The notes beneath the pieces were generated by a model, which had not been told where the DNA came from, searched no databases, and worked only from the letters and a program-made list of their open reading frames with translations. DNA of 64,000 bases from Sphingomonas albertensis. GTDB lineage: Bacteria > Pseudomonadota > Alphaproteobacteria > Sphingomonadales > Sphingomonadaceae. The stretch's first letter is position 1. Each line of letters opens with the position of its first letter. This document shows, in pieces, positions 1 through 64,000 of this stretch. The stretch is taken from NCBI RefSeq assembly GCF_014358075.1, contig NZ_JACONT010000010.1, positions 1 to 64,000 of the forward strand. The letters are read 5' to 3'. The position numbers were made by a program, and so were the translations under genes.

Positions 1-305
1 CGCCCCACGCCACGTCTTGCGCAGGCAGGGCTCGGATCGAAGCCAATATCCAGACGACGACCCATGAGGGCGTCGCACGCGTTCTAGACCCGCGGTTGGC
101 CGCAAAGGCATGCGCGGTACGGTGGCAGGTCGGAGACACCAGCACAGAGCCGTTCCACGCGACCGCCGATGCTCGCACTATGATGGTTCCGCGTGCTGTT
201 GAAAATGCACCCGCTCGAGGGTGCCGCAGGGATCTGCTTGATGAAACGCTCGCGTAGCGGAACAATCGACCGTTACAGCCGCTGGCGACTATTCGAGGGT
301 CCAAG
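1..305. other. Left edge, no gene recognised
   Basis: I see no convincing coding frame, RNA gene or repeat in these 305 bases. The stretch ends at the start codon of the phosphatidylserine decarboxylase gene, so it probably holds that gene's promoter and the end of whatever lies to the left, but I cannot point to a clear -35/-10 pair. Confidence 0.4.
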
Positions 306-1190
306 ATGTCCGATCGCTTCACCATCCTGCTTCAACATGCCCTGCCAAAACAGCGCCTGACCCGTCTGGCCGGTCGCATCGCCCGGGCGCGGGGCGGTGC
401 CATGACCACCCGGCTGATCCGCTGGTTCGTCGCCAGATACGGGGTCGATATGAGCGAAGCCGAAAATCCGGACATCGCCAGCTACGCCAGCTTCAACGAC
501 TTCTTCTCGCGACCCCTGCGCAAGGGGATCCGCCCTCTGGCGCATGCCGATTTCGTCTGCCCGGTGGATGGCGCGATCAGCCAGGTCGGGGTGATCGACG
601 ACCATCACATCGTACAGGCCAAGGGGCACCGGTTCACCACGACCGAACTGATCGGCGGCGACGGCACGCTGGCAGCGGAGTTCCGTCACGGCAGTTTTGC
701 CAACCTGTATCTATCGCCGCGTGACTATCACCGTCTCCATATGCCTTGCGCGGGCAGATTGATCAGTATGCGCTACATTCCGGGCAGCCTGTTTTCCGTG
801 AACCCCGTCACGGCGCGCGGCGTGCCCAATCTGTTCGCGCGAAACGAACGCCTCGTGTGCGTATTCGAAAGTTCGGAGCACGGCATCTTCGTCATGGTGC
901 TGGTCGGAGCCACCATCGTCGGCAGCATAGCCACGGCCTGGCACGGTGCCGTCAATGCGAAGCGTACCGGCAAGCTGGCGGAATGGTGCTACGCCGATCG
1001 AGAGATCGTTCTCGAACAGGGTGAGGAAATGGGCCGCTTCCTGCTGGGCTCGACGGTCGTGATGCTATTCCGGCCGGGAACGATCGCGTTCGATCCAAGC
1101 TGGCTGCCAACGCGCCCGGTGCGGCTCGGCGAACGCATGGGCGATCGGCCGGCTCTTTCTTCAGAGACCAGACCAGCGGATGCATTCTGA
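306..1190 (+). CDS. psd: Phosphatidylserine decarboxylase proenzyme
   Basis: This enzyme decarboxylates phosphatidylserine to phosphatidylethanolamine at the inner membrane, the last step of PE synthesis. The 294-residue product has the family's central blocks (YLSPRDYHRLHMP near residue 137, then PGSLFSVNP) and, near the C-terminus, LGST at residues 247-250. The proenzyme cleaves itself there, and the serine becomes the pyruvoyl group of the small subunit. Length and motif placement fit the large bacterial psd type rather than the short archaeal/Sinorhizobium type. The start follows a weak GAGGGTCC ribosome site. No pssA gene is adjacent. The tail after residue 270 is poorly conserved and ends in a low-complexity stretch. 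Confidence 0.93.
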   Translation: MSDRFTILLQHALPKQRLTRLAGRIARARGGAMTTRLIRWFVARYGVDMSEAENPDIASYASFNDFFSRPLRKGIRPLAHADFVCPVDGAISQVGVIDDHHIVQAKGHRFTTTELIGGDGTLAAEFRHGSFANLYLSPRDYHRLHMPCAGRLISMRYIPGSLFSVNPVTARGVPNLFARNERLVCVFESSEHGIFVMVLVGATIVGSIATAWHGAVNAKRTGKLAEWCYADREIVLEQGEEMGRFLLGSTVVMLFRPGTIAFDPSWLPTRPVRLGERMGDRPALSSETRPADAF

Positions 1191-1386
1191 AGAGGCTCTA
1201 CAGCCGTGACAAGCGGACGTCCGACGGGCGGTCCCATGCGAGCCGCACTGTGGCGACACGCCCGCCAATCGGTCTGTTCCGCATCTGCTCGTTTTCGGGA
1301 GGGGCGCATTCCGGGCAGCCGCCACGACGAACTGCCATGCCGTCTCTGATTGACGGCGCTTAGCATTTGAGACCATCGCCTTGTCC

Positions 1387-1596
1387 ATGACCAAGAGCAA
1401 GGGACGCACCGGCGCGCACGCGCGCGCCAATATCCAACCTGCACCGACGGCCGCCGAGCTCGATGCCGCAAAGCGAGAGGTCGCTCAGATCGAAGGGCGG
1501 CTTGCCGGGCTGGCGTCCGGGCATCCGTCGGTGAAGATATGGAAAGCCCGTCTTCGTTCGGCGCAGTCCGTGCTCGCCCGCGCTCCCCGCGACTGA
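1387..1596 (+). CDS. Small hypothetical protein
   Basis: This is a short basic-then-helical protein of about 69 residues. It opens with MTKSKGRTGAHARANIQP and continues into an Ala/Glu/Arg-rich segment (TAAELDAAKREVAQIEGRLAGL) that could form a helical hairpin. A TTG two codons upstream (1381) is an alternative start. Codon usage resembles neighbouring genes. I do not recognise a family. It sits alone between psd and the gamma-glutamyltransferase gene, with no obvious operon partner. Confidence 0.45.
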   Translation: MTKSKGRTGAHARANIQPAPTAAELDAAKREVAQIEGRLAGLASGHPSVKIWKARLRSAQSVLARAPRD

Positions 1597-1729
1597 AGGA
1601 CGATCGACCTAGCTATCGCGACTGGCCACCTTGGGTGAGCGGGCGCTGCGGCGATGCACCGCCCATCAACCCCTTGTACTCGCTCACGGAGCCAGCGAAG
1701 ATCGGGCATCAGCACCGGGAGCGTCTATC

Positions 1730-3619
1730 ATGCGTCGTCGAACTTTCATCGCCGCCTTGCCAGGGGCCGCATTGCTGCCGGGCCTTGGCATGGCTCAGGG
1801 TAGTCAGCCCGAACGCGGGGTTGCAGGAAAGCAGGGTGTCCCGGGACCGGGACAGGGTGGCGCGCCTCAGCCGGCGACCGCCGCGCTGCCGCCGCGCTGG
1901 ATCGCCGGAGAGGACCGCTTCCTTCGTCCCGACGTAGCCGCGGGGGACCGCCCGGTCGGCGCGAGTTTCGCCTCGCGCACCGCCGCCTACGGTCTCAACG
2001 GCGCGGTGGGGACCGCACATCCGCTGGCGACGCAGGCCGGGATCGACATCCTGCGGCGAGGCGGATCGGCGGTCGACGCCGCGATCGCTATCAACGCCTG
2101 CCTTGGTTTCCTAGAGCCGACGTCGAGCGGAATCGGTGGCGACGCCTATGCGATGATCTGGGATCCCAAGCAGCGCAAGGTCGTCGGGCTGGCCGGATCG
2201 GGCGCGTCGCCGCGCGGCCTTAGCCTGGAAACGGTGCGGTCGCGGGCACGCGGCGGAGCGCTGCCGCCGCTGGGTGCCGTGTCCGTATCGGTGCCTGGTG
2301 CGGTGGATGCCTGGTGGACGATGCACCAACGCTATGGCCGGCTGCCCTGGGCGCAGCTGTTCGAGCCGGCGATCGCGCATGCCGAGGCGGGCGCGCCGGT
2401 GCCCGACATCATCGCTTTTTATATCCGACGCAGCATGGCGGCATTCCGTCGGCCGGGTAACGGCATCGAGGAAACCGCGAACGCGCTCAGGACCTATGGC
2501 CTTGTGGACGGCAAGGGCCCGGCGACCGGGCAGGTGTTCCGCAATCCCGATCTCGCGCGCACCTATCGGGCGATCGCCGCGGGCGGGCGTGACGCGTTCT
2601 ACAGCGGTGAGATCGCCCGTGTCGTCGATCGCTACTTCAAGCGGATCGGCGGCTGGCTGCGTTTCGAGGATCTGGCCGCGCATCGATCGGAATGGATCGC
2701 GCCGCACAAGACGGGCTATCGCGGCGTCGACGTTCATGCGCTGGGTGCGAACACGCAGGGCATCGCGACGCTGCAGATGCTCAACATTCTCGAGACCTTC
2801 GATCTCGGCGATTCAGGCTTTCAGTCGCCGCTGTCGATCCATCTGCAGGCGGAAGCCAAGCGGCTCGCCTATGAAGACCGGGCGCGCTTCTATGCCGACC
2901 CGCATTTCAGCAAGGTCCCGGTCGAGTGGCTGATCTCCAAGGACTATGCCCGCCAGCGTGCCAAGTTGATCCGTCGCGACCGGATCCTCGATCCGGTCCA
3001 TCCCGGGCAGGCGCCCAGCCACGGCGACACCACCTATTTCAGCTGCGCCGACAAGGACGGCATGATGGTGTCGATGATCCAGTCGAACTTCCGCGGCATG
3101 GGGTCGGGGCTGGTCGCCGATGGTCTCGGCTTCATGTTCCAGGATCGGGGGCAGTTGTTCAGCTTGAAAGACGGTCACCCCAACATCTACTCGCCCGGCA
3201 AGCGGCCGTTCCAGACGATCATCCCCGGCTTCGCCACGCGAGGCGGCGATCCCTGGATGAGCTTCGGCGTGATGGGCGGCGACATGCAGCCGCAGGGGCA
3301 GACGCAGATCATCGTTAACCGCGTCGACTACGGGCTCGAGGTCCAGTCGGCGGGCGATGCGCCACGCTGGCACCACGAGGGCTCGTCGCAGTCGATGGGG
3401 GAGGATTCGGCCGGGCTGGGGCCGCGTGGATTGCTGCGGCTGGAATCGGGTGTGCCTGCCGCCACGAAGCAGCGCCTTGCCGACATCGGCTGGACGATCG
3501 GCGAGCCCGACGGAGGCTTCGGCCGCTACGAATGCGTCGAACACCGCATGGACGGTGCAACGCGGGTCTATGCCGCGGCGAGCGAGATGCGCGCCGACGG
3601 CTGCGCTTTGGCCTATTGA
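1730..3619 (+). CDS. ggt: Gamma-glutamyltransferase, exported
   Basis: The product is a periplasmic N-terminal nucleophile hydrolase that cleaves or transfers the gamma-glutamyl group of glutathione and related amides. The chosen ATG follows GGGAG and gives a twin-arginine-like signal (MRRRTFIAALPGAALLPG). The reading frame stays open about 33 codons further upstream, but that stretch does not look like protein. Typical blocks follow: GTAHPLATQAGIDILRRGGS near residue 95, SGIGGDA, and the autoprocessing site in GDTTYFS, where the first threonine (about residue 434) would be the nucleophile. At 629 residues it is within family range. The stop lies 10 bases before the acetamidase gene, suggesting a two-gene operon acting on amides. 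Confidence 0.92.
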   Translation: MRRRTFIAALPGAALLPGLGMAQGSQPERGVAGKQGVPGPGQGGAPQPATAALPPRWIAGEDRFLRPDVAAGDRPVGASFASRTAAYGLNGAVGTAHPLATQAGIDILRRGGSAVDAAIAINACLGFLEPTSSGIGGDAYAMIWDPKQRKVVGLAGSGASPRGLSLETVRSRARGGALPPLGAVSVSVPGAVDAWWTMHQRYGRLPWAQLFEPAIAHAEAGAPVPDIIAFYIRRSMAAFRRPGNGIEETANALRTYGLVDGKGPATGQVFRNPDLARTYRAIAAGGRDAFYSGEIARVVDRYFKRIGGWLRFEDLAAHRSEWIAPHKTGYRGVDVHALGANTQGIATLQMLNILETFDLGDSGFQSPLSIHLQAEAKRLAYEDRARFYADPHFSKVPVEWLISKDYARQRAKLIRRDRILDPVHPGQAPSHGDTTYFSCADKDGMMVSMIQSNFRGMGSGLVADGLGFMFQDRGQLFSLKDGHPNIYSPGKRPFQTIIPGFATRGGDPWMSFGVMGGDMQPQGQTQIIVNRVDYGLEVQSAGDAPRWHHEGSSQSMGEDSAGLGPRGLLRLESGVPAATKQRLADIGWTIGEPDGGFGRYECVEHRMDGATRVYAAASEMRADGCALAY

Positions 3620-3629
3620 GAGGATGACG

Positions 3630-4643
3630 ATGCGCCACCTGATCCTGGTCGCTCTGGCTGCGATGGCGACGCCCGCGGGCGCTGCGACCTATGAACTGAA
3701 AGCGACGCCGCAGACGGTCGCCTGGGGTCATTACGACGCCACCGATAAGCCTGTACTGACGATCCGGTCGGGCGACACGGTGGTGATCCACACGTTGCTG
3801 ACCAACAGTCCGGCGGGTCTGGAAAAGGCCGGCGTTGCGCCCGCGCAGATCGAACCGGCGCTGCGTGCCGTGTATGACGGCGTACCCGCCAGCGCGCGCG
3901 GTCCCGGCGGCCATATCCTGACCGGACCGATCGCGATCGCAGGGGCGGAACCCGGCGACATGCTGGAAGTGCGCATCCGCAAGGTCGATCTGGCGATCCC
4001 CTATGCCTATAATGCGTTTCGGTACGGGGCGGGGTTCCTGACCGACGATTTCCCCTATGCGCGGATGAAGATCGTGCCCCTGGATGCCAAGCGCATGGTC
4101 GGCCTGTTCGCGCCCGGCATCGAAGTGCCGCTGGCGCCGTTCTTCGGCAGCATGGGGGTCGCGCCGCCACCGGCATTCGGCCGCTACGACAGCGCGCCGC
4201 CGACCATCAACGGCGGCAATATGGACGACAAGGCGCTCGTCGCCGGGACGACCTTGTTCCTCCCCGTATTTGCCCCCGGTGCGCTGTTCCAGGCCGGCGA
4301 CGGTCATGCCGCGCAGGGCAATGGCGAGGTCGATATCACCGCCCTCGAAACCTCGTTGACCGGCACGTTCCAGTTCGTGCTGCACAAGAAGGCGGCGATC
4401 AGCTATCCGCGCGCCGAGACGCCCAAGGCCTATATCGCGATGGGCTTCGACGATGATCTCAGCCATGCGACCCGCAAGGCGCTGCGCAACATGATCGACT
4501 TCCTCGTCGCGGAAAAAGGCATGACGCACGACGACGCTTACATGCTGATCAGCGTCGCGGGCGATGTCGAGATCACCGAGCTCGTCGACCGCAACAAGGG
4601 CGTCCACGTCGTCCTGCCCAAGGCGGTGTTCACGAAACGCTAG
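3630..4643 (+). CDS. Acetamidase/formamidase family protein, exported
   Basis: The 337-residue product belongs to the acetamidase/formamidase family, zinc-type amidohydrolases that release ammonia from small amides. It starts with a signal peptide (MRHLILVALAAMATPAGAA). The family's beta-strand pattern is visible: SGDTVVIHTL near residue 50, GPGGHILTGPIAIAGAEPGDMLEV, and GNMDDKAL followed by GDGHAAQGNGEVD, which carries likely metal and active-site acids and histidines. An ATG two codons earlier (3624) is possible, but AGAGG is better spaced for 3630. It is probably co-transcribed with the upstream gamma-glutamyltransferase. The natural amide is unknown; the signal peptide places activity in the periplasm. 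Confidence 0.85.
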   Translation: MRHLILVALAAMATPAGAATYELKATPQTVAWGHYDATDKPVLTIRSGDTVVIHTLLTNSPAGLEKAGVAPAQIEPALRAVYDGVPASARGPGGHILTGPIAIAGAEPGDMLEVRIRKVDLAIPYAYNAFRYGAGFLTDDFPYARMKIVPLDAKRMVGLFAPGIEVPLAPFFGSMGVAPPPAFGRYDSAPPTINGGNMDDKALVAGTTLFLPVFAPGALFQAGDGHAAQGNGEVDITALETSLTGTFQFVLHKKAAISYPRAETPKAYIAMGFDDDLSHATRKALRNMIDFLVAEKGMTHDDAYMLISVAGDVEITELVDRNKGVHVVLPKAVFTKR

Positions 4644-4700
4644 CGCCCACGGCTTACGCCTGTCCCTTAGGTCGCCGCGTATGCCGTTCGGGTAAGAAGC

Positions 4701-6056
4701 CTAAGGCAACGCGGCGGCAACGTCGGCCGCGAAGCGCGCGATGGCGAAGCGCGCGGCGCCGGGATCCTCGCCGCGCCTGACCACCACCAGGTGCCGGGAC
4801 GGGATAACCATCACATACTGGCCCCGGTTGCCTTGTGCGGCGAAGCTGCCCTCGGGCAAGCCCTGCTTGGGGCCGAACAGCCACATCGTCGCGCCATAGC
4901 CCGGTCCGCTAGCGGGCTGCGGTCCGCTCGGCGTCGTCATGATGCGCATCCAGCCTGCCGGCAACAGGCGCTTGCTCTGCCAGACGCCGTCCTGCGACCA
5001 GAACAACCCCAGCCTCGCCAGGTCGCGTGCGGTCGACCAGACCTGGCTGGAGAGGATGTAATTGCCGTGCCAGTCCGTCTCGGCGACGGTGTGCGTCATG
5101 CCAAGCTGGCCGAACAGGGTGCCCGGCAATGCGCGGTACCGGGCCTCGCCAATTGCCTGTCGTGTGGCGTAGACCGCGAGCAGGATATCGGTGTTGGCGT
5201 AGCGGAAGCGTTTGCCGGGCAGCGCCTCCAAAGGCCATGACACCGCCTGTTCGTCTACAGTGGTGCCGCCGAAGTAGATGGCGTCGGTGCGATTGCCGGC
5301 GGTGTCGCTGTGCAGGCCGGATCCCATCCGTAGCAAATTGTCGAGCGTGATCGCCCGACGCGGATCGCCCGTCTTCCATTGCGGCACGGCTGCGGGAGCC
5401 TTCAACGCGCTCGCATTGCTGAGGCCGATGAGTGTGCCAGCGATCGACTTGCCGACCGACCACGTCCTGTTGGACACGAACGGCCCGAAGCCGTGGCCAT
5501 ATTGCTCGGCAAGAACTTCGCCGTCTTTCACGACGATCACCCCGACCGTCTTGGTGCCGACGCCATATGTTGTTCCGAATGCCTTGCCGACGGCGCCGGT
5601 CAGCGCGGCTGTCGGGTGCGGTGCGATGCCAGCGTCACCCTGTGGCCAGCGCCGGGAATCCGCCGCCGTGATCGACGGTGCCGCTGTCAACTTGCGGCCA
5701 GACGGTGCCGTGCTGCCGATCGGCAGCGTCACGCAACCCCGTCCGCTGGTCCAGGCTGCGCGTCTTGGCGGTAGCTGGGGATCGAAAGTTACGGAAACGG
5801 ACTGGAGACCACGGTCGACGCTCGCCGTCAGAGTCGGCACGATCGTCGCATATTCGGGGTAGATGCCGGCCAGTTCATCGGCATCGATCTGCGCAGGCGT
5901 GCGACCGGCGTTGAAGATGCCGGAGCAGTATAGCGCCGCCTTGTAACCGGCCGCTACCGCGCGTTGGTATGTTCCTGCCGAGGGCTGCGCGACAATTTGG
6001 GCATTGGCGGGCACTGACGCGAGGAGGACGAGGCCGGCCGCTTTGAGGATCTGCAT
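4701..6056 (-). CDS. CubicO-type serine hydrolase (class C beta-lactamase fold)
   Basis: The product is a secreted serine hydrolase of the beta-lactamase/PBP superfamily. Starting at the ATG that begins MQILKAAGLVLLASVPANAQ gives a clean signal peptide and about 451 residues; upstream in-frame codons look non-coding. The catalytic SxxK is SVGK (Ser200, Lys203), followed by the YxN-type motif in RYANTDILLA. The stretch before Ser200 (HPTAALTGAVGKAF... GVIVVKDGEVLAEQYG) is typical of 6-aminohexanoate-dimer hydrolase/CubicO relatives. Natural substrates of such proteins are usually unknown. It converges with the acetamidase gene, 57 bases apart. Confidence 0.85.
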   Translation of the reverse strand: MQILKAAGLVLLASVPANAQIVAQPSAGTYQRAVAAGYKAALYCSGIFNAGRTPAQIDADELAGIYPEYATIVPTLTASVDRGLQSVSVTFDPQLPPRRAAWTSGRGCVTLPIGSTAPSGRKLTAAPSITAADSRRWPQGDAGIAPHPTAALTGAVGKAFGTTYGVGTKTVGVIVVKDGEVLAEQYGHGFGPFVSNRTWSVGKSIAGTLIGLSNASALKAPAAVPQWKTGDPRRAITLDNLLRMGSGLHSDTAGNRTDAIYFGGTTVDEQAVSWPLEALPGKRFRYANTDILLAVYATRQAIGEARYRALPGTLFGQLGMTHTVAETDWHGNYILSSQVWSTARDLARLGLFWSQDGVWQSKRLLPAGWMRIMTTPSGPQPASGPGYGATMWLFGPKQGLPEGSFAAQGNRGQYVMVIPSRHLVVVRRGEDPGAARFAIARFAADVAAALP

Positions 6057-6269
6057 GATGGCATCATTCCATTGCGCCGCGAGATCGGCAATTCGTTTCT
6101 CCGATCTGCAGCAATCGCAGCGTGCCCGAAAAGCCGCAGCGCCGGAGGTATAACCAACCGGCGTCGCGAGCCGCCGTTGTCCGAACTTCACCGGCATGCA
6201 ACATGACGCGTTCAGGTTTTTCGGTCTACCATGAGCAGGTCGCTGAAAGACAACATTCGAGGACTATCG

Positions 6270-7127
6270 ATGCGCGCGTCCCTGCTTTTCCGCCTGCTCC
6301 TTTCGAGTATCGCCGCAAGCATCCTTGTCCCGGCACCGGCGGCCGCAAGCTCCCCTGAACTCATCGGACTCGAGCGCGCGCTGGGCAAGTTGGTCGCGGA
6401 ACGCTCGGGAGACTACGGCATTGCAGCGCTCGACCTTCGCGATGGCTCGATGGTTTCCATCAACGGCGACACCCAATTCCCGATGGCGAGCACGGTCAAG
6501 ATTGCCGTTGCAGCGACCTACCTCGCCGATGTCGATCAAGGGCGACGCAGCCTCGGCGACATGATCGTTGGCCGACCCGCGGCGAAAGTCATGGAGCTTA
6601 TGATCGTCCGCAGCGACAACCGGGCAACCGACCAGCTGCTTGCCGCGCTAGGCGGGCCCGTCGCGATCCAGCAGTGGCTTTCTTCCCAAAAGATACCCGG
6701 CATCCGGATGGACCGGACCATAGCCCAGTTGCTTCGAGAGCGCGGCCACCTCGCCGACAGCAAGGATGTTGCCACGCCGGTTGCCATGGTCACGCTGTTG
6801 AACAAGCTCGACAATGGTACCGTTCTAACGGCGCAAAGCCGCGCGTTTCTGCTCGAACTGATGAGCCGATGCGCGACGGGAACCCGCCGCATCCGCGCTC
6901 TGCTTCCCGTGGGTACTCGAGTAGAGGACAAGACCGGCACGCTGGACGGTATCACCAACGATGTCGGGTTCATTACAATGCCTGACGGCCGCCGGGTGGC
7001 AGTCGCTATATTCGCGCGAGGTGGACGCGATCGTCAGCCTGTCATCGCCGAGGTCGCACGCGTGATCTACGATCGCTTCGCGGATAGCGTCCGCAACGCA
7101 CTCGCGCTTTTCATGCAAATGCGGTGA
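6270..7127 (+). CDS. Class A beta-lactamase-like protein lacking Glu166
   Basis: The product is a 285-residue exported protein with a class A beta-lactamase layout: signal peptide ending in AAAS, STVK with the nucleophile at residue 74, SDN at 115-117 and KTG at 221-223. The omega loop, however, reads RMDRTIAQLL where active enzymes have RxxRWEPELN. The general base Glu166 and Asn170 therefore appear replaced by hydrophobic residues. It should acylate but deacylate slowly or not at all. It may be a penicillin-binding sensor, a peptidoglycan-acting serine enzyme or a degenerate lactamase. GAGG precedes the ATG at 6270; an ATG 13 codons upstream is less likely. Confidence 0.8.
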   Translation: MRASLLFRLLLSSIAASILVPAPAAASSPELIGLERALGKLVAERSGDYGIAALDLRDGSMVSINGDTQFPMASTVKIAVAATYLADVDQGRRSLGDMIVGRPAAKVMELMIVRSDNRATDQLLAALGGPVAIQQWLSSQKIPGIRMDRTIAQLLRERGHLADSKDVATPVAMVTLLNKLDNGTVLTAQSRAFLLELMSRCATGTRRIRALLPVGTRVEDKTGTLDGITNDVGFITMPDGRRVAVAIFARGGRDRQPVIAEVARVIYDRFADSVRNALALFMQMR

Positions 7128-7224
7128 AGCGAACAAGGTCTTGCGGGCGGCTCACCGGGAACCAGAAGGACTATTGCCGGTTGCCATGAGCATGAAGTGT
7201 CATGGGCTTACGGGAAGGTAGCCA

Positions 7225-8685
7225 GTGTCGCAGGAAGTCGAGCTGAAGCTGGTATTGGACGTCGCCGCGGCCGATGTCTTTGCCGAGTCCGACCTGTTCG
7301 GCGCTCCGGCGAGCATGCGGCAGATGCAGGCGGTGTATTTCGACACGCCCGATCTCGCGCTTTCACAAGGCGGCGTCTCGTTGCGCATTCGGCAGTCCGG
7401 CGACACGCGGACGCAGACGATCAAGGTCGCGGATGCGAAGGCGGCGGGTCTCTTCGCGCGATCGGAATGGGAAATCGAGGTGGCCGGCATGACGCCGGTC
7501 GTCGACGACCGGACGCCCATCTCGGCGCTGCTCTGCAACGAGGCCGGCACAATCGCGCCGATCTTCACCGTCGCGGTCGAGCGCCTGACGTGGATGATCG
7601 CCAGCGGCGAGGCGTCGATCGAGCTGGTCTTGGACCGTGGTCATGTTGCTGCGGGTGACCGCCAGTCGCCGATCTGCGAGCTCGAGCTGGAGTTGAAGCA
7701 GGGAGAGCCGGCCGCTCTGTTCGTGCTGGCCAGGACGCTGGCGGCGCAGTTTCCGGTCCGCCTGGGCGTAGTGACCAAGTCCGAGCGCGGCTACGACCTG
7801 CTTCGTCCCGTATCCAGGGCGTTCAAGGCGGAGCGGATCGCGCTGAGCCGGGACGCATCCGCGGCGAATGCTTTCGAGGCAGTCGCTGGCTCTTGCATAC
7901 GCCAATATCGCCTGAACGAGACTATCCTGCTCGATCAGGCCAATGCCGAGGCCCTGCATCAGGCGCGCGTGTCGTTGCGTCGGTTGCGGTCGGCCTTTTC
8001 GATCTTCAATCCCTTGCTCGACGGCGACGAGGTGCCGCATTTCCAGAGCGAGCTGCGCTGGCTGGGTTCGGTGCTGGGCGACGCGCGTGACCTGGATGTG
8101 TTGCTGGCCAAGGCGAAGCCCGGCGGCTCGTTGTTCGAGCGGTTGAGCCAGGCTCGCGATGCTGCCTATGCCGCAGTCGACACCGTGCTGGGCTCGGACC
8201 GGGTTCGCGCCCTGATGCTCGATCTGACGGAGTGGCTGGCGTGCGGGACGTGGCGCACCGCGCCATCGACGCGCGACGCACGGGACGCGTCGGCACGGCA
8301 GTTCGCGGTGGAGACGTTGCACGCGTTGCGTCGTCGCATCAGGAAGCGTGGTCGGTCGCTTGCGACGCTGGCAGACGAGGAACGCCATGAAGTCCGCAAG
8401 ACCGCCAAACGGCTCCGCTATGGCGCGGAGTTTCTCGGCTCCGTATTCTCGAGCAAGAAGCGTTCGCGTCGCTATGGGAAGTTCGTGGGATCGTTGGAGA
8501 CGCTGCAGGACGAGCTTGGCGCACTGAACGATATGGCGACGGCGCCGGTGGTTCTGGACCGGGTTGGCCTGCGCGACGACCCCGGGGCGAAGGGCCTGCT
8601 GGCGCATCGTAAGAAATCGAAGATCATCGACGCCGCGGCCGAGGCGTATGACGATCTTCTCGATCGCAAGACTTTCTGGGGTTAG
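7225..8685 (+). CDS. CYTH and CHAD domain protein (inorganic triphosphatase-like)
   Basis: The 486-residue product has an N-terminal CYTH domain (residues 1 to about 200), recognised from the opening EVELKL, which matches the ExExK metal/triphosphate signature, and from alternating acidic and basic strands such as YFDTPDLALSQGGVSLRIR. A C-terminal CHAD domain (about 215-480) is helical and rich in His, Arg and Lys (ALHQARVSLRRLRSAF, HEVRKTAKRLRYGAEF). CYTH domains of this type hydrolyse inorganic triphosphate; CHAD domains bind polyphosphate. The predicted protein is cytosolic. The start is a GTG at 7225 after GGAAGG-like bases. No ppk or ppx lies nearby. Confidence 0.9.
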   Translation: MSQEVELKLVLDVAAADVFAESDLFGAPASMRQMQAVYFDTPDLALSQGGVSLRIRQSGDTRTQTIKVADAKAAGLFARSEWEIEVAGMTPVVDDRTPISALLCNEAGTIAPIFTVAVERLTWMIASGEASIELVLDRGHVAAGDRQSPICELELELKQGEPAALFVLARTLAAQFPVRLGVVTKSERGYDLLRPVSRAFKAERIALSRDASAANAFEAVAGSCIRQYRLNETILLDQANAEALHQARVSLRRLRSAFSIFNPLLDGDEVPHFQSELRWLGSVLGDARDLDVLLAKAKPGGSLFERLSQARDAAYAAVDTVLGSDRVRALMLDLTEWLACGTWRTAPSTRDARDASARQFAVETLHALRRRIRKRGRSLATLADEERHEVRKTAKRLRYGAEFLGSVFSSKKRSRRYGKFVGSLETLQDELGALNDMATAPVVLDRVGLRDDPGAKGLLAHRKKSKIIDAAAEAYDDLLDRKTFWG

Positions 8686-8882
8686 GGGCGGGGGATCAGC
8701 GCTTCGCCAGCCGATCGAGCGTCGGACCGATCGGCTGATCACCCTTGGTAAGTTCGATAGCTGCCGGTGTTCGCCACCGGGGCCGATCAATCAGCGCTGG
8801 TAGCGACGTCAGAGCGGAAGACGCCGCTCCTCCGTCGCGCGCAAAACTAGCGGTGATCCGTCATCATCGTGCAGAATAGGGT

Positions 8883-10457
8883 TCAAGGCCGTGCGAGGTC
8901 GGGAAAACGATCCAGGAGCGCGCTGGTGACGCCGTTGGTCCAGCCGAAGCCGTCCTGCACCGGATATTCGCCACCCCCGCCCGGCGTTCGCTGCTCGACA
9001 TTATATTTCTCAAGCATCTTGCCCGTCTCGGCATAGGCCGCACCGACCGTGCCAAGCCAGCGGCGGGCGATATCCTTCGCGAGCGCAGGCTCGCCGTTCG
9101 CCTCGAGTCCCGCGATCGCTACCCATTGCAGCGGCGCCCAGCCATTGGGTTCGTCCCATTGCAACCCGGTCCTGAGCGTGGTCGTCCGCAGGCCGCCCTC
9201 GGCGACCAGCGAATTGCGGACCGTCGTCGCCACCGACTTCGCCTGTGCGGGCGAAGCGAGACCGACGAATAGCGGATGCAGCATCGCCGCGTTGATGCTG
9301 GCGGTCGGCTTGCGCGTCGACAGGTTCCAGTCTGCGTAGCGCGCACTCGAGGACTGCCAGAGATAGCGGTCGATCGCTGCCTTGCGCCTTGCCGCGAGTG
9401 TGGTGAATGTGGTGGCGCAGAGTGTATCGGCGGCGGTTCGGCAGCGTTCGGCTATGCGGCGTTCCATCACCCATAAAAGACTGTTGAGATCGACCGGTAC
9501 GATGTCGGTGGTATGGATCGTCGCTAGCGACTGCGGATCGCGCAGCCAGCGCGAGCTGAAGTCCCACCCGCTTTCCGCACCGGCGCGCAGGTCGCGCTGT
9601 GTCTCGGTGGCGGGGCGGGGGCCTGCCTTGGCGGCGGTCTCGACATCCTCGGCATAGGATTCGTCGCGTGGCGTGTCGCGGTCGTCGTAATGGCGGTTGA
9701 GCACACTGCCGTCGGGCATCCGCACAACACGCAGGCATGCTGGCTGGCGGGTCAGGCAAGCCTCGCCCTTCATCCAGAACGCATGTTCCGCGCGCAACGC
9801 CGCCAACCGGCGCTTTGCCACCAGTGGATCGGTATTCGTCGAAAGGTCGAGCATCAGCGCGTAATAAGGCGGCTGCGACCGGCTGAGATAATAGGTCCGC
9901 GTGCCGTTCGGGATATGGCCGTAGCGCTCGATCAGGCTGGTGAAATCGTCGAGCATCGTTTCGACCAGCGGCTGCTGGCCGTCGACCTTAAGCCCGAGCA
10001 TCGTGAAATAGCTGTCCCAGTAATAGATTTCCCGGAAGCGCCCGCCCGGCACGACATAGGGCGCGGGCAGCGGCAGCGCGGAACTGCCCGCGACGGCGAC
10101 GACCGGCTGGCGCACCAGTTGCGGCCACAAGGCCCGGACATGCGCCCTGAGATCGTCCGCGCCGCGATCATTCTCCCCGGGCACCGTGAAGTTGGCGAGG
10201 ACGAACGCCTTCAGCGCCGCACCTACCGGCTTGGCTCGCGCGTAATCCGCCATGATCGCATCGGCTGCGCGCTTCGGCACGGCGTCGACGAACGTCTTGC
10301 CGTCCGCGAACACATGGCCCTGCTGCACCGCGCGAAACAACGGACCATAGATGTCGGCGGGTGATCGTACCGATGAGGGAGCGGAAGCGGGGCCGGTCTG
10401 CGCGGGCGCGATCGCCGCGACCGATGCCAGCGCGGCAAAACGGAGAACATTTTTCAT
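8883..10457 (-). CDS. treA: Periplasmic trehalase, GH37
   Basis: The product is an alpha,alpha-trehalase that hydrolyses trehalose to two glucose molecules. Both family signatures are present: PGGRFREIYYWDSYF near residue 150 and QWDEPNGWAP near residue 450. The glycine-rich GGGGEYPVQDGFGWTNG block lies close to the C-terminus. The ATG chosen gives MKNVLRFAALASVAAIAPAQ, a signal peptide, so the enzyme should be periplasmic; an in-frame ATG seven codons upstream is possible. It lies downstream of the TonB receptor of a FecI/FecR cassette on the same strand, with about 60 bases between them, suggesting that trehalose or a related glycan is what the cassette imports. Confidence 0.93.
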   Translation of the reverse strand: MKNVLRFAALASVAAIAPAQTGPASAPSSVRSPADIYGPLFRAVQQGHVFADGKTFVDAVPKRAADAIMADYARAKPVGAALKAFVLANFTVPGENDRGADDLRAHVRALWPQLVRQPVVAVAGSSALPLPAPYVVPGGRFREIYYWDSYFTMLGLKVDGQQPLVETMLDDFTSLIERYGHIPNGTRTYYLSRSQPPYYALMLDLSTNTDPLVAKRRLAALRAEHAFWMKGEACLTRQPACLRVVRMPDGSVLNRHYDDRDTPRDESYAEDVETAAKAGPRPATETQRDLRAGAESGWDFSSRWLRDPQSLATIHTTDIVPVDLNSLLWVMERRIAERCRTAADTLCATTFTTLAARRKAAIDRYLWQSSSARYADWNLSTRKPTASINAAMLHPLFVGLASPAQAKSVATTVRNSLVAEGGLRTTTLRTGLQWDEPNGWAPLQWVAIAGLEANGEPALAKDIARRWLGTVGAAYAETGKMLEKYNVEQRTPGGGGEYPVQDGFGWTNGVTSALLDRFPDLARP

Positions 10458-10520
10458 GACGTCACGAATACCCCGCAAAGCGGATCGATCCCGCGCGATG
10501 CGGGATCGATCCGGCGTATC

Positions 10521-13211
10521 TCAGAACTTGAACGCAGCGGCGAACCGGATCGAGCGGCCGACGATCGGCCGGGCGAGGATCGTGCCGCTACCCTGTGACC
10601 CAAGCGTGCGCGGATTGCCTTCGGTCAGCCCGATCTCGTCGGTCAGATTGTCGCCAATCACCTGGAACTGGATCTGCGGGGTCAGGTCGAGCGTGGCACC
10701 TGCATCGAGCTTGTAATAGCCCGGCAGGACCTGCGCGTTCTGGACGTCGGAGAACCGGTCGCCGACATAGCCGATCGTCGCATACACGCCGGCCTTCGTG
10801 TCGCCGCCGAGCTCCAGATCGTAGGCGGGCGTGACGCGCCACTGCCATTTCGGCTGGCGCTGCACGCGGTTGCCGGTCAGATCGGTCAGGCCGCCATCGG
10901 TGAAGAAGTCGCGGTACTTGGCATCCAGATACGTTGCCGAGCCGCTGAGCGTGAAGCCGGCGAACGGCCGCAACTGCCCCTCGAACTCGACGCCGGTCGC
11001 CTTGGCGCCGCCAATCGACGCGATCGGCGCGCCGCTGGTGATGACCGTCGTCGCGAGCCCGTCGAAGGTGTTGTGGAACAGCGTCGCGTACAGGTTCGCG
11101 ATCCCGGCCGAGACCTTCACGCCGCCTTCGTAGCTGTCGACCTGTGGCGCCACGTCGATGCCGTCGCGCAGATTGTCGAAGAACGGGAAGCTGTTGCCGC
11201 GGCTGTAGCGGACGAACGCACCGATCTGGCGGGTCAGGTCGTAATTGACGCCGCCGGTCCACGACCACGCATCGCCGCGATAGCGGATCGTGCGGAACGT
11301 GCCGTTCAACTGCGCGTCGCCATTGTCGTACAGCGTCAACGGATTGCCGTCCGCGCCCGCTGCCGGCACCGTGCCGGCAAGGTTCTCGAGCGTGCCGTCG
11401 ACCGAGTGATGCTGGTAGCGGACGCCGCCATCGATCCGCAGCTTGTCGGTGATCTGCAGTTCGTCGACCGCATAGCCCGCGACGTCCTCGCCGGTGTAGC
11501 GCGCGTTGACCTTAAACGTCGAACCGCCCGAGAAGCCGTCGCGCGTGACGATCCGGCCATCCGCCAGCGTCAGGTTGAGCCGACGCGCATTGGGTTCGGC
11601 GGTCAGCAGCATGCTGTTGCCCAGATTCCACCGGTCGCGCGACTTGTAGCGCGTGTAATAGACGCCACCGGTCAGCGTGTTGCCGCCCGATTTCCACTCC
11701 AGCGCGAAATCGTTGACGAACGCCTGGATATGCTTCTCGACGCTCCACAGCCCGGCCTCGACGACCGCGGTGTTGGGCGACGCCGCGGCACCGCCGGTGG
11801 CGTAGGTGAGCGATCCGATCGTCCCGCCCTTGCCGGCGGCATAGGCGGCGGCGGTGATCGGTGGGGTGCCGCCGGGGACCAGACCGATCGTGTCGGCATC
11901 GCCCTCCATCCAGCTGCCGCGGTCGCGGACCGTAATCCCGCTGCCGAGTTCGTAATCGAAATTGCCGCCGAGGTTATAGGTCTTCGCGCTGCGTCCGTCG
12001 GCCAAGTCGACCCGGCTGCCGTCGTTGCGCACGCTGATCCGCGTGTCGCGCCCGACGAGCGTGCCGGTACCGGCGTCAAAACCGGGATATTCGCGGATCT
12101 TGTCGCCGTCCTGGACGACCGGGATCGGCAGCAGCCACTGGCCGCGATCGTCGAGATAGCGGCCGAACAGCAGGATCGAGCCCTTGTCGAAATCATGCCG
12201 GATGTTGCCGGTGATCTGACCGCCGCGCTCCGCCTCGAACTGCGCGTCGCGGATCCCGCGCGAGGTCGAGTAATAGCCACCGACCATGTAGGTCGTGCTG
12301 TCGTTGATCGGGCCGGAGACATAGCTGTCGACGCGGAACTCGCCGAAATCGGTACCGCTGAGTTTCAGCAGTCCGGCCGGCGTCTGCTTGCCCTCGCGCT
12401 GTACGAGGTTGACGGTCAGGCCAGGCTGGCCGTTCGAGAACAGCGCGCCGGTGCCACCGCGGACCGCCTCGACGCGCTGGATCGTCTCGTCGATCCGGAT
12501 CAGCTGCGTGTTCTCGAGGAACGACAGCGTCGGCGGCGGGAAGAACGGCACGCCCTGCGTCTGGAAGGTGACGTATTCCGCATCGCCGCCCGATGGGTAG
12601 CCACGCACGAAGATGTTCGCGCCGGTCTTGCCGCCCGAGCTTTCGGTGCTGACGCCCGGTACCGCGCGCAGCACCTCGGCGGTGCTGGCGGTGCCCAGCC
12701 GCTGCGCCATCGTGCTGTCGATCGTGGTCACCGCGAACGCTGCATCCTGCCGCCGCGTGCCGGCGCCCGCGGTGCCGATCACGACGATGTCCGGAGCGGG
12801 CTCTTCGGGTGCGGCTTGCGTCGCGGTCGTATCCTGCGTGGGCGCAACGGCGCGCGCCGTCGCGACGTCACCGGTGGACTGATCCTGTGCATCGACGATC
12901 AGATAGGCGCCGCTCGGCGTCAGCTTGTGGCCGAGCCCCGAGCCTTTGAGGATCGTCGCCAGTGCGTCGCCCACCTCCATCCGGCCGGTCACCGCGCGCG
13001 CAGTCTTCCCACGAACAAGCGTCGGCGAAAACAGGATCTGTTTGCCGCTCTGGCGGGAGAAGGCAAGCAACGCGGTGCTCATGTCCTGTCGGGCAATCCG
13101 GACGCCGACGGCCGCCTGCGCGGTCACGTCGATCGGGATGCCGCCTGCGCCTAGCGCCAATGCGGTCATCATCATGCCGCGCAACAGCACGGTCCTGCCT
13201 GTGGATGTCAT
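10521..13211 (-). CDS. TonB-dependent transducer with STN domain
   Basis: The product is an 896-residue outer-membrane receptor. After a signal peptide comes an STN domain (about residues 35-105, containing STALLAFSRQSGKQILFSPTLV), the periplasmic signalling module that contacts a FecR-type anti-sigma factor. The TonB plug follows (VVIGTAG..., LRAVPGVSTESSGGKTGANIFVRG), then a 22-strand-type barrel ending in RFAAAFKF. A good ribosome site (GGGAGGG) precedes the ATG. Upstream on the same strand lie fecR- and fecI-like genes, so binding of the ligand probably switches on transcription of this operon. The closest named relatives are ferrisiderophore receptors, but the adjacent trehalase argues for a carbohydrate ligand. 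Confidence 0.9.
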   Translation of the reverse strand: MTSTGRTVLLRGMMMTALALGAGGIPIDVTAQAAVGVRIARQDMSTALLAFSRQSGKQILFSPTLVRGKTARAVTGRMEVGDALATILKGSGLGHKLTPSGAYLIVDAQDQSTGDVATARAVAPTQDTTATQAAPEEPAPDIVVIGTAGAGTRRQDAAFAVTTIDSTMAQRLGTASTAEVLRAVPGVSTESSGGKTGANIFVRGYPSGGDAEYVTFQTQGVPFFPPPTLSFLENTQLIRIDETIQRVEAVRGGTGALFSNGQPGLTVNLVQREGKQTPAGLLKLSGTDFGEFRVDSYVSGPINDSTTYMVGGYYSTSRGIRDAQFEAERGGQITGNIRHDFDKGSILLFGRYLDDRGQWLLPIPVVQDGDKIREYPGFDAGTGTLVGRDTRISVRNDGSRVDLADGRSAKTYNLGGNFDYELGSGITVRDRGSWMEGDADTIGLVPGGTPPITAAAYAAGKGGTIGSLTYATGGAAASPNTAVVEAGLWSVEKHIQAFVNDFALEWKSGGNTLTGGVYYTRYKSRDRWNLGNSMLLTAEPNARRLNLTLADGRIVTRDGFSGGSTFKVNARYTGEDVAGYAVDELQITDKLRIDGGVRYQHHSVDGTLENLAGTVPAAGADGNPLTLYDNGDAQLNGTFRTIRYRGDAWSWTGGVNYDLTRQIGAFVRYSRGNSFPFFDNLRDGIDVAPQVDSYEGGVKVSAGIANLYATLFHNTFDGLATTVITSGAPIASIGGAKATGVEFEGQLRPFAGFTLSGSATYLDAKYRDFFTDGGLTDLTGNRVQRQPKWQWRVTPAYDLELGGDTKAGVYATIGYVGDRFSDVQNAQVLPGYYKLDAGATLDLTPQIQFQVIGDNLTDEIGLTEGNPRTLGSQGSGTILARPIVGRSIRFAAAFKF

Positions 13212-13301
13212 GCAACCCTCCCTGTGTGTACGATCCCTCTGCCGGGGTCGATCCGAGGATAAAGACGCAGGCGTCCCTAAATCCCGAACCCTCGTCCGAA
13301 T

Positions 13302-14306
13302 TTATTTTTTCGTGGCGATCGTGATGCCGTCGGCGCTCCGCGCGACGGTCACGGGAAAGCCCATCTGCAACGCATCGAGGAAGGGCTGGATCTCGCCGGT
13401 GCGGAACGATCCGCTGATTCTGACATCGCCGGCCTGCGTGTCGGCGAGTGCGATCCGCGGCGTGCCATAGCGGTTCATTTCGGCGACCGCGTGACGCAGC
13501 GTCGTGTCCTCGAACACCAGCCGGCCCTCGCTCCAGCTCGACAGCGCCAAGGCGATGCCCGGCACATGGCGCAGCGATACGCCGCCAGCGGACGCTGTCA
13601 GGACGTCGTCGGGTACCATCGCAACCGGCTTCGCGTGTCCGCCCTTGGAGGCAACGCTCACCAACCCCTCGACGAGAGCGACCCGTACCGCACCGGGGTC
13701 GAGCCTGATGTCGAACGCGGTGCCGTGCGCGGTCACCGATTGCGATCCCGCGGTGACGACGAACGGACGTCGCTGATGCTTTGCGACCTCGAACAGCGCC
13801 TGGCCGCGTTCAAGCACCAGTCGCCGCTCGGCATCGCTATAGGCAATCCGCACCCGACTGTCGGTATCGAGCGTCAACCGCGACCCGTCGGTCAACGTCA
13901 CCATCAGCCGTTGCCCGGTCGCGGTGCGATACACGGGCGCTTCTGCGATCTGCGCCGCCTGTCCCGTCGTCGTCGCATCGTCGGCGAGACGTAACCAGGC
14001 GATCGGCGCGACCACCGCGGCACAGGCCGCCGCCGCCAGCATCCACGGCGCAGCGCGGCGCGGCTCGCGCGCGAGCGCGATGCGCGCCACCGTGGCGTGA
14101 CGCAGCGCCAGCATCTCGGGGTGATCTGCCAGCGCGGCACTCATGGTGCGCGCCTCGGCAACCGCCGCGAACGCCGCCTCGTGCCCGGCGTGCGCCCGCC
14201 AGTCTTCGAACCGAACGCGCGTAGCGTCGCTGGGATCGTCGTCGAGACGCTCGGCCCATTCGGCGGCCTCGATCATCACCGCCTCGCCCTGATGCGGCCC
14301 GATCAC
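13302..14306 (-). CDS. FecR-type anti-sigma regulator
   Basis: The product is a 334-residue single-pass inner-membrane protein that relays the state of the TonB receptor to an ECF sigma factor. The N-terminal DUF4880-type segment is visible (EAAEWAERLDDDPSDATRVRFEDW), then one membrane helix near residues 85-105 (WMLAAAACAAVVAPIAWL), then the periplasmic FecR domain (RLTLDTDSRVRIAYSDAERRLVLERGQALFEV, TAHGTAFDIR). A C-terminal STN-like module (FEDTTLRHAVAEMNRYG) should bind the receptor's own signalling domain. Its start codon overlaps the sigma-factor stop by four bases (ATGA), so the two are translationally coupled. Confidence 0.92.
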   Translation of the reverse strand: MIGPHQGEAVMIEAAEWAERLDDDPSDATRVRFEDWRAHAGHEAAFAAVAEARTMSAALADHPEMLALRHATVARIALAREPRRAAPWMLAAAACAAVVAPIAWLRLADDATTTGQAAQIAEAPVYRTATGQRLMVTLTDGSRLTLDTDSRVRIAYSDAERRLVLERGQALFEVAKHQRRPFVVTAGSQSVTAHGTAFDIRLDPGAVRVALVEGLVSVASKGGHAKPVAMVPDDVLTASAGGVSLRHVPGIALALSSWSEGRLVFEDTTLRHAVAEMNRYGTPRIALADTQAGDVRISGSFRTGEIQPFLDALQMGFPVTVARSADGITIATKK

Positions 14307-14845
14307 GGTCGCCAGTCCTTCAGCCGCTCGGCGACATGCGCGAGTGCGCGTGCCTGATGCTTCTCGGCCGCGCGCGTCGAGATGGCCAGAGCATGTGCGA
14401 CGTCGGCCATCTTAAGTCCCTCAAGCATCCGCAGCACGAACACGTCGCGCGTGCGCTCGGGCAGTTCGGCAAGCGCGTGCCGCAACGCAAGTGCGACCTG
14501 CCTGCTTGCCAAGACGCGGTCGGGCGCAAAATCCGAACCTTCGAGTGAAAAATCATCGATCGGGTCCGACAAGCCGGCGCCACGGACCTGATCCCGGCGC
14601 GCCTGATCCTTCAGCACATTTGCGGCTGTGACGAAGATGAAGCTGTCGCGCTGGCGGATATCGTTCGGGTCGGCGAGCCGGCTGAGCCGCAGGAAAACCT
14701 CCTGGACGAGATCGGGAACGTCGTGCTGTGCCGAGACGCGACGGTTGAAATAGCGGCTGAGTGGCCGGCTATACGCATCGACGAGCGTACGCAGGATCGT
14801 CGTCCTGTCGCCCGACTCCGGCGCGCGTTGCCCCTCCGACCCCAT
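14303..14845 (-). CDS. ECF sigma factor, FecI-like
   Basis: This is a 180-residue extracytoplasmic-function RNA polymerase sigma factor. Region 2 is seen in YSRPLSRYFNRRVSAQHDVPDLVQEVFLRLSR (DLVQEVFL is the classic core-binding helix). Region 4 is a helix-turn-helix in LPERTRDVFVLRMLEGLKMADVAHALAISTRAAEKH. It is the first gene of the sigma/anti-sigma/receptor/trehalase series and should be held inactive or activated by the neighbouring FecR protein. Four 13-bp tandem repeats lie just upstream of its start. Confidence 0.92.
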   Translation of the reverse strand: MGSEGQRAPESGDRTTILRTLVDAYSRPLSRYFNRRVSAQHDVPDLVQEVFLRLSRLADPNDIRQRDSFIFVTAANVLKDQARRDQVRGAGLSDPIDDFSLEGSDFAPDRVLASRQVALALRHALAELPERTRDVFVLRMLEGLKMADVAHALAISTRAAEKHQARALAHVAERLKDWRP

Positions 14846-14906
14846 GCGCGATGTCTAGAGCGTCCGCATGCGTCGTCAATCTCGCGGTCCGGATCTCACG
14901 ATGGTT

Positions 14907-14958
14907 GTGCACGGCGGTCGTGCACGGCGGTCGTGCACGGCGGTCGTGCACGGCGGTC
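14907..14958. repeat. Four tandem copies of a 13-bp repeat
   Basis: The unit GTGCACGGCGGTC is repeated four times head to tail without any mismatch. It fills the middle of the 120-base space between the desaturase gene (ends 14966) and the start of the ECF sigma gene (14845), both read leftward. Each unit contains the palindrome GTGCAC. It could be a slippage-prone spacer or a cluster of protein-binding sites in front of the sigma-factor operon. Confidence 0.95.
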
Positions 14959-14965
14959 GTGATTG

Positions 14966-15850
14966 TCAGGCGGCCCGGCGGGTCGCGCGGCGCACCACGT
15001 CGCGATAGCCGTGCGACAGCGAATCGAATCCATCATAGAAGCCTCGCGCTTTCAGCAGGCGGTGCATCCGCGCGAGCCGGTAGGGCGGAACACCCGCCGC
15101 CACGTGATGCTCGACATGATAATTGACGTGGTTCGGGGCGACCAGCAGCCGCTCCCACCAGGATACCATCGTGGTCGCGGTGTTCATGCGCGGATCTGCA
15201 TCGCCGCGATCGGGCACGACACCATGCTCGCCGATCTGGCGGAGGCGCGCGATCACAGGATAGGCGAAGATCTGCGCGACCCACCACAGACCGTACGCCC
15301 ACCAGCCGCCCGCCAGCGCGAGCACGGCGAACAGGCCGATATGAAAGGCGACCCAGGGCCATTGCTTGGCGATCGTAAAGCGCGCGAGCGACTGGACGAG
15401 ATCGCGCCAGCCGGTGCGGCCGGTCACGTCGCGCATCAGCTTGCGACGCAGCGCCTGGGCGGTGATCGGATAACTGGCGACGAAGCCGAGATCGGGATCG
15501 TCGGGGGTTCCGGCATGGCGATGGTGCGCCAGATGGTAGGTGCGATAGTCCTGGAGCGACAGGTTGATCGGCGTCCCCGCGAGCCATTGCCCGACGACCT
15601 CGTTGGTGCGCCGGTCGGTGAACAGCGCGTTGTGCGCGCAATCATGCACGAGGATGCCGAGCCCGAGCTGGCGCGCGGCGATGACCGGGATCGCGGCGAG
15701 GATCGTCAGCGGGTTGGGCCAGATGATCGCGACGGCGAACGCGCCTGCGATCAACCCCCAGTTCACGGCGAACGCCCACCACGCCCGCAGATTAGACCGG
15801 CGCGTCAATGCGGCCAGTTCGTCCCTTGCAAGAAAATCGGTTACCTTCAT
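14966..15850 (-). CDS. Membrane fatty acid desaturase
   Basis: The product is an integral-membrane di-iron desaturase/hydroxylase of about 294 residues. All three histidine boxes are present: HDCAHN (69-74), HLAHH (106-110) and HVEHH (245-249). Membrane helices surround them (FAVNWGLIAGAFAVAIIW near 28-45 and WVAFHIGLFAVLALAGGWW near 166-184). The start at MKVTDFLARDEL is preferred over an in-frame ATG 17 codons upstream. The gene diverges from a PaaX-like regulator only 42 bases away, which probably controls it. The lipid substrate and double-bond position cannot be read from the sequence; carotenoid-type relatives exist in sphingomonads. Confidence 0.88.
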   Translation of the reverse strand: MKVTDFLARDELAALTRRSNLRAWWAFAVNWGLIAGAFAVAIIWPNPLTILAAIPVIAARQLGLGILVHDCAHNALFTDRRTNEVVGQWLAGTPINLSLQDYRTYHLAHHRHAGTPDDPDLGFVASYPITAQALRRKLMRDVTGRTGWRDLVQSLARFTIAKQWPWVAFHIGLFAVLALAGGWWAYGLWWVAQIFAYPVIARLRQIGEHGVVPDRGDADPRMNTATTMVSWWERLLVAPNHVNYHVEHHVAAGVPPYRLARMHRLLKARGFYDGFDSLSHGYRDVVRRATRRAA

Positions 15851-15892
15851 GCTGGCGATCCTTCCGCAGCCCGAGTAACACGATAACGCAGT

Positions 15893-16696
15893 ATGAGTCA
15901 AAAGATGTTACATGATTGGCGCGCGCCGGTGACGCCGAAGTCGCTCGCGCTGTGGTTCCTGTCCACAGCCGCGCCCGCGCCGCTGCGCGCCGGGACGCTG
16001 ATCGATCGTGCCCGCATCATCGACATCGAGCCCGCTGCGGTGCGCGTCGCGCTGGGGCGGCTGGTGCGGGAGGGCCTCGCCGACCAGGCCGAGAGAGGCG
16101 TCTATTCGCTGGGCCCGAACGCGGCCGCGCTGCATGCAAAGGCGCGCCAGTGGTCGCGCGTCGAGGATGGCGTGCGTCCGTGGGACGGAGCGTGGATCGT
16201 CGTGCTGACGCACCATCTGGGCCGCATCAACCGGCCGCGGCTCCAGGCGGGCGAGCGGGCGTTGCGGCTTACCGGCTTTGTCGAGGCGGATACCGGCGCC
16301 TGGGTGCGGCCGGACAATCTGCGGCGCGATACGGCGTCGCTGGCCGGCGAACTCGCGGGGCTGGGGCTCGACGCGCAGGCGACCATCCTCGCCGGATGCG
16401 TCGCGCAGTCGGCGGACGATGCACGGTTCCGCGCCTTGTGGTCACCCGACCTGCTCGAGGACGGCTATCGCTTCTGGATCGGCGAGCTGGAAGCCAGCCA
16501 GGCCAGGACCGCGCGGATGCCGGTCACCGAGGCGGCGCGCGAAACCTTCCTGCTCGGGCAATCCGTCATCCGCGCGATCAACTCGGACCCGCTGCTGCCC
16601 GCCGATTTCGTCGATACGGAGCTGCGCGGCACGCTCGTGAACGCGATGGTCCGCTACAACGCCATGGCCCTGCACCACTGGAGCAAGGTTGGCTGA
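15893..16696 (+). CDS. PaaX-family transcriptional regulator
   Basis: The 267-residue regulator resembles PaaX, the phenylacetyl-CoA-responsive repressor. The N-terminal winged helix is seen in RARIIDIEPAAVRVALGRLVREGLADQAERGVYSLG (about 38-75). The C-terminal PaaX-type domain includes WDGAWIVVLTHHLGRINRPRLQAGERALRLTGFVEADTG-type sequence and a late LLPADF motif. A typical paa catabolic cluster is absent, so the inducer may be another acyl-CoA. It is divergent from the fatty acid desaturase, which suits a lipid-linked acyl-CoA signal. A second in-frame ATG (15905) is possible. Confidence 0.8.
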   Translation: MSQKMLHDWRAPVTPKSLALWFLSTAAPAPLRAGTLIDRARIIDIEPAAVRVALGRLVREGLADQAERGVYSLGPNAAALHAKARQWSRVEDGVRPWDGAWIVVLTHHLGRINRPRLQAGERALRLTGFVEADTGAWVRPDNLRRDTASLAGELAGLGLDAQATILAGCVAQSADDARFRALWSPDLLEDGYRFWIGELEASQARTARMPVTEAARETFLLGQSVIRAINSDPLLPADFVDTELRGTLVNAMVRYNAMALHHWSKVG

Positions 16697-16769
16697 GGCG
16701 GACGGCCCGGCGGGCATCCATGCCGCCGAACGGTGATGCCCCCGAACAGTGATGCCACGCCGTCGCCTG

Positions 16770-18872
16770 CTAGAACCGAAAGCCCAGCGTCGCCATGACG
16801 TTGCGCGGGGCGGCCATGAAGCAGTCCCCACGCGCGAGGCAGGAGGCGAAACCACGGTTGTCCAGCAGGTTGGTCGCGTTGATCGCCAGGCGCCACTTGT
16901 CCCAGCTGATCTCCGCAAGCGCATCGACCGTCGTGCGCGACGGGGTGACGACCGTGTACAGCGTGCCGGGAGCGATCGCGGCGTTGAGACCATAGGGATC
17001 GAGCGCTCCGGTCGACTTGCTTTCGCCGCTATAGACTACGCCCGCGCCGAGCCTCAGCTGCGGTCCGCTGGTGTCGCCAAAGGTCTTGGTCGACCAGATC
17101 GACGCGGTGTGGCGCGGCATATAGTCGAGACTGGTGTTCACCTCGGAATCGAGCTGGCTGTAGCCATAGTTGACCAGCAGCTCGAAATTGCCCGGCAGGA
17201 CGCGGCTCGCCTCGAACTCGACGCCCTTGGTGGACAATTCGCCGGACTGGGTGGTCACGTTGTTCGCCAGATAGAGGACGCGGTTGCGCTCCTTGATCTT
17301 GAAACCGGTCACGGTGACCAGCGTCCGGAGATCGGGCTGCCACTTCACCCCGGCCTCATATTGCGTGCCCAACTGCGGTTTGAAGGGGTCGGTCGGGACG
17401 CCGCCAGGGCCCGTCAGCCGGCCGGCGATCGGCAGGAAACTCTCGGTGTAGCTGAAGAAGGGCGAGAAGCCTGCGCCGACCTCTCCGATGATGCCGGCGC
17501 GGAAGGTGGTGGCGTTGTCCTCCTGACCCGACGAGTTGGTCACATGGTCGCGGCGGGCGCCGACGATCACCGACACGCGGTCGAAGAGGCGGATCTGGTC
17601 CTGTACGTAGACGCCGAGCTGCTTCTGCGAATCATAGGCGAACGGGCCGCTGGGGTCGTAGGTCCGCAGCGAATCATAATCGATGTCGTAGAGATCGACC
17701 GTCTCCAGCGCCGTGGTCGCGAACCGCTTGCCGACCTTGTTCCAGCTATAGTCGAGGCCGGCCAGCAGCGTGTGCTCGATGTTCGCGCCTGTGTTGAACT
17801 TGAGCTGGACGTTGTTGTCGGTCGAGAAGACGTTCATCCGCGCATCGCTGGCCTCGGCGTACAGCCCGATGGTGCGACCATCGGTGCCATAGACCGCGAA
17901 CGGATTGGTCGGGTTGGTATAGCTGTCGGCGTAATGGGTGAAATATTCGAGGTCGCTGTCGATGTATCGTGCCTTCAGGCTGATACGGAGATTGTCGGAG
18001 AAGCGGTGGACCAGCGACCCGCCACCCTGGAGCGAGCGGCCGGCATACCGGTCCCAGCCGGCCTTGCCGACGAAGGTGTAGGGATCGAGCCGCCCGCCCG
18101 GATTGTCGGGATTGGGCGCGAAGGTGCCGACGATCGGCAGGAACTGCGAGGTCGAGCCGGTATCGTCCTTCTGGTACAGGCCGGTCAGGATCAGGTCGGT
18201 ATCCGGCGTCGGCTGCCAGCGGATCGACGGCGCGAACATCACGCGGTCGTCGGGAACATGATCGATGAAGGTATCGGCGTCCCGCACGCGCCCGACCGCA
18301 CGGATCGCCAGCGTGTCGCCGAGCGCCAGGTTGACATCCCCCAGCGCCTCCTTGCGGTCATAGCTGCCATAGACGAGGTTCAACTCGCCGCCGGTGCGGA
18401 ACTCGGGCGTCTTGGAAACGAGGTTGACGAGACCGCCGATCGAGCCCTGCCCGAACAGCACCGATGCCGGGCCACGTACGATCTCGACCCGCGAGAAATT
18501 ATACGGGTCCGAGGGGATGCTGGCATAATAGGAGAAGATGTCGCGCATGCCGTCGCGGAACTGCAGCGCGCTGATGCCGCGCACGTTGAAGCCATCGACC
18601 CGCGTATCGCGGCCATAGGGATTGGCGAGGACGCCGGCGGCATACTTTACCGTGTCGCTGATGTTGATTGCGCCCTGCGACAGATACTGGTCCGCCGGGA
18701 TGATGGTCAGCGGCTGCGGCAACTCGATCAGCGGGGTTTCGGTCTTCGTGCCGGCAATGGCGCCGGTCACCACGATTTCATTCTCCGGCGAAACCGGCTC
18801 GGCATCCTGCGCCCAGGCCGCAGAACTGGCCAGCACGCTCGCCATACCGGCCACGACAATCAACTTCCCCAT
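16770..18872 (-). CDS. TonB-dependent siderophore receptor
   Basis: The product is a 700-residue outer-membrane receptor for ferric siderophores. It has a signal peptide (MGKLIVVAGMASVLASSAAWAQ) and a plug domain with LPQPLTIIPADQYLSQGAINISDTVKYAAGV and VRGPASVLFGQGSIGGLVNLVSKTP, both typical of the FhuA/FoxA-like siderophore subfamily. The barrel ends in the aromatic C-terminal signal MATLGFRF. There is no STN domain, so it should not signal through FecR. An AT-rich Fur-box-like stretch lies about 50 bases before the start codon. No biosynthesis or reductase genes are adjacent. Confidence 0.92.
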   Translation of the reverse strand: MGKLIVVAGMASVLASSAAWAQDAEPVSPENEIVVTGAIAGTKTETPLIELPQPLTIIPADQYLSQGAINISDTVKYAAGVLANPYGRDTRVDGFNVRGISALQFRDGMRDIFSYYASIPSDPYNFSRVEIVRGPASVLFGQGSIGGLVNLVSKTPEFRTGGELNLVYGSYDRKEALGDVNLALGDTLAIRAVGRVRDADTFIDHVPDDRVMFAPSIRWQPTPDTDLILTGLYQKDDTGSTSQFLPIVGTFAPNPDNPGGRLDPYTFVGKAGWDRYAGRSLQGGGSLVHRFSDNLRISLKARYIDSDLEYFTHYADSYTNPTNPFAVYGTDGRTIGLYAEASDARMNVFSTDNNVQLKFNTGANIEHTLLAGLDYSWNKVGKRFATTALETVDLYDIDYDSLRTYDPSGPFAYDSQKQLGVYVQDQIRLFDRVSVIVGARRDHVTNSSGQEDNATTFRAGIIGEVGAGFSPFFSYTESFLPIAGRLTGPGGVPTDPFKPQLGTQYEAGVKWQPDLRTLVTVTGFKIKERNRVLYLANNVTTQSGELSTKGVEFEASRVLPGNFELLVNYGYSQLDSEVNTSLDYMPRHTASIWSTKTFGDTSGPQLRLGAGVVYSGESKSTGALDPYGLNAAIAPGTLYTVVTPSRTTVDALAEISWDKWRLAINATNLLDNRGFASCLARGDCFMAAPRNVMATLGFRF

Positions 18873-18920
18873 ATTCCGCCCCTTCGTCTCATTCCGCTGT
18901 GGGCGCTCTTATATATCTGC

Positions 18921-18940
18921 GATAGATTATCAATAGCATT
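18921..18940 (-). promoter_or_regulatory. Possible Fur box upstream of TonB receptor
   Basis: Read on the minus strand this stretch contains ATTGATAATCTATC, which matches the first ten bases of the classical Fur core AATGATAATC at nine positions and then diverges. It lies 49-68 bases before the receptor start codon in an AT-rich promoter-like segment. The rest of 18873-19291 (about 420 bases) shows no gene I can support. Confidence 0.35.
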
Positions 18941-19291
18941 AAGCCTTTGGTAGCTTTTCCCAGTGAAACGCGGACGCTATGCCGCCGATGCTTCCTTTGG
19001 CGAGCATATGCACCGCTCTGCCAAGTAAGTGACCGATGTTACGACATTTTAGTCTTTAGCCGCGCTATGGCAATGTGCGGGTAACCTGCGTCCTTCGGGG
19101 GGCGAGATCGTGTTCTGATGGCTCGTGTCGAAACATGCCGCTAAATCCCTGCGCGCTGCTTTGGTCTGGCATAGGACCGATAGACCGTGGAACAGCGGCC
19201 GATCGCGATCATGCGGCAATGATGCTTTCGGCATGGTCTTGATCCTGACCGTCGTGCCGTTTTGCTGGGGCAGTCTGATGGATCGGCCCGG

Positions 19292-19840
19292 CTAACGCCC
19301 GGCAATCCGCTCGACGATGATCTTGACTGCATCGCGGTCGAGGGGCGCGCGATCGATCGAATTGTGGATGCCGATACCCTCGATCAGCGCGTCGAGCGCG
19401 CGCGCCGTGAGCGGATCGAAGAAACGGCCCAGCGCATCGCGGCTGCTGTCCATCCATTGCTGCATGACGGCGCCGACTGCCGGATGACGCGCGGCAAAGG
19501 CGTATAGTTCGTAGCTCAACAACAGCGTGCGCGGTTCCGCCCAGACCTGGTTCGCGATGATGTCGATGACGGCCGTACGCGCCGTCGCGCGGTCCGTCGC
19601 GACCTCCAGGCGGGCGCGAAAGGCAGCGGAGGATTCCGCGGCCAATTGCAGGAAGGCCGCCGTGAGCAACTCCTCCAGCGTCGCAAAATAATAGGTGACC
19701 GACCCGAGCGGCACCTGCGCAGCCTCGGCGATGCGGCGATGGGTCGTTGCCGCGGTTCCGTGATCCGCAATGACCGAAAGCGTCGCATCGATGATGCGCT
19801 GCCGCCGAGCGGGATCGTTGCGCCGGGACTGTTGGGTCAT
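19292..19840 (-). CDS. TetR-family repressor
   Basis: The 182-residue regulator has a clear N-terminal TetR helix-turn-helix: RRQRIIDATLSVIADHGTAATTHRRIAEAAQVPLGSVTYYFATLEELLTAAF in the first 65 residues. The C-terminal ligand domain has a FAARHPAVGAVMQQWMDSSRDALGRFF region. The start at MTQQSRRNDPARR is chosen over a long upstream extension that does not look like protein. It faces a DUF1349/acetyltransferase pair across a 71-base gap containing a perfect palindrome, the usual arrangement for a repressor that controls itself and the divergent operon. Confidence 0.9.
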   Translation of the reverse strand: MTQQSRRNDPARRQRIIDATLSVIADHGTAATTHRRIAEAAQVPLGSVTYYFATLEELLTAAFLQLAAESSAAFRARLEVATDRATARTAVIDIIANQVWAEPRTLLLSYELYAFAARHPAVGAVMQQWMDSSRDALGRFFDPLTARALDALIEGIGIHNSIDRAPLDRDAVKIIVERIAGR

Positions 19841-19866
19841 CGCCTCTTTACCTAGATCTCGGCATG

Positions 19867-19880
19867 TGTACATATGTACA
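19867..19880. promoter_or_regulatory. Perfect 14-bp palindrome, likely TetR operator
   Basis: TGTACATATGTACA is fully self-complementary and sits midway between the divergent tetR gene (start 19840) and the DUF1349 gene (start 19912). Size, symmetry and position fit an operator for the adjacent TetR protein. Confidence 0.75.
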
Positions 19881-19911
19881 TAACATAGCGGATGATTGGA
19901 AGGTAGCGGCC

Positions 19912-20601
19912 ATGACGGAGGATCGGGTGAGCAGGCGGACGGTGATCGGTGGTGTGGCGGCGCTTGCCATCGCGGGCAATGCCAGCGTCGCGGCCGCGCA
20001 GGGCTCGGGAACCGCGGCACTTGGCCGCCGGGACGGTCGCTGGCTGAATGCGCCCAAAGCCTGGAAGGTCGCACCCGGCGGAGACCTGACGCTCGTCACC
20101 GACAAGGGCAGCGATTTCTGGCGCGAGACGCATTACGGCTTCACCCGGGACAGCGGCCATTTTCTCGGCTTCACAGCACCTGCCGCGTTTACCGCCCAAC
20201 TGCGCATTCGCGGCCAGTATCAGAAACTCTACGATCAGGCCGGGATCATGGTGCGGGTCGACGAACGACGCTGGGTCAAGGCGGGGATCGAATTGTCCGA
20301 CGGGCGCGCCATGCTGAGCAGCGTGCTGACCGACGGCAAGTCCGATTGGGCAACCGGCCCCTACGAGCATGATGCGCAGGACTTCTGGATGCGTGCGACC
20401 GTGGCAAAGGGCGTCCTGCGGTTGCAGGTCTCGGCGGACGGCAAGACCTGGCCGCTGGTCAGACTGGCGCCCTTTCCGATCGCCTCCGCCTATCAGGTCG
20501 GACCGATGGCCTGCACGCCCGAACGTGCCGGACTGGAGGTGCATTTCTCCGACCTGAGCATCACCGCGCCGTTGGGCAAGGACCTCCACGACCTGAGTTG
20601 A
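19912..20601 (+). CDS. Exported DUF1349 (concanavalin-like) protein
   Basis: The product is about 229 residues. A twin-arginine-like leader (SRRTVIGGVAALAIAGNASVAAAQ) precedes a DUF1349-type beta-sandwich: KGSDFWRETHYGF, AAFTAQLRIRGQYQKLYDQAGIMVRVDERRWVKAGIE, and LRLQVSADGKTWPLVRLAPFP. Such domains are related to concanavalin-like carbohydrate binding or cleavage folds, but activity is usually unproven. The ATG at 19912 is preferred; an upstream in-frame ATG at 19864 overlaps the operator. The next gene, a maltose acetyltransferase, begins five bases after its stop, so the two form an operon probably repressed by the divergent TetR. Confidence 0.82.
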   Translation: MTEDRVSRRTVIGGVAALAIAGNASVAAAQGSGTAALGRRDGRWLNAPKAWKVAPGGDLTLVTDKGSDFWRETHYGFTRDSGHFLGFTAPAAFTAQLRIRGQYQKLYDQAGIMVRVDERRWVKAGIELSDGRAMLSSVLTDGKSDWATGPYEHDAQDFWMRATVAKGVLRLQVSADGKTWPLVRLAPFPIASAYQVGPMACTPERAGLEVHFSDLSITAPLGKDLHDLS

Positions 20602-20606
20602 TCGCG

Positions 20607-21152
20607 ATGACGCAGAAGGAACGGATGCTGGCGGGCCAGCTCTACGTCGCCGACGACCCGGAACTCGTCGCGGACGCGGCGCGCGCCGCTGAGTGGCTCG
20701 ACCGCTACAATCGCGCGTCGACAGCAACCGCGGCGGAGCGTCATGCGCTGCTGGTGGAAGGGCTTGGTCACGCGGGGCGTGGTGCGACGATCCGACCGCC
20801 GTTCCACTGCGACTATGGCTATAACATTCATCTCGGTGAGGGCGTTTTTCTCAATTTCGGGTGCACGGTGCTCGATGTCGTGCCCGTGCGGATCGGTGCG
20901 GGCACGCAGATCGGTCCGGGCGTGCAGATCCTCACCGCCGATCATCCGCGCGACCCGGCTCAGCGTGGCCAGATGCTCGAGTTCGGGCGGTCGGTCACGA
21001 TCGGTCGAAACGTCTGGATAGGCGGTGCCGCGCTGATCCTGCCCGGCGTCACCGTCGGCGACAACGCGATCGTCGGCGCAGGCAGTGTCGTGACACGCGA
21101 TGTCCCCGATGGCGTGACCGTCGCGGGCAATCCCGCTCGCCTGCTGAAATAG
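20607..21152 (+). CDS. maa: Maltose/galactoside O-acetyltransferase
   Basis: The product is a 181-residue cytosolic acetyl-CoA-dependent sugar acetyltransferase with a left-handed beta-helix. The N-terminal maltose acetyltransferase helix (MTQKERMLAGQLYVADDPEL) is followed by hexapeptide repeats (IHLGEGVFLNFGCTVLDVVPVRIGAGTQIGPGVQI). The catalytic histidine lies in TADHPRDPAQR, and the coil ends with the family signature VGAGSVVTRDVPDGVTVAGNPARLL. The ATG at 20607 is used rather than the TTG at 20598. It is the second gene of the TetR-facing operon. The acceptor sugar is unknown. Confidence 0.92.
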   Translation: MTQKERMLAGQLYVADDPELVADAARAAEWLDRYNRASTATAAERHALLVEGLGHAGRGATIRPPFHCDYGYNIHLGEGVFLNFGCTVLDVVPVRIGAGTQIGPGVQILTADHPRDPAQRGQMLEFGRSVTIGRNVWIGGAALILPGVTVGDNAIVGAGSVVTRDVPDGVTVAGNPARLLK

Positions 21153-21197
21153 TGTCCGATCACTCATACACGCCAGCTCTCGCGCGGATATGAAGGA

Positions 21198-21626
<429 letters not shown>

Positions 21627-21783
21627 TTCCGGGGCGGTTTTGAGTGGCGCCCTGGTGTGGCGCCCCGCTGCTGGAGGCGCGCTGTTAGCAGACTCATCGG
21701 GGGCCGCAACCCCCTTTTCGTCGATCCGAGTCCGTTTTCGTCGATCCAGCCGCTTTTTCGCGAAATAAGCCGAATTATCCGGC

Positions 21784-22890
21784 CTACCAGCCGACCGTCT
21801 TGCGGTTCTGGCGGTCGATCGACATCAGGATGCCGAGGCACAGCAGCACGGTCATCTGCGCCGAACTGCCGAAGCTCACCAGCGGCAACGGGATGCCGAC
21901 GACCGGCGCAAGGCCCATCACCATCATCAGGTTGATCGCGACGTAGAAGAAGATCGTCGTGGCGAGGCCGGCCGCGGTCAGCCTGGCGAAGCGGCTGTTG
22001 GCGCGCTGGCCGACCTCGATCCCCCAGCGGATCACCAGAAGGAAGGCGAGGATCAGCAGGCAGCCGCCGACCAGCCCCCATTCCTCCGCCATCGTCGCGA
22101 AGACGAAGTCGGTATGGCCCTCGGGAAGGTAGTCGAGATGGCTCTGCGTGCCCTGGAGGAAGCCCTTGCCCCAGATTCCGCCCGAGCCGATCGCGATCTT
22201 CGACTGACTGATGTGATAGCCGGTGCCGAGCGGATCGCTCTCGGGATCGAGGAAGATGAGGATGCGGTTGCGCTGATAGTCGTGCAGCAGGAAGTTGATC
22301 GAGAGCGGGATCGCGATCGCCGCGGCGATCGCGCCGCCAACGAACAGGCGCAGGGGAACGCCCGCAAGGAACATGACGGTCGCGCCGCCCGAGCAGATCA
22401 TCAGCGCGGTGCCGAGATCGGGCTGTTTCATCACGATCGCCGCGGGAACGGCGATCAGCAGCGCGGCGGGCCAGATCCCGCCGAACCGGCGCGTCTCGCC
22501 GGGCGGGAGCATGTCGTAGAATTTCGCCGCCGCCAGCACGATCGCGGGCTTCATGAATTCGGACGGCTGGAGGCGGATGAAGCCGAGGTCGAGCCAGCGC
22601 TGCGACCCGCCCGATACCTTGCCGAGGATCTCGACCGCGATCAGCGACAGCACGATCAGCGCATAGGCGGGCAGCGCGGCGGCCTTCCACGTGCGCTCGG
22701 GGATGTAGGACAGCCCCATCGCGCCGGCGAGCAGCACGAAGAAACGGATGCCCTGCGACAGCGCCCAGGGCCGCAGCGAGCCGCCCGCCGCCGAATACAG
22801 CACGATCTGCCCGAAACAGCCGATCGCGATGACCAGGATGATCACCAGCCAGGGAAGCTTGGCGAGCGGTTCGGGGACGATACGGTTCAT
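21784..22890 (-). CDS. rodA: Rod shape-determining glycosyltransferase RodA
   Basis: The product is an SEDS-family inner-membrane peptidoglycan polymerase of about 368 residues that works with PBP2 in side-wall growth. Roughly ten membrane helices are evident, with conserved blocks LYSAAGGSLRPWALSQGIRF near residue 25, GSQRWLDLGFIRLQPSEFMKP near 105, and the late GLAPVVGIPLPLVSFGSSA motif. The start at MNRIVPEPLAKLPW is chosen over an upstream extension. It is the last gene of the mreBCD-mrdA-rodA operon and begins 34 bases after the PBP2 stop. Confidence 0.96.
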   Translation of the reverse strand: MNRIVPEPLAKLPWLVIILVIAIGCFGQIVLYSAAGGSLRPWALSQGIRFFVLLAGAMGLSYIPERTWKAAALPAYALIVLSLIAVEILGKVSGGSQRWLDLGFIRLQPSEFMKPAIVLAAAKFYDMLPPGETRRFGGIWPAALLIAVPAAIVMKQPDLGTALMICSGGATVMFLAGVPLRLFVGGAIAAAIAIPLSINFLLHDYQRNRILIFLDPESDPLGTGYHISQSKIAIGSGGIWGKGFLQGTQSHLDYLPEGHTDFVFATMAEEWGLVGGCLLILAFLLVIRWGIEVGQRANSRFARLTAAGLATTIFFYVAINLMMVMGLAPVVGIPLPLVSFGSSAQMTVLLCLGILMSIDRQNRKTVGW

Positions 22891-22924
22891 CGCGTGCGCC
22901 TGATGGGGATCATTCGGTCGGGAG

Positions 22925-24997
22925 TCATTGCTGGCGGTCCCGCGTATCGTCCTCGGCAACCGTGCTGCCGGGCGTGGTGAGCGCCTCTTGCGTCGCGTTG
23001 GCCATGTCGGTGGCATTGACCACCGCCGGAGCGTCGCTGGGCACGATCGCGTCGGTCTTGGTGGCGATCGCCGCGGGCGGGGCGGACTGCGCCTTGCGGT
23101 ACGTCTCCGCGGTCGCCGCCATGCGGGTGCGGATATCGCCGCCCCAGGTCGGTTCGACCTCGGCGAGCGATTTCAGAGCACGCTCGCGGTCGAGCATATA
23201 GGTCATGATGTCGCGGGCGATCATCGGTGTGTCGAGGTTGCGCACGGTGTGGCCGTTATGCTCGAGCACCACCGCCAGCGCATAGCGCGGATTGTCGGCG
23301 GGGGCGAAACCGATGAACAGCGCATGATCCCGCATCTTGAACGGCAGCTGGCCGTTCTTCAGCACGCCCGAGCGCCGCTCCGCCATCGTGATGCGGCGGA
23401 CCTGCGCGGTGCCGGTCTTGCCCGCGATCGCGACGCCGGGAATGAGCAGCTTGGCCGCGCCGCCGGTGCCGCCCTGGTTGATCACCCCGAACATCGCGTC
23501 GCGGACGCGCGCGAGATGCTCGGAATCGATCGCGAGGGCAGGGGAGTCGCGGTGGACGTGGTTCGCCAATATGCTTGGCTGCAACGCTCGCCCCGATGCG
23601 AGCCGCGCCGCCATTACCGCGAGCTGCAGCGGGTTGGCGAGCACATAGCCCTGGCCGATCGACGCGTTGAGCGAATCCGCCACGGTCCAGTCGTGCTTGT
23701 ATTTCTTCAGCTTCCACGCCGGATCGGGGACCGTGCCGTAGCGCTGCGTCGAGAAGGGCAGGTTGAACTTCTGGCCGAGCCCCAGCACGCGCGCGACCGG
23801 CGCGATCGCGTTGTAGCCGACCCGCCGCGCCATCTCGTAGAAATAGATGTCGCAGCTCTGCATGATCGCGTTCTTGAGGTCGAGCGGGCCATGGCCGCTC
23901 TTCTTGTGGCAATGGAACACGCTGGTCCCGAGCCGCATCGCGCCCGAACAATTGATGCGGGTCGACGGATCGACGCCGGCGTTCATCAGCGCGAGGCCGT
24001 TCATCGGCTTGACGGTCGATCCCGGCGGATACAGCCCCTGCGTGACCTTGTTCATCAGCGGCACGTGATCGTCGTCGCTCAGCATCTGCCATTCGAGATG
24101 GCTGATCCCGTCCGAAAAGCTGTTCGGATCATAGGCCGGCATCGACACCATCGCCAGCATCTCGCCGGTACGTGTGTCGATCACCACGACTGATCCGGAG
24201 TTGGTGCCGAGACGCCTTGCCGCGTACTCCTGCAAGCCGACATCGATCGTCAGCCGCGCGGTTTTCCCGGGCACGTCGGGCTTGGTGGCGAGTTCGGCGA
24301 CCAGCTTGCCGCGCGCGGTGACCTCGACGCGCTTGGCCCCGGCGATGCCGCGCAGTTCGGGCTCGAGCATCTTCTCCAGCCCGTCCTTGCCGAGCTTGAA
24401 GCCGGGCGTGACGAGCAGCGGGTCGCGCGTCTTCTTGTACTGCTCGGCATTGGGCACGCCGACATAGCCGGTCAGATGCGCGACCGCGGCGCCCGCCGGG
24501 TAGCTGCGCGCGAACCCGCGGGTGGGGGCGACGCCGGGGAGTTCGGGCAGGCGGACGCTGACCGCGGCGAACCGCTCCCAGTCGAGATTCTCCGCGACCT
24601 GGACCGGCTGGAACCCCGCGGCGTGCTCAAGGTCGATCGCGATCCGCTCGACTTCCTCGGGCGGCAACTGGAGGATGCGGCCGAGCAGCGGCAGCACGCG
24701 CTCCTTGTCGCGGAGGCGATCGGGGATGATGTCGACGCGGAAATCGGTGCGGTTGTTGGCGATCGGCACGCCGTGACGGTCGACGATCCAGCCGCGGCGG
24801 GGCGGCAGCAGCGTCATGTTGACGCGGTTGCTCTCCGACAACATCGTGTAGCGCTCGTTCTGCGCGACCGACAGCCACGCCATCCGCCCGGCGAGCATAA
24901 GGCCGACCGCGCCCTGCGCCGCGCCCAGCATCCAGGCGCGCCTGGAGAAGGTGTATGCCTGCGACATCTCGGTGACGATCCGCGGGGTATTCCTCAC
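22925..24997 (-). CDS. mrdA: Penicillin-binding protein 2
   Basis: The product is a class B transpeptidase, about 690 residues, that cross-links peptidoglycan in the elongasome. It has one N-terminal membrane helix (RRAWMLGAAQGAVGLMLAGRMAWL), a dimerisation domain starting NRVNMTLLPPRRGWIVDRHG, then the transpeptidase motifs: STVK in YPPGSTVKPMNGLALMN, SCD in MQSCDIYFYEM, and KTGT in IAGKTGTAQV. The GTG start overlaps the mreD stop by three bases (GTGA); an ATG at 24967 is the alternative. After residue 640 the tail is Ala/Thr-rich and low in complexity. Confidence 0.95.
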   Translation of the reverse strand: MRNTPRIVTEMSQAYTFSRRAWMLGAAQGAVGLMLAGRMAWLSVAQNERYTMLSESNRVNMTLLPPRRGWIVDRHGVPIANNRTDFRVDIIPDRLRDKERVLPLLGRILQLPPEEVERIAIDLEHAAGFQPVQVAENLDWERFAAVSVRLPELPGVAPTRGFARSYPAGAAVAHLTGYVGVPNAEQYKKTRDPLLVTPGFKLGKDGLEKMLEPELRGIAGAKRVEVTARGKLVAELATKPDVPGKTARLTIDVGLQEYAARRLGTNSGSVVVIDTRTGEMLAMVSMPAYDPNSFSDGISHLEWQMLSDDDHVPLMNKVTQGLYPPGSTVKPMNGLALMNAGVDPSTRINCSGAMRLGTSVFHCHKKSGHGPLDLKNAIMQSCDIYFYEMARRVGYNAIAPVARVLGLGQKFNLPFSTQRYGTVPDPAWKLKKYKHDWTVADSLNASIGQGYVLANPLQLAVMAARLASGRALQPSILANHVHRDSPALAIDSEHLARVRDAMFGVINQGGTGGAAKLLIPGVAIAGKTGTAQVRRITMAERRSGVLKNGQLPFKMRDHALFIGFAPADNPRYALAVVLEHNGHTVRNLDTPMIARDIMTYMLDRERALKSLAEVEPTWGGDIRTRMAATAETYRKAQSAPPAAIATKTDAIVPSDAPAVVNATDMANATQEALTTPGSTVAEDDTRDRQQ

Positions 24998-25524
24998 TCG
25001 CCGCCCCGCTTGTTCTGGATGAACGCGACGATCCGCGCGGCGAGCGGGAAGCAGAGCATCGTGACGACGATCTGCGCGATCAGCACGGTATCGACATGCG
25101 CGCCGACCGGCACCGCGATGAACCGGCCGCCCAGGATGCACGCCGCGATCAGGCCGCTCGCGATCAGCCAGTCCTGCCAGTAATCGCGGAACGCCAGGCG
25201 CTGTTCGAGCATGTCGATCCCGACGAACGCGAGCGACCACATCAGCACCGCGCTGCCGAGCGGCTGGCCACTGACCAGATCGTCGAACAGCCCGAGCGGG
25301 GCCGCCGCCCAGGGCCGGAACGCGAACCGCGCGAGCAGCCGCCACGCCAGCAGCATGACGAACCCGAACGGCGGAAGGAGGGGGATCGTCGCGACCACCG
25401 GAATGATCGTGACCAGCGATCCGGCCATGACCGTCGCCCAGGGGATCGCCCGTGCGCGGCTGGCGGGCAGCTTGGTCTCGAACGGCTTGTAGTCGACGCT
25501 GTCGACGACGCGGGGGCGGCTCAT
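24994..25524 (-). CDS. mreD: Rod shape-determining protein MreD
   Basis: The product is a 176-residue integral-membrane protein with about five helices, including WATVMAGSLVTIIPVVATIPLLPPFGFVMLLAWRLL, PLGLFDDLVSGQPLGSAVLMWSLAF and VLIAQIVVTMLCFPLAARIV. MreD belongs to the elongasome and links MreC to PBP2. FDDLVSGQPLG is the recognisable family block. It starts 10 bases after the mreC stop, and its stop overlaps the PBP2 start. Confidence 0.92.
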   Translation of the reverse strand: MSRPRVVDSVDYKPFETKLPASRARAIPWATVMAGSLVTIIPVVATIPLLPPFGFVMLLAWRLLARFAFRPWAAAPLGLFDDLVSGQPLGSAVLMWSLAFVGIDMLEQRLAFRDYWQDWLIASGLIAACILGGRFIAVPVGAHVDTVLIAQIVVTMLCFPLAARIVAFIQNKRGGE

Positions 25525-25534
25525 CGCGGCATGC

Positions 25535-26407
25535 TCATTGCTGCGCGATCGGGCGCGGCGGCGGGACCGGCATGAACACCTTCTCGACCAGCGCGAAGTC
25601 GAGCGTATCGGGATCGGCGAAGGTACGCGCCATCACCGAATCCGAGCCGGCCCTGGTCACGCGGGCGACCGGTACGCCGGGGCCGTAGATGCCGCCGGTG
25701 CCGGTCGTCACGAACAGGTCGCCCGCATTGAAGCGCACGTTGGTCGCGTTGACCGAGCGGATGTCGATCATCCCGTCGCCGCGCCCCGCCGCGATCGCGG
25801 GCAGACCGTCGCGGGTGCGGCGGACGGGGACGATGCTGTCGCCGTCGCTCAGCAACAGCACGCGCGCCGCGTTCGGCCCGGTCTCGACCACGCGTCCGAT
25901 CAGGCCATCGGGACCGCGCACCGGCATGCCGGGCTTCACGCCGCTCCACCGGCCCGCGTTGAGCAGCGCAAAGCGCCGTCCGCTCGACGCGCTCGAACTC
26001 ACCAGTCGCGCGGTCACGACGGGCTCGGGCGAACGGTCGCGGATCGCCAGCAGGCTGCGCAGCCGTCGATTGTCATACGCGATCGTCCGCGCCCGCATCA
26101 GCAGCGCCCGGGTCCGCGCGCGATCCGCCCGCAGCGCGACGTTCTCCTGCTTCACGAAGAAGTAGTTGCCGGTCGCATCGGGGATGCCCGAGATCGACGA
26201 TCCGACCTTGGCAAGGCCCGTCGAGACCGGCGTGGTCACCCCTGCGACACCCATGCGCAGCGCCGAAAACGCCGGCGGATTGAACGTGGACGCGACGAGC
26301 AGCACCAGGCCCACCACCGCACCAGCGACGGCGAGCACATAGCCCATGAACACACCATATTGCCGACGTCGGGAAAACCCCGTGCGCCGGTCGCGGGCTG
26401 GCGCCAT
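25535..26407 (-). CDS. mreC: Rod shape-determining protein MreC
   Basis: The product is a 290-residue bitopic membrane protein that scaffolds the elongasome in the periplasm. One N-terminal helix (YVLAVAGAVVGLVLLVAST) is followed by a coiled-coil stretch (FFVKQENVALRADRARTRALLMRARTIAYDNRRLRSLL, about 80-125) and the paired beta-barrel domain (VSSSASSGRRFALLNAGRWSGVKPGMPVRGPDGLIGRV). It lies between mreB and mreD on the same strand, about 105 bases after mreB. Confidence 0.93.
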   Translation of the reverse strand: MAPARDRRTGFSRRRQYGVFMGYVLAVAGAVVGLVLLVASTFNPPAFSALRMGVAGVTTPVSTGLAKVGSSISGIPDATGNYFFVKQENVALRADRARTRALLMRARTIAYDNRRLRSLLAIRDRSPEPVVTARLVSSSASSGRRFALLNAGRWSGVKPGMPVRGPDGLIGRVVETGPNAARVLLLSDGDSIVPVRRTRDGLPAIAAGRGDGMIDIRSVNATNVRFNAGDLFVTTGTGGIYGPGVPVARVTRAGSDSVMARTFADPDTLDFALVEKVFMPVPPPRPIAQQ

Positions 26408-26513
26408 GCGCCTGTCCCCCTGTCTCGGGCGCCGCCGAAGCGCAGGGGCCAGATCCCCCGCGACTCGGACGACGCGATTTCGTGTCCGCGTGTCTTAAAG
26501 CAAAACCAACCTC

Positions 26514-27557
<1,044 letters not shown>

Positions 27558-27728
27558 TCAATCAGGGTCCCGTAATCCTGTCCGCCGGACGGGCGGACCG
27601 CCAGCAAAACATGCGCACACACATCATCTCGCGGAGCCCGCCGGTGGTTTCGAGCACCGGGTGCCTATACTATATTAAGTGGCGTTTGCGGGTCGCGGGA
27701 TGCCGTCGCTTGGTCTAGACGCAAACCC

Positions 27729-29534
27729 ATGTCAATACGGCGTCTCCCCGAGCATCTGGTCAATCGCATCGCCGCCGGTGAAGTGGTGGAAAGACCCGCC
27801 AGCGCGTTGAAGGAGTTAGTCGAAAACGCGATCGACGCAGGCGCCGGCCGCATCGCGATTCTCCTTGTCGAAGGAGGCACTTCGCGGATCGAAGTCGCCG
27901 ACGACGGCTGCGGAATGACGCCTGCAGACATGGCGCTCGCGCTCGAACGCCACGCCACTTCGAAGCTGCCCGACGAGTTTATCGAATCGGTCGTGACGTT
28001 GGGCTTTCGCGGCGAGGCGTTGCCCTCGATCGCGAGCGTCGCCAGGCTGACGATCGAGAGCCGGATTCGCGGCGCCGAAGGGTGGGCGCGCACGGTCGAC
28101 AACGGCCGCGTCGAGCGCGAAGGCCCCGCCGCGCTGCCGCCCGGTACGCGGGTGGTGGTCGAGGACCTCTTCGCCCGCGTCCCCGCCCGCCGCAAGTTCC
28201 TCCGTTCCCCTCGCGCCGAGTACGCCGCCTGCCTCGACGTCGTCCGCCGCCTCGCGATGGCGCGCCCGGATATCGGTTTCACGCTCGAACATGACGGCCG
28301 CCGCGCGCTATCGGCGACGCAGGTGGAGGACCGGCCGGGCAGGGTGGCCACGCTCACCGACCGCGCGCTCGCCGACAATTCGGTCGCGATCGACCTCGAA
28401 CGCGAAGGCTTGGTGCTGGGCGGCGTCGCCAGCCTGCCGACCTACAACCGCGGCATCGCCGACCACCAATATCTCTTCGTCAACGGACGGCCCGTGAAGG
28501 ACCGCCTGCTGATGGGCGCGATCCGCGGCGCCTATGCCGAGATGCTCCCGCGTGATCGCCACGCGGTGGTGGCACTGTTCCTCGACATCCCCACCGATCA
28601 GGTCGACGTCAACGTCCACCCCGCCAAGACCGAAGTCCGCTTCCGCGATCCCGCGATGGTCAGAGGCCTCATAGTCTCCGGCCTCCGCCGATCCCTGGAC
28701 GCCGCCGGTCACCGCAGCCAACGCGCCAGCGAGTCCGCCCTCTCGATGTGGCAACCGGAAAACATCTCCTCTCCCCCCGGGGGAGAGGAAGGGGCCCGTC
28801 CGCAAAGCGGATGGGAAGGTGAGGGCGCGCCCCAAAGACTCCCCTTGGAAAATCGCCACTACGGCGCGGTAAACGATTCCCGCCCAACCTTCTTCGCGTC
28901 ACCCCCACAGGCAAGAGCCGAACCCGCCTGGACGCCTCCACCTCAGACCACCGCCTTCCCCATGGGCGTGGCCAGAGGCCAGGTCGCAAAAACCTACATC
29001 GTCGCCGAGGCCGAAGACGGCCTAGTCCTGGTCGACCAGCACGCAGCGCACGAACGCCTCGTCCTCGAACGCATGCGCGCAGCCCTGATCGGCGGTACCA
29101 TCGCGTCCCAGGCCCTCCTGATCCCCGAAGTCGTCGAACTCGACGAATCCGCCTGCGACCGCCTCGAAGCCCGCGCCGAAGAACTCTCCGAATTCGGCCT
29201 AGACCTCGAACGCTTCGGTCCCCACGCCATGCTGGTCCGCGCCACCCCAGCCTTGCTCGGCCAAAGCGACCCCAAAGGCCTGGTCACCGACCTAGCCGAC
29301 GAACTCGCCGCCTTCGACGAAGCGCTGTCGTTGAAGGAGCGCCTGGACGCAGTAGCCGGCACGATGGCCTGCCACGGCTCCGTCCGCGCCGGCCGCATAT
29401 TGTCCGTGCCCGAAATGAACGCGCTGCTCCGAGAAATGGAAGTCACGCCGCACTCAGGCCAATGCAACCATGGCCGCCCGACCTGGGTAAAGCTCGCACA
29501 CGGCGACATCGAGAAGCTGTTCGGGCGGAAGTAG
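27729..29534 (+). CDS. mutL: DNA mismatch repair protein MutL
   Basis: The 601-residue product has the GHKL ATPase N-terminus (IAAGEVVERPASALKELVENAIDAGA, DDGCGM, GFRGEALPSIASV, DVNVHPAKTEVRF). Its C-terminal domain holds an endonuclease site: DQHAAHERLVLE matches DQHA(x)2E(x)4E, and ACHGSVRAG and CNHGRPT supply further metal ligands. This type of MutL nicks DNA itself, as expected in bacteria lacking MutH. The variable linker (about residues 335-420) contains an in-frame palindromic repeat element that adds about 20 Gly/Glu/Pro-rich residues. Confidence 0.97.
   Translation: MSIRRLPEHLVNRIAAGEVVERPASALKELVENAIDAGAGRIAILLVEGGTSRIEVADDGCGMTPADMALALERHATSKLPDEFIESVVTLGFRGEALPSIASVARLTIESRIRGAEGWARTVDNGRVEREGPAALPPGTRVVVEDLFARVPARRKFLRSPRAEYAACLDVVRRLAMARPDIGFTLEHDGRRALSATQVEDRPGRVATLTDRALADNSVAIDLEREGLVLGGVASLPTYNRGIADHQYLFVNGRPVKDRLLMGAIRGAYAEMLPRDRHAVVALFLDIPTDQVDVNVHPAKTEVRFRDPAMVRGLIVSGLRRSLDAAGHRSQRASESALSMWQPENISSPPGGEEGARPQSGWEGEGAPQRLPLENRHYGAVNDSRPTFFASPPQARAEPAWTPPPQTTAFPMGVARGQVAKTYIVAEAEDGLVLVDQHAAHERLVLERMRAALIGGTIASQALLIPEVVELDESACDRLEARAEELSEFGLDLERFGPHAMLVRATPALLGQSDPKGLVTDLADELAAFDEALSLKERLDAVAGTMACHGSVRAGRILSVPEMNALLREMEVTPHSGQCNHGRPTWVKLAHGDIEKLFGRK
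28768..28825 (+). repeat. Palindromic repeat inserted in-frame in mutL linker
   Basis: Two hairpin modules are visible: nine-base arms CCTCTCCCC/GGGGAGAGG around a three-base centre (28768-28788), then TCCGC-AAA-GCGGA (28799-28811), followed by GGGAAGGTGAGGG. This composition resembles intergenic GC-rich repeats such as the one at 33655-33780 in this window. Here it is translated as part of MutL (SSPPGGEEGARPQSGWEGEG) without breaking the frame. Confidence 0.75.
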
Positions 29535-29660
29535 CCGATGAAATAGCGCCTATGGTTTGCGTCGAGCGCGGACGAGCGACCGCTTACGCCCAGCGGGCGG
29601 ACGCTGCGGTGCTAACATCCAGGAATGGACGATGTCGCATTCCTCGCGTGTCGCCAGCCT

Positions 29661-30350
29661 TCATTTCAGCGTCGGCGGGGCGAAATCGAGCACGGTGCGC
29701 GTGTAGGTTTCGACCACTTCGCTGAATGGCGTTCCCGTCGGCGTTACGAGTAGCGCGCGGTTCTCTATGACGTGTTCAGGGATCTCCAGCGTCGGAGTCG
29801 CGCCCACGATCGGCGTGCCGCGATCCCAGCCGATCGGCAGGGGCGACCATAATAGCCGTGCCGACAGCGTCTGGCGGCGAAAGTGGAGCGGCTGCACGAC
29901 GCGTCCGAAGGCGATGTCGCTATGGTCGAGCGCGGCATTCATCGCCGGGGTGAGCCGCGACGGCACGTACCAATTGTCGGCTTCCGACAGGATATGGCTG
30001 CCGCATCGCAGGCGTACCCGGCGATACCGGATCGGCTCCTGGTCGCTAACGCCCAATTGGCGTCGCTGATCGGCGGTCGGGGCCTTGGTGACCGAATAGT
30101 CGCGATCCGCGACGATCTTGCTGCCCGGCGCATCGATCCGATGGGCCGCGCACCAGTCGTCGAGCGCCAGCGTGGCGCTGTCGCGGGTGAGCAATTCGAT
30201 CTCGAGGGTCTGGAGCGCTGCAAGGCCTTCGACCCGTCCGAGGGCGTCTCCCGGCCATGCGTGGCGCAGCGCGGGGATGGCTGAGGGCGGGGTAGCGGTG
30301 GAAGGCGCCGCGGACAGCACTGCGGCAAGGATGCCAAAGCGGACGATCAT
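29661..30350 (-). CDS. Exported protein, possibly chorismate lyase/UTRA-like fold
   Basis: The product has 229 residues with a signal peptide (MIVRFGILAAVLSAAPSTATP). The core pattern LGVSDQEPIRYRRVRLRCGSHILSEADNWYVPSRLTPAMNAAL resembles the chorismate lyase/UTRA superfamily, in which an R-x-R strand is followed by an 'a-r-s-w-y/vP' strand; I judge this from pattern only. A PEHVIENRALLVTPTGTPFSEVVETY segment near the end adds to the likeness. UbiC itself is cytosolic and shorter, so export would be odd, and a different ligand-binding role is likely. The gene stands alone, converging with mutL. Confidence 0.5.
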   Translation of the reverse strand: MIVRFGILAAVLSAAPSTATPPSAIPALRHAWPGDALGRVEGLAALQTLEIELLTRDSATLALDDWCAAHRIDAPGSKIVADRDYSVTKAPTADQRRQLGVSDQEPIRYRRVRLRCGSHILSEADNWYVPSRLTPAMNAALDHSDIAFGRVVQPLHFRRQTLSARLLWSPLPIGWDRGTPIVGATPTLEIPEHVIENRALLVTPTGTPFSEVVETYTRTVLDFAPPTLK

Positions 30351-30600
30351 GCATGCTCCGATGGCTGGTAGGAGACCCGTCCGGACCGAAAGCGCGTGCG
30401 GCTCTCCAGTGCTGGTAGCGCTTGGCCACCGCCCCCGCCAGACAGCGCCGGTGCGGCTTGCGCTCTGGCGAGACCTTCGGCCGATGATCCGTTTAGACGG
30501 CCGTTGACCTCAAGATCCTTGCCCCACGATCATCGCGTTTCTGCGCGACGATCACGGTGCCGGGGTAGCGCCTTTGCGACGCGCAGGGCATGACCTTCCC

Positions 30601-30846
30601 ATGGACTCCCTCTCCCTATTCGGCCTAGCCGCGGTATCCTTCACCCTGCTATGCTACGCCAAGGAAGCCGGCTCGCACTGGTGGACGCTCGGCTTCGCGT
30701 TCGGGTGCGTGCTCGGCTCGATCTACGGTTTCCTCCAGGGTGCGTGGCCGTTCGGGGTGGTCGAAATCATCTGGACGGTCGTCTCGTTCCGCCGCTGGCT
30801 CAAGATGCGCCAAGCCGTGCCGCCCCAAGCGGAACCGCTCGCTTGA
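30601..30846 (+). CDS. Small two-helix membrane protein
   Basis: The product is an 81-residue protein with hydrophobic segments LSLFGLAAVSFTLLCYA and WTLGFAFGCVLGSIYGFLQGAW, then VVEIIWTVVSFRRWLKMRQ. Tryptophan-rich small membrane proteins of this shape, with a C-terminal VVExxWxxvxxxRW block, are widespread in alphaproteobacteria and have no assigned role to my knowledge. An in-frame start nine codons upstream is less likely. It precedes the ribosomal block by about 155 bases. Confidence 0.75.
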   Translation: MDSLSLFGLAAVSFTLLCYAKEAGSHWWTLGFAFGCVLGSIYGFLQGAWPFGVVEIIWTVVSFRRWLKMRQAVPPQAEPLA

Positions 30847-31000
30847 CAGCGCGTTGGCGCGCGCTTATTCGAACTCTCCCCGACACGACGGTTCCGGCGG
30901 CGCTTGTTTGCGTTCGTCGCTATCGTGCGTTTCGGTTCATCGCTAAGAGATGAGGTTCGTGCAGCCATGCCGGACCTCGTGGAGCAGGAGAACCAAGTTC

Positions 31001-31369
31001 ATGGCACGTATCGCGGGTGTTAATATCCCGACCAACAAGCGCGTGGTGATCGCGCTGACTTACATTCACGGCATCGGTTCGACCAAGGCCAAGGAAATCG
31101 TCGCGAAGCTCGGCATCGCCGACACCGCACGCGTTCAGGACCTGACCGACCAGGAAGTCCTGCACATCCGCGAGACGATCGACGCCGATCACACCGTCGA
31201 GGGCGATCTGCGCCGCCAGACCTCGATGAACATCAAGCGCCTGATGGATCTCGCCTGCTATCGCGGCCTGCGTCATCGCAAGGGCCTCCCGGTCCGCGGC
31301 CAGCGCACGCATACCAATGCGCGTACCCGCAAGGGCAAGGCCAAGCCGATCGCCGGCAAGAAGAAGTAA
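31001..31369 (+). CDS. rpsM: 30S ribosomal protein S13
   Basis: The product is the 122-residue head protein of the small ribosomal subunit. [26 protein letters not shown] at the start and the [25 protein letters not shown] block at the end are diagnostic. A ribosome site (GGAGCAGGAG) precedes the ATG. The gene opens the rpsM-rpsK-rpoA-rplQ series usual for the end of the alpha operon. Confidence 0.99.
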
Positions 31370-31390
31370 TCCGCTTTTCAACGGATTACT
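31365..31390 (+). other. Hairpin across the rpsM stop codon
   Basis: A perfect nine-base stem AGTAATCCG/CGGATTACT with an eight-base loop CTTTTCAA begins inside the last codons of rpsM and includes its stop codon. No T tract follows. It could protect the 3' end of a processed message or slow downstream transcription between rpsM and rpsK. Confidence 0.7.
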
Positions 31391-31452
31391 CCGCCGGCGC
31401 TGGTCCTTAGCGACCGCCCGGCGTCACGCAGATACAGGTCAGGAAATACACC

Positions 31453-31842
31453 ATGGCACGCGAACCTCAGCGCATTAAGCGGCGCGAGCGCAAGAACATC
31501 ACCTCTGGCGTCGCTCACGTGAATGCCAGCTTCAACAACACCATGATCACGATCACCGATGCCCAGGGCAACGCGATCTCGTGGTCGTCGGCCGGCGCAA
31601 TGGGCTTCAAGGGCTCGCGCAAGTCGACTCCGTATGCGGCCCAGGTCGCAGCGGAAGACGCCGGCAAGAAGGCCGCCGAGCACGGCGTCCGCACGATCGA
31701 AGTCGAGGTCAAGGGCCCCGGCTCGGGTCGCGAATCGGCACTGCGCGCACTTCAGGCAGTCGGTTTCCAGATCACGTCGATCCGCGACGTGACCTCGATC
31801 CCGCACAACGGCGTTCGTCCTTCGAAGCGTCGTCGCGTCTGA
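31453..31842 (+). CDS. rpsK: 30S ribosomal protein S11
   Basis: The product is the 129-residue platform protein of the small subunit. [34 protein letters not shown] and the C-terminal [16 protein letters not shown] are diagnostic. It lies 83 bases after rpsM and 115 bases before rpoA, in the same direction. Confidence 0.99.
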
Positions 31843-31957
31843 TTTCTCCGACGTTGTCCGCGCACGGTTGACCCTGATCAGGTCGAACGCGCGTCGCGGA
31901 TGCATTTTAATGGCCGGCGGAAGTCCTTTTCGTCGGCCCCCAAATTAGGGGAAGCAT

Positions 31958-33028
31958 GTGTCTGTCAACGCAAAGAACTGGCAGGAACTCAAGAAGCCCA
32001 GCGGCCTGGAGAAAAAGGCCGGTGGCGACACCAAGCGCAAGGCGACCTTCATCGCCGAGCCGCTCGAGCGTGGCTTCGGCCTGACGCTCGGCAACGCGCT
32101 GCGTCGCGTGTTGCTCTCGTCGCTGCAGGGCGCGGCCGTCACCTCGATCAAGATCGAGAACGTGCTGCATGAGTTCTCGTCTTTGGCCGGCGTCCGCGAG
32201 GACGTGACCGACATCGTCCTCAACGTGAAGCAGATCGCGATCCGCATGCAGGGCGAGGGGCCCAAGCGCCTCCAGCTCTCGGCAACGGGTCCGGGTGAAG
32301 TCAAGGCCGGCGACATCGCCGTCTCGGGCGACATCGAGATCATGAACAAGGATCTCGTGATCTGCCACCTCGATGAGGGTGCGACGCTCAACATGGAGCT
32401 GACCGCCGACATCGGGAAGGGTTACGTGCCCGCGACCGCAAACCGCCCGGCCGATGCGCCGATCGGTCTAATCCCGGTCGATGCGCTGTACTCGCCGGTA
32501 CGTCAGGTTTCGTACAAGGTCGACCCGACCCGCGTCGGTCAGGACCTGGATTACGACAAGCTGACGCTGACGATCGAAACCGACGGCACGATCACTCCGG
32601 AAGACGCTGTGGGTTACGCAGGGCGCATCCTCCAGGACCAGCTCGCGCTGTTCGTCCACTTCGACGATTCGTCGGTTACGCGTTCGTCGGCCCCGATCGG
32701 CCAGGCAGCACCCGCTGCCGGTGGTGCGGAGCCGGCTGGCGACACCCAGCAGATCAACCGCTACCTTCTTAAGAAGGTCGACGAGTTGGAACTGTCGGTG
32801 CGCTCGGCGAACTGCCTCAAGAACGACAACATCATCTACATCGGCGATCTGGTCGGCAAGACCGAAGCCGAGATGCTGCGTACGCCTAACTTCGGCCGCA
32901 AGTCCTTGAACGAAATCAAGGAAGTGCTGTCGTCGATGGGTCTTCGCCTGGGTATGGAAATCCCCGGCTGGCCACCTGAGAACATCGAAGAGATGGCCAA
33001 GAAGCTTGAACAAGAGATAATGGGATAA
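31958..33028 (+). CDS. rpoA: RNA polymerase alpha subunit
   Basis: The product is the 356-residue alpha subunit. The N-terminal assembly domain has [53 protein letters not shown]. The C-terminal DNA-binding domain has [48 protein letters not shown]. The start is GTG (MSVNAKNW) after AGGGGAAGC; no in-frame ATG lies near. The linker (about 240-270) is Ala/Gly-rich. Confidence 0.99.
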
Positions 33029-33033
33029 GTGGT

Positions 33034-33059
33034 TCGGGGCTGAGTAATATCGGCCCCGA
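33034..33059 (+). terminator. Hairpin after rpoA
   Basis: A seven-base stem TCGGGGC/GCCCCGA with a 12-base loop follows the rpoA stop by five bases. The downstream CCTCTTGTT is only weakly T-rich, so it may be an attenuator or a stabilising hairpin rather than a full terminator. Confidence 0.5.
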
Positions 33060-33066
33060 CCTCTTG

Positions 33067-33117
33067 TTCACCCGCGAAGGCGGGTGCCCAGACTGGATCC
33101 CCGCCTTCGCGGGGAGA
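33067..33117. repeat. Palindromic intergenic repeat
   Basis: Two inverted copies of CCCGCGAAGGCGGG (33071-33084 and, reversed, 33100-33113) are separated by TGCCCAGACTGGATC. This is a familiar alphaproteobacterial repeat ('proper part of the C-ending CCGCCTTCGCGG family'). It lies between rpoA and rplQ and can fold into one long hairpin in the message. Confidence 0.8.
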
Positions 33118-33202
33118 CAACTAGGGTGACGGTGGCAGCCCTAAATGCCACCAGCTCCCGGGTACCTCATACGGCCCCTGAACGAACGAAAAGGTATTAA
33201 AC

Positions 33203-33625
33203 ATGCGCCATCGCGTAGGCGGCCGTAAGCTTCAGCGGACCTCGGCCCACCGTCTTGCTCTGTTCCGCAACATGAGCGCCGCGCTCATCAAGCACGAGCA
33301 GATCACCACCACCGTCGCCAAGGCGAAGGAACTGCGTCCCTACGTCGAAAAGCTGATCACGCTGGCGAAGAAGGGTGGCCTGTCCAACCGTCGTCTCGCG
33401 CACGGCAAGCTGCTCGACGATGCGCAGCTGATCAAGTTGTTCGACACGCTCGCGACCCGTTACGCGGATCGCAACGGCGGCTACACCCGCGTCATCAAGG
33501 CCGGTATCCGCATGTCGGACGCCTCGCCGATGGCCGTCATCGAGTTCGTCGACCGCGACGTCTCGGCGAAGGGCCAGGATTCGGGTCCGGTGATGTCCGA
33601 CGAGGATTACAACGAAGCGGCATAA
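33203..33625 (+). CDS. rplQ: 50S ribosomal protein L17
   Basis: The product is the 140-residue large-subunit protein L17. [24 protein letters not shown] and [30 protein letters not shown] are diagnostic; the C-terminal tail is acidic (SDEDYNEAA). Start and direction fit co-transcription with rpoA, although 174 bases with a repeat separate them. Confidence 0.99.
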
Positions 33626-33654
33626 TCTGTTTTCGCCGAAGCGCTGACCTCCCA

Positions 33655-33780
33655 ATCCTCCCCCGCAAGGGGGAGGTGGCAGGCACAGCCTGACGGAGGG
33701 GGAGGCGGCGACAACCTCGGTTGCATATCCTCCCCCTCCGTCACCTTCGGCGCCACCTCCCCCTGGCGGGGGAGGATCAG
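33655..33780. repeat. Pair of inverted GC-rich repeat elements
   Basis: Two copies of a CCTCCCCC...GGGGGAGG module face each other: one at 33655-33705 (CTCCCCCGCAAGGGGGAG, then GGCACAGCCTGACGGAGGGGGAGG) and its inverse at 33727-33780. Each copy is itself palindromic, so the 126 bases can form a large cruciform or RNA hairpin after rplQ. It is related in composition to the element inside mutL. Confidence 0.85.
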
Positions 33781-33794
33781 ATTTTAGTCCGATC

Positions 33795-33830
33795 AGAGGC
33801 CGCGTTTCCCATACGGGAGGCGCGGCCTCT
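33795..33830 (+). terminator. Terminator-like hairpin between rplQ and guaA
   Basis: A perfect ten-base stem AGAGGCCGCG/CGCGGCCTCT encloses a 16-base loop that can itself pair CCC with GGG. TTTCGTT follows directly, as in an intrinsic terminator. It should separate ribosomal-operon transcription from guaA. Confidence 0.65.
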
Positions 33831-33864
33831 TTCGTTACGGGGCTCATCCGGCTATGCGCCCGAC

Positions 33865-35421
33865 ATGGAGCACCCAGACAGCATTCTCATCGTCGATTTC
33901 GGCAGCCAGGTAACCCAGCTGATCGCCCGCCGCGTGCGCGAGGCCGGCGTCTATAGCGAGATCGCCCCCTTCCAGTCTGCCGAGGCCGCGTTCGACCGGA
34001 TGCAGCCCAAGGGCATCATCCTCTCCGGCGGCCCCGCCTCGGTCACCACCGAGAACTCCCCGCGCGTCCCGCAGCGCTTCTTCGAGGCGGGCATCCCGAT
34101 CCTCGGCATCTGCTACGGCCAGCAGGTCATGTCCGCGCAGCTCGGCGGCAACGTGATCGTCTCGGGCGATGGCGGCGAGTTCGGCAGCGCGTTCATCGAG
34201 GTCAAGTCCAACTGCGCGCTGTTCGACGGCCTCTGGGCCGAGGGCGAACGTCATCAGGTGTGGATGAGCCACGGCGACAAGGTCGACGCGATCCCGCCGG
34301 GCTTCACCCCCGTCGCCACCTCGACCGGCGCGCCCTATGCGATCGTCGCCGATGAGGCGCGGCGCTTCTACGGCGTGCAGTTCCATCCGGAAGTCGTCCA
34401 CACCCCCGATGGCGGCAAGCTGATCGCGAACTTCGCGCGCCACGTCTGCGGGCTCAGCGGCGACTGGACGATGGCCGAATTCCGCGAGACCAAGATCGCC
34501 GAGATCCGGGCGCAGGTCGGCAAGGGTAGGGTAATCTGCGGTCTGTCCGGTGGTGTCGACTCGGCGGTCGCGGCGGTGCTGATCCATGAGGCGATCGGCG
34601 AGCAGCTCACCTGCGTCTATGTCGACCACGGCCTGATGCGCGCGGGTGAGAGTGAGCAGGTCGTCAGCCTGTTCCGCGGCGCGTACAACATCCCGCTGAT
34701 CCACGTGAACGTCGAGGAGCTGTTCCTCAGTGGCTTGGCCGGGATCACCGACCCCGAGTTGAAGCGCAAGTTCATCGGCAAGACCTTCATCGACGTGTTC
34801 GACACCGAGGCGAAGAAGCTCGGCGGCGCGGAGTTCCTTGCACAGGGCACGCTGTACCCGGATGTGATCGAGAGCGTCAGCTTCACCGGCGGCCCGTCGG
34901 TGACGATCAAGAGCCACCACAATGTCGGTGGCCTGCCCGAGCGCATGAACATGAAGCTCGTCGAGCCGTTGCGCGAGCTGTTCAAGGACGAGGTCCGCGT
35001 GCTCGGCCGCGAGCTCGGGCTGCCCGAGATCTTCGTCGGCCGTCACCCGTTCCCCGGACCCGGCCTCGCGATCCGCATCCCCGGCGAAGTCACCAAGGAA
35101 CGCTGCGACATCCTGCGCAAGGCCGATGCGATCTACCTCGAGGAAATCCGCGCGGCTGGGCTGTACGACACGATCTGGCAGGCGTTCGCGGTGCTGCTGC
35201 CGGTGCGCAGCGTCGGCGTGATGGGCGACGGCCGCACCTACGACAACGTGCTGGCGTTGCGCGCGGTGACTTCGACCGACGGCATGACCGCGCAGGCGTT
35301 CCAGTTCCCCGGCGACTTCCTGCCGCACGTCGCGACCCGGATCATCAACGAGGTCAAGGGCATCAACCGTGTGACGTACGACTACACCTCGAAGCCCCCC
35401 GGCACGATCGAGTGGGAATGA
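33865..35421 (+). CDS. guaA: GMP synthase (glutamine-hydrolysing)
   Basis: The product is a 518-residue enzyme that converts XMP, glutamine and ATP to GMP. The N-terminal glutamine amidotransferase has GICYGQQVM with Cys83 as nucleophile and [11 protein letters not shown] with the catalytic His/Glu. The ATP-pyrophosphatase P-loop is [14 protein letters not shown], and the C-terminal dimer domain ends [14 protein letters not shown]. The ATG at 33865 is used; an open extension upstream runs through repeat DNA. An integrase gene begins 294 bases after the stop, and the guaA 3' end is a known integration hotspot. Confidence 0.98.
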
Positions 35422-35425
35422 TTTA

Positions 35426-35444
35426 GGCCCCTCCAGAGGGGGCC
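35426..35444. terminator. Hairpin immediately after guaA
   Basis: GGCCCCTC/GAGGGGGCC can pair across a two- to four-base loop five bases after the guaA stop. No T tract follows. It is either a guaA 3' hairpin or part of the junction with the integrated element. Confidence 0.45.
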
Positions 35445-35546
35445 AAGACTACGCCACAATACACCGTAAGTATCTGATAAAACTTATTCTTATCGCAGCG
35501 ACATTCAACGACATTCGGTGGGTAGCATTCGAATGCGTCAGGCGAT

Positions 35547-35693
35547 CTGACGGTATCGCCTCCTCTTGTCCATCGCCAAAATCGCCGTTACCGTCAGGGA
35601 TACAACAGCCCCTGACGGTCATCTTTTCCGCCTAAGCTACTGGAAGCAGTGCGCTTTTCGGATCGGGAGAGGTGCGTTTTAGGGGTGACGGTA
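35547..35693. promoter_or_regulatory. Repeated TGACGGT boxes between guaA and integrase
   Basis: The heptamer TGACGGT occurs at 35548-35554, 35613-35619 and 35686-35692, and inverted (ACCGTCA) at 35590-35596. The central pair forms a ten-base perfect inverted repeat ACCGTCAGGG/CCCTGACGGT (35590-35599, 35610-35619), followed by CATCTTTT. Repeated short boxes beside a P4-type integrase fit arm-type integrase or excisionase sites, or an operator for the integrase gene; the central hairpin could also act as a terminator. Confidence 0.6.
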
Positions 35694-35715
35694 AAAATGA
35701 TCGGAGGCCCTGGCA

Positions 35716-36972
35716 ATGTTGACCGATGCAGCACTCAAGCATCTGAAACCGAAAGAGAAAGCCTACAAGGTTTCGGACCGTGACGGCATGTATGTGCGCG
35801 TTGGGACGAATGGCACCATTTCCTTCCGCCTGGATTACCGTCTGAACGGCAGGCGCGAGACCGTGACCATTGGAAAATACGGGCCTTCTGGCCTGTCGCT
35901 GGCCCGTGCGAGAGAAAAGTGCATCGACGCCAAGCGCATGGTCCAGGAAGGGCTATCGCCTTCGATTGAAAAGCAAAGGGACAAGCGCCGGATCAAGGAG
36001 GCCAAGAGCTTTGGCCAATTCGGCGAGAAGTGGCTGGCTGCGGCGCCTATGGCCGACAGCACCCGCGCGATGCGCCGCTCAATCTTCGAGCGTGAGCTGC
36101 TGCCTGCGTGGCGCAATCGGCTCCTGTTGGAGATCACCCCCGGCGACCTCCGCGCTCACTGCCTTGCCATCGTGGATCGCGGCGCGCCCGCGACCGCAAT
36201 CCACGTCCGCGATATCGTCAAACAGATCTACGGCTTTGCGATTCTGCACGGCGAGAAGATCGCTAACCCTGCCGACGAGGTCGGCCCGGCGTCGATCGCA
36301 ACCTTCGCGCCAAAGGACCGGTCGCTGTCTCCCTCGGAGATCCGCGTCCTCTTCAAAATGATCGAGAAGGTGGCGACCCTGCCCACGATCCGGCTCGGCA
36401 TGAAGTTTTTCCTGCTTTCGATGGTGCGTAAGAGCGAGCTGCAGGACGCCGTATGGGACGAGGTCGACTTCGAGAACGCGGTCTGGTCCATCCCGAAGGA
36501 GCGCATGAAACGCTCGAAGGCGCACAACGTCTACCTATCGACGCAGATGCTGGACATCCTGATCGCGCTGAAGACCTGTGCCGGCAATTCGAAATACCTC
36601 CTGCCATCGCGCTATGACGCCGACGCCCCCATGTCCCGTGCGACCTTCAACCGCGTCACGTACTCGGTGGTCGATCAGGCGAAGAAGGATGGGCTGCCGC
36701 TGGACCCCTTCACGGTCCACGACCTTCGCCGCACGGGATCGACCCTACTTAATGAACTCGGCTTCAACAGCGACTGGATCGAGAAATGCCTGGCACATGA
36801 GGACGGTCGATCCTCGCGGGGCGTCTACAATAAGGCTGAGTACGAAGTGCAGCGCCGCCATATGATGCAGGAATGGTCCAACACCGTCGGCGCCTGGATC
36901 GATGGCCGAAAATATGCGCCGGTTATCATACCGCCGGCGATGCCGCTGCTCGAACCCGATCCTAGCCTTTGA
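35716..36972 (+). CDS. P4-type tyrosine integrase
   Basis: The product is a 418-residue site-specific recombinase. It has a DUF4102 arm-binding N-terminus (LTDAALKHLKPKEKAYKVSDRDGMYVRV), a SAM-like core-binding region (about 95-185), and the catalytic domain: Arg in LSMVRKSELQDAVWDEVDF, HDLRRTGSTLL, a later CLAHE and the nucleophile within VYNKAEYEVQRRHMM. GGAGG precedes the ATG by eight bases. Its position directly downstream of guaA shows the element entered there. The catalytic set looks complete, so it may be active, though cargo next to it is decayed. Confidence 0.93.
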   Translation: MLTDAALKHLKPKEKAYKVSDRDGMYVRVGTNGTISFRLDYRLNGRRETVTIGKYGPSGLSLARAREKCIDAKRMVQEGLSPSIEKQRDKRRIKEAKSFGQFGEKWLAAAPMADSTRAMRRSIFERELLPAWRNRLLLEITPGDLRAHCLAIVDRGAPATAIHVRDIVKQIYGFAILHGEKIANPADEVGPASIATFAPKDRSLSPSEIRVLFKMIEKVATLPTIRLGMKFFLLSMVRKSELQDAVWDEVDFENAVWSIPKERMKRSKAHNVYLSTQMLDILIALKTCAGNSKYLLPSRYDADAPMSRATFNRVTYSVVDQAKKDGLPLDPFTVHDLRRTGSTLLNELGFNSDWIEKCLAHEDGRSSRGVYNKAEYEVQRRHMMQEWSNTVGAWIDGRKYAPVIIPPAMPLLEPDPSL

Positions 36973-37219
36973 CTGGGCGGGTCCGCCGATAGCGGACGTC
37001 AACCTGTTGGCCGCGATGGATCGGGCGAGCTCTCCTCGATGCGAGCCAAGCCTCCACCTCGGCGAGGTCCCAAACCACGCACCGGGACGAGAGCGCAAAC
37101 CGCCGTGGAAACTCGCCTCGCTGTTCCATGCCGAAGATAGTGCTGTCGGCGAGCGGCACCATTTCTCTGAGTTGTTGGCGTCGGATGGTCCGGGTGAACG
37201 TCCCTTTTCCAGGCATTTC
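36962..37219 (-). CDS. AlpA-family phage/island regulator
   Basis: The product is a short, about 85-residue, DNA-binding protein of the AlpA type. LREMVPLADSTIFGMEQRGEFPRRFALSSRCVVWDLAEVEAWLASR matches the family's winged helix, in which a 'vplS-sTIyr-ek-GefP-r--l' helix-turn-helix precedes a 'W---eVeaWl' strand-helix. AlpA proteins activate excision genes of P4-like elements. GGAG precedes the chosen ATG; one six codons upstream is possible. It converges with the integrase gene and overlaps its end by 11 bases. Confidence 0.82.
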   Translation of the reverse strand, partial: EMPGKGTFTRTIRRQQLREMVPLADSTIFGMEQRGEFPRRFALSSRCVVWDLAEVEAWLASRRARPIHRGQQVDVRYRRTRPVKG

Positions 37220-37354
37220 CATGGGTCGACTCCGCAATCGTTGGGATTGTCAGCGACTGAAAGCGAATGTCGTGCGACGATGGAAGTTCTTAACCGCGAT
37301 CGGCGTAGTGTGGCGCAGGAAGACAGGGCCTCGGCGGGTTTCGGGATGGTTCGG

Positions 37355-37543
37355 TTACAAAGCGCGACCGAGGCGAGATTCCCGGCTCCGCATCAACCGA
37401 AAGAGCTCGGCTTGGTACAGCGCGTCGTGGAGTGCATCGTGATCGCCGTGGAGCTGGGGATTGATTTCTTCCGCGATGCGGCTTGAGCGGGTGTCCGTCC
37501 AAGTGCAACCCGACACACCCATCCAGAGCGCTTTGATGTCTAA
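37355..37543 (-). pseudogene. 3'-5' exonuclease-like C-terminal fragment
   Basis: The frame from [22 protein letters not shown] to [19 protein letters not shown] looks like the end of a DEDD-type 3'-5' exonuclease, where an HxAxxDAxxQAxLF block holds the last catalytic His and Asp. Everything upstream of LDIK belongs to a different reading frame and a different gene remnant, so the N-terminal part with the DxE motif is lost. It lies just beyond the AlpA gene inside the decayed cargo. Confidence 0.55.
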
Positions 37544-37688
37544 GCGCCGCCCGGTCTGCGCAGGCGGCGCAAAACGCCCGATAGTCGCCAATCGGGGTTG
37601 GCGACTGCGTTTTGCGACGATCAGGAGGCTGCCGTCCGAAATCACCTGTTTGTCGAACAGCTGTGATCACGACCGGTTTTCCGCACAT
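37542..37688 (-). pseudogene. Truncated copy of a small CxxC protein
   Basis: The frame contains [26 protein letters not shown], whose last 24 codons (37542-37613) align without gaps to the small open frame at 58054-58194 (KTQSQSRLHDKQVFCAACAERLAL). Differences within the FCAACA block fall mainly at third codon positions. Immediately after this block the DNA switches to an exonuclease-like fragment in another frame, so this copy was cut by a deletion or recombination. Confidence 0.5.
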
Positions 37689-38350
37689 CGGACTGCGGAA
37701 TAGCGATACTGGGAAGGATGCGGACCACCTGCTCCTGAGGAAGCGGGTAAAATACGCGCTGAGCGACATGGGACTGGCATTGGAGCCTTCCATCGAGCGT
37801 CCGATCGACGGGGCCTCCATGCGTCGGGAAGCGCTTGCACCGGCCTCGGAATTACTGATCCGCATGCCGCTTCCTGATCCGCCGCGCCAGCGGAACGGCA
37901 CCACCGCTGCCGCATTCGCGCTAACTTGAGCGTTCCATAACTTTTCTGCACACGGAGAGCTGGCGGCCCGCTGGTGCTATCTCGACAATACTACGTTTTG
38001 GCCAACCGGACACCCGGAACCTAATTTAGATTACTCACATAAAAGCGGCTGGTCGACTGTTCGCGGACCGCGGGCGCTTGGTACCGCCTGCTATATTCCA
38101 GTTATCTGCTCAGCAAGATGAAGAGCGTCGGCTAAAAAAGCACCGATTAGGCTCTCTCCACGCACATTTGCCAAATGCAGCGCCCACGCTATCGCTGCGT
38201 AGAGTGATAGCGCGTCTTGATCTTCGGGTTTTTCCATTACGCTATGGAAGCGCTATATTTTTCTTGCGCAACAATCTCGCTCTATACGAAACACTAAATC
38301 TGGAAACATATGTTTGGTCCAACCGCGTTGTTTAATGCGGTACTATCGGC
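37689..38350. other. Decayed, AT-richer stretch without a clear gene
   Basis: Several open frames exist on both strands, but none has recognisable motifs or consistent codon usage. Base composition falls from GC-rich to AT-rich after about 37940 (runs such as GAAACACTAAATCTGGAAACATATG), in contrast to the surrounding core genome. It looks like island debris plus the promoter region of the next gene. Confidence 0.4.
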
Positions 38351-38695
38351 ATGAAAAACGATCAGGACCGCGGCTTGGCCGCTGAAGACATTTTGGCGGT
38401 TTGCGCTCTACGCAAACGTCTATTCCCAAGCGATATATTCGACGAGCATGCGTGGAGCATGCTGCTCATCTTGTTCGTCGGTTACGTCAAAAACGAGATA
38501 ATTTCAGAGCAAGCCTTGATGACCCGCGCTGAGGTCAGCACGGCATCGGGCAGTAGATGGATAGCGCATCTAGTTGAAGAAGGACAAATTGAGCCAAGAC
38601 AGACTAACGACGTTGTAGCTCTGTCGAATGATGCCCTGACGAATTTACGAACGTTTCTTGATGAATCGCGCAATATTGTTGGCGGTGAAAAATAG
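38351..38695 (+). CDS. Small winged-helix regulator
   Basis: The product is a 114-residue protein. LRKRLFPSDIFDEHAWSMLLILFVGYVKNEIISEQALMTRAEVSTASGSRWIAHLVEEGQIE resembles the MarR-like winged helix of sphingomonad regulators, where an 'RxxlFp-dLF-epaWdmLLdLy' segment precedes the helix-turn-helix and 'TALRWIxxLexxGlv'. The usual basic wing and C-terminal extension look shortened. It is AT-richer than core genes and sits just before a broken Crp/Fnr gene. Confidence 0.65.
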   Translation: MKNDQDRGLAAEDILAVCALRKRLFPSDIFDEHAWSMLLILFVGYVKNEIISEQALMTRAEVSTASGSRWIAHLVEEGQIEPRQTNDVVALSNDALTNLRTFLDESRNIVGGEK

Positions 38696-38947
38696 GTCAC
38701 TTATGCTGATGTAAAGAACCGCACCTTTTCAACAGGCATTAAGTGTTTATTTCAGGCGCTTGACTATCTGTTATGTATATCCCATGCATAGACATATTTG
38801 TAAGCTCTTGGTATAAAACGTAATACTAAACCATATCCTATGATAGTTGTTATCGTATCGGCGCGCACTATATCTTAGCAGTGGATGCTTGAAACAGTAT
38901 CCTTTGAAGTGCGCGCAATTTTGCCCTGCATTTTGCAGGGGGCGTTA

Positions 38948-39621
38948 ATGCCAGATGATAATTCGGTGTCGCTAGCGCGAATGGTACAAAAGCTGGCGAC
39001 GCACTCGAGGCTGACCGATGATGATCGTGCCGTCTTGTTGAACCTGCCAAGAAGGTGCGATCGTTCGAACCCGGCAGCTATATGAACCGTGACAACGATC
39101 ATTCGACGCAATGCATCGTTCTTATTTCCGGCTTCGCCTTCCGCCACAAAATCAGCAAGGATGGCAAGCGCCAGATAGTATCCATTCACCTTGCAGGGGA
39201 AGTTATTAACCTACAAAGCCTTTTCCTCGAGGCAATGGATCACAACCTGCAAGCGCTTGCCAGATGCAGTGTAGTCCTAATTCCAATATCAGCTTTACGG
39301 TCTCTGATATTCGCGAGACCGCCAATATATGCGGCATTCATTATAAGAAGTATGGTGGAAGCATCCATTTACAGGGAATGGATACTGAATAACGGGTGGC
39401 GAGACGCCCGGGCACGAATTGCCCATATACTGTGCGAGTTTGCCGTCCGTTCAGACGCTCTTGGTATTAATCATGGAGGAATCTACAACTTGCCCATGAC
39501 TCAAGAGCAGATAGGCGACGCTGTCGGCCTGACGGCTGTGCACGTTAATCGCACCTTGAAATCTCTATCTAATGACGGTCTCATTACTCAAAGCGCGGAC
39601 TGTTCGGCACCCACTGCATAG
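38948..39621 (+). pseudogene. Crp/Fnr-type regulator with frameshift
   Basis: The first frame (38948 to about 39045) encodes SVSLARMVQKLATHSRLTDDDRAVLLNLP, a normal Crp/Fnr N-terminus. The sense then passes to another frame: VRSFEPGSYMNRDNDHSTQCIVLISGFAFRHKISKDGKRQIVSIHLAGEVINLQSLF, the cyclic-nucleotide-type barrel, and finally the helix-turn-helix MTQEQIGDAVGLTAVHVNRTLKSLSNDGLI. The switch lies near CTGCCAAGAAGGTGCG (39040-39056) and needs a one-base change. AGGGGG precedes the first ATG. Either the gene is inactivated, the sequence has an error, or the ribosome slips. An alternative start after the shift would lack part of the barrel. Confidence 0.75.
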
Positions 39622-39652
39622 GCCCTGATTGATCTCACAACGCTATACTGGC

Positions 39653-41620
39653 TCACCGAAGCCTGGCTTTTAGCCAATCGGTCTTGGATTGACTGGAGCG
39701 AAGCAGGATAGTTGTGTCAGCCATGCTCATCGGTTTTCCAAGGAAATAGCCTTGGGCATCCCGACACCCTAGTTTCTGTAGTGTCTCAAGGACCGAACGG
39801 CTTTCCACGCCTTCAGCGACCACGCTCAAATGCAGGCTGTCCGCAAGACGGATCATGGCCATAACCATACGGTAAGCGTTCTCGTCGGTGTCTACGTTGC
39901 GCACAAATGACTGATCGATCTTGAGCTTGTCGAACGGAAGCATGCCAAGATGCTGAAGCGAAGAGTAACCAGTTCCAAAGTCGTCGAGCGCGAGCAACAT
40001 ACCCTGGTTCTTTAATGACTCGATTATTCGTTGTGCCGCGACCGGATCAGAAATCAACGCGTTCTCGGTTATTTCCAGACTAATCCGACGCGATGGAAAC
40101 CCGCGTCGTGTAAGTACCGCAAGGACCTTTTCTGACAGCCATGGATCGCGGAATTGTACCGGGGAGACATTGATCGCGATTGTCAATTCAGACGGCCAGT
40201 TCGCAGCATCGACGCATACCTGCTCAAGAAGCTTCAGCATCAATTCGCCAATCAAGCCACATTCTTCGACGATCGGAATGAACTGCCCTGGACCGATGAT
40301 TTTGCCGTCGGCACGCTCCCACCTCGCCAACATTTCGAAACCTACAATGCATCCGGAGGCAAGATTCACTATCGGTTGATAATATGGCCGAAACGCATCG
40401 CTACACAGGTCAATGCGCATGTCACTCTCAAGGGCAGCGCGATCAGCAAGCGACTGCCCCATGCTCGGTTCAAAGATGCTGTACCTGGAACGGCCGCGCG
40501 ATTTGGCGTCGTACATGGCAATGTCTGCGTACTGCATCAGGCTCTCTCGGCCGTCAGCGTCAAACGGAAATTGGGAGATTCCGATACTGGCGCTGATGTG
40601 GTGCAGGAATCCATCGATCGAAAACGGCGTGGACATAGCCTGTATCAGTTGGTCTGCCAGATCTCGTGCGGCCCGGTTATTCGCAATCTCCGACACCACA
40701 GCGAATTCATCACCGCCCAACCGAAAAGCGCTGCCGGACTGCCCGACGATTGCCCTTAATCGGCCTGCGACGCCCTGCAAAAGCTTGTCCCCAGCGCCGT
40801 GGCCATGGGCGTCGTTTACACCTTTGAAACGATCAAGATCGAGCAGTAGAAGGTGCGTCTTCGAGGCATGCTCCTGTCGCGACGTCAACATATCTAGTTG
40901 CTCAATAAGCGCGCGACGGTTTTGTAGACCTGTCAATGGGTCTTGGTATGCCAGTTCCTGCGCCGTGCGTTCCGCAGAGCGTGCTCGGTCTTGTTCAAAC
41001 CGCATGTCGGATCGCGCCTGCAGGCCATGCTTAAACCCGGCATGACTCGTCGACAAAGTTCGTAAGATCAGCAGTGTTACAATAAGAAAGTTTATACCGA
41101 TGCTGGTCAATGACCAGCTCGGGGAAGATAATAGACGGAGGGTTACGGGCATAATGCCAAAAAGGACTACGAAATACCCGGCGAGGGGAAGGGCCTGCAG
41201 GCAGAAGCAACAGCTGATTGCGCCGACAAATACGTAAAGCGCGATTGATACGCTGCGAATAGGATCGCCTTCGGAGAAAAGCAGCGCTCCCCAGCTCCCA
41301 AATATAATACTCAAAAGAGCGGCAGTTATTATAGTACCTCGAAGGTACGATTGAACATCCTCAGGCGTCGCAACGATTGCTCTGCGGCGTACCCATATCA
41401 CGGCGCGAGCGACGATCGCGGCCGACAACGCCACTGGAATACCAAAGCTCATTCCCAGCGGGACGTCGCGAAAGGTATCGATCCCTAGGAAGAGTACATT
41501 GATGAACATCAGCGCGTACATCAGTGGAATCTGACGACGTAACGTGGCGTATTGCTCGATTAAAAGTTCACTCGAATGCCGCCTTTTATTCGGCACTAAG
41601 CTAGACAGCCAATCGCGCAT
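39653..41620 (-). CDS. Membrane diguanylate cyclase/phosphodiesterase (GGDEF-EAL)
   Basis: The 655-residue product has six or so membrane helices up to residue 195, starting LMYALMFINVLFLGIDTF, a short linker helix, then GGDEF (LAYQDPLTGLQNRRALIEQL... FRLGGDEFAVV) at about 220-380 and EAL at about 395-645. The EAL signature reads FEMLARW, and later blocks ISLEITENAL, LALDDFGTGYSSLQHL and LKIDQSFV are present, so phosphodiesterase activity is plausible. GGDEF is intact. It would make or break cyclic di-GMP. It converges with the Crp/Fnr remnant. Confidence 0.93.
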   Translation of the reverse strand: MRDWLSSLVPNKRRHSSELLIEQYATLRRQIPLMYALMFINVLFLGIDTFRDVPLGMSFGIPVALSAAIVARAVIWVRRRAIVATPEDVQSYLRGTIITAALLSIIFGSWGALLFSEGDPIRSVSIALYVFVGAISCCFCLQALPLAGYFVVLFGIMPVTLRLLSSPSWSLTSIGINFLIVTLLILRTLSTSHAGFKHGLQARSDMRFEQDRARSAERTAQELAYQDPLTGLQNRRALIEQLDMLTSRQEHASKTHLLLLDLDRFKGVNDAHGHGAGDKLLQGVAGRLRAIVGQSGSAFRLGGDEFAVVSEIANNRAARDLADQLIQAMSTPFSIDGFLHHISASIGISQFPFDADGRESLMQYADIAMYDAKSRGRSRYSIFEPSMGQSLADRAALESDMRIDLCSDAFRPYYQPIVNLASGCIVGFEMLARWERADGKIIGPGQFIPIVEECGLIGELMLKLLEQVCVDAANWPSELTIAINVSPVQFRDPWLSEKVLAVLTRRGFPSRRISLEITENALISDPVAAQRIIESLKNQGMLLALDDFGTGYSSLQHLGMLPFDKLKIDQSFVRNVDTDENAYRMVMAMIRLADSLHLSVVAEGVESRSVLETLQKLGCRDAQGYFLGKPMSMADTTILLRSSQSKTDWLKARLR

Positions 41621-41836
41621 AATATTTTTAATTCCTTGGGGCCGCTCCTAAGTGAGACATCTTTCGAATTCATTTATGATAACGCTCTAACCCGTGATCT
41701 CAATCAACTCGTAGATATGTCGACGGGGTATCGTAAAAAGGACCGGTGAGGACCTATTATCGGTCTGGGACAATTGGCTGGCTACGCAAGCCGTTCGGTT
41801 GTTAGAGAGTCTAGGTTATCAGGCGTGGTTCTTTGG

Positions 41837-41992
41837 TCAGTCGGGCTCGGTTGGCGGTTCCCCGTGTGCGATGCGGTCAGCCAGAATCTGCATCGGCAAA
41901 CTCAGGTGAGCGCTAATCAGATGATCTTCCTGTGTATCGGCTATGTCGAGCGCAACCTGAAGGTGCGCAAGCAGCGCTTTTGCGTTTTCCAT
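41837..41992 (-). CDS. Small hypothetical protein, helical
   Basis: The product is a 51-residue protein, MENAKALLAHLQVALDIADTQEDHL followed by ISAHLSLPMQILADRI and an acidic tail. A helix-turn-helix hairpin of this type (hLxxALxxAxxxxdxLvxAhLxxAixiL) recurs in sphingomonad genomes, though I know no function. GGAG precedes the ATG; an in-frame ATG ten codons upstream is possible. An overlapping open frame on the other strand lacks any pattern. Confidence 0.55.
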   Translation of the reverse strand: MENAKALLAHLQVALDIADTQEDHLISAHLSLPMQILADRIAHGEPPTEPD

Positions 41993-42437
41993 TGAGATCT
42001 CCGAAAGGCGAAGACTTTCCAAGTGCCCTCGGTTGCCGTCACGCCATGAAATGGGGCGGCAATATCTCGGTGTAACATGGATTAAGAATTATTGCATCTC
42101 GGAATGCGTGGAACGTTTGTTCCCAGCGCACCCTTGCATCGGTCTCATACTGGCGAGATCGATTCCTACGTGGTCATTTTCTGCGCGCGAACCGAAGCAG
42201 CGGTAATGTTCTCCGCCTTCGACGCCGTGACAAGGCGATTATGGGCAGGGCTGCTTGCCATTGGGGGGGCTAAATCCGCTTCCAGGGTTACCGAAAAGCT
42301 CCCGTGCAACTGAGCTGTCTGATCGAAACCGCGCAGGTTGCCAACGTCTGCCAATCCGGTTGCCATACCCCACCTTGAGACCATCGGACCTATGGGCGTT
42401 AGCATGTGTTGGTACGCTTCACGACAAGGAACCCCAC
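41993..42437. other. Intergenic, no gene recognised
   Basis: Short open frames occur on both strands, but none shows motifs or coding-like composition. The right part should contain the promoter of the DUF937 gene at 42438. Confidence 0.35.
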
Positions 42438-42962
42438 ATGAACCTCAATGACATACTGCCGGATGGTGGCATCGATGCACTTGCTGCCCAACTTGGCATA
42501 CCGCGTGACCAAGCCCAGCGTGGCGCTGAGGCGTTGCTGCCGTCGGTTCTAGGCGGCATGGGAAACAACGCGGAGCAGTTGGATACTCGTGTGAACTCAC
42601 TCGGCGGCGCAGATCTCGCAACTAATGTGCTGGGCAACGAGCCAACCGCGATCGATCGCGGTAATCAGATCCTCGGCGGTATCTTCGGATCGAAGGACGG
42701 TAGCCGTGAGGTCGCCAACAACGCAGCGCAGGGCAGCGGCCTGACGCCCGAGCTTCTGAAGCAGATGCTACCGATCCTGGTGATGCTCGTAGCAGGTCAT
42801 CTCACGGGGCGCTCCAGCGGGCAGCAGGGCGGTCTAGGCGGGATCCTGGGATCTGTACTTGGTAGCCTTGGCAGTGCTGGAGCCGCTGACACGGCGCCCG
42901 GGGGCGGTCTTGGTGGCGGTCTGGGAGGTATTCTTGGTTCCGTCTTTGGCGAGCGGCGATAG
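42438..42962 (+). CDS. YidB-like DUF937 protein with Gly-rich tail
   Basis: The product is 174 residues. The N-terminal DUF937-type helical domain (NDILPDGGIDALAAQLGIPRDQAQRGAEALLPSVLGGMG) is followed by a second half with LLKQMLPILVMLVAGHLTGR. The C-terminus is a glycine-rich repeat: GGLGGILGSVLGSLG and GGLGGGLGGILGSVFG. YidB-type proteins have no established biochemical role. The Gly/Leu/Ile repeat could be membrane-associated or aggregation-prone. AAGGA precedes the ATG. A small membrane protein gene follows on the same strand. Confidence 0.8.
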   Translation: MNLNDILPDGGIDALAAQLGIPRDQAQRGAEALLPSVLGGMGNNAEQLDTRVNSLGGADLATNVLGNEPTAIDRGNQILGGIFGSKDGSREVANNAAQGSGLTPELLKQMLPILVMLVAGHLTGRSSGQQGGLGGILGSVLGSLGSAGAADTAPGGGLGGGLGGILGSVFGERR

Positions 42963-43084
42963 GGCTGTCCGGTCCGAGACGGCTGCGGCCGATCGAGCCG
43001 GCGTGTCTAAAAAAGCCGGAACATCGCAGCAAGGTGGTTCCAACAGAGCGCCGACGTTGGAAGCCTAACCGGGGAACGCATGTG

Positions 43085-43294
43085 ATGCGGAGACGAGGAA
43101 ACAAGCGGGCCGGCCCTGTGGCGATTATCATCTTCGCGATGATCGTGGTTCTCGTCGTGACGATTTGCTGGCTGGTCGCAAAGAGCGTCCAGAACGAACC
43201 GAACGGCCCGCCGCGAGGTAGTCAGACACTCCAAGCACAAGCGGCGCAAGGAACGGTAGCTACGGCGCCCCCGGAAACGGGGTCTGCCCCTTAA
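43085..43294 (+). CDS. Small single-pass membrane protein
   Basis: The product is about 69 residues: a basic N-terminus (MRRRGNKRAGP), one strong membrane helix (VAIIIFAMIVVLVVTICWLVA) and a short hydrophilic Gln/Ala/Pro-rich tail (about 35 residues). Charge bias places the tail outside the cytoplasm. I recognise no family. It ends in front of a shared bidirectional terminator. Confidence 0.6.
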   Translation: MRRRGNKRAGPVAIIIFAMIVVLVVTICWLVAKSVQNEPNGPPRGSQTLQAQAAQGTVATAPPETGSAP

Positions 43295-43317
43295 TGTCGG
43301 GAGCGTGTCGATCCAAG

Positions 43318-43354
43318 TCCGGAGGGAACCGCACAGCGTGCAGATCCCTCCGGA
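43318..43354. terminator. Bidirectional terminator-like inverted repeat
   Basis: Ten-base perfect arms TCCGGAGGGA/TCCCTCCGGA enclose 17 bases, exactly between a rightward gene (ends 43294) and a leftward gene (ends 43364). ATTGTGT follows on the plus strand. Placement between converging genes suggests termination from both sides. Confidence 0.75.
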
Positions 43355-43363
43355 TTGTGTGAG

Positions 43364-43774
43364 TTAGTTACGCAGGCTGTCTGGAACGATACCGCCGTTC
43401 TCAGCGAGCTTCTGCATCACGGCCTTGTGAAGGGCGATGTTTTGCTCAGCCGAGCCGTCGGCTGCGGCGTGGACGTTCAGTTCGCTCGCGAGCTCCTTGC
43501 GTGCCGTCAGACTGGAATCAAGGTCCAGCAGCTTCAGAAGGTCGACAATCGAGCTCTGATAGTTGCCGCCGCCATCCTTCATCGACGCCATCTCGGAAAG
43601 GACCGCGCCGACATCGACGGACTGCTGAGGCGCCGTTGGGACGGGCTGAGCGGTAGCGGTTGGCGCGGCTTGTGGTGCAGCCTGCGGTGCAGCTGCAGGA
43701 GACTGAGCTGGCGCAGCAGCCGGCGCGGCCTTGTGGTGAAAAACCTTGTTCATGATCGTGCTGAAGATGCTCAT
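43364..43774 (-). CDS. DUF3597 family protein
   Basis: The product is 136 residues. It starts MSIFSTIMNKVFHHKAAP, continues with an Ala/Pro/Gln-rich linker (residues 17-50) and ends in a compact helical domain (VDVGAVLSEMASMKDGGGNYQSSIVDLLKLLDLDSSLTARKELASELNV) typical of DUF3597. The domain resembles LysM-associated or peptidoglycan-linked small helical domains in other bacteria; its role is unproven. It diverges from the DUF4142 lipoprotein gene. Confidence 0.85.
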   Translation of the reverse strand: MSIFSTIMNKVFHHKAAPAAAPAQSPAAAPQAAPQAAPTATAQPVPTAPQQSVDVGAVLSEMASMKDGGGNYQSSIVDLLKLLDLDSSLTARKELASELNVHAAADGSAEQNIALHKAVMQKLAENGGIVPDSLRN

Positions 43775-43927
43775 TGCCGTATCCCAATAAGGCCGGCAGC
43801 TGTGCCGGCAGACATCCAGAACGAACGCGCGTTACGATCGGTCCGGAGCTTGTTGCTGGGCCGGAACGGTCCCTCGAAGGCACGCGTTGAGCGGGCAGCG
43901 GCAATATGCGAGCAGATGGAGACGATG

Positions 43928-44518
43928 ATGAACTTCAAGACCCTGGCACTGGTATCGGTAGCGGCACTGTCATTGGCCGCATGCGGCAAGAAGGCCGAAG
44001 ATTCGACCGCCGTCGATAACGGCACCTATGCCAACACGACTGCCATGGACGTGAACGCGGCTAATACCAATGATACCATGGCAGTACCCGCCTCGGGTGG
44101 GCAGGCTTTCGTAAACATGGCGGCTGCAAGCGATGCGTTCGAGATCGAGAGCTCGAAGCTGGCTGAAACCAACGGAGCATCTGCTGCAGTGAAGAAGTTC
44201 GCTGGTCAGATGATCACCGCTCATGAGGGTTCGACAGCGAAGCTGAAGGCACTGACGGCAACGCTGTCGCCAGCCTTGACACCCAACCCGGCACTCAACG
44301 CTGAGCAGCAGCAGAAGCTTGCTGACCTGAAGACCAAGCAGGGCACCGCCTTTGACACGGCGTATGCGGCTGCTCAGGTGGCAGGGCATCAGAAGACCCT
44401 CGATACGCTCAAGGGTTATGCAGCAACCGGTGGTGTGCCCGAGCTGAAGACGTTCGCCTCGGGCTTGGCACCGACGGTTGCCGCTCATCTTAACATGGCC
44501 AAGTCGCTCAAGTCGTAA
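43928..44518 (+). CDS. DUF4142 lipoprotein
   Basis: The product is a 196-residue exported protein with a lipobox (LSLAACGKK), so it should be anchored by a lipid at Cys20 or so. The DUF4142 domain is a ferritin-like four-helix bundle (FVNMAAASDAFEIESSKLAETNGASAAVKKFAGQMITAHEGSTAKLKAL). GGAG is correctly spaced for the ATG at 43928; ATGs at 43916 and 43925 are alternatives. A strong terminator follows. Such proteins are often stress-induced envelope proteins. Confidence 0.88.
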   Translation: MNFKTLALVSVAALSLAACGKKAEDSTAVDNGTYANTTAMDVNAANTNDTMAVPASGGQAFVNMAAASDAFEIESSKLAETNGASAAVKKFAGQMITAHEGSTAKLKALTATLSPALTPNPALNAEQQQKLADLKTKQGTAFDTAYAAAQVAGHQKTLDTLKGYAATGGVPELKTFASGLAPTVAAHLNMAKSLKS

Positions 44519-44544
44519 GGTCGCGTTTGAGACGATGAGGTTCG

Positions 44545-44581
44545 AAGCCCAGCGGTGCAGCACATATGCCCCGCTGGGCTT
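44545..44581 (+). terminator. Intrinsic terminator after DUF4142 gene
   Basis: An eleven-base perfect stem AAGCCCAGCGG/CCGCTGGGCTT with a 15-base loop lies 27 bases after the stop codon and runs into TTTGCC. It is the clearest intrinsic terminator in this region. Confidence 0.8.
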
Positions 44582-44948
44582 TGCCGGTTCGCAGTTCAAG
44601 GGAGAGACAACGCAAAATGCTTTGCGCGGGTCTCGACCTGACCGATACGCTGGTCGGGCTAAGAAGGTTTCTGCAAGAGTAGTGGGAACAACATTGCTTT
44701 CTGCAGCAGTATAGGGGCTGGTGGCCAAGAGGTTCCCGCTGATAGGCCAGATGCGGCACAAATCCGATAGGCCTTGCCGTCAGATGTTAATACACTCGCC
44801 TTCACAGCGATCGCTCTGCCTGCCCTTAGCCCTGCGCCATCGGCCAATATTTTATGAATTTAGGCCTTGCTGTCGCATGCCCCGGCTTCCCACGTCAGTT
44901 CGATGCCGTTACGACAATGCGATCTTATGGTTGGGGAACTGGGGGCGA
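44582..44948. other. Intergenic, no gene recognised
   Basis: No convincing frame is present in these 367 bases. An open extension upstream of the next gene lacks coding character. Confidence 0.4.
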
Positions 44949-45896
44949 ATGACTTTACGTACCGCTTGGGTAGCAGCAGCAGCGTCGATTTCAATGATCG
45001 CCGTGAGTGCCACACCAGTCGATGCTCAGTTCGGTATTTTGGGAGGTCTGGCGAAGAAAGCCGGCATCTCGATGCCAAGCCTTCGCAAGGAGCCTATCTC
45101 CACCAGCCTGGCGGATGCCCGGTGGGGCGACCCCAGCCAAGACAGCTTCGTTCCACGTATGGCGAAGCGCGAGTTGTCCAGGTTGCAACATACACCAAAC
45201 GGCGGTTTTGTTCTAGAACCGGGATATTTCAGCTTCAACGGTCAGAGCTATTGCCTGCATGCCGGGACGCACGGTCCAGGAAAGGGCGATGGCTACCTGT
45301 ACGGGCCAACGCTTGGTGCCGCCAAGGATGCTGTGATTACGATCGTTCGGAACTCGGTTCAGCATCCCGAGATCGATCAGCACACGATACAAGCGCTGCT
45401 GTGGGCAATCCTGTCTCGCGCCAGGATTGAGGATCTATCGAGCGAGCAGAAGATCGCTGCAGCACAATTGCTGCCCCCCCGCCAGCTCGCCGGACTAAAC
45501 CGCGGTGTGTTCGATATGCTGGCAACCGGCCCGATCGCGGACAACCTTCCACGAGAGGTGCGCGCCGTGATGCAGGCTGAGGCTGACTTGCGCCGTATGT
45601 TGGTGACGCCAGGAACCAGCTACGGTGAACTGGAGCGGGTCGCAGTGTTGGCTGGGATGGCGCCGTTAGGTGAGGGAAGCATCGGCGTGCCTACCGGGCG
45701 GTGGAGCCACCATCCCGACGGCTACTGGATTCGCTATTTGCCCAACAGTTATTCGAACACCGTCGTCGAGATTTGGGTGCCGACGGACTCGCCCGGGATC
45801 GGTAAGGAATACGACCCGGCCACCCACATCGCGGTGCCGGGCAACACCTCCCGGCAGAGGCTGATACAATCAGGACGGGCTTACGCACACTCCTAA
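44949..45896 (+). CDS. Exported protein of unknown function
   Basis: The product is about 315 residues with a signal peptide (MTLRTAWVAAAASISMIAVSATPVDAQ). The mature part has a GGLAKKAG segment, then FVLEPGYFSFNGQSYCLHAGTHGPGKGDGYLYGP, where a lone Cys, His and Gly-rich turn stand out, then a helical middle (QHTIQALLWAILSRARIEDLSSEQKIAAAQLL) and a beta-rich end (WSHHPDGYWIRYLPNSYSNTVVEIWVP). No family is recognised. GGGGGCG precedes the ATG. It is the first of a long run of exported proteins of unknown function. Confidence 0.75.
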   Translation: MTLRTAWVAAAASISMIAVSATPVDAQFGILGGLAKKAGISMPSLRKEPISTSLADARWGDPSQDSFVPRMAKRELSRLQHTPNGGFVLEPGYFSFNGQSYCLHAGTHGPGKGDGYLYGPTLGAAKDAVITIVRNSVQHPEIDQHTIQALLWAILSRARIEDLSSEQKIAAAQLLPPRQLAGLNRGVFDMLATGPIADNLPREVRAVMQAEADLRRMLVTPGTSYGELERVAVLAGMAPLGEGSIGVPTGRWSHHPDGYWIRYLPNSYSNTVVEIWVPTDSPGIGKEYDPATHIAVPGNTSRQRLIQSGRAYAHS

Positions 45897-46101
45897 GTGC
45901 CTCGATCAAGCGCATGGCGCTTGGCAACTGGCGCCGTGTGTAGACAGCTGAAAAGGGACGTGTTGCGGCGATCCTATTGATCGCCTGACAGCATACTTAC
46001 CGCATGCGGTAAGCGTCATTGCCGATCAGATCGTCGGGGGTCGCGGACTAATCCTGCCTAGCCAGTTCCCATGCGATCGGTTCTGTTCGCCAGGCGTCGC
46101 G

Positions 46102-46845
46102 TCATCGCGGCGCCCTGGTGCCAGAGCCCAATGTCATGCTCTTCATCAAAGCGACTGCGCCAGAATGACTGATCTGTTCGACACGCCCGAAGGTTTCCGT
46201 TGAACAATCGCTGGTCGCGAGCAGGTCACCACCGCTCTGCACCTCGGCAAGCGACGGGATGTACCCGTCCAGCCTGTAGCTGATCGACCAGCTTGCTACC
46301 GAGGTGGCCGTCGGCGCGTCGAATGCATAGACCGACAGGAGGCCTGGCCGCTTACCAGGTGCCGACACGAAGAAATAATTCGTTCCGTCAGAAACCATCG
46401 GTGCGCAGTACAAGGCCTGTACCTTGAACCCCGCGTTTCTGAAGGCTTGGACGGGATTGAAGGTCAGCGGCTGCCCCTCCGGCGCGTACCATTCGAAAGT
46501 CATCTCCGGCACGGTCGCTTTCCGGGGAATTGTCACCGTACCGCCTGCCAAGGTTCCGACCTGCCGGCCGTCTTTATCCGTATGAGAACGGGGATCCGTC
46601 CACCGGACTTAAGAGGCCTTCGCCCGAAGCATCGCGATGGTCGGAGAGCGGGTCGAGCGGGCCTCAGGACTAAACGCAAGGATCGCTTCGGCAAGGGCGT
46701 CCATCGGCGTCGAGTGCGCGGTCGGGGCACGGATAGAGCCCTTTCTCTCGTCCCCGTGTCGCGAGTGTTCGGAGGCTGCTGTTGCAACCCCCATGGGTCC
46801 GATCAAAGCAGTCGTCCCAACTACGCTACGGGATAGCCTACTCAA
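46102..46845 (-). pseudogene. Exported protein gene interrupted by a stop codon
   Basis: A TTG at 46845 is preceded by a near-perfect AGGAGG ribosome site and starts a signal peptide (SRLSRSVVGTTALIGPMGVATAAS). The frame meets TAA at 46609-46611, then continues without shift as DKDGRQVGTLAGGTVTIPRKATVPEMTFEWYAP to its end at 46102. Removing that one codon gives about 247 residues. The downstream half on its own has no ribosome site. The intact protein would be a secreted beta-rich protein with Cys near DCSTET and LYCAP. Function unknown. Confidence 0.6.
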
Positions 46846-46930
46846 TCTTTCTCCTCCTAGCATTTCTGATCAGGCAATGCGGTCAACCGTCCATCCGACC
46901 GGGCGAAAGGCGATGGAAACTGCAACGGCA

Positions 46931-47716
46931 TTAACACCACAATGCACCATGCCGCATATGGGGATTGGCGCAGCCGGACTGCGGCAGCGGCAAGGGCTGT
47001 CCCACCCTCCACAAGCCGAGTCGCCGTTGGATACCTGGCATCTCGGAGTCGATCACCGCCAGACGGTTTCCGTCGCCGTACGTCGTCGCGCTGCGGTAGC
47101 GCAACACCTGCTTGTAGACGCCCGACGCGACGGACCGGTTGACGATGATCCAAAAACCGAACGGTGCGTCGCTGGTTGGTTCGGCCGAGATGACGAATCC
47201 TCTAAGCACGCCTTTGGCGATGTACCGTATTTCCTGATTGTTGTTCCTGCGGGTCACGTGCGCGTAAACCCGAGTAAACACATCCCGCCCGCGATCATAT
47301 CCGAACAGCTGCGTTGCGACCCGTCGATCGCCGTTCATGGCCGAGAGACTGCCGATCTCGACGAGCAGCAGGGTCCTTGCGTCACTGGGATGCACCAATG
47401 CCACGTTGCCCAGAACATGGGGTTCGGAAAACGCATCTTTCCCGTCTTCTGGCGTGAGGATGTAGTTGGCGTCGGGGCGGCAAGATTGACCGTTATCGTT
47501 GCTGATACACAGCGAGACTGGTCCTGGTGCTTCCTCGCCCGATAAACCCTCGACGTCCTCACCCTGGGTAGCGGTGAACCGCCAGGGTGATCGTGTCGCA
47601 AACGGTTTTGATAAGTCGATCGTCGATATGGCTCGCGCTGTTGCTGCCGAGCCGTCAGCTACAGGCGACACCAACGCCCCAAGGATCATCGTCGAGGCTG
47701 CAAAGCGCAACGTCAT
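46931..47716 (-). CDS. Exported protein of unknown function
   Basis: The product is about 261 residues with a signal peptide (MTLRFAASTMILGALVSPVADGSAATA). The mature part is beta-rich with two nearby cysteines (SLCISNDNGQSCRPD) and later segments ARTLLLVEIGSLSAMNGDRRVATQLFGYD and FGFWIIVNRSVASGVYKQVLRYRSATTYGDGN. The last segment resembles surface beta-sheet proteins without an enzyme motif. An upstream in-frame extension of 34 codons lacks coding character. Neighbours on both sides are also exported unknowns, but spacing does not suggest a tight operon. Confidence 0.72.
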   Translation of the reverse strand: MTLRFAASTMILGALVSPVADGSAATARAISTIDLSKPFATRSPWRFTATQGEDVEGLSGEEAPGPVSLCISNDNGQSCRPDANYILTPEDGKDAFSEPHVLGNVALVHPSDARTLLLVEIGSLSAMNGDRRVATQLFGYDRGRDVFTRVYAHVTRRNNNQEIRYIAKGVLRGFVISAEPTSDAPFGFWIIVNRSVASGVYKQVLRYRSATTYGDGNRLAVIDSEMPGIQRRLGLWRVGQPLPLPQSGCANPHMRHGALWC

Positions 47717-47906
47717 CGTTACAGTCTCTTTGGTGAAGAGCGCCGTGGCGAGGTGCTCGGACGCAAATGTGTCGCAGTAGGTTGCGTCGCTGGGCGCACC
47801 GGCAGGAATGAAGCGCACGTCGCGGACGAAGTCGAGGTGGGAGCGTATCTGTTCCAGCTAGGATCAGCCTCGATGGTCTTCAGGACGCAGGATCGAGATG
47901 TCGCGT

Positions 47907-48344
47907 TCAGCATGCCACGCCCCAGATACCGCGCATGCTGGTTGCCACGCCGTCCCGGTCGATCGTCAGGACGGCGCGTCTGCTGCTGCTGTCCGACGCG
48001 AGGTTCGAGGTGGCTTTGCCGAACGATCGAATCCGCAGCCGATAGCCTGCACAAGAGACGTTGCCCCGCCCAGTCTCCAGATCCTCGATGGCGACCGTCG
48101 TAAAGCGGCACGAATGCAGCTCATTCCGGTCGCGGAGGAGAAGTTCGGTGCCGACTAGTTGCAGATAGTCGTACCTGCCGAGGGTGAACGTCGATGTGCA
48201 CCCGGTCTCCTGCGTAGACCGTTCGTCCTGATCGCTCAGCGGGAGAAGGCGCCCGCGCGCCTGAGCACGGGGTTCTGCGTGAATGCGCACGGGTGTCCAC
48301 GCAGCCGCGGCAACGATGGCGGTAAAAATTACAACGCGGAACAA
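47907..48344 (-). CDS. Exported cysteine-containing protein
   Basis: The product is 145 residues starting at a TTG (no in-frame ATG is near). The signal peptide reads MFRVVIFTAIVAAAAWTPVRIHA. The mature part has four cysteines (ETGCTST, LHSCRFT, NVSCAGY and the C-terminal GVAC), suggesting two disulfides, and a beta-strand pattern (LGRYDYLQLVGTELLLRDRNELHSCRF). No known family. The non-ATG start and weak ribosome site leave some doubt. Confidence 0.6.
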   Translation of the reverse strand: MFRVVIFTAIVAAAAWTPVRIHAEPRAQARGRLLPLSDQDERSTQETGCTSTFTLGRYDYLQLVGTELLLRDRNELHSCRFTTVAIEDLETGRGNVSCAGYRLRIRSFGKATSNLASDSSSRRAVLTIDRDGVATSMRGIWGVAC

Positions 48345-48601
48345 CAGGATCGTGCTTCTCCCCTGCTACGCCAAACGCGTATAACCCGAGCGTTTTCGCG
48401 CAACAGGTGCAGTTGGTGAGCCCTGTGATTGCAGTGGCGCTGAAAAGCCACTGCATACGATGCCGCTTGCCGCCGAGCAGACCATTAGTTGGCGCGGGTC
48501 CGCCCCGACTTGCAGCCCACTCGACATGGCAACTGCGGTCGCCGTCGGCGTAGAGATGCCTTAACGCGGGGCTCGCGCCCCTCCTGTGGATCCGTCTTCC
48601 C

Positions 48602-49693
48602 ATGCATCGACTTCATGCTCTAGCCGCTGCGTTCTGCGTTCTGATGCTGCCAGCAAGCGCTTCGGCTGCGCCGGAAACGGTGTTTGAAGGCGTGGCCGGT
48701 ACCGCGCGCATCGTCGTCGCGATGACGGAGGACAAGGGCGAGGTCGATGGTCACTATTTCTACCAGACGTCGCGGCTCGACATTGATCTTTCCGGCACTG
48801 CTACGGGCACAACGCTGACTCTGGAGTCGCGAACGACCGGCGATCACCTGCTTCTAAAGCGAATTGGACCGAACCTTAACGGCACGCTGACAACTGCAAA
48901 GGGCAGGCGCTTAGCCGTAAGCGTGCACCCAGCAGCCGTTCCGGCCGCGCTTCCGGCCGACCTGCCGACCGAACTCAGCGTTTATGAACGTTGGCGTCTC
49001 GCCGGTCTTCATTTTACTTCGCAGCCGGCCGAGACGATCCACGGCAGGACAATCCGGTGGTATCGGGAGCCGCTTTCCGGCATCCGGCTGTTCCGGATCG
49101 AAAGCGGCTACTCCACCGCGGCGATGGTCGCGGTAAACCACACTCTTGCCCGCAATCAATGGCAGAACGTCTCCACCTGGTTCGCGTGCACCGGATCGGA
49201 CGGCCAGCCCGGCACCGATGTTGCGGAGGCGGACAAGCCCTGGCTCGGGGTCGATCATATGAGCTATGTCTGGACGGCAAGCTGGAGCTGCGCGGGTACC
49301 GCGCACCCGGATTTCGGCGCTGATGGCCATAGCTATGACATGGCTACTGGCAGAGAGTTGGTCCTGGATGCGGTGCTCCCCTTCGGATCGGAATCAGTTC
49401 CTGCAGAAGATAGCGACGAGTGGTACAAATATCGCAGCAACCGCTTCGCGCCGGGCGTTGTCGCGTTGCTAAAGCGCTTTCATCGAGACGAGATGGTACC
49501 GCCGAGTAAGGGCGACGACGACGCATGCGACTATTCTGATCCCGAAGTCTGGGATTTTCCGGCATGGGCGCTTTCCGAAAAGGGCCTGTGGCTCGGCGCA
49601 TATTTCCCGAGAGCGCAGCGCCCGTGCGACGCGCCAGATTGGGCGGTCATCCCGTGGTCATCGCTGCGTCTCCCACGCGCGACTCTACCGTAG
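48602..49693 (+). CDS. Exported protein, DUF3298/RsiV-like C-terminal half
   Basis: The product is 363 residues with a signal peptide (MHRLHALAAAFCVLMLPASASAA). The N-terminal half is a small beta-sheet (FEGVAGTARIVVAMTEDKGEVDGHYFYQTSRLDIDLSGT). The second half has YDMATGRELVLDAVLPFGS and, near the end, FPAWALSEKGLWLGAYFPRAQRPCDAPDWAVIPWSSLR. That order (a 'tG--l-l-dl' strand followed by a late 'y-i--p---a--g' strand) resembles DUF3298-type domains of RsiV and PdaC-related proteins. Several Trp and Cys residues are present. The function is unknown; a cell-wall role would be a guess. Confidence 0.72.
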   Translation: MHRLHALAAAFCVLMLPASASAAPETVFEGVAGTARIVVAMTEDKGEVDGHYFYQTSRLDIDLSGTATGTTLTLESRTTGDHLLLKRIGPNLNGTLTTAKGRRLAVSVHPAAVPAALPADLPTELSVYERWRLAGLHFTSQPAETIHGRTIRWYREPLSGIRLFRIESGYSTAAMVAVNHTLARNQWQNVSTWFACTGSDGQPGTDVAEADKPWLGVDHMSYVWTASWSCAGTAHPDFGADGHSYDMATGRELVLDAVLPFGSESVPAEDSDEWYKYRSNRFAPGVVALLKRFHRDEMVPPSKGDDDACDYSDPEVWDFPAWALSEKGLWLGAYFPRAQRPCDAPDWAVIPWSSLRLPRATLP

Positions 49694-49805
49694 GCCTATA
49701 ACAGTTAAGCGACGCAAAGCTCCAGGACCGGCGCGGGTGCGTTGCAAAGCCCGCCCCCTTCAGGCACCGGATCGGCGCTCAGATATCCGCGACTGGAGGC
49801 CTATG

Positions 49806-50228
49806 ATGTTAGCGATCTTTGCTTTGGCGTTAGGCGCTGCAGCAGTGCCCGGTGCCGGCCATTGCCCCGGGTCGTCGACGCAAGAAGTCGACGCTTGCCT
49901 GGCAAGTCGTTTCGACGAGGCCGATGCCGAGCTGAACCGCTATTATCAGGCCACGATCAAGCGCCTTCGGGAAGAGCGTGAAACCGCATCGGAGCAGATG
50001 CTTGTTCGTGCCGAGCGGTCATGGGTGGCCTATCGAACATCCGAATGCGGCGCGGTCTATGAGAACTGGATCGGTGGCAGCATTCGAGGGAGCATGGCAC
50101 TGAATTGCCAGATACGGCTTACACGCATGCGGACATACACCATCTGGCTCCACTGGCTGACATACATTGACAGCACGCCGCCGGTACTGCCGCGGCCTAA
50201 CATCGAAAGTGTTCTCTCACCGGCTTAG
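49806..50228 (+). CDS. LprI/DUF1311-type exported protein
   Basis: The product is about 140 residues. A signal peptide (MLAIFALALGAAAVPGAG) is followed by the DUF1311/LprI helical repeat: CPGSSTQEVDACLASRFDEADAELNRYYQATIKRLRE, then AERSWVAYRTSECGAVYENWIGGSIRGSMALNCQIRLTRMRT. Four conserved cysteines fit two disulfides. Related LprI proteins inhibit lysozyme. GGAGG is spaced for this ATG; an adjacent ATG (49803) is equivalent. The next gene starts 10 bases after its stop. Confidence 0.85.
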   Translation: MLAIFALALGAAAVPGAGHCPGSSTQEVDACLASRFDEADAELNRYYQATIKRLREERETASEQMLVRAERSWVAYRTSECGAVYENWIGGSIRGSMALNCQIRLTRMRTYTIWLHWLTYIDSTPPVLPRPNIESVLSPA

Positions 50229-50237
50229 GAGACTCGA

Positions 50238-50723
50238 ATGCAGGGATTTCGCACCGCGCTCGCCGGGCGTACGACCGCCGCCATTCTTGCCGGCGCGTTG
50301 GCGCTTGGCCCTTTGCAGGCGCAGGAGCTGGCGACCGACCAACAACTGCAGACCGCGTTCGGTTCGGTATACAATCACCTAGGCCTGATGGAATATTGCA
50401 TGGGCAAGGGGTTCGCCACTGCCGTCGACGTCGCCAATACGCGCAAGTCGGTCGTCGCGACGATCGCAGGCATGACCGTGACCCCGAAGGCGTTTGCCCA
50501 GCAAGCCGTCGGTCGACGCGGCGACATTGTCGGGCCGCAGGTGATCGGCCTAATGGACTCGAGCAACCACGCCCGCCCCGAAGAGGTTCGCGAAGGACAG
50601 ACCATGTCGCTGGCCGACAACGCCCGCGCGCAGAAGTCGTCCGAACGCACGCTCTGCAGGCAGATGGCGGAACAGGTTTCGGCCGTGATGGAGGCGGCAT
50701 CGAGAGCGGCGTCCGATCAATAA
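50238..50723 (+). CDS. Exported protein of unknown function
   Basis: The product is 161 residues with a signal peptide (MQGFRTALAGRTTAAILAGALALGPLQAQ). The mature protein is mostly helical with two cysteines (MEYCMGKGF and RTLCRQMAEQ) that could bridge the first and last helices. No family recognised. It follows the LprI-type gene by 10 bases with its own GGAG, so the two are probably co-transcribed. Confidence 0.7.
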   Translation: MQGFRTALAGRTTAAILAGALALGPLQAQELATDQQLQTAFGSVYNHLGLMEYCMGKGFATAVDVANTRKSVVATIAGMTVTPKAFAQQAVGRRGDIVGPQVIGLMDSSNHARPEEVREGQTMSLADNARAQKSSERTLCRQMAEQVSAVMEAASRAASDQ

Positions 50724-50751
50724 CGCCAAGTGGGGGATCAATGTCCCGCCA

Positions 50752-51243
50752 TCAGCTGGGGCCGCCGTCTAAATCACCGACGCATTGCACGTCGGGCTCC
50801 GCTTTCGCCATGCGTTGCAAGTCCCCGGCCCGCGCGACGATGCCCGGGAAGATCGCGTCGGGGGTGGCCGTGTAGGTCCGAAGAAGTTGCAAGGCCCACG
50901 CATAATGCCGCGCGCCGACTTCGCAGCTGTTGCTGCCGCCATCGCCCTCGCCCCATACTTTGCGCCATCCGGCTTGGCCGTCGCGCTTCAGGATGGCCTG
51001 GAAGGTGCCAACCGGGCCTTCGGCGCGAACATAGGCAACCGCACCCGGGCCCGCCCAAAGGACCCGAAACGCGCGGAAGGTGAAACGCGATCGCGTGCTA
51101 TCGTCGCCCGCATGGAGCGTCTTGACGATCGCAGTGCGTTCCGGGCTTCCCGGAGCTGGCGTGTGGACGGCGGGCGGCGCGGCCAGCGCCGCTGGCGCCA
51201 ACGCGAGCAGCGTCGCGACGCCTGAGGAAGAGTAACGGGTCAT
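50752..51243 (-). CDS. Exported protein of unknown function
   Basis: The product is about 163 residues with a signal peptide (MTRYSSSGVATLLALAPAALAAP). The mature part begins with PGSPERTAIVKTLHAG, continues with beta-strands (FTFRAFRVLWAGPGAVAYVRAEG, QAILKRDGQAGWRKVWGEGDGGSNSCEVG) and ends DVQCVGD. The opening 'gs--R--il-alr' followed by 'f-v---rv---wA' and two late cysteines recurs in small secreted proteobacterial proteins. It converges with the preceding gene. Confidence 0.7.
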   Translation of the reverse strand: MTRYSSSGVATLLALAPAALAAPPAVHTPAPGSPERTAIVKTLHAGDDSTRSRFTFRAFRVLWAGPGAVAYVRAEGPVGTFQAILKRDGQAGWRKVWGEGDGGSNSCEVGARHYAWALQLLRTYTATPDAIFPGIVARAGDLQRMAKAEPDVQCVGDLDGGPS

Positions 51244-51475
51244 ATCAACCGACAATGCGATAGATTAGCCGCGCCAGCCAGCCGCCCCGTCGATACGGAG
51301 GCCCCTTTCTCGAAAACGATCGGAAAACATGCGTAATCGCGGGGATAGCGATTCGCCTGGAATTTGATCGGCATTGCAAGAAGCTGCGTATTTCCGGGAG
51401 TGGCTGTTCCCCGATAAGATGACGAAACGGGCTCACGACTAGACGCAGGGCCCAACCATCGAACCGAGAACAGCC

Positions 51476-51769
51476 GTGGCGCAGTATATCGGTCTGGATG
51501 TTTCACTGAAAGACACATTCATCTCGGTCCGCGATGACGGGCGGCGGATCTGGCACGGCAAATGCCCGTCTGATCCTCGGGCGCTGACGGAAGTGATCCG
51601 CAAGCGCGCACCGGACGTGAGCCGGGTCGTGTTCAAGACTGGCCCCTTGTCGACCTGGTACTACCATCAAGCGTGCCGCCATCGCGGTTGCGCGCAAGCT
51701 TTCCGTCATCATGCACGCATGCTGAAATTCGGCGAACGCTTCGAGCGCCCCACGGTCACCGCAGCTTAA
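51476..51769 (+). pseudogene. IS110-family transposase, internally deleted remnant
   Basis: The first 60 residues are an IS110 DEDD N-terminus (YIGLDVSLKDTFISVRDDGRRIWHGK, then VVFKTGPLSTWYYH). The frame then jumps into what reads, in a neighbouring frame, as RAAIAVARKLSVIMH and, in its own, RMLKFGERFE, the extreme C-terminus of such transposases. The middle, including the serine-containing transposase domain, is gone. The start is GTG at 51476. Not functional. Confidence 0.75.
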
Positions 51770-51836
51770 CCGTACCCGCACAGGAGTTGCCCAACACGCT
51801 AACGCTATAGCGTCGCTTGTGGCCGACGCGCCCAAA

Positions 51837-52427
51837 TCAATGCACGGGACGCCACTTGGAGAATGCAGTAATATGGCCTGGACGGTCGCGGAAGACGCGG
51901 GGCGGGCCGTCGCGGACAAGCGCCTCGGCATTGGGGTCGTTGCTAGGATTGAACGTCCATGATTCCGTGCGCTCGTTGTCGAAGACGAAGCCGGTCCGAT
52001 CGTCGAGGCGGAAGGTGATATAGTCGGTCCAGTGCTGACCGCAGGCGACGCCGTTCTGGACGGTAAAGTAGCGCCCTTTGGTGGCGATCGGCGTGTCGCC
52101 GTCGAGGAACGGATCGCACTGTCCACCCTCGTCCGCCTTGAGCACGACTTGATCGTTGCGGCCGACCGGAAAAAACCGACCGCTCCTGCGCTCGTAGATC
52201 ATAAGGGGCCGAGCCGGAGCATCACCCGATTTCGCGAGCGCCTCCTCATCTTTGCGACCGATTGCGACGATCTCGAAACTGCGGATTGGCTCTCCTGCTG
52301 AAACACGCGCGCTGGCGAGTACCTCGTAGCCCAATGGGAGCTGGGCTTCCATCCCCGCCGGAAGCCTCGGCGCGGCGATTGCACCTGCCGCCGACATCAC
52401 GACGAGGATTGCTATCGTGTTCCGCAT
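51837..52427 (-). CDS. Exported protein of unknown function
   Basis: The product is 196 residues with a signal peptide (MRNTIAILVVMSAAGAIAAP). The mature part has PAGMEAQLPLGYEVLASARVSAGEPIRSFEIVAIGRKDEE, the look of a single integrin-like/VCBS-type beta blade, then PLMIYERRSGRFFPVGRNDQVVLKADEGGQCDPFLDG and HWTDYITFRLDDRTGFVFDNERTESW. Two cysteines flank the strand pair. I infer a beta-sandwich or propeller-fragment fold only from strand spacing. Function unknown. Confidence 0.7.
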   Translation of the reverse strand: MRNTIAILVVMSAAGAIAAPRLPAGMEAQLPLGYEVLASARVSAGEPIRSFEIVAIGRKDEEALAKSGDAPARPLMIYERRSGRFFPVGRNDQVVLKADEGGQCDPFLDGDTPIATKGRYFTVQNGVACGQHWTDYITFRLDDRTGFVFDNERTESWTFNPSNDPNAEALVRDGPPRVFRDRPGHITAFSKWRPVH

Positions 52428-52569
52428 CGGCGTCGAACCTCTTGGTATATGTTACGGCCATCGCAGAAGCGATCGAGTTTTGGGAAAGCTTCTCATGCTC
52501 GTTGGCAGCACCCGGCACGTGATCGCTCGCCCCTTATGGTATCACGGATTTTTTTGTCCGGGTCACTGA

Positions 52570-53079
52570 TCAGGGTCCGATGATCCGGGATCGGATCAGC
52601 GGCAACAAGCGATCGATCGCCTGTCTGGCCGATGCGGGATCCTGTGCAAGCGAGCGAACGGTCAGTAGATCGCCATCGCGGATGATGATCGCCGTGGCCC
52701 CCGCACGGTCGCCCAGCGGATACCCGCTTACCCAACCCACAGCCGGCGCCACCTCCAGTGCCGTGACGGTGCATCGAGGGCTGCGTGCGCGACAGATCTG
52801 TTGCAGATCGGCGATGCTTGTCGTGCCCGACCGAACCCGTTCCTCCGTTCCATCCGCCTGACGACCAATCAGAACGTCAACGACCGGTGCGCCCACACAA
52901 TCCGCGCAGAACAAGGTGACCCGCTGCGGTTCCTCTTTTGCCTCGAAGCCGGAGCCCAACGCCGTGGCAGCCGCCTGACCGACGCCCGTCAGATCTCTGG
53001 TTGCAAGTCCCTGTGCAGCCGCACTGGTCGCTAAGGCGATCATGCCGGCAATGGCGACTGTGCCAAGTCGATGACGCAT
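52570..53079 (-). CDS. Exported protein of unknown function
   Basis: The product is 169 residues with a signal peptide (MRHRLGTVAIAGMIALATSAAAQ). The mature part contains VTLFCADCVGAPVVDVLIGRQADGTEERVRSG, with a CxxC that could be redox-active or metal-binding, then ICRARSPRCTVTALEVAPAVGWVSGYPLGDRAGATAIIIRDGDLLTVRS. Two further cysteines follow. It is not thioredoxin-like by pattern. GGGGAAAG precedes the ATG. Confidence 0.72.
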   Translation of the reverse strand: MRHRLGTVAIAGMIALATSAAAQGLATRDLTGVGQAAATALGSGFEAKEEPQRVTLFCADCVGAPVVDVLIGRQADGTEERVRSGTTSIADLQQICRARSPRCTVTALEVAPAVGWVSGYPLGDRAGATAIIIRDGDLLTVRSLAQDPASARQAIDRLLPLIRSRIIGP

Positions 53080-53496
53080 ATTCTTGCTTTCCCCGCGCTC
53101 GCTTACGCATGCTCGAACGCGATCAGATTAGCCCTGAAGGCCGCGTGGTACCACCCGGGAGCTTCCCCGAAACTGTGGCGAACCACTCGTGCAGCTTGGC
53201 ACCGTGCGGGAGAAACGCCTTCGACAATAACCTGCCGGCAAGATCCGCCCCGGGTCGGCAACGGTCTGGTTGGCTTCCGAAAACGAACGACGTTTGAGAT
53301 GGGGAAAGCGTTCTCGGAATCGATTGTTTGCGGAAACTGTGTCCGGATAATGCATATGGGCCTACACGATCTGGAGTATAACCCTACAAATACATCGCCG
53401 AAATCTGGACGTCAGAGTCAGACCGGTTCATCGCCAAGCCGATGCACCAGATGCTTGGACTAGACACTTGGACAGGAACGGGGGACGGAGGGACTG
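53080..53496. other. Intergenic, no gene recognised
   Basis: One rightward open frame covers most of this 417-base stretch, but its composition (Arg/Ser/Cys-rich, no motif, no ribosome site) argues against coding. The right end holds the promoter and ribosome site of the next gene. Confidence 0.4.
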
Positions 53497-54042
53497 ATGA
53501 TTGGAAAGCCTTGCATCGCAATGGTTATGCTTGCGGCGTCATCCACTGGCAGCGCTCTAGAATCGGGTGTCACGCCTGTGCCCACTTCGGTCAACGCACT
53601 TGGGGGGTGTTGGGAGGGGCAGGGTACGGTGATGGGCAAAGCCGTCGCTATTGCGGTGAACGCCTATCCGATCGTCCAGGATGCGATGCTGGCTGTCGAA
53701 GCCGCAAGCAGCGCGCTCGTCGATCCGCAGGACCAGTACGCGGCCCACCTGGTTTTTGGAGGAACCGGTAAGCCTTCCAAAACCGGAGCTGGCCCTATCG
53801 TCGGATATTGGGCGGACAGTTTTGGCGGGGCGTCCGCGGTAGCGGGGCGCGGCGAAAGCAAGGCAGAGGGGTTCGATATTACTTACCAATATCCGGACAA
53901 GGCCTACGTGAACCGATGGCGCATATTAGGCGACCACCTCACTTGGCAGATTGTCACGCGGGACCGCAAATCTGTTGAGAAGCCTTTCGCCAGTTATACG
54001 CTTTCCAAGACGGCCTGCCGACCGCTCACAGGGGGCGGCTGA
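53497..54042 (+). CDS. Exported lipocalin-like protein
   Basis: The product is 181 residues with a short signal peptide (MIGKPCIAMVMLAASSTGSALESG). The mature sequence starts LGGCWEGQGTVMGKAV, a pattern resembling lipocalin or DUF1579-like barrels (G-xW-xG), and ends with VNRWRILGDHLTWQIVTRDRKSVEKPFASYTLSKTACRPL; the two cysteines would tie the ends of the barrel together. GGAGG precedes the ATG. Function unknown. Confidence 0.7.
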   Translation: MIGKPCIAMVMLAASSTGSALESGVTPVPTSVNALGGCWEGQGTVMGKAVAIAVNAYPIVQDAMLAVEAASSALVDPQDQYAAHLVFGGTGKPSKTGAGPIVGYWADSFGGASAVAGRGESKAEGFDITYQYPDKAYVNRWRILGDHLTWQIVTRDRKSVEKPFASYTLSKTACRPLTGGG

Positions 54043-54219
54043 AAAGGCGTGTAAGCCTTATACTGTTGTCTGGAAGACTTATGCATCGTCCAAACCGATC
54101 GTACCCCTCCCGATGATTCTTTATAACGATCGATTCCGAGAACGCCGATACCGGCTCGACTGCCGTTCCTTTTTAGGAACATCGGGCCAGGCGCTAGCGC
54201 TCCTTGCGGACGTTCAAGA

Positions 54220-54552
54220 TCACCCAGTCGTGGACAACTTCATTAAGACGAGGCCGCTGATAATGAGCCCGGTGGCTAGAAGGCGCATCGCGGTCATAGC
54301 CTCGCCAAAGACCATGATGCCGACCACGAACGCGCCAACCGCGCCGATGCCGGTCCAAATTGTGTAAGCTGTTCCCAGCGGCAGAACCCGCATCGCTGAC
54401 GCAAGAAGGCCAAAGCTGACCAACATGCCCAGCCCAGTAATGATGCTTGGCCAGAACCGTGTGAACCCATGAGATTGCTTCATGGCCGAAGCCCAGACAA
54501 TCTCGAACAAACCGGCAAAAACGAGTGCAATCCACGCCACAGCAGTCTCCAT
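54220..54552 (-). CDS. sugE: SMR-family exporter, SugE/Gdx type
   Basis: The product is a 110-residue four-helix small multidrug resistance protein. The essential glutamate lies in AGLFEIVWASAMKQSHGFTRFWPS, whose WASAMKxSxGFTR sequence is typical of the SugE/Gdx branch (guanidinium/H+ antiporters) rather than the polyaromatic-drug EmrE branch. GTAYTIWTGIGAVGAFVVGI is the second signature. The upstream leader contains a CCGGG-ACGG-CCCGG hairpin resembling half of a guanidine-II riboswitch, which supports guanidinium export. Confidence 0.92.
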   Translation of the reverse strand: METAVAWIALVFAGLFEIVWASAMKQSHGFTRFWPSIITGLGMLVSFGLLASAMRVLPLGTAYTIWTGIGAVGAFVVGIMVFGEAMTAMRLLATGLIISGLVLMKLSTTG

Positions 54553-54560
54553 CGGAGCTG

Positions 54561-54596
54561 CCGGGCCGTCCCGGACTTCTACCCCCGTATTGGGGT
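54561..54596 (-). promoter_or_regulatory. Possible guanidine-II (mini-ykkC) riboswitch before sugE
   Basis: Read in the sugE direction, two hairpins lie 9-45 bases before the start codon: ACCCC-AATACG-GGGGT (54581-54596) and CCGGG-ACGG-CCCGG (54561-54574), six bases apart. The second has the ACGR loop that defines mini-ykkC elements. The first contains ACG at the end of a larger loop, so it is a weaker match. Guanidine-II elements consist of two such ACGR hairpins before sugE/emrE genes. Confidence 0.5.
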
Positions 54597-54800
54597 GGGA
54601 ACGTTGTCACCGCATACCTAAATAATTGTAGCATAACGATATTTCAACGGCAGCTAACAGGCACGACGGAGAGTAGCGCCACCATTAGTTTCGTTAATCG
54701 GCAGGAATGGGGCTGGGCGCGTTCGGCGCAGAGCGGTATCGATGCTTCTCCGGAACAACGGTGTAAGGTCGCTTTATACCGTCGTCACCGGGAGAGCTTC

Positions 54801-55802
54801 ATGATCCGCCGTCACATTACCGTACTGCTAGCCAGCGCATTCGTGCTTGCACCCGTTGCCCCTGTCGCCGCCCAGAACACGGTCCGCTCGATCTCGGCGA
54901 CCGACAAGGCGCAGGGCACTCAGGCTCATCCGCAACTGCTCGCGCAGTTCGGTGATGCGTATAAGGGGCCGCAGGCGACATTTGTCGAACGCGTCGGCAA
55001 GCGTGTGGCGGTACAGTCCGGCCTGTCGAATGCGGGCAGCGACTTCACCGTCACCCTGCTGGACTCCCCGGTCGAGAACGCTTTCGCCATCCCGGGCGGG
55101 TACATCTACGTCACCCGTCAGTTGCTCGCACTGATGACCTCGGAGGCGGAACTCGCTTCCGTGATGGGCCATGAGGTAGGCCATGTCGCCGCCCGCCACG
55201 CCGCCTCGCGCAACACGCGTGCGACGATCGGCGGTCTGCTCGCTCGTGGCGTCAGCCTGGCTACGAGAAGCGATCTCGCGACCCGGATCGCCGGGACGGG
55301 CGCGCAGCTGTACACGCTGAAATACGGACGCGATCAGGAATATCAGGCCGATGCTCTTGGCGTCCGCTACATTACCGCTGCGGGCTACTCGCCCTATGCC
55401 TCGGCCGACATCCTGGCGGCGCTCGATGAATCGACCGGGCTGACGGCGCAGGCCAGCGGCACCGCACGGTCTGCGCCGACATGGGCATCGACGCATCCGA
55501 ATGGCGCCGATCGTGTGCAGCGCGCAGAGGCACTGGCGAAGGCCACCGGCAAGCCGGAGCTTGCAACCACCCAGGATACGGCTTTCCTCCGCATGCTCGA
55601 TGGCCTGCCTTACGCCGACGGCAAGGAGGGTCGCAAGGTCATCCGGATCGTCACTGTTGGCGCAAGGGACACGATCGATACGTTGAGCCAGCGCATGGCA
55701 GTAGGCGACAGCAAGCGCGAACGCTTTATTGTCATCAATGGCCTTCCGGCTGACGAGCCGCTGAAGGCCGGGACGCTCGTCAAGCTGGTGGTCGCCGCAT
55801 AG
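54801..55802 (+). CDS. M48-family metalloprotease with LysM-like tail
   Basis: The product is 333 residues. A signal peptide (MIRRHITVLLASAFVLAPVAPVAAQ) leads into a BepA/LoiP-like peptidase: NAFAIPGGYIYVTRQLLALMTSEAELASVMGHEVGHVAARH, with zinc site HEVGH at 124-128 and the third ligand in EYQADALGVRYITAAGY. A C-terminal module (IRIVTVGARDTIDTLSQRMAVGDSKRERFIVINGL) looks like a degenerate LysM domain, as in other M48 proteins with peptidoglycan-targeting tails. It should act in the periplasm on misfolded envelope proteins. The ribosome site is GGGAGAG. Confidence 0.9.
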   Translation: MIRRHITVLLASAFVLAPVAPVAAQNTVRSISATDKAQGTQAHPQLLAQFGDAYKGPQATFVERVGKRVAVQSGLSNAGSDFTVTLLDSPVENAFAIPGGYIYVTRQLLALMTSEAELASVMGHEVGHVAARHAASRNTRATIGGLLARGVSLATRSDLATRIAGTGAQLYTLKYGRDQEYQADALGVRYITAAGYSPYASADILAALDESTGLTAQASGTARSAPTWASTHPNGADRVQRAEALAKATGKPELATTQDTAFLRMLDGLPYADGKEGRKVIRIVTVGARDTIDTLSQRMAVGDSKRERFIVINGLPADEPLKAGTLVKLVVAA

Positions 55803-55882
55803 AACCGCTGCCGTAGGAAGCCGACCGGCCCTGCTGCGGCGATGTCATTGGCAAATTCTGACTGCGACCCTAACGTCCGCCG

Positions 55883-56494
55883 ATGTTCATTCTCTACGCC
55901 CTGATGCTCGCGGCGATGCTCCAGCAGACCCCCGCGAAGACCGACCCTGCTGATGTTTCCGAGATAGATGCCATTAGCTGCCGCCTGGACGTCCCCAGTT
56001 ACATGCGCTTCGCCATGGCGATCGATGGCGATGAACAGCTCGCGCGGACGCGGGGATGGAAGAAGATCGTCTCGCCTAATTCGTTCATGGCCGAATATGA
56101 TCTGCCGAAGCCGATTACCGTCGCGGGGGCATACAGCACGCGCCGGATCGGCTTTACCGGTGACTCCATCCTTGCGGTGCTCGACGTCGCGGACCCTGCC
56201 ATCGTGGCGCGCGCCGAGAAGATCGACAACAGCATGTCGGCCCGACCGATGATCGACGCGATGGTGGCCTCGGGTAAAGTGACCCGCGCCCAGGCGGAAG
56301 CCGAGTTCCCCTTTCGCAAGTTCCTGGGCGAGCGGATCATGACCGACGTCACCGAACCCGCGGGCAAGGACGGCTATGGCAGCCACATGGTAGTTGCCCG
56401 AACGATCTCCAACGTCACCACGCACCCCGGCAAGACACTCTACGGCTGCGCATATCGGTTCGATATGCTGGACAAGGATGGGACATCGCTGTGA
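55883..56494 (+). CDS. Exported protein of unknown function
   Basis: The product is 203 residues with a short hydrophobic leader (MFILYALMLAAMLQQ). The mature part has ISCRLDVPSYMRFAMAIDGDEQLARTRGWKKIVSPNSFMAEYDLPKPITVAGAYSTRRIGFTGDSILAVLD and ends TLYGCAYRFDMLDKDG. Two cysteines again bracket the domain. No family recognised. Its stop overlaps the next gene's GTG start by four bases, so the two are coupled. Confidence 0.75.
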   Translation: MFILYALMLAAMLQQTPAKTDPADVSEIDAISCRLDVPSYMRFAMAIDGDEQLARTRGWKKIVSPNSFMAEYDLPKPITVAGAYSTRRIGFTGDSILAVLDVADPAIVARAEKIDNSMSARPMIDAMVASGKVTRAQAEAEFPFRKFLGERIMTDVTEPAGKDGYGSHMVVARTISNVTTHPGKTLYGCAYRFDMLDKDGTSL

Positions 56495-57900
56495 GACGGA
56501 ATTGGCACCGCGCGATCGTCGTCTCGCTGGCACTGGTCGCGCCGCTGCCGGCGGTTGCGCAACCCTCCGGCATGGATAGCTTCATCGGTACGCTGTCGAT
56601 CGAGCGAGGCGAGGTCATCCTCACGCGGTGCGATCTGGCGGCGTCGCGCTACCTGCTGCGCGATGTGCCGGGAGCTCAGGCGGTCGCCCGCTATCGCAAG
56701 GATGGCCGGCGCGCGTCTGCCGACGTGATGGGCAGCTATAGCGAGGAGGGTGATCGTAACGTCCTGACCGTTGCCGAGTTTCTCGACTATCAACCGGGCA
56801 AGTCGTGTCACCTGAGCGACGCACTGGATGCGCTCGCTCCCGCCGATTCCTCCTCGACGCAGGGCACGCCTGCCGACGGCCATGCTACACCTGCCGCGCT
56901 CGTTGGCCATTATTACCTCATGGGTGTGATGGAGACCGGATCCGAGCTGTTGCTGCGGCCAGACGGCCAGTTCGACTGGGCGTTGAGTTACGGTGCGCTG
57001 GACCAGGAGGCGCAGGGTATGTGGCACGTCGAGCGCGACAACGTCGTGCTCGTGGCGTCCGCACCAAGCGCGCAGAAGCCACTCTTCTCCTACTTGTCCA
57101 CCGCGCCGTGGGATGAGGAGACCGAAGACGAACGTCAGCAGCATCAGCGCAGCCAGATCGAGGCCGGGATCCGCACCCGGTGCCCGATCTTCCCCGAACC
57201 ATTTGTCTCCGCGACGCCTTTGATGACCGCCGACAATGCCCCCGCGCCGTCCGCGACGATCCTTCAACAGCGCGCCGCCACGGCATTGCGCGCTGCGAAC
57301 GCTGCCAGGACGAATGCGGAGCTCCTGGCTGCTCGACTGATGTCAGATGCTCCGCCGACTAGCGCAAAGCCCGCTGCCCCGCAGGTGCGACAGGCATTGT
57401 CCGATTGGCAGGATGCGCGCGCGCGGGCGATCGAGACCGCACGTGCGGCGGGCTTGCCGGAACCCACGCTAGCCGATCCGACACTGCCCGCCGCGTGCAC
57501 TATCCCGCCAGCCGACGCGGGCGAAAGCGGTACTCCGCGCCCCTCCCCCGGTCTGGCGATCAGGATTTTCGATCCCGCGTCGGACCTGCCCGCGCGCAAT
57601 CTCCCCGTCACGCTGCACTTTGCGAACGGCACTAAGGAGAAGCTGGTCACCGGCAGGAGCGGCTTCGCGTTCGCCCCGCGCGGCACAACGACGAAGGCCG
57701 TCAGCCTTACCGTTCACACCGAGGCGCCGATCGCGGGTGACACGACGATCACCTTCGCACCGCTTCAACACGGGATCGTCCGGATCGGCTTCGATCGGCA
57801 GCAACTGATGGCGCGGCCGTTCGACACGTTGCGCCTGCGCATCGCGGGCACCGCGCTGGTTATCGAGGGCGCCAAGGGACGGTACGAGCGCCAGCCGTAG
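56491..57900 (+). CDS. Large exported protein of unknown function
   Basis: The product is 469 residues from a GTG overlapping the upstream stop (GTGA). A signal peptide (RRNWHRAIVVSLALVAPLPAVAQ) is followed by SFIGTLSIERGEVILTRCDLAASRYLLRD. A repeated-type module comes next: LVGHYYLMGVMETGSELLLRPDGQFDWALSYGALDQEAQGMWHVERDNVVLVA, a small beta-sheet with a 'G-Y---g--e-gseL-L--dG-f---l-yGa-d----G-W' pattern I have seen in sphingomonad secreted proteins. An Ala-rich coiled segment (about 255-325) follows, then a C-terminal beta domain (LAIRIFDPASDLPARNLPVTLHFANGTKEKLVTGRSGFAF). Function unknown. Confidence 0.78.
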   Translation: MRRNWHRAIVVSLALVAPLPAVAQPSGMDSFIGTLSIERGEVILTRCDLAASRYLLRDVPGAQAVARYRKDGRRASADVMGSYSEEGDRNVLTVAEFLDYQPGKSCHLSDALDALAPADSSSTQGTPADGHATPAALVGHYYLMGVMETGSELLLRPDGQFDWALSYGALDQEAQGMWHVERDNVVLVASAPSAQKPLFSYLSTAPWDEETEDERQQHQRSQIEAGIRTRCPIFPEPFVSATPLMTADNAPAPSATILQQRAATALRAANAARTNAELLAARLMSDAPPTSAKPAAPQVRQALSDWQDARARAIETARAAGLPEPTLADPTLPAACTIPPADAGESGTPRPSPGLAIRIFDPASDLPARNLPVTLHFANGTKEKLVTGRSGFAFAPRGTTTKAVSLTVHTEAPIAGDTTITFAPLQHGIVRIGFDRQQLMARPFDTLRLRIAGTALVIEGAKGRYERQP

Positions 57901-57935
57901 AGCAGGATGGCGGTGAATTGACCCGTGCCTATCTC

Positions 57936-57958
57936 GGTTCGTGCTGAGCCTGTCGAAG
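57936..57958. repeat. Sphingomonad/Caulobacter-type intergenic repeat
   Basis: GGTTCGTGCTGAGCCTGTCGAAG is close to the GTTCGTGCTGAGCTTGTCGAAG repeat scattered between genes in many alphaproteobacteria. It lies between converging genes. Confidence 0.6.
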
Positions 57959-58053
57959 ATAGCGGAAACAACGCTTTTAACGCCTCGCAACGTTGCAAAG
58001 CGGCAGGATCTCCACTCCATGTTCAACCCGCATGGCCGACGATTTGAACGGGC

Positions 58054-58194
58054 TTATGTCGTCGACTCGGATCGGGCTATTGGGGTCGGTACATAGAACG
58101 GACCCAGAGATATGCTAAGCGCCAACCGCTCTGCGCAGGCGGCGCAGAACACCTGCTTGTCGTGCAGTCGTGATTGCGACTGGGTTTTTTCCAT
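58054..58194 (-). CDS. Small CxxC protein
   Basis: A 46-residue open frame begins MEKTQSQSRLHDKQ, followed by VFCAACAERLALSISLGPFYVPTPIARSES. The CAAC pair could bind metal or form a disulfide. The KTQS...FCAAC(A)xRxAL block is repeated, at the same length and with mostly third-position differences in the FCAACA part, at 37542-37613. That argues the frame is real. No signal peptide or membrane helix is seen. Function unknown; a regulatory peptide or toxin-antitoxin part cannot be told apart. Confidence 0.5.
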   Translation of the reverse strand: MEKTQSQSRLHDKQVFCAACAERLALSISLGPFYVPTPIARSESTT

Positions 58195-58240
58195 ATTGAC
58201 CGCTGAGGACACTCCGCGCAGGCCCATGTCGAGCCGACAG

Positions 58241-59797
58241 CTAAGCTGTTGCTTCCAGCTCGCGTAAGCTGCGGCCGCGCGTCTCTCTACCTGAGCGTCC
58301 GATCAGTACCGCTGACAGCGTCATTGGTACAATTAGCGCGATTGCCGCGCCCCCCATCGTCGGGATCAGCCCAGCGAAGGCGCCCAGCTGGACAGCAACG
58401 CCACCAAATTTGCTACTCCCCGCGATAAGCCCGGTGGCACGCCCACGGACGCGTAATGCGTAGTTTTCGGCTGCATAGGGAAGTAGCACGGCGATCAATC
58501 CGTTTGTGCCAACCACCAGCAACGCGATCACAGCGATGAGCAGTGGTGGCCAAGCCAGCGTAGGCGCCGGCAGTAGGGCTCCGGCAAGCCCGGCGAGTGT
58601 GAGAAGCACAGTGCCGATCAGGGTGCGCTTGCTGCTCCACCGGCTGTAAAGGAAGGCCGCGATCATGATCGTGGGCAGGGCAACAAGTGCTGAGCTTGCG
58701 ATGATGCCGCTCGCAATCTCGGCACTGAAGCCTCGATCCTGGAGATCGGAAGGCAACCATAGCAGCAAGCCGAAGTTGACGAAGCTCCAAGACAGGGCCG
58801 TGATCACCAGGGCGATAGTCAACTCGCGGTGGTGAGCCGCGGCGCTGCCAGCGTCCGCTGGCGCTGCTTGTGGCGCACGCCTGACGATTCCGAACTTTCG
58901 AGCCATGTCAGCTAGTTCGGCGTCCATACCCCGTTCCAACAGAAATCGCGGGGACTCAGGTATCCACCTTGCCATCGCAAGCAGCAGCAAACCGGTGGGA
59001 AAGCCCTGCAGCCACAAGCTACGCCAGCCGAACAGGGGCTCGAACAGATGCGCTGCACCGCTAGCTGCGAGGTAGCCACCGACCAGTCCCGTACCACCAA
59101 CCAGCACAAGGACCCAGCTTCTGTGCCGCGGAGGCATGATCTCTGCCAACAGCGTGTAGACGACGGGCAGCATGCCGCCAGCCGAGCACCCCATCAGAAA
59201 ACACATGACCAGGTTCCAGCTATAGGAAGGCATGGCTCCGCAGATGGAGGTCGAGACGAACAGGATCGTGGACAACAGGATCGACACACGCCGACCGTAG
59301 ATGTCCGCAAGCCACCCCCACAAGAACGAGCCAACTGTGGTCCCCGTAAGGGCAACGAACGGAAGCAGGGCAACGGTCGATTTGGCGAGCCCATACTCGC
59401 CCCGCATGCCGGGAAGCACAAAGCCGAGCGTTGCTGGCTTCATCGTGTCGATGATGAGCCCAAGGGTAAGCACCAGCAGAACGGCAGCATGCGAGCGCGT
59501 CAGAGGGGTATCATCGGGCGCTTCATATGCGACGCCAACCCCTGCCCTGTGATCAGGCCGTTTCTTGGGTAAAGCGCCAAATATAGCTGCCGGCACGCCG
59601 ACGCCGATTAGCGCCATGCCCAGGTACATCCATCCGTCCATCGGCATACCCGACAGGTGATTGCCCATCGTATGGGCCATCGCGAGCATTGGTAAGTGAA
59701 GGGCCACCCCAACGCTGATCGCCGCACAGCCTGCCCAGAAGAGCGGCCAGCGCTCGCCGACCACCGAGTTTCCGCGGCTGCTACTGCCATTCGCCAT
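58241..59797 (-). CDS. MFS transporter, metabolite:H+ symporter type
   Basis: The product is a 518-residue major facilitator with twelve or more membrane helices. Signatures include GWLADIYGRRVSI (loop 2-3, D-x-x-GRR) and WIPESPRFLLERG after helix 6, the sugar-porter/SV2-like set, with PSYSWNLVMCFLMGCSAGGMLPVVYTLLAEIMPPRHRSW in between. An extra pair of N-terminal helices (GERWPLFWAGCAAISVGVAL) precedes the canonical twelve. Substrates in this group include aromatic acids, niacin and other organic acids. A GGGGGG ribosome site precedes the ATG. Confidence 0.85.
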   Translation of the reverse strand: MANGSSSRGNSVVGERWPLFWAGCAAISVGVALHLPMLAMAHTMGNHLSGMPMDGWMYLGMALIGVGVPAAIFGALPKKRPDHRAGVGVAYEAPDDTPLTRSHAAVLLVLTLGLIIDTMKPATLGFVLPGMRGEYGLAKSTVALLPFVALTGTTVGSFLWGWLADIYGRRVSILLSTILFVSTSICGAMPSYSWNLVMCFLMGCSAGGMLPVVYTLLAEIMPPRHRSWVLVLVGGTGLVGGYLAASGAAHLFEPLFGWRSLWLQGFPTGLLLLAMARWIPESPRFLLERGMDAELADMARKFGIVRRAPQAAPADAGSAAAHHRELTIALVITALSWSFVNFGLLLWLPSDLQDRGFSAEIASGIIASSALVALPTIMIAAFLYSRWSSKRTLIGTVLLTLAGLAGALLPAPTLAWPPLLIAVIALLVVGTNGLIAVLLPYAAENYALRVRGRATGLIAGSSKFGGVAVQLGAFAGLIPTMGGAAIALIVPMTLSAVLIGRSGRETRGRSLRELEATA

Positions 59798-60076
59798 TCA
59801 TTTCCCCCCACCAGCAGTAGCGACATACGCCGCACGGCTTGCCTGCCGCAAGCAGAGTACCTGCCGGCGGGCACGTTGCGGCTCATGGCTTGGCGAATGG
59901 CCTTCAGGCTTGCGGATCGCCAAACTGAGTGTCCAGAAGCAAGTGTTTTCGACCGATCCCTTTTTCCGATCGGCGTTATGTTTTGGAAAGAAAAGTGCGG
60001 CAGTTTGAGTGCCGACTACAGTAATTATCAAACAGTGAAACAGCTTGATCACCGGGAGCCATGTCCTATCTAGAAA
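59798..60076. promoter_or_regulatory. Intergenic with promoter for the terC leader
   Basis: No gene is recognised here. At the right end TTGATC (60045-60050), a 16-base spacer and TATCTA (60067-60072) form a sigma-70-like promoter, followed four bases later by the conserved leader element. The same geometry recurs at 63894-63921. Confidence 0.6.
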
Positions 60077-60147
60077 GAGCGGGCCGGGCCCCTCTGACAG
60101 TTTCCCTCGGGTTATTGTGATGTCGGACCGCATCGGGTTATCTCGAT
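60077..60147 (+). ncRNA. Conserved leader/sRNA element, copy 1
   Basis: A 20-base block (GAGCGGGCCGGGCCCCTCTG) and a 31-base block (60117-60147, starting GTGATGTCGGACC and ending with a hairpin ATCGG-GTTATC-TCGAT) flank a 20-base variable centre. Both blocks are identical in copy 2 (63926-63996), whose centre has the same length but another sequence. GCGGGCCG in block one can pair with CGGACCGC in block two (one G-A mismatch), closing the centre. A promoter lies four bases upstream and terC begins 288 bases downstream. I infer a structured leader or small RNA; it does not match riboswitch classes I know. Confidence 0.6.
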
Positions 60148-60224
60148 ATAGGCCTGGCCGCTTTGCCTCCTGTCGTCGTTGATGATCCGAGCTTTCGATC
60201 ACCGATTGAAAAGAGGCTCTGAGC

Positions 60225-60329
60225 ATGGAAACGAACAGATCGGCACAGCTCCATCAGCAGTTGGACGAGCACGCGCGTATCGCGATGGCGCGCCGAACCC
60301 CGACTTCTCCAATTGTGCTGCAATTGTAG
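60225..60329 (+). CDS. Possible 34-residue leader peptide before terC
   Basis: ATG follows AAGAGGCTCTGAGC and opens a 34-codon frame, METNRSAQLHQQLDEHARIA continuing to PIVLQL and TAG. It lies between the conserved RNA element and terC on the same strand. The composition (Gln/His/Arg-rich helix) is protein-like, but the length is too short to be sure. It could be a regulatory upstream peptide or an independent small protein. Confidence 0.35.
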   Translation: METNRSAQLHQQLDEHARIAMARRTPTSPIVLQL

Positions 60330-60435
60330 CGCTTTGAGTTGGGTCTGAGAGGCCGCTTGTGCCCACCACACGCGAGATACCGGCCCTCCTGACCGCTGAT
60401 CTCGCCCCACGCCACCATGTTTGTTAGAGGTTCCC

Positions 60436-61413
60436 ATGCCTGAGCTGCTCTCCTTGTTATTCCTTGGTACCCCTGTCTGGATGTGGCTGGCATTTCTCGG
60501 CATCGTCGCAACATTGCTGATCCTCGATCTGGGTGTCTTGCACCGCGGACAACGGGAAATCGGAGTACGCGAGAGTCTTGCATTGTCAGCAGGTTACATC
60601 ACGCTGGGACTGGCGTTCGGCGGGTGGATTTGGTGGTATATCGGGCCTACTGCTGGCCTCAACTACGTGACGGGCTTCGTCATCGAGAAGAGTCTCGCCA
60701 TGGATAACGTGTTCATCATCGCCATGATCTTCGGCTACTTCGCCATCCCAGGCATCCATCAGCACCGCGTACTGTTCTGGGGCATCCTAGGTGTCATTGT
60801 CCTGCGTGCAGTGATGATCGGTTTTGGCGCGGCATTGGTCGATCGGTTCGAATGGGTATTGTACGTCTTTGCTGCCTTCCTGGTTTTCACCGGTATCAAG
60901 ATGTGGCTGACTGCCGACACGGAATATGACGTAGCCAGTTCGCCCGTTTTACGCTGGATTCGCCAGCGCATGCCGGTTACCGACCAACTTCACGGGGAAC
61001 GTTTCTGGGTAAAAGAGCAGGACCCGGCGACTGGGCGCATGCGCCGGATCGCTACGCCGTTGCTACTGGCTCTGGTCATGATCGAATGCGCTGACGTCAT
61101 TTTTGCGGTCGATTCTGTACCGGCTATCTTCGCGATCACAACGGATCCATTTATCGTCTACACGTCGAACATCTTTGCTATCCTTGGGTTACGCGCACTC
61201 TATTTTGCGCTCGCCGCAATGGTCGACCGGTTCCATTACCTGAAATACGCCTTAGCCGCGTTGCTGGTGTTTATCGGCTCGAAAATTTTCGTTGCCGACA
61301 TGTTCGGGCTCGCCAAATTCCCGCCCGCAGCGTCGTTGGCGGTAACCTTTGCGATACTGGGTTGCGGCGTCGGCTGGTCCCTGTGGAAAACGCGAGCGGC
61401 TGCTTCGGCCTGA
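60436..61413 (+). CDS. TerC/Alx-family membrane protein
   Basis: The product is a 325-residue integral membrane protein with about nine helices. Both family signatures are present: GFVIEKSLAMDNVFIIAMIFGYFAIP (near residue 75) and LVMIECADVIFAVDSVPAIFAITTDPFIVYTSNIFAILGLRALYF (near 215). Their acidic residues in membrane helices suit metal-ion (manganese/calcium) transport. A predicted loop (residues about 165-200) lies in the cytoplasm. ATG at 60436 follows AGAGG; a TTG five codons earlier is possible. The upstream 360 bases hold a conserved RNA-like element. Confidence 0.93.
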   Translation: MPELLSLLFLGTPVWMWLAFLGIVATLLILDLGVLHRGQREIGVRESLALSAGYITLGLAFGGWIWWYIGPTAGLNYVTGFVIEKSLAMDNVFIIAMIFGYFAIPGIHQHRVLFWGILGVIVLRAVMIGFGAALVDRFEWVLYVFAAFLVFTGIKMWLTADTEYDVASSPVLRWIRQRMPVTDQLHGERFWVKEQDPATGRMRRIATPLLLALVMIECADVIFAVDSVPAIFAITTDPFIVYTSNIFAILGLRALYFALAAMVDRFHYLKYALAALLVFIGSKIFVADMFGLAKFPPAASLAVTFAILGCGVGWSLWKTRAAASA

Positions 61414-61574
61414 GTTTGAACGCGTCCGCCGGCATTGAAAGCGGACCGGTCATAAGCTGTGGGTATAGCCGTACTCCATTTACCGAGACTGGCGTTTACG
61501 ACGCACAGGGATAAGGTGGCTGCTGATTATGACCGTCCGGCCGTCCACCAACATGGTCAAAAAAAGGGATCAAG

Positions 61575-62408
61575 ATGCGCGCCGTTTTAGCCATCATCGC
61601 GCTAGTCTCTGCTCAACCTTGCTTCGCGCAAACTGACCCGAGGCCAGGCCCGCCTGCAGGTAGGCCTTTGGAGGCAGGCACTGCCGGATGGAGCATTACC
61701 GTTGGCGTCGCGTCAGTCCTCAGTCCTGCATGGCAAGGCTCGCGAGACATGGCCTTGTCGATTTTTCCCGACTTGCGGCTCAACTACAAGGACGTGATCT
61801 TTGCCTCGATTCCTGACGGTTTGGGCTGGAATGTGGTGAACCACGACGGGTGGAAGGCAGGACCTCTGGCCAAACTCCGCTTCGGGCGGGATGAGGAGCG
61901 CGGGGGATCGCCGTTCCTCATTACAGGCGGGAGTGACGCGCTACGCGGCCTCGGCGACGTAGATGCAGCTGTTGAGGTGGGAGGCTTTATCGAGAAACGG
62001 GCTGGGCCATGGCGTGGACGGATCGAGGTTCGTCGCGGCTTCGGCGGACATGACGGCGTTGTCGCCGACGGGTCAGTTGCTTACCAAGCGCGCCGGGGAC
62101 GGACCATCATCAACGTCGGGCCTCGCGCAACGCTGGCAAGCCGCGAGTATATCGAGACGTATTTCGGCATCGATGCGGTCCAGTCGCAACGGTCCGGGCT
62201 TAGACCGTATTCTGCGTCAGGCGGACTATTGTCCTACGGTGTAGGCGGTACCGTAATTCGTCCCCTGAGCCGGCGAAGCGCCGTCACGCTTTTCACTGGC
62301 CTGGATCAACTAGGTCAGAACGCAGGCGATTCACCTCTCGTCCGCGAACGTGGGCGCCGGACCCAATTCACCCTAGGTCTCGGCTACGGATTTAGGTTCA
62401 ACCTCTAA
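61575..62408 (+). CDS. MipA/OmpV-family outer-membrane protein
   Basis: The product is 277 residues with a signal peptide (MRAVLAIIALVSAQPCFAQ). WSITVGVASVLSPAWQGSRDMALSIFPDLRLNYKDVIFASIPDGLGWNVV at the N-terminus of the mature chain, then GWKAGPLAKLRFGRDE and a C-terminal FTLGLGYGFRFNL, are characteristic of MipA/OmpV barrels. MipA scaffolds peptidoglycan enzymes in E. coli; OmpV-like proteins are small porin-like barrels. It converges with the following gene, and their ends overlap by 11 bases. Confidence 0.9.
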   Translation: MRAVLAIIALVSAQPCFAQTDPRPGPPAGRPLEAGTAGWSITVGVASVLSPAWQGSRDMALSIFPDLRLNYKDVIFASIPDGLGWNVVNHDGWKAGPLAKLRFGRDEERGGSPFLITGGSDALRGLGDVDAAVEVGGFIEKRAGPWRGRIEVRRGFGGHDGVVADGSVAYQARRGRTIINVGPRATLASREYIETYFGIDAVQSQRSGLRPYSASGGLLSYGVGGTVIRPLSRRSAVTLFTGLDQLGQNAGDSPLVRERGRRTQFTLGLGYGFRFNL

Positions 62409-63189
62409 TCGAATCAGACGCATATACCCTACGCCGGTAGCCAGCGACCAAGCCTGAAATAACGAGGATCGCGGCAGCGCCGGTTGCTACGGCAATAGGT
62501 CCTGCAGCTTGGCCACCTGCAGCGAAGATAGCAGCAAGAGCCCAAAGGAAAACAGCTGCGTACGGCAGATTGCCACGTCCTCGGACCAGCACGGTGGCCG
62601 CGATGAGTCCAGCAATCACGATCACCGCTGCACCGATTACCGGCGCGGCTGCACCGCCCTCCATGCCGTGATACCTCAGGCTAGCTGCGATGTTGACGGT
62701 GGTAGCGACGGTCAACCATGCGGCGAGCGCGCTCAACGGAAGGTACGCACACCACCACGCGGTTTTCGACACCGCCGCATTCGACAGGGCACGATAGGCA
62801 ATGATCAGGCACGTCAGCGTGAAGGTAATGATCAGAACCGATACGAAGCTTAACCCGTAAAGCTGTGTGTAAGCAGCCCAGAGTGCGTTCCCCAAAAATG
62901 CGCCCGCTGCCGGCCAGCGCAGGCGATGAAGCAATGCATTTTGGCGCTGTGCGGGCAGGGCCTGATAAACAGCAAACACCGTGGCTCCGAGGTAGAGCGC
63001 GCCCCAGATCGAGAATGCCCAGCCTGCCGGGGTTATCAAGGTTCGGACCGCCAGAGACCGGGATCCGATAGGCTCACCGATCCCAATCTGCGGTAAAAGA
63101 GGCGTTAGAATTTGAAGCGCTGCTGTCAGCAGCACCGCGAGATGCGGCAGATCGAACGCGGTCCGTTGGGGTAAGGTATTCGTTGCCAT
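62398..63189 (-). CDS. TspO/MBR-like multi-helix membrane protein
   Basis: The product is 263 residues with seven to eight helices. ITPAGWAFSIWGALYLGATVFAVYQALP and WPAAGAFLGNALWAAYTQLYGLSFVSVLIIT resemble the 'tPp-wvF--vW-~lY' and 'N--W--~f' patterns of TspO-related proteins, and W-rich TAWWCAYLPLSALAAWLTVATTVN fits too. It is longer than true TspO (five helices, about 160 residues), so it belongs to the extended group of unknown role. The start at MATNTLPQRTAF is chosen over a 36-codon upstream extension. Confidence 0.65.
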   Translation of the reverse strand: MATNTLPQRTAFDLPHLAVLLTAALQILTPLLPQIGIGEPIGSRSLAVRTLITPAGWAFSIWGALYLGATVFAVYQALPAQRQNALLHRLRWPAAGAFLGNALWAAYTQLYGLSFVSVLIITFTLTCLIIAYRALSNAAVSKTAWWCAYLPLSALAAWLTVATTVNIAASLRYHGMEGGAAAPVIGAAVIVIAGLIAATVLVRGRGNLPYAAVFLWALAAIFAAGGQAAGPIAVATGAAAILVISGLVAGYRRRVYASDSIRG

Positions 63190-63379
63190 TTTTCCACAAC
63201 GGCCGATCAGCTTACGCGTTGCAATGTCACAAAGAAACTCGCTCGCATTCAGCGCTATCGTACTTAAACGGTCCTCGGGCGCCTGACATATTGTCATTTA
63301 CCCGAGGCTTCAGTGGGACGACCCAGAGGCCTTTATCCACGATCCCGGTTGCGACGCGAAGGCGGTATCTTATCGTGTT

Positions 63380-63574
63380 CTAAAGTGCAGAGGATAAGAC
63401 GCAATATACCAGCACCGGTACGCCAACCAAAACGATTAAAAGTAACAGGTTGAGCTCCATAAGTCGGCTCAGCCAGTCCTTACCTTCATTCTGCCGGGCT
63501 TCGGCATCAGCCTTAGAATAGTCTTCTACAATCTCCAGATCGAATTTGTTCGAGAAAAAACTTTGTGGTCGCAT
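63380..63574 (-). CDS. Small C-terminally anchored membrane protein (tentative)
   Basis: The product is about 64 residues. A hydrophilic acidic first half (MRPQSFFSNKFDLEIVEDYSKADAEARQNEGKDW) is followed by a strong hydrophobic helix (LNLLLLIVLVGVPVLVYCVLSS) at the end. No clear ribosome site precedes the ATG, and longer in-frame starts exist up to 63664. I recognise no family. It sits between the TspO-like gene and the second copy of the conserved RNA element. Confidence 0.4.
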   Translation of the reverse strand: MRPQSFFSNKFDLEIVEDYSKADAEARQNEGKDWLSRLMELNLLLLIVLVGVPVLVYCVLSSAL

Positions 63575-63664
63575 CCGCAAGAAAGGCTGAGGTGCTGGAT
63601 TGGCAGCTTGATGCTGACGGTCATCCTGACACAAATCATCGGATTTCGAGACTTGGTTTTCCAC

Positions 63665-63925
63665 TACACGGTTTCCACTTATTCGAGATCATGGGCGCGC
63701 AGAACGCGTCCCAAAGGTCAGATCGAATAAAGCCCGAACTCGAGCGGCAGTGGCCGCGAGCTCGGGCTAAGCGCGTGCGGCGAGTTGGCCGGCGTGGTCG
63801 CGGAAACGCTTATGTGTCGCAGGAGCGTACATGCCAGTAACATCGGGGACCCGTGTCCTAATGTCAACTCGTGCAAATCCATTTGCTCTCCTATTGACCT
63901 TGACCGGCTAAACCCTAGCTTGAGG
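63665..63925. promoter_or_regulatory. Intergenic with promoter before element copy 2
   Basis: No supported gene. TTGACC (63894-63899), 16 bases and TAGCTT (63916-63921) form a promoter with the same spacing, and the same four-base distance to the conserved block, as upstream of copy 1. Confidence 0.5.
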
Positions 63926-63996
63926 GAGCGGGCCGGGCCCCTCTGGCGGTCGTCTCAGGACGAACGTGATGTCGGACCGCATCGGGTTATCTCGAT
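63926..63996 (+). ncRNA. Conserved leader/sRNA element, copy 2
   Basis: The 20-base and 31-base outer blocks are identical to copy 1 at 60077-60147. The 20-base centre differs: it holds TCGTC-TCAG-GACGA, a five-base hairpin with a tetraloop. The element ends four bases before the window edge, so the gene it serves, if any, lies outside. It is preceded by a promoter with the same geometry as copy 1. Confidence 0.6.
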
Positions 63997-64000
63997 GTCT

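Follow-up and report, generated by a model that had tools for sequence, protein, structure and literature searches.

The window analysed here, a stretch of 64,000 nucleotides from Sphingomonas albertensis, carries the same pair of sequence blocks twice, once ahead of terC and once at its right edge, which raises the question of whether a structured RNA stands in front of these genes and how it could act on them. In a direct letter comparison across the window, the first block (60077-60096 and 63926-63945) is identical at 20 of 20 positions and the second (60117-60147 and 63966-63996) at 31 of 31, whereas the central 20 nt between them agree at 7 of 20. For 51 matches in this layout about 4e-22 position pairs are expected by chance (64 kb, equal base frequencies), and a repeat finder run on the window recovered the same pair, 3849 nt apart. 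The initial annotation had described these identical 20-nt and 31-nt blocks around an unrelated 20-nt spacer, and its coordinates and identities were exact on recheck. Its proposal that the first block pairs with the second round the centre corresponds to helix P1, and its hairpin in the 3' block to P3 (ATCGGG-TTAT-CTCGAT), for which relatives contain compensatory changes. The variable centre, a stem-loop that we call P2, does have the same length in both window copies as had been claimed, but its length differs across other loci. The window also holds a 74-nt direct repeat (37540-37613 and 58115-58188, 76% identical) that ends in a hairpin-like stretch and TTTT, as well as a 13-nt tandem repeat, CACGGCGGTCGTG, with 5-6 units at 14897-14974, the final one diverged.

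Both copies belong to a catalogued family. Using cmscan with the gathering cut-off of 39.9, they match RF03067 ("terC RNA") over all 59 model positions (1-59) with 52.6 bits for copy 1 and 59.2 bits for copy 2, and Rfam lists the entry as type Cis-reg, in line with the structured cis-acting RNA that had been postulated from the letters. Neither copy was called RF00080, which bears out the remark that the element is unlike yybP-ykoY. A weak match to ar9, an sRNA of Alphaproteobacteria, at 63052-63194 (25.9 bits against a cut-off of 45), antisense to the ORF 62398-63297, is probably due to chance. Searching the genome with RF03067 revealed a third copy on the minus strand of another contig (G000:C10:49592-49651, 60.9 bits). 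Beyond this genome, the RNA was found in 14 of 61 relatives searched, in 216 of 397 genomes of the same family-rank group and in 52 of 385 genomes of the class (40 of 289 in a smaller draw), with up to 5 copies per genome. A pattern scan of named genomes gave at least 119 stretches, and the 80 matches listed came mostly from Alphaproteobacteria and also included Pseudomonas, an Arenimonas MAG and one stray gammaproteobacterial MAG. Given its membership in RF03067 and its presence in many genomes, the element itself is not new. The coordinates of its parts and neighbours are collected in Table 1.

Table 1. Features of the terC RNA copies and their surroundings in the window.
Feature	Position	Strand	Basis
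-35/-10-like hexamers, copy 1: TTGATC (60045-60050), TATCTA (60067-60072), spacer 16	60045-60072	+	sequence
terC RNA core, copy 1: P1, conserved internal loop GCCCCUCUG/GAUGU, variable stem-loop P2	60076-60135	+	cmscan RF03067
P2 stem-loop, copy 1 (variable centre)	60097-60118	+	model alignment and fold
P3 hairpin, copy 1, largely beyond the Rfam model	60132-60147	+	sequence; compensatory changes in relatives
P3 5' arm and loop, copy 1, strand common to P3 and P3*	60133-60142	+	ten contiguous pairs with 60181-60190
Anti-P3, copy 1 (GATGATCCGA), alternative partner of 60133-60142	60181-60190	+	pairing; covariation in relatives; held-out test
Predicted hairpin P4, copy 1, between anti-P3 and Shine-Dalgarno sequence	60193-60211	+	fold prediction only
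Shine-Dalgarno-like AGAGG, copy 1 leader	60212-60216	+	sequence
Short ORF, 34 aa, truncated DUF465 relative with in-frame stop	60225-60329	+	11/21 residues identical to copy 3 DUF465 protein
terC (TerC, PF03741), probable start ATG 60436	60436-61413	+	Pfam 178.8 bits; start by Shine-Dalgarno score
-35/-10-like hexamers, copy 2: TTGACC (63894-63899), TAGCTT (63916-63921), spacer 16	63894-63921	+	sequence
terC RNA core, copy 2	63925-63984	+	cmscan RF03067
P3 hairpin, copy 2	63979-63998	+	sequence, fold
Anti-P3, copy 2	about 64034-64042 (G000:C2), past window end		pairing with copy 2 P3 arm

For the comparative work, loci were divided into type 1, in which GCATCG or a near variant, as a rule with the hairpin P3, comes after the core, and type 2, which has no GCATCG after P1. 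The discovery set comprised 147 loci, reduced from 168 by dropping near-duplicates of >80% identity; 42 of these are type 1, and the searched GCATCG start of P3 is absent in the other 105. A held-out set was drawn from another 109 loci from the same family-rank group, in which 84 of 111 hits were non-redundant both mutually and against the discovery set (27 dropped as near-duplicates at the same threshold), 70 of the 84 being type 1. Additional type-2 loci, for which the searches in three orders covered 10, 3 and 2 genomes, were reduced from 35 to 22 after near-duplicate removal. The stray gammaproteobacterial match (L104) and loci with too little downstream sequence were left out before any counts were made. 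A start codon together with a purine-rich site was found in 99 of the 112 type-1 loci, and these 99 leaders plus window copy 1 make up a 100-row alignment. A smaller alignment of 57 rows contains window copy 1 and 56 of the 99 leaders, which were picked by eye after viewing their matches, so its figures are biased upward.

Upstream of the core, a strict promoter-like pattern at a constant position was found in 69 of the 231 non-redundant loci, compared with a mean of 5.2 and a maximum of 16 in 200 mononucleotide shuffles. Position-specific base preferences above 0.25 bits were present in the 112 loci of type 1, which is also the type of the window copies, and none was detected in the 119 type-2 loci. 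This position-specific signal makes it likely that transcription of type-1 loci begins at the element, with a start at about its first base. The arrangement that had been noted in the window, with each copy four bases behind a -10-like hexamer and a 16-nt spacer to the -35, agrees in its coordinates.

Within type-1 leaders, the 5' arm of P3 is complementary not only to its own 3' arm but also to a segment about 45-80 nt downstream, just ahead of the ribosome-binding site. We refer to this segment as anti-P3 and to the resulting helix as P3*. In copy 1, TCGGGTTATC faces GATGATCCGA in ten pairs, while copies 3 and 2 form eleven and nine, respectively. The idea of a strand exchange was formed on the 42 discovery loci and then tested on the 70 further non-redundant ones. 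In the discovery set, pairing with the locus' own partner reached -13.09 kcal/mol against -10.43 for swapped partners (sd 0.295), and the held-out loci gave -13.25 against -10.75 kcal/mol (sd 0.234), with 0 of 2000 permutations as good in both cases. The longest Watson-Crick run in the held-out set behaved alike (6.01 for own and 5.22 for swapped partners, 0/2000). When swaps were restricted to loci with the same P3 hexamer, again none of 5000 was as good, either for all 112 loci or for the held-out 70, and a shared hexamer alone consequently does not explain the covariation of P3*. The 13 nt that follow the P3 5' arm and contain the P3 3' arm served as a control segment, which also surpassed its swaps by energy in the discovery set (-12.88 against -11.49 kcal/mol, 0/2000; 466/2000 by run) and less so in the held-out set (30/2000 by energy, 447/2000 by run), so that energy alone is not fully specific to P3*. 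For the P2 arm the held-out set showed no excess over swapped partners (1522/2000 by energy, 661/2000 by run). A long match is present in only part of the loci: with G-U pairs counted, 45 of the 112 own pairings include a run of at least 8, where swaps predict 21.4.

The alignments add to this picture. In the 100-row alignment, 84.7% of the cells in the eight P3* pairs are paired, as against 12.9-37.9% when the partner is slid. Double changes that keep the pair fill 84 cells compared with 32.2 after shuffling, and the covariation score is 0.225 compared with 0.147 (0/500 shuffles for both), whereas no excess was seen in the same alignment in how many pairs have a double change (4 vs 4.0) or in the count of further pair types (14 vs 13.5); all these pair-count shuffles ignore relatedness among the rows. 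The core of anti-P3 is missing at the aligned place in 31 of the 100 rows. In the eye-picked 57-row alignment, P3 is paired in 94.5% of cells with 24 double-change cells against 11.5 shuffled, and P3* in 87.3% with a likewise elevated number of such cells; pairs with a double change and further pair types did not rise above shuffles for either helix. Since P3* extends into the loop of P3 (columns 83-84), P3 itself does not explain these pairs, and since both helices use columns 77-82 on one strand, they exclude each other. The initial annotation had made its RNA interpretation depend on compensatory changes in diverging copies, and such changes are seen in both P3 and P3* of the relatives. By comparative evidence, the leader is hence connected to the ribosome-binding site through helices of which only one can form at a time, a feature looked for in a riboswitch. 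As the Rfam consensus ends six positions after P1, the model holds neither the whole of P3 nor anti-P3. These comparisons suggest that P3* is a newly evidenced switching part of a known Rfam family, although it may have been published earlier.

The promoter-like hexamers at the 5' end of type-1 loci and the several copies per genome, up to 5 in one case (G003), would also suit a separate trans-acting small RNA that lies near genes by chance. We regard this as very improbable, because the same gene families recur downstream on the same strand and because the partner strand in P3* covaries with the leader and adjoins the ribosome-binding site of the gene itself.

Taken as a whole, we think it fairly probable that terC RNA is the sensor of a riboswitch-like leader, in which the exchange between P3 and P3* likely switches translation of the next gene. 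Transcription would start at about the first base of the element, and the conserved internal loop GCCCCUCUG/GAUGU would bind a ligand or a protein. Binding could then steer the P3 5' arm either to the 3' arm of its hairpin or to anti-P3, which lies shortly before the Shine-Dalgarno sequence, and this choice would alter the access of the ribosome. The signal is probably related to cations, protons or the envelope, as judged solely from the genes behind the element.

In constrained folds of 57 leaders, the median of G(P3)-G(P3*) was -0.5 kcal/mol and P3* was lower in 24 of 57. The Shine-Dalgarno sequence is predicted to be slightly more open with P3* than with P3 (0.42 vs 0.32, Wilcoxon p=0.0018), a small difference. 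The row of window copy 1 had been wrongly extended in this run, and the three copies of the genome were refolded separately. By ViennaRNA ensemble energy, P3* is less stable than P3 by 6.7 kcal/mol in copy 1 and by 5.9 kcal/mol in copy 2, owing to the 5' strand of P1 re-pairing with AGGCCTGGCC right behind P3, whereas copy 3 favours P3* by 1.7 kcal/mol as the only one of the three. This predicted competitor of P1 for the 5' strand lies at 60150-60159 in copy 1 and is also found in copy 2, there outside the window. Openness with P3 and P3*, respectively, was 0.52 and 0.67 for copy 1, 0.17 and 0.21 for copy 2, and 0.18 and 0.33 for copy 3. The folding models thus weakly support P3* as the ON state, since the gap in openness is small and the stabilities of the copies are mixed.

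The linker between P3 and anti-P3 deserves attention in this context, because the strand exchange could instead control Rho-dependent termination, with the C-rich linker as a Rho loading site that is exposed in one of the two states. C exceeds G in 50 of the 57 eye-chosen rows (0.39 vs 0.247; 0.299 and 0.301 upstream), YC density is 0.257 compared with 0.135 upstream and 0.145 in coding sequence, and in bases 30-62 downstream C outnumbers G in 94 of the 112 type-1 loci. However, this bias is not strong, and a letter count shows copy 1 to have an only mildly C-rich linker. Typical Rho sites are longer than 37 nt, which is the median length of the linker, and the predicted hairpin P4 beside the Shine-Dalgarno sequence fits control of translation better. 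We therefore consider termination by Rho unlikely and prefer an effect on translation.

In type-2 loci, the data hint at a different partner for the core. The apical loop of P2 pairs with sequence before the start codon better than expected in the discovery set (n=105; -5.3 vs -4.64, sd 0.133, 0/500), while a control stretch (60-110) gave 1202/2000. In the held-out set (n=34) the values were -4.61 and -4.08 (sd 0.219, 20/2000), with 48/2000 for a shorter stretch and 303/2000 for the control stretch, which weakly supports a putative P2-loop pseudoknot there. The same pseudoknot is unsupported in type-1 loci, where 44 of 500 permutations did equally well. A single core combined with varying partners downstream would be in keeping with a sensor whose platforms are exchangeable. 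On inspection by eye, the Shine-Dalgarno sequence seems to be covered by a hairpin in some leaders (L044, L055, L095). We also considered, and dropped, a pairing between the conserved CCCCUCUG loop and the Shine-Dalgarno sequence. The longest run complementary to the loop was 4.13 in controlled and 3.90 in other genes (p=0.004), and AGAGG precedes 22 of 117 controlled and 22 of 392 other genes, the start sites of the latter being rough; as AGGAG is more enriched (36/117 vs 28/392), the excess is not specific to this loop. GAUGUCGG may resemble a stretch of 23S rRNA.

With regard to the genes that the RNA may control, 171 distinct contexts were surveyed for ORFs starting within 900 nt downstream, taking one representative per cluster for a Pfam check; a locus may be counted in two clusters, and the ORF is not necessarily the gene next to the element. 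TerC (101) prevails, followed by DUF465 (29), TFIIB-type zinc ribbon (10), Bax1-I and DUF4112 (8 each), diacylglycerol-kinase-like (7), Tim44-like (4), TerB (clusters of 4, 3 and 2), Na/Ca exchanger (3), NhaA and DUF2076 (2 each); the representatives of three further clusters (L109, L173, L067) had no Pfam match. The RNA is thus found in cis upstream of protein genes that are often terC, as expected of RF03067, with TerC-like ORFs in 101 of 171 contexts and copy 1 ahead of one of the two TerC genes found in this genome. Read from the gene names only, the downstream families suggest cation/proton or envelope control. Tandem terC RNAs occur in two cases (L015/L020, G003:C4:425223 and 425636; L008/L021, G015:C10:12516 and 12853), the first of each pair preceding a DUF465 ORF and the second a TerC ORF. 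Besides, three back-to-back pairs on opposite strands, about 100-130 nt apart (G098:C2:1489503-1489712, G186:C157:2785-3024, G187:C9:125403-125616), suggest divergent promoters that share one intergenic region.

The variety of downstream families also bears on the nature of the sensor. The core could be the binding site of a regulatory protein rather than an aptamer for a small molecule or ion, and its small, highly conserved two-strand internal loop might suit a protein. On the other hand, at least 11 Pfam families lie within 900 nt downstream of this one core, which makes simple autoregulation by one product unlikely, and overall we are inclined to doubt a protein-sensed leader. A more far-reaching version of the aptamer reading can be put forward tentatively and with some reserve: a widespread alphaproteobacterial riboswitch that would respond to a cation or pH signal other than Mn2+, with one aptamer, at least two platforms (P3/P3* and the P2-loop pseudoknot) and a single regulon of TerC, TMBIM/Bax1-I, Na+/Ca2+ and Na+/H+ exchangers and DUF465.

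In this genome, copy 2 precedes a DUF465 gene beyond the window end (PF04325, 30.5 bits) and copy 3 an intact DUF465 gene (PF04325); in both cases a small protein without Pfam match and a Gcw_chp protein follow, and the divergent 94-aa proteins upstream are 58% identical to each other. From these common neighbours it follows that copies 2 and 3 arose with a duplicated gene block. The DUF465 ORF, intact behind copies 2 and 3, is truncated between copy 1 and terC, and a Pfam search of the remaining 34-aa ORF, which is similar to the beginning of DUF465 proteins, gave no match of its own. The shared neighbourhood (94-aa protein, DUF465, protein without Pfam match, Gcw_chp) would be compatible with a mobile or duplicated DNA repeat without RNA function, of which the two window copies were ends or passengers, but this is hardly credible in view of the compensatory pairing across many genomes. 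Moreover, a Pfam scan of ten proteins round the three copies detected no transposase family (matches were MFS, MipA, Gcw_chp, GGDEF/GAF/PAS, HAD, DUF465 and a weak DUF3930; three proteins had none), and the inverted repeats of at least 14 nt in their vicinity are short, imperfect and in no case placed as matching ends on either side of a copy. Ends of a transposable element, which the initial annotation had named as a possible refutation, are accordingly not apparent at the three copies.

If the riboswitch-like leader is confirmed, the candidate could be established as a defined riboswitch, and a regulatory context would emerge for the DUF465 proteins, which have been little studied. For terC RNA itself, our analysis adds a testable switching part and a list of gene families that it likely controls, and this genome offers three natural copies in two gene settings.

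Among known systems, the closest is the terC RNA family itself, whose whole 59-position model is matched by both window copies. Copy 1 precedes terC as the name implies, in contrast to copies 2 and 3, which precede DUF465. The family was reportedly first described by Weinberg et al. in 2017, a report that lay outside our literature search; the search found no paper naming RF03067 or an alphaproteobacterial terC motif or terC riboswitch, and among the matches listed, those for "terC motif" or "terC RNA" concerned human telomerase or its RNA. It is thus a catalogued RNA for which no proven function was found in the sources searched.

The manganese riboswitch yybP-ykoY (RF00080) is likewise a leader RNA of TerC-family genes. 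In Vibrio, mneA and terC reportedly lie downstream of a Mn-sensing element (PMC13274385), and TerC-family proteins are reported to have roles in metal handling (PMC10550928, PMC12096827, PMC13274385). RF00080 had no match in the window or in this genome; it matched in 37 of 99 relatives searched (23 of 99 above the cut-off). As 24 of these 37 also carry terC RNA, the two RNAs probably do not duplicate one signal. Mn2+ may nevertheless be the ligand of terC RNA, although Mn riboswitches coexist with it in relatives.

Finally, the alx/PRE element of E. coli is a pH-responsive leader whose alternative folds set the translation of a TerC-family gene. The likeness to the switch proposed for terC RNA lies in the way of working, namely alternative leader folds before a TerC-family gene; that terC RNA might sense pH is a conjecture.
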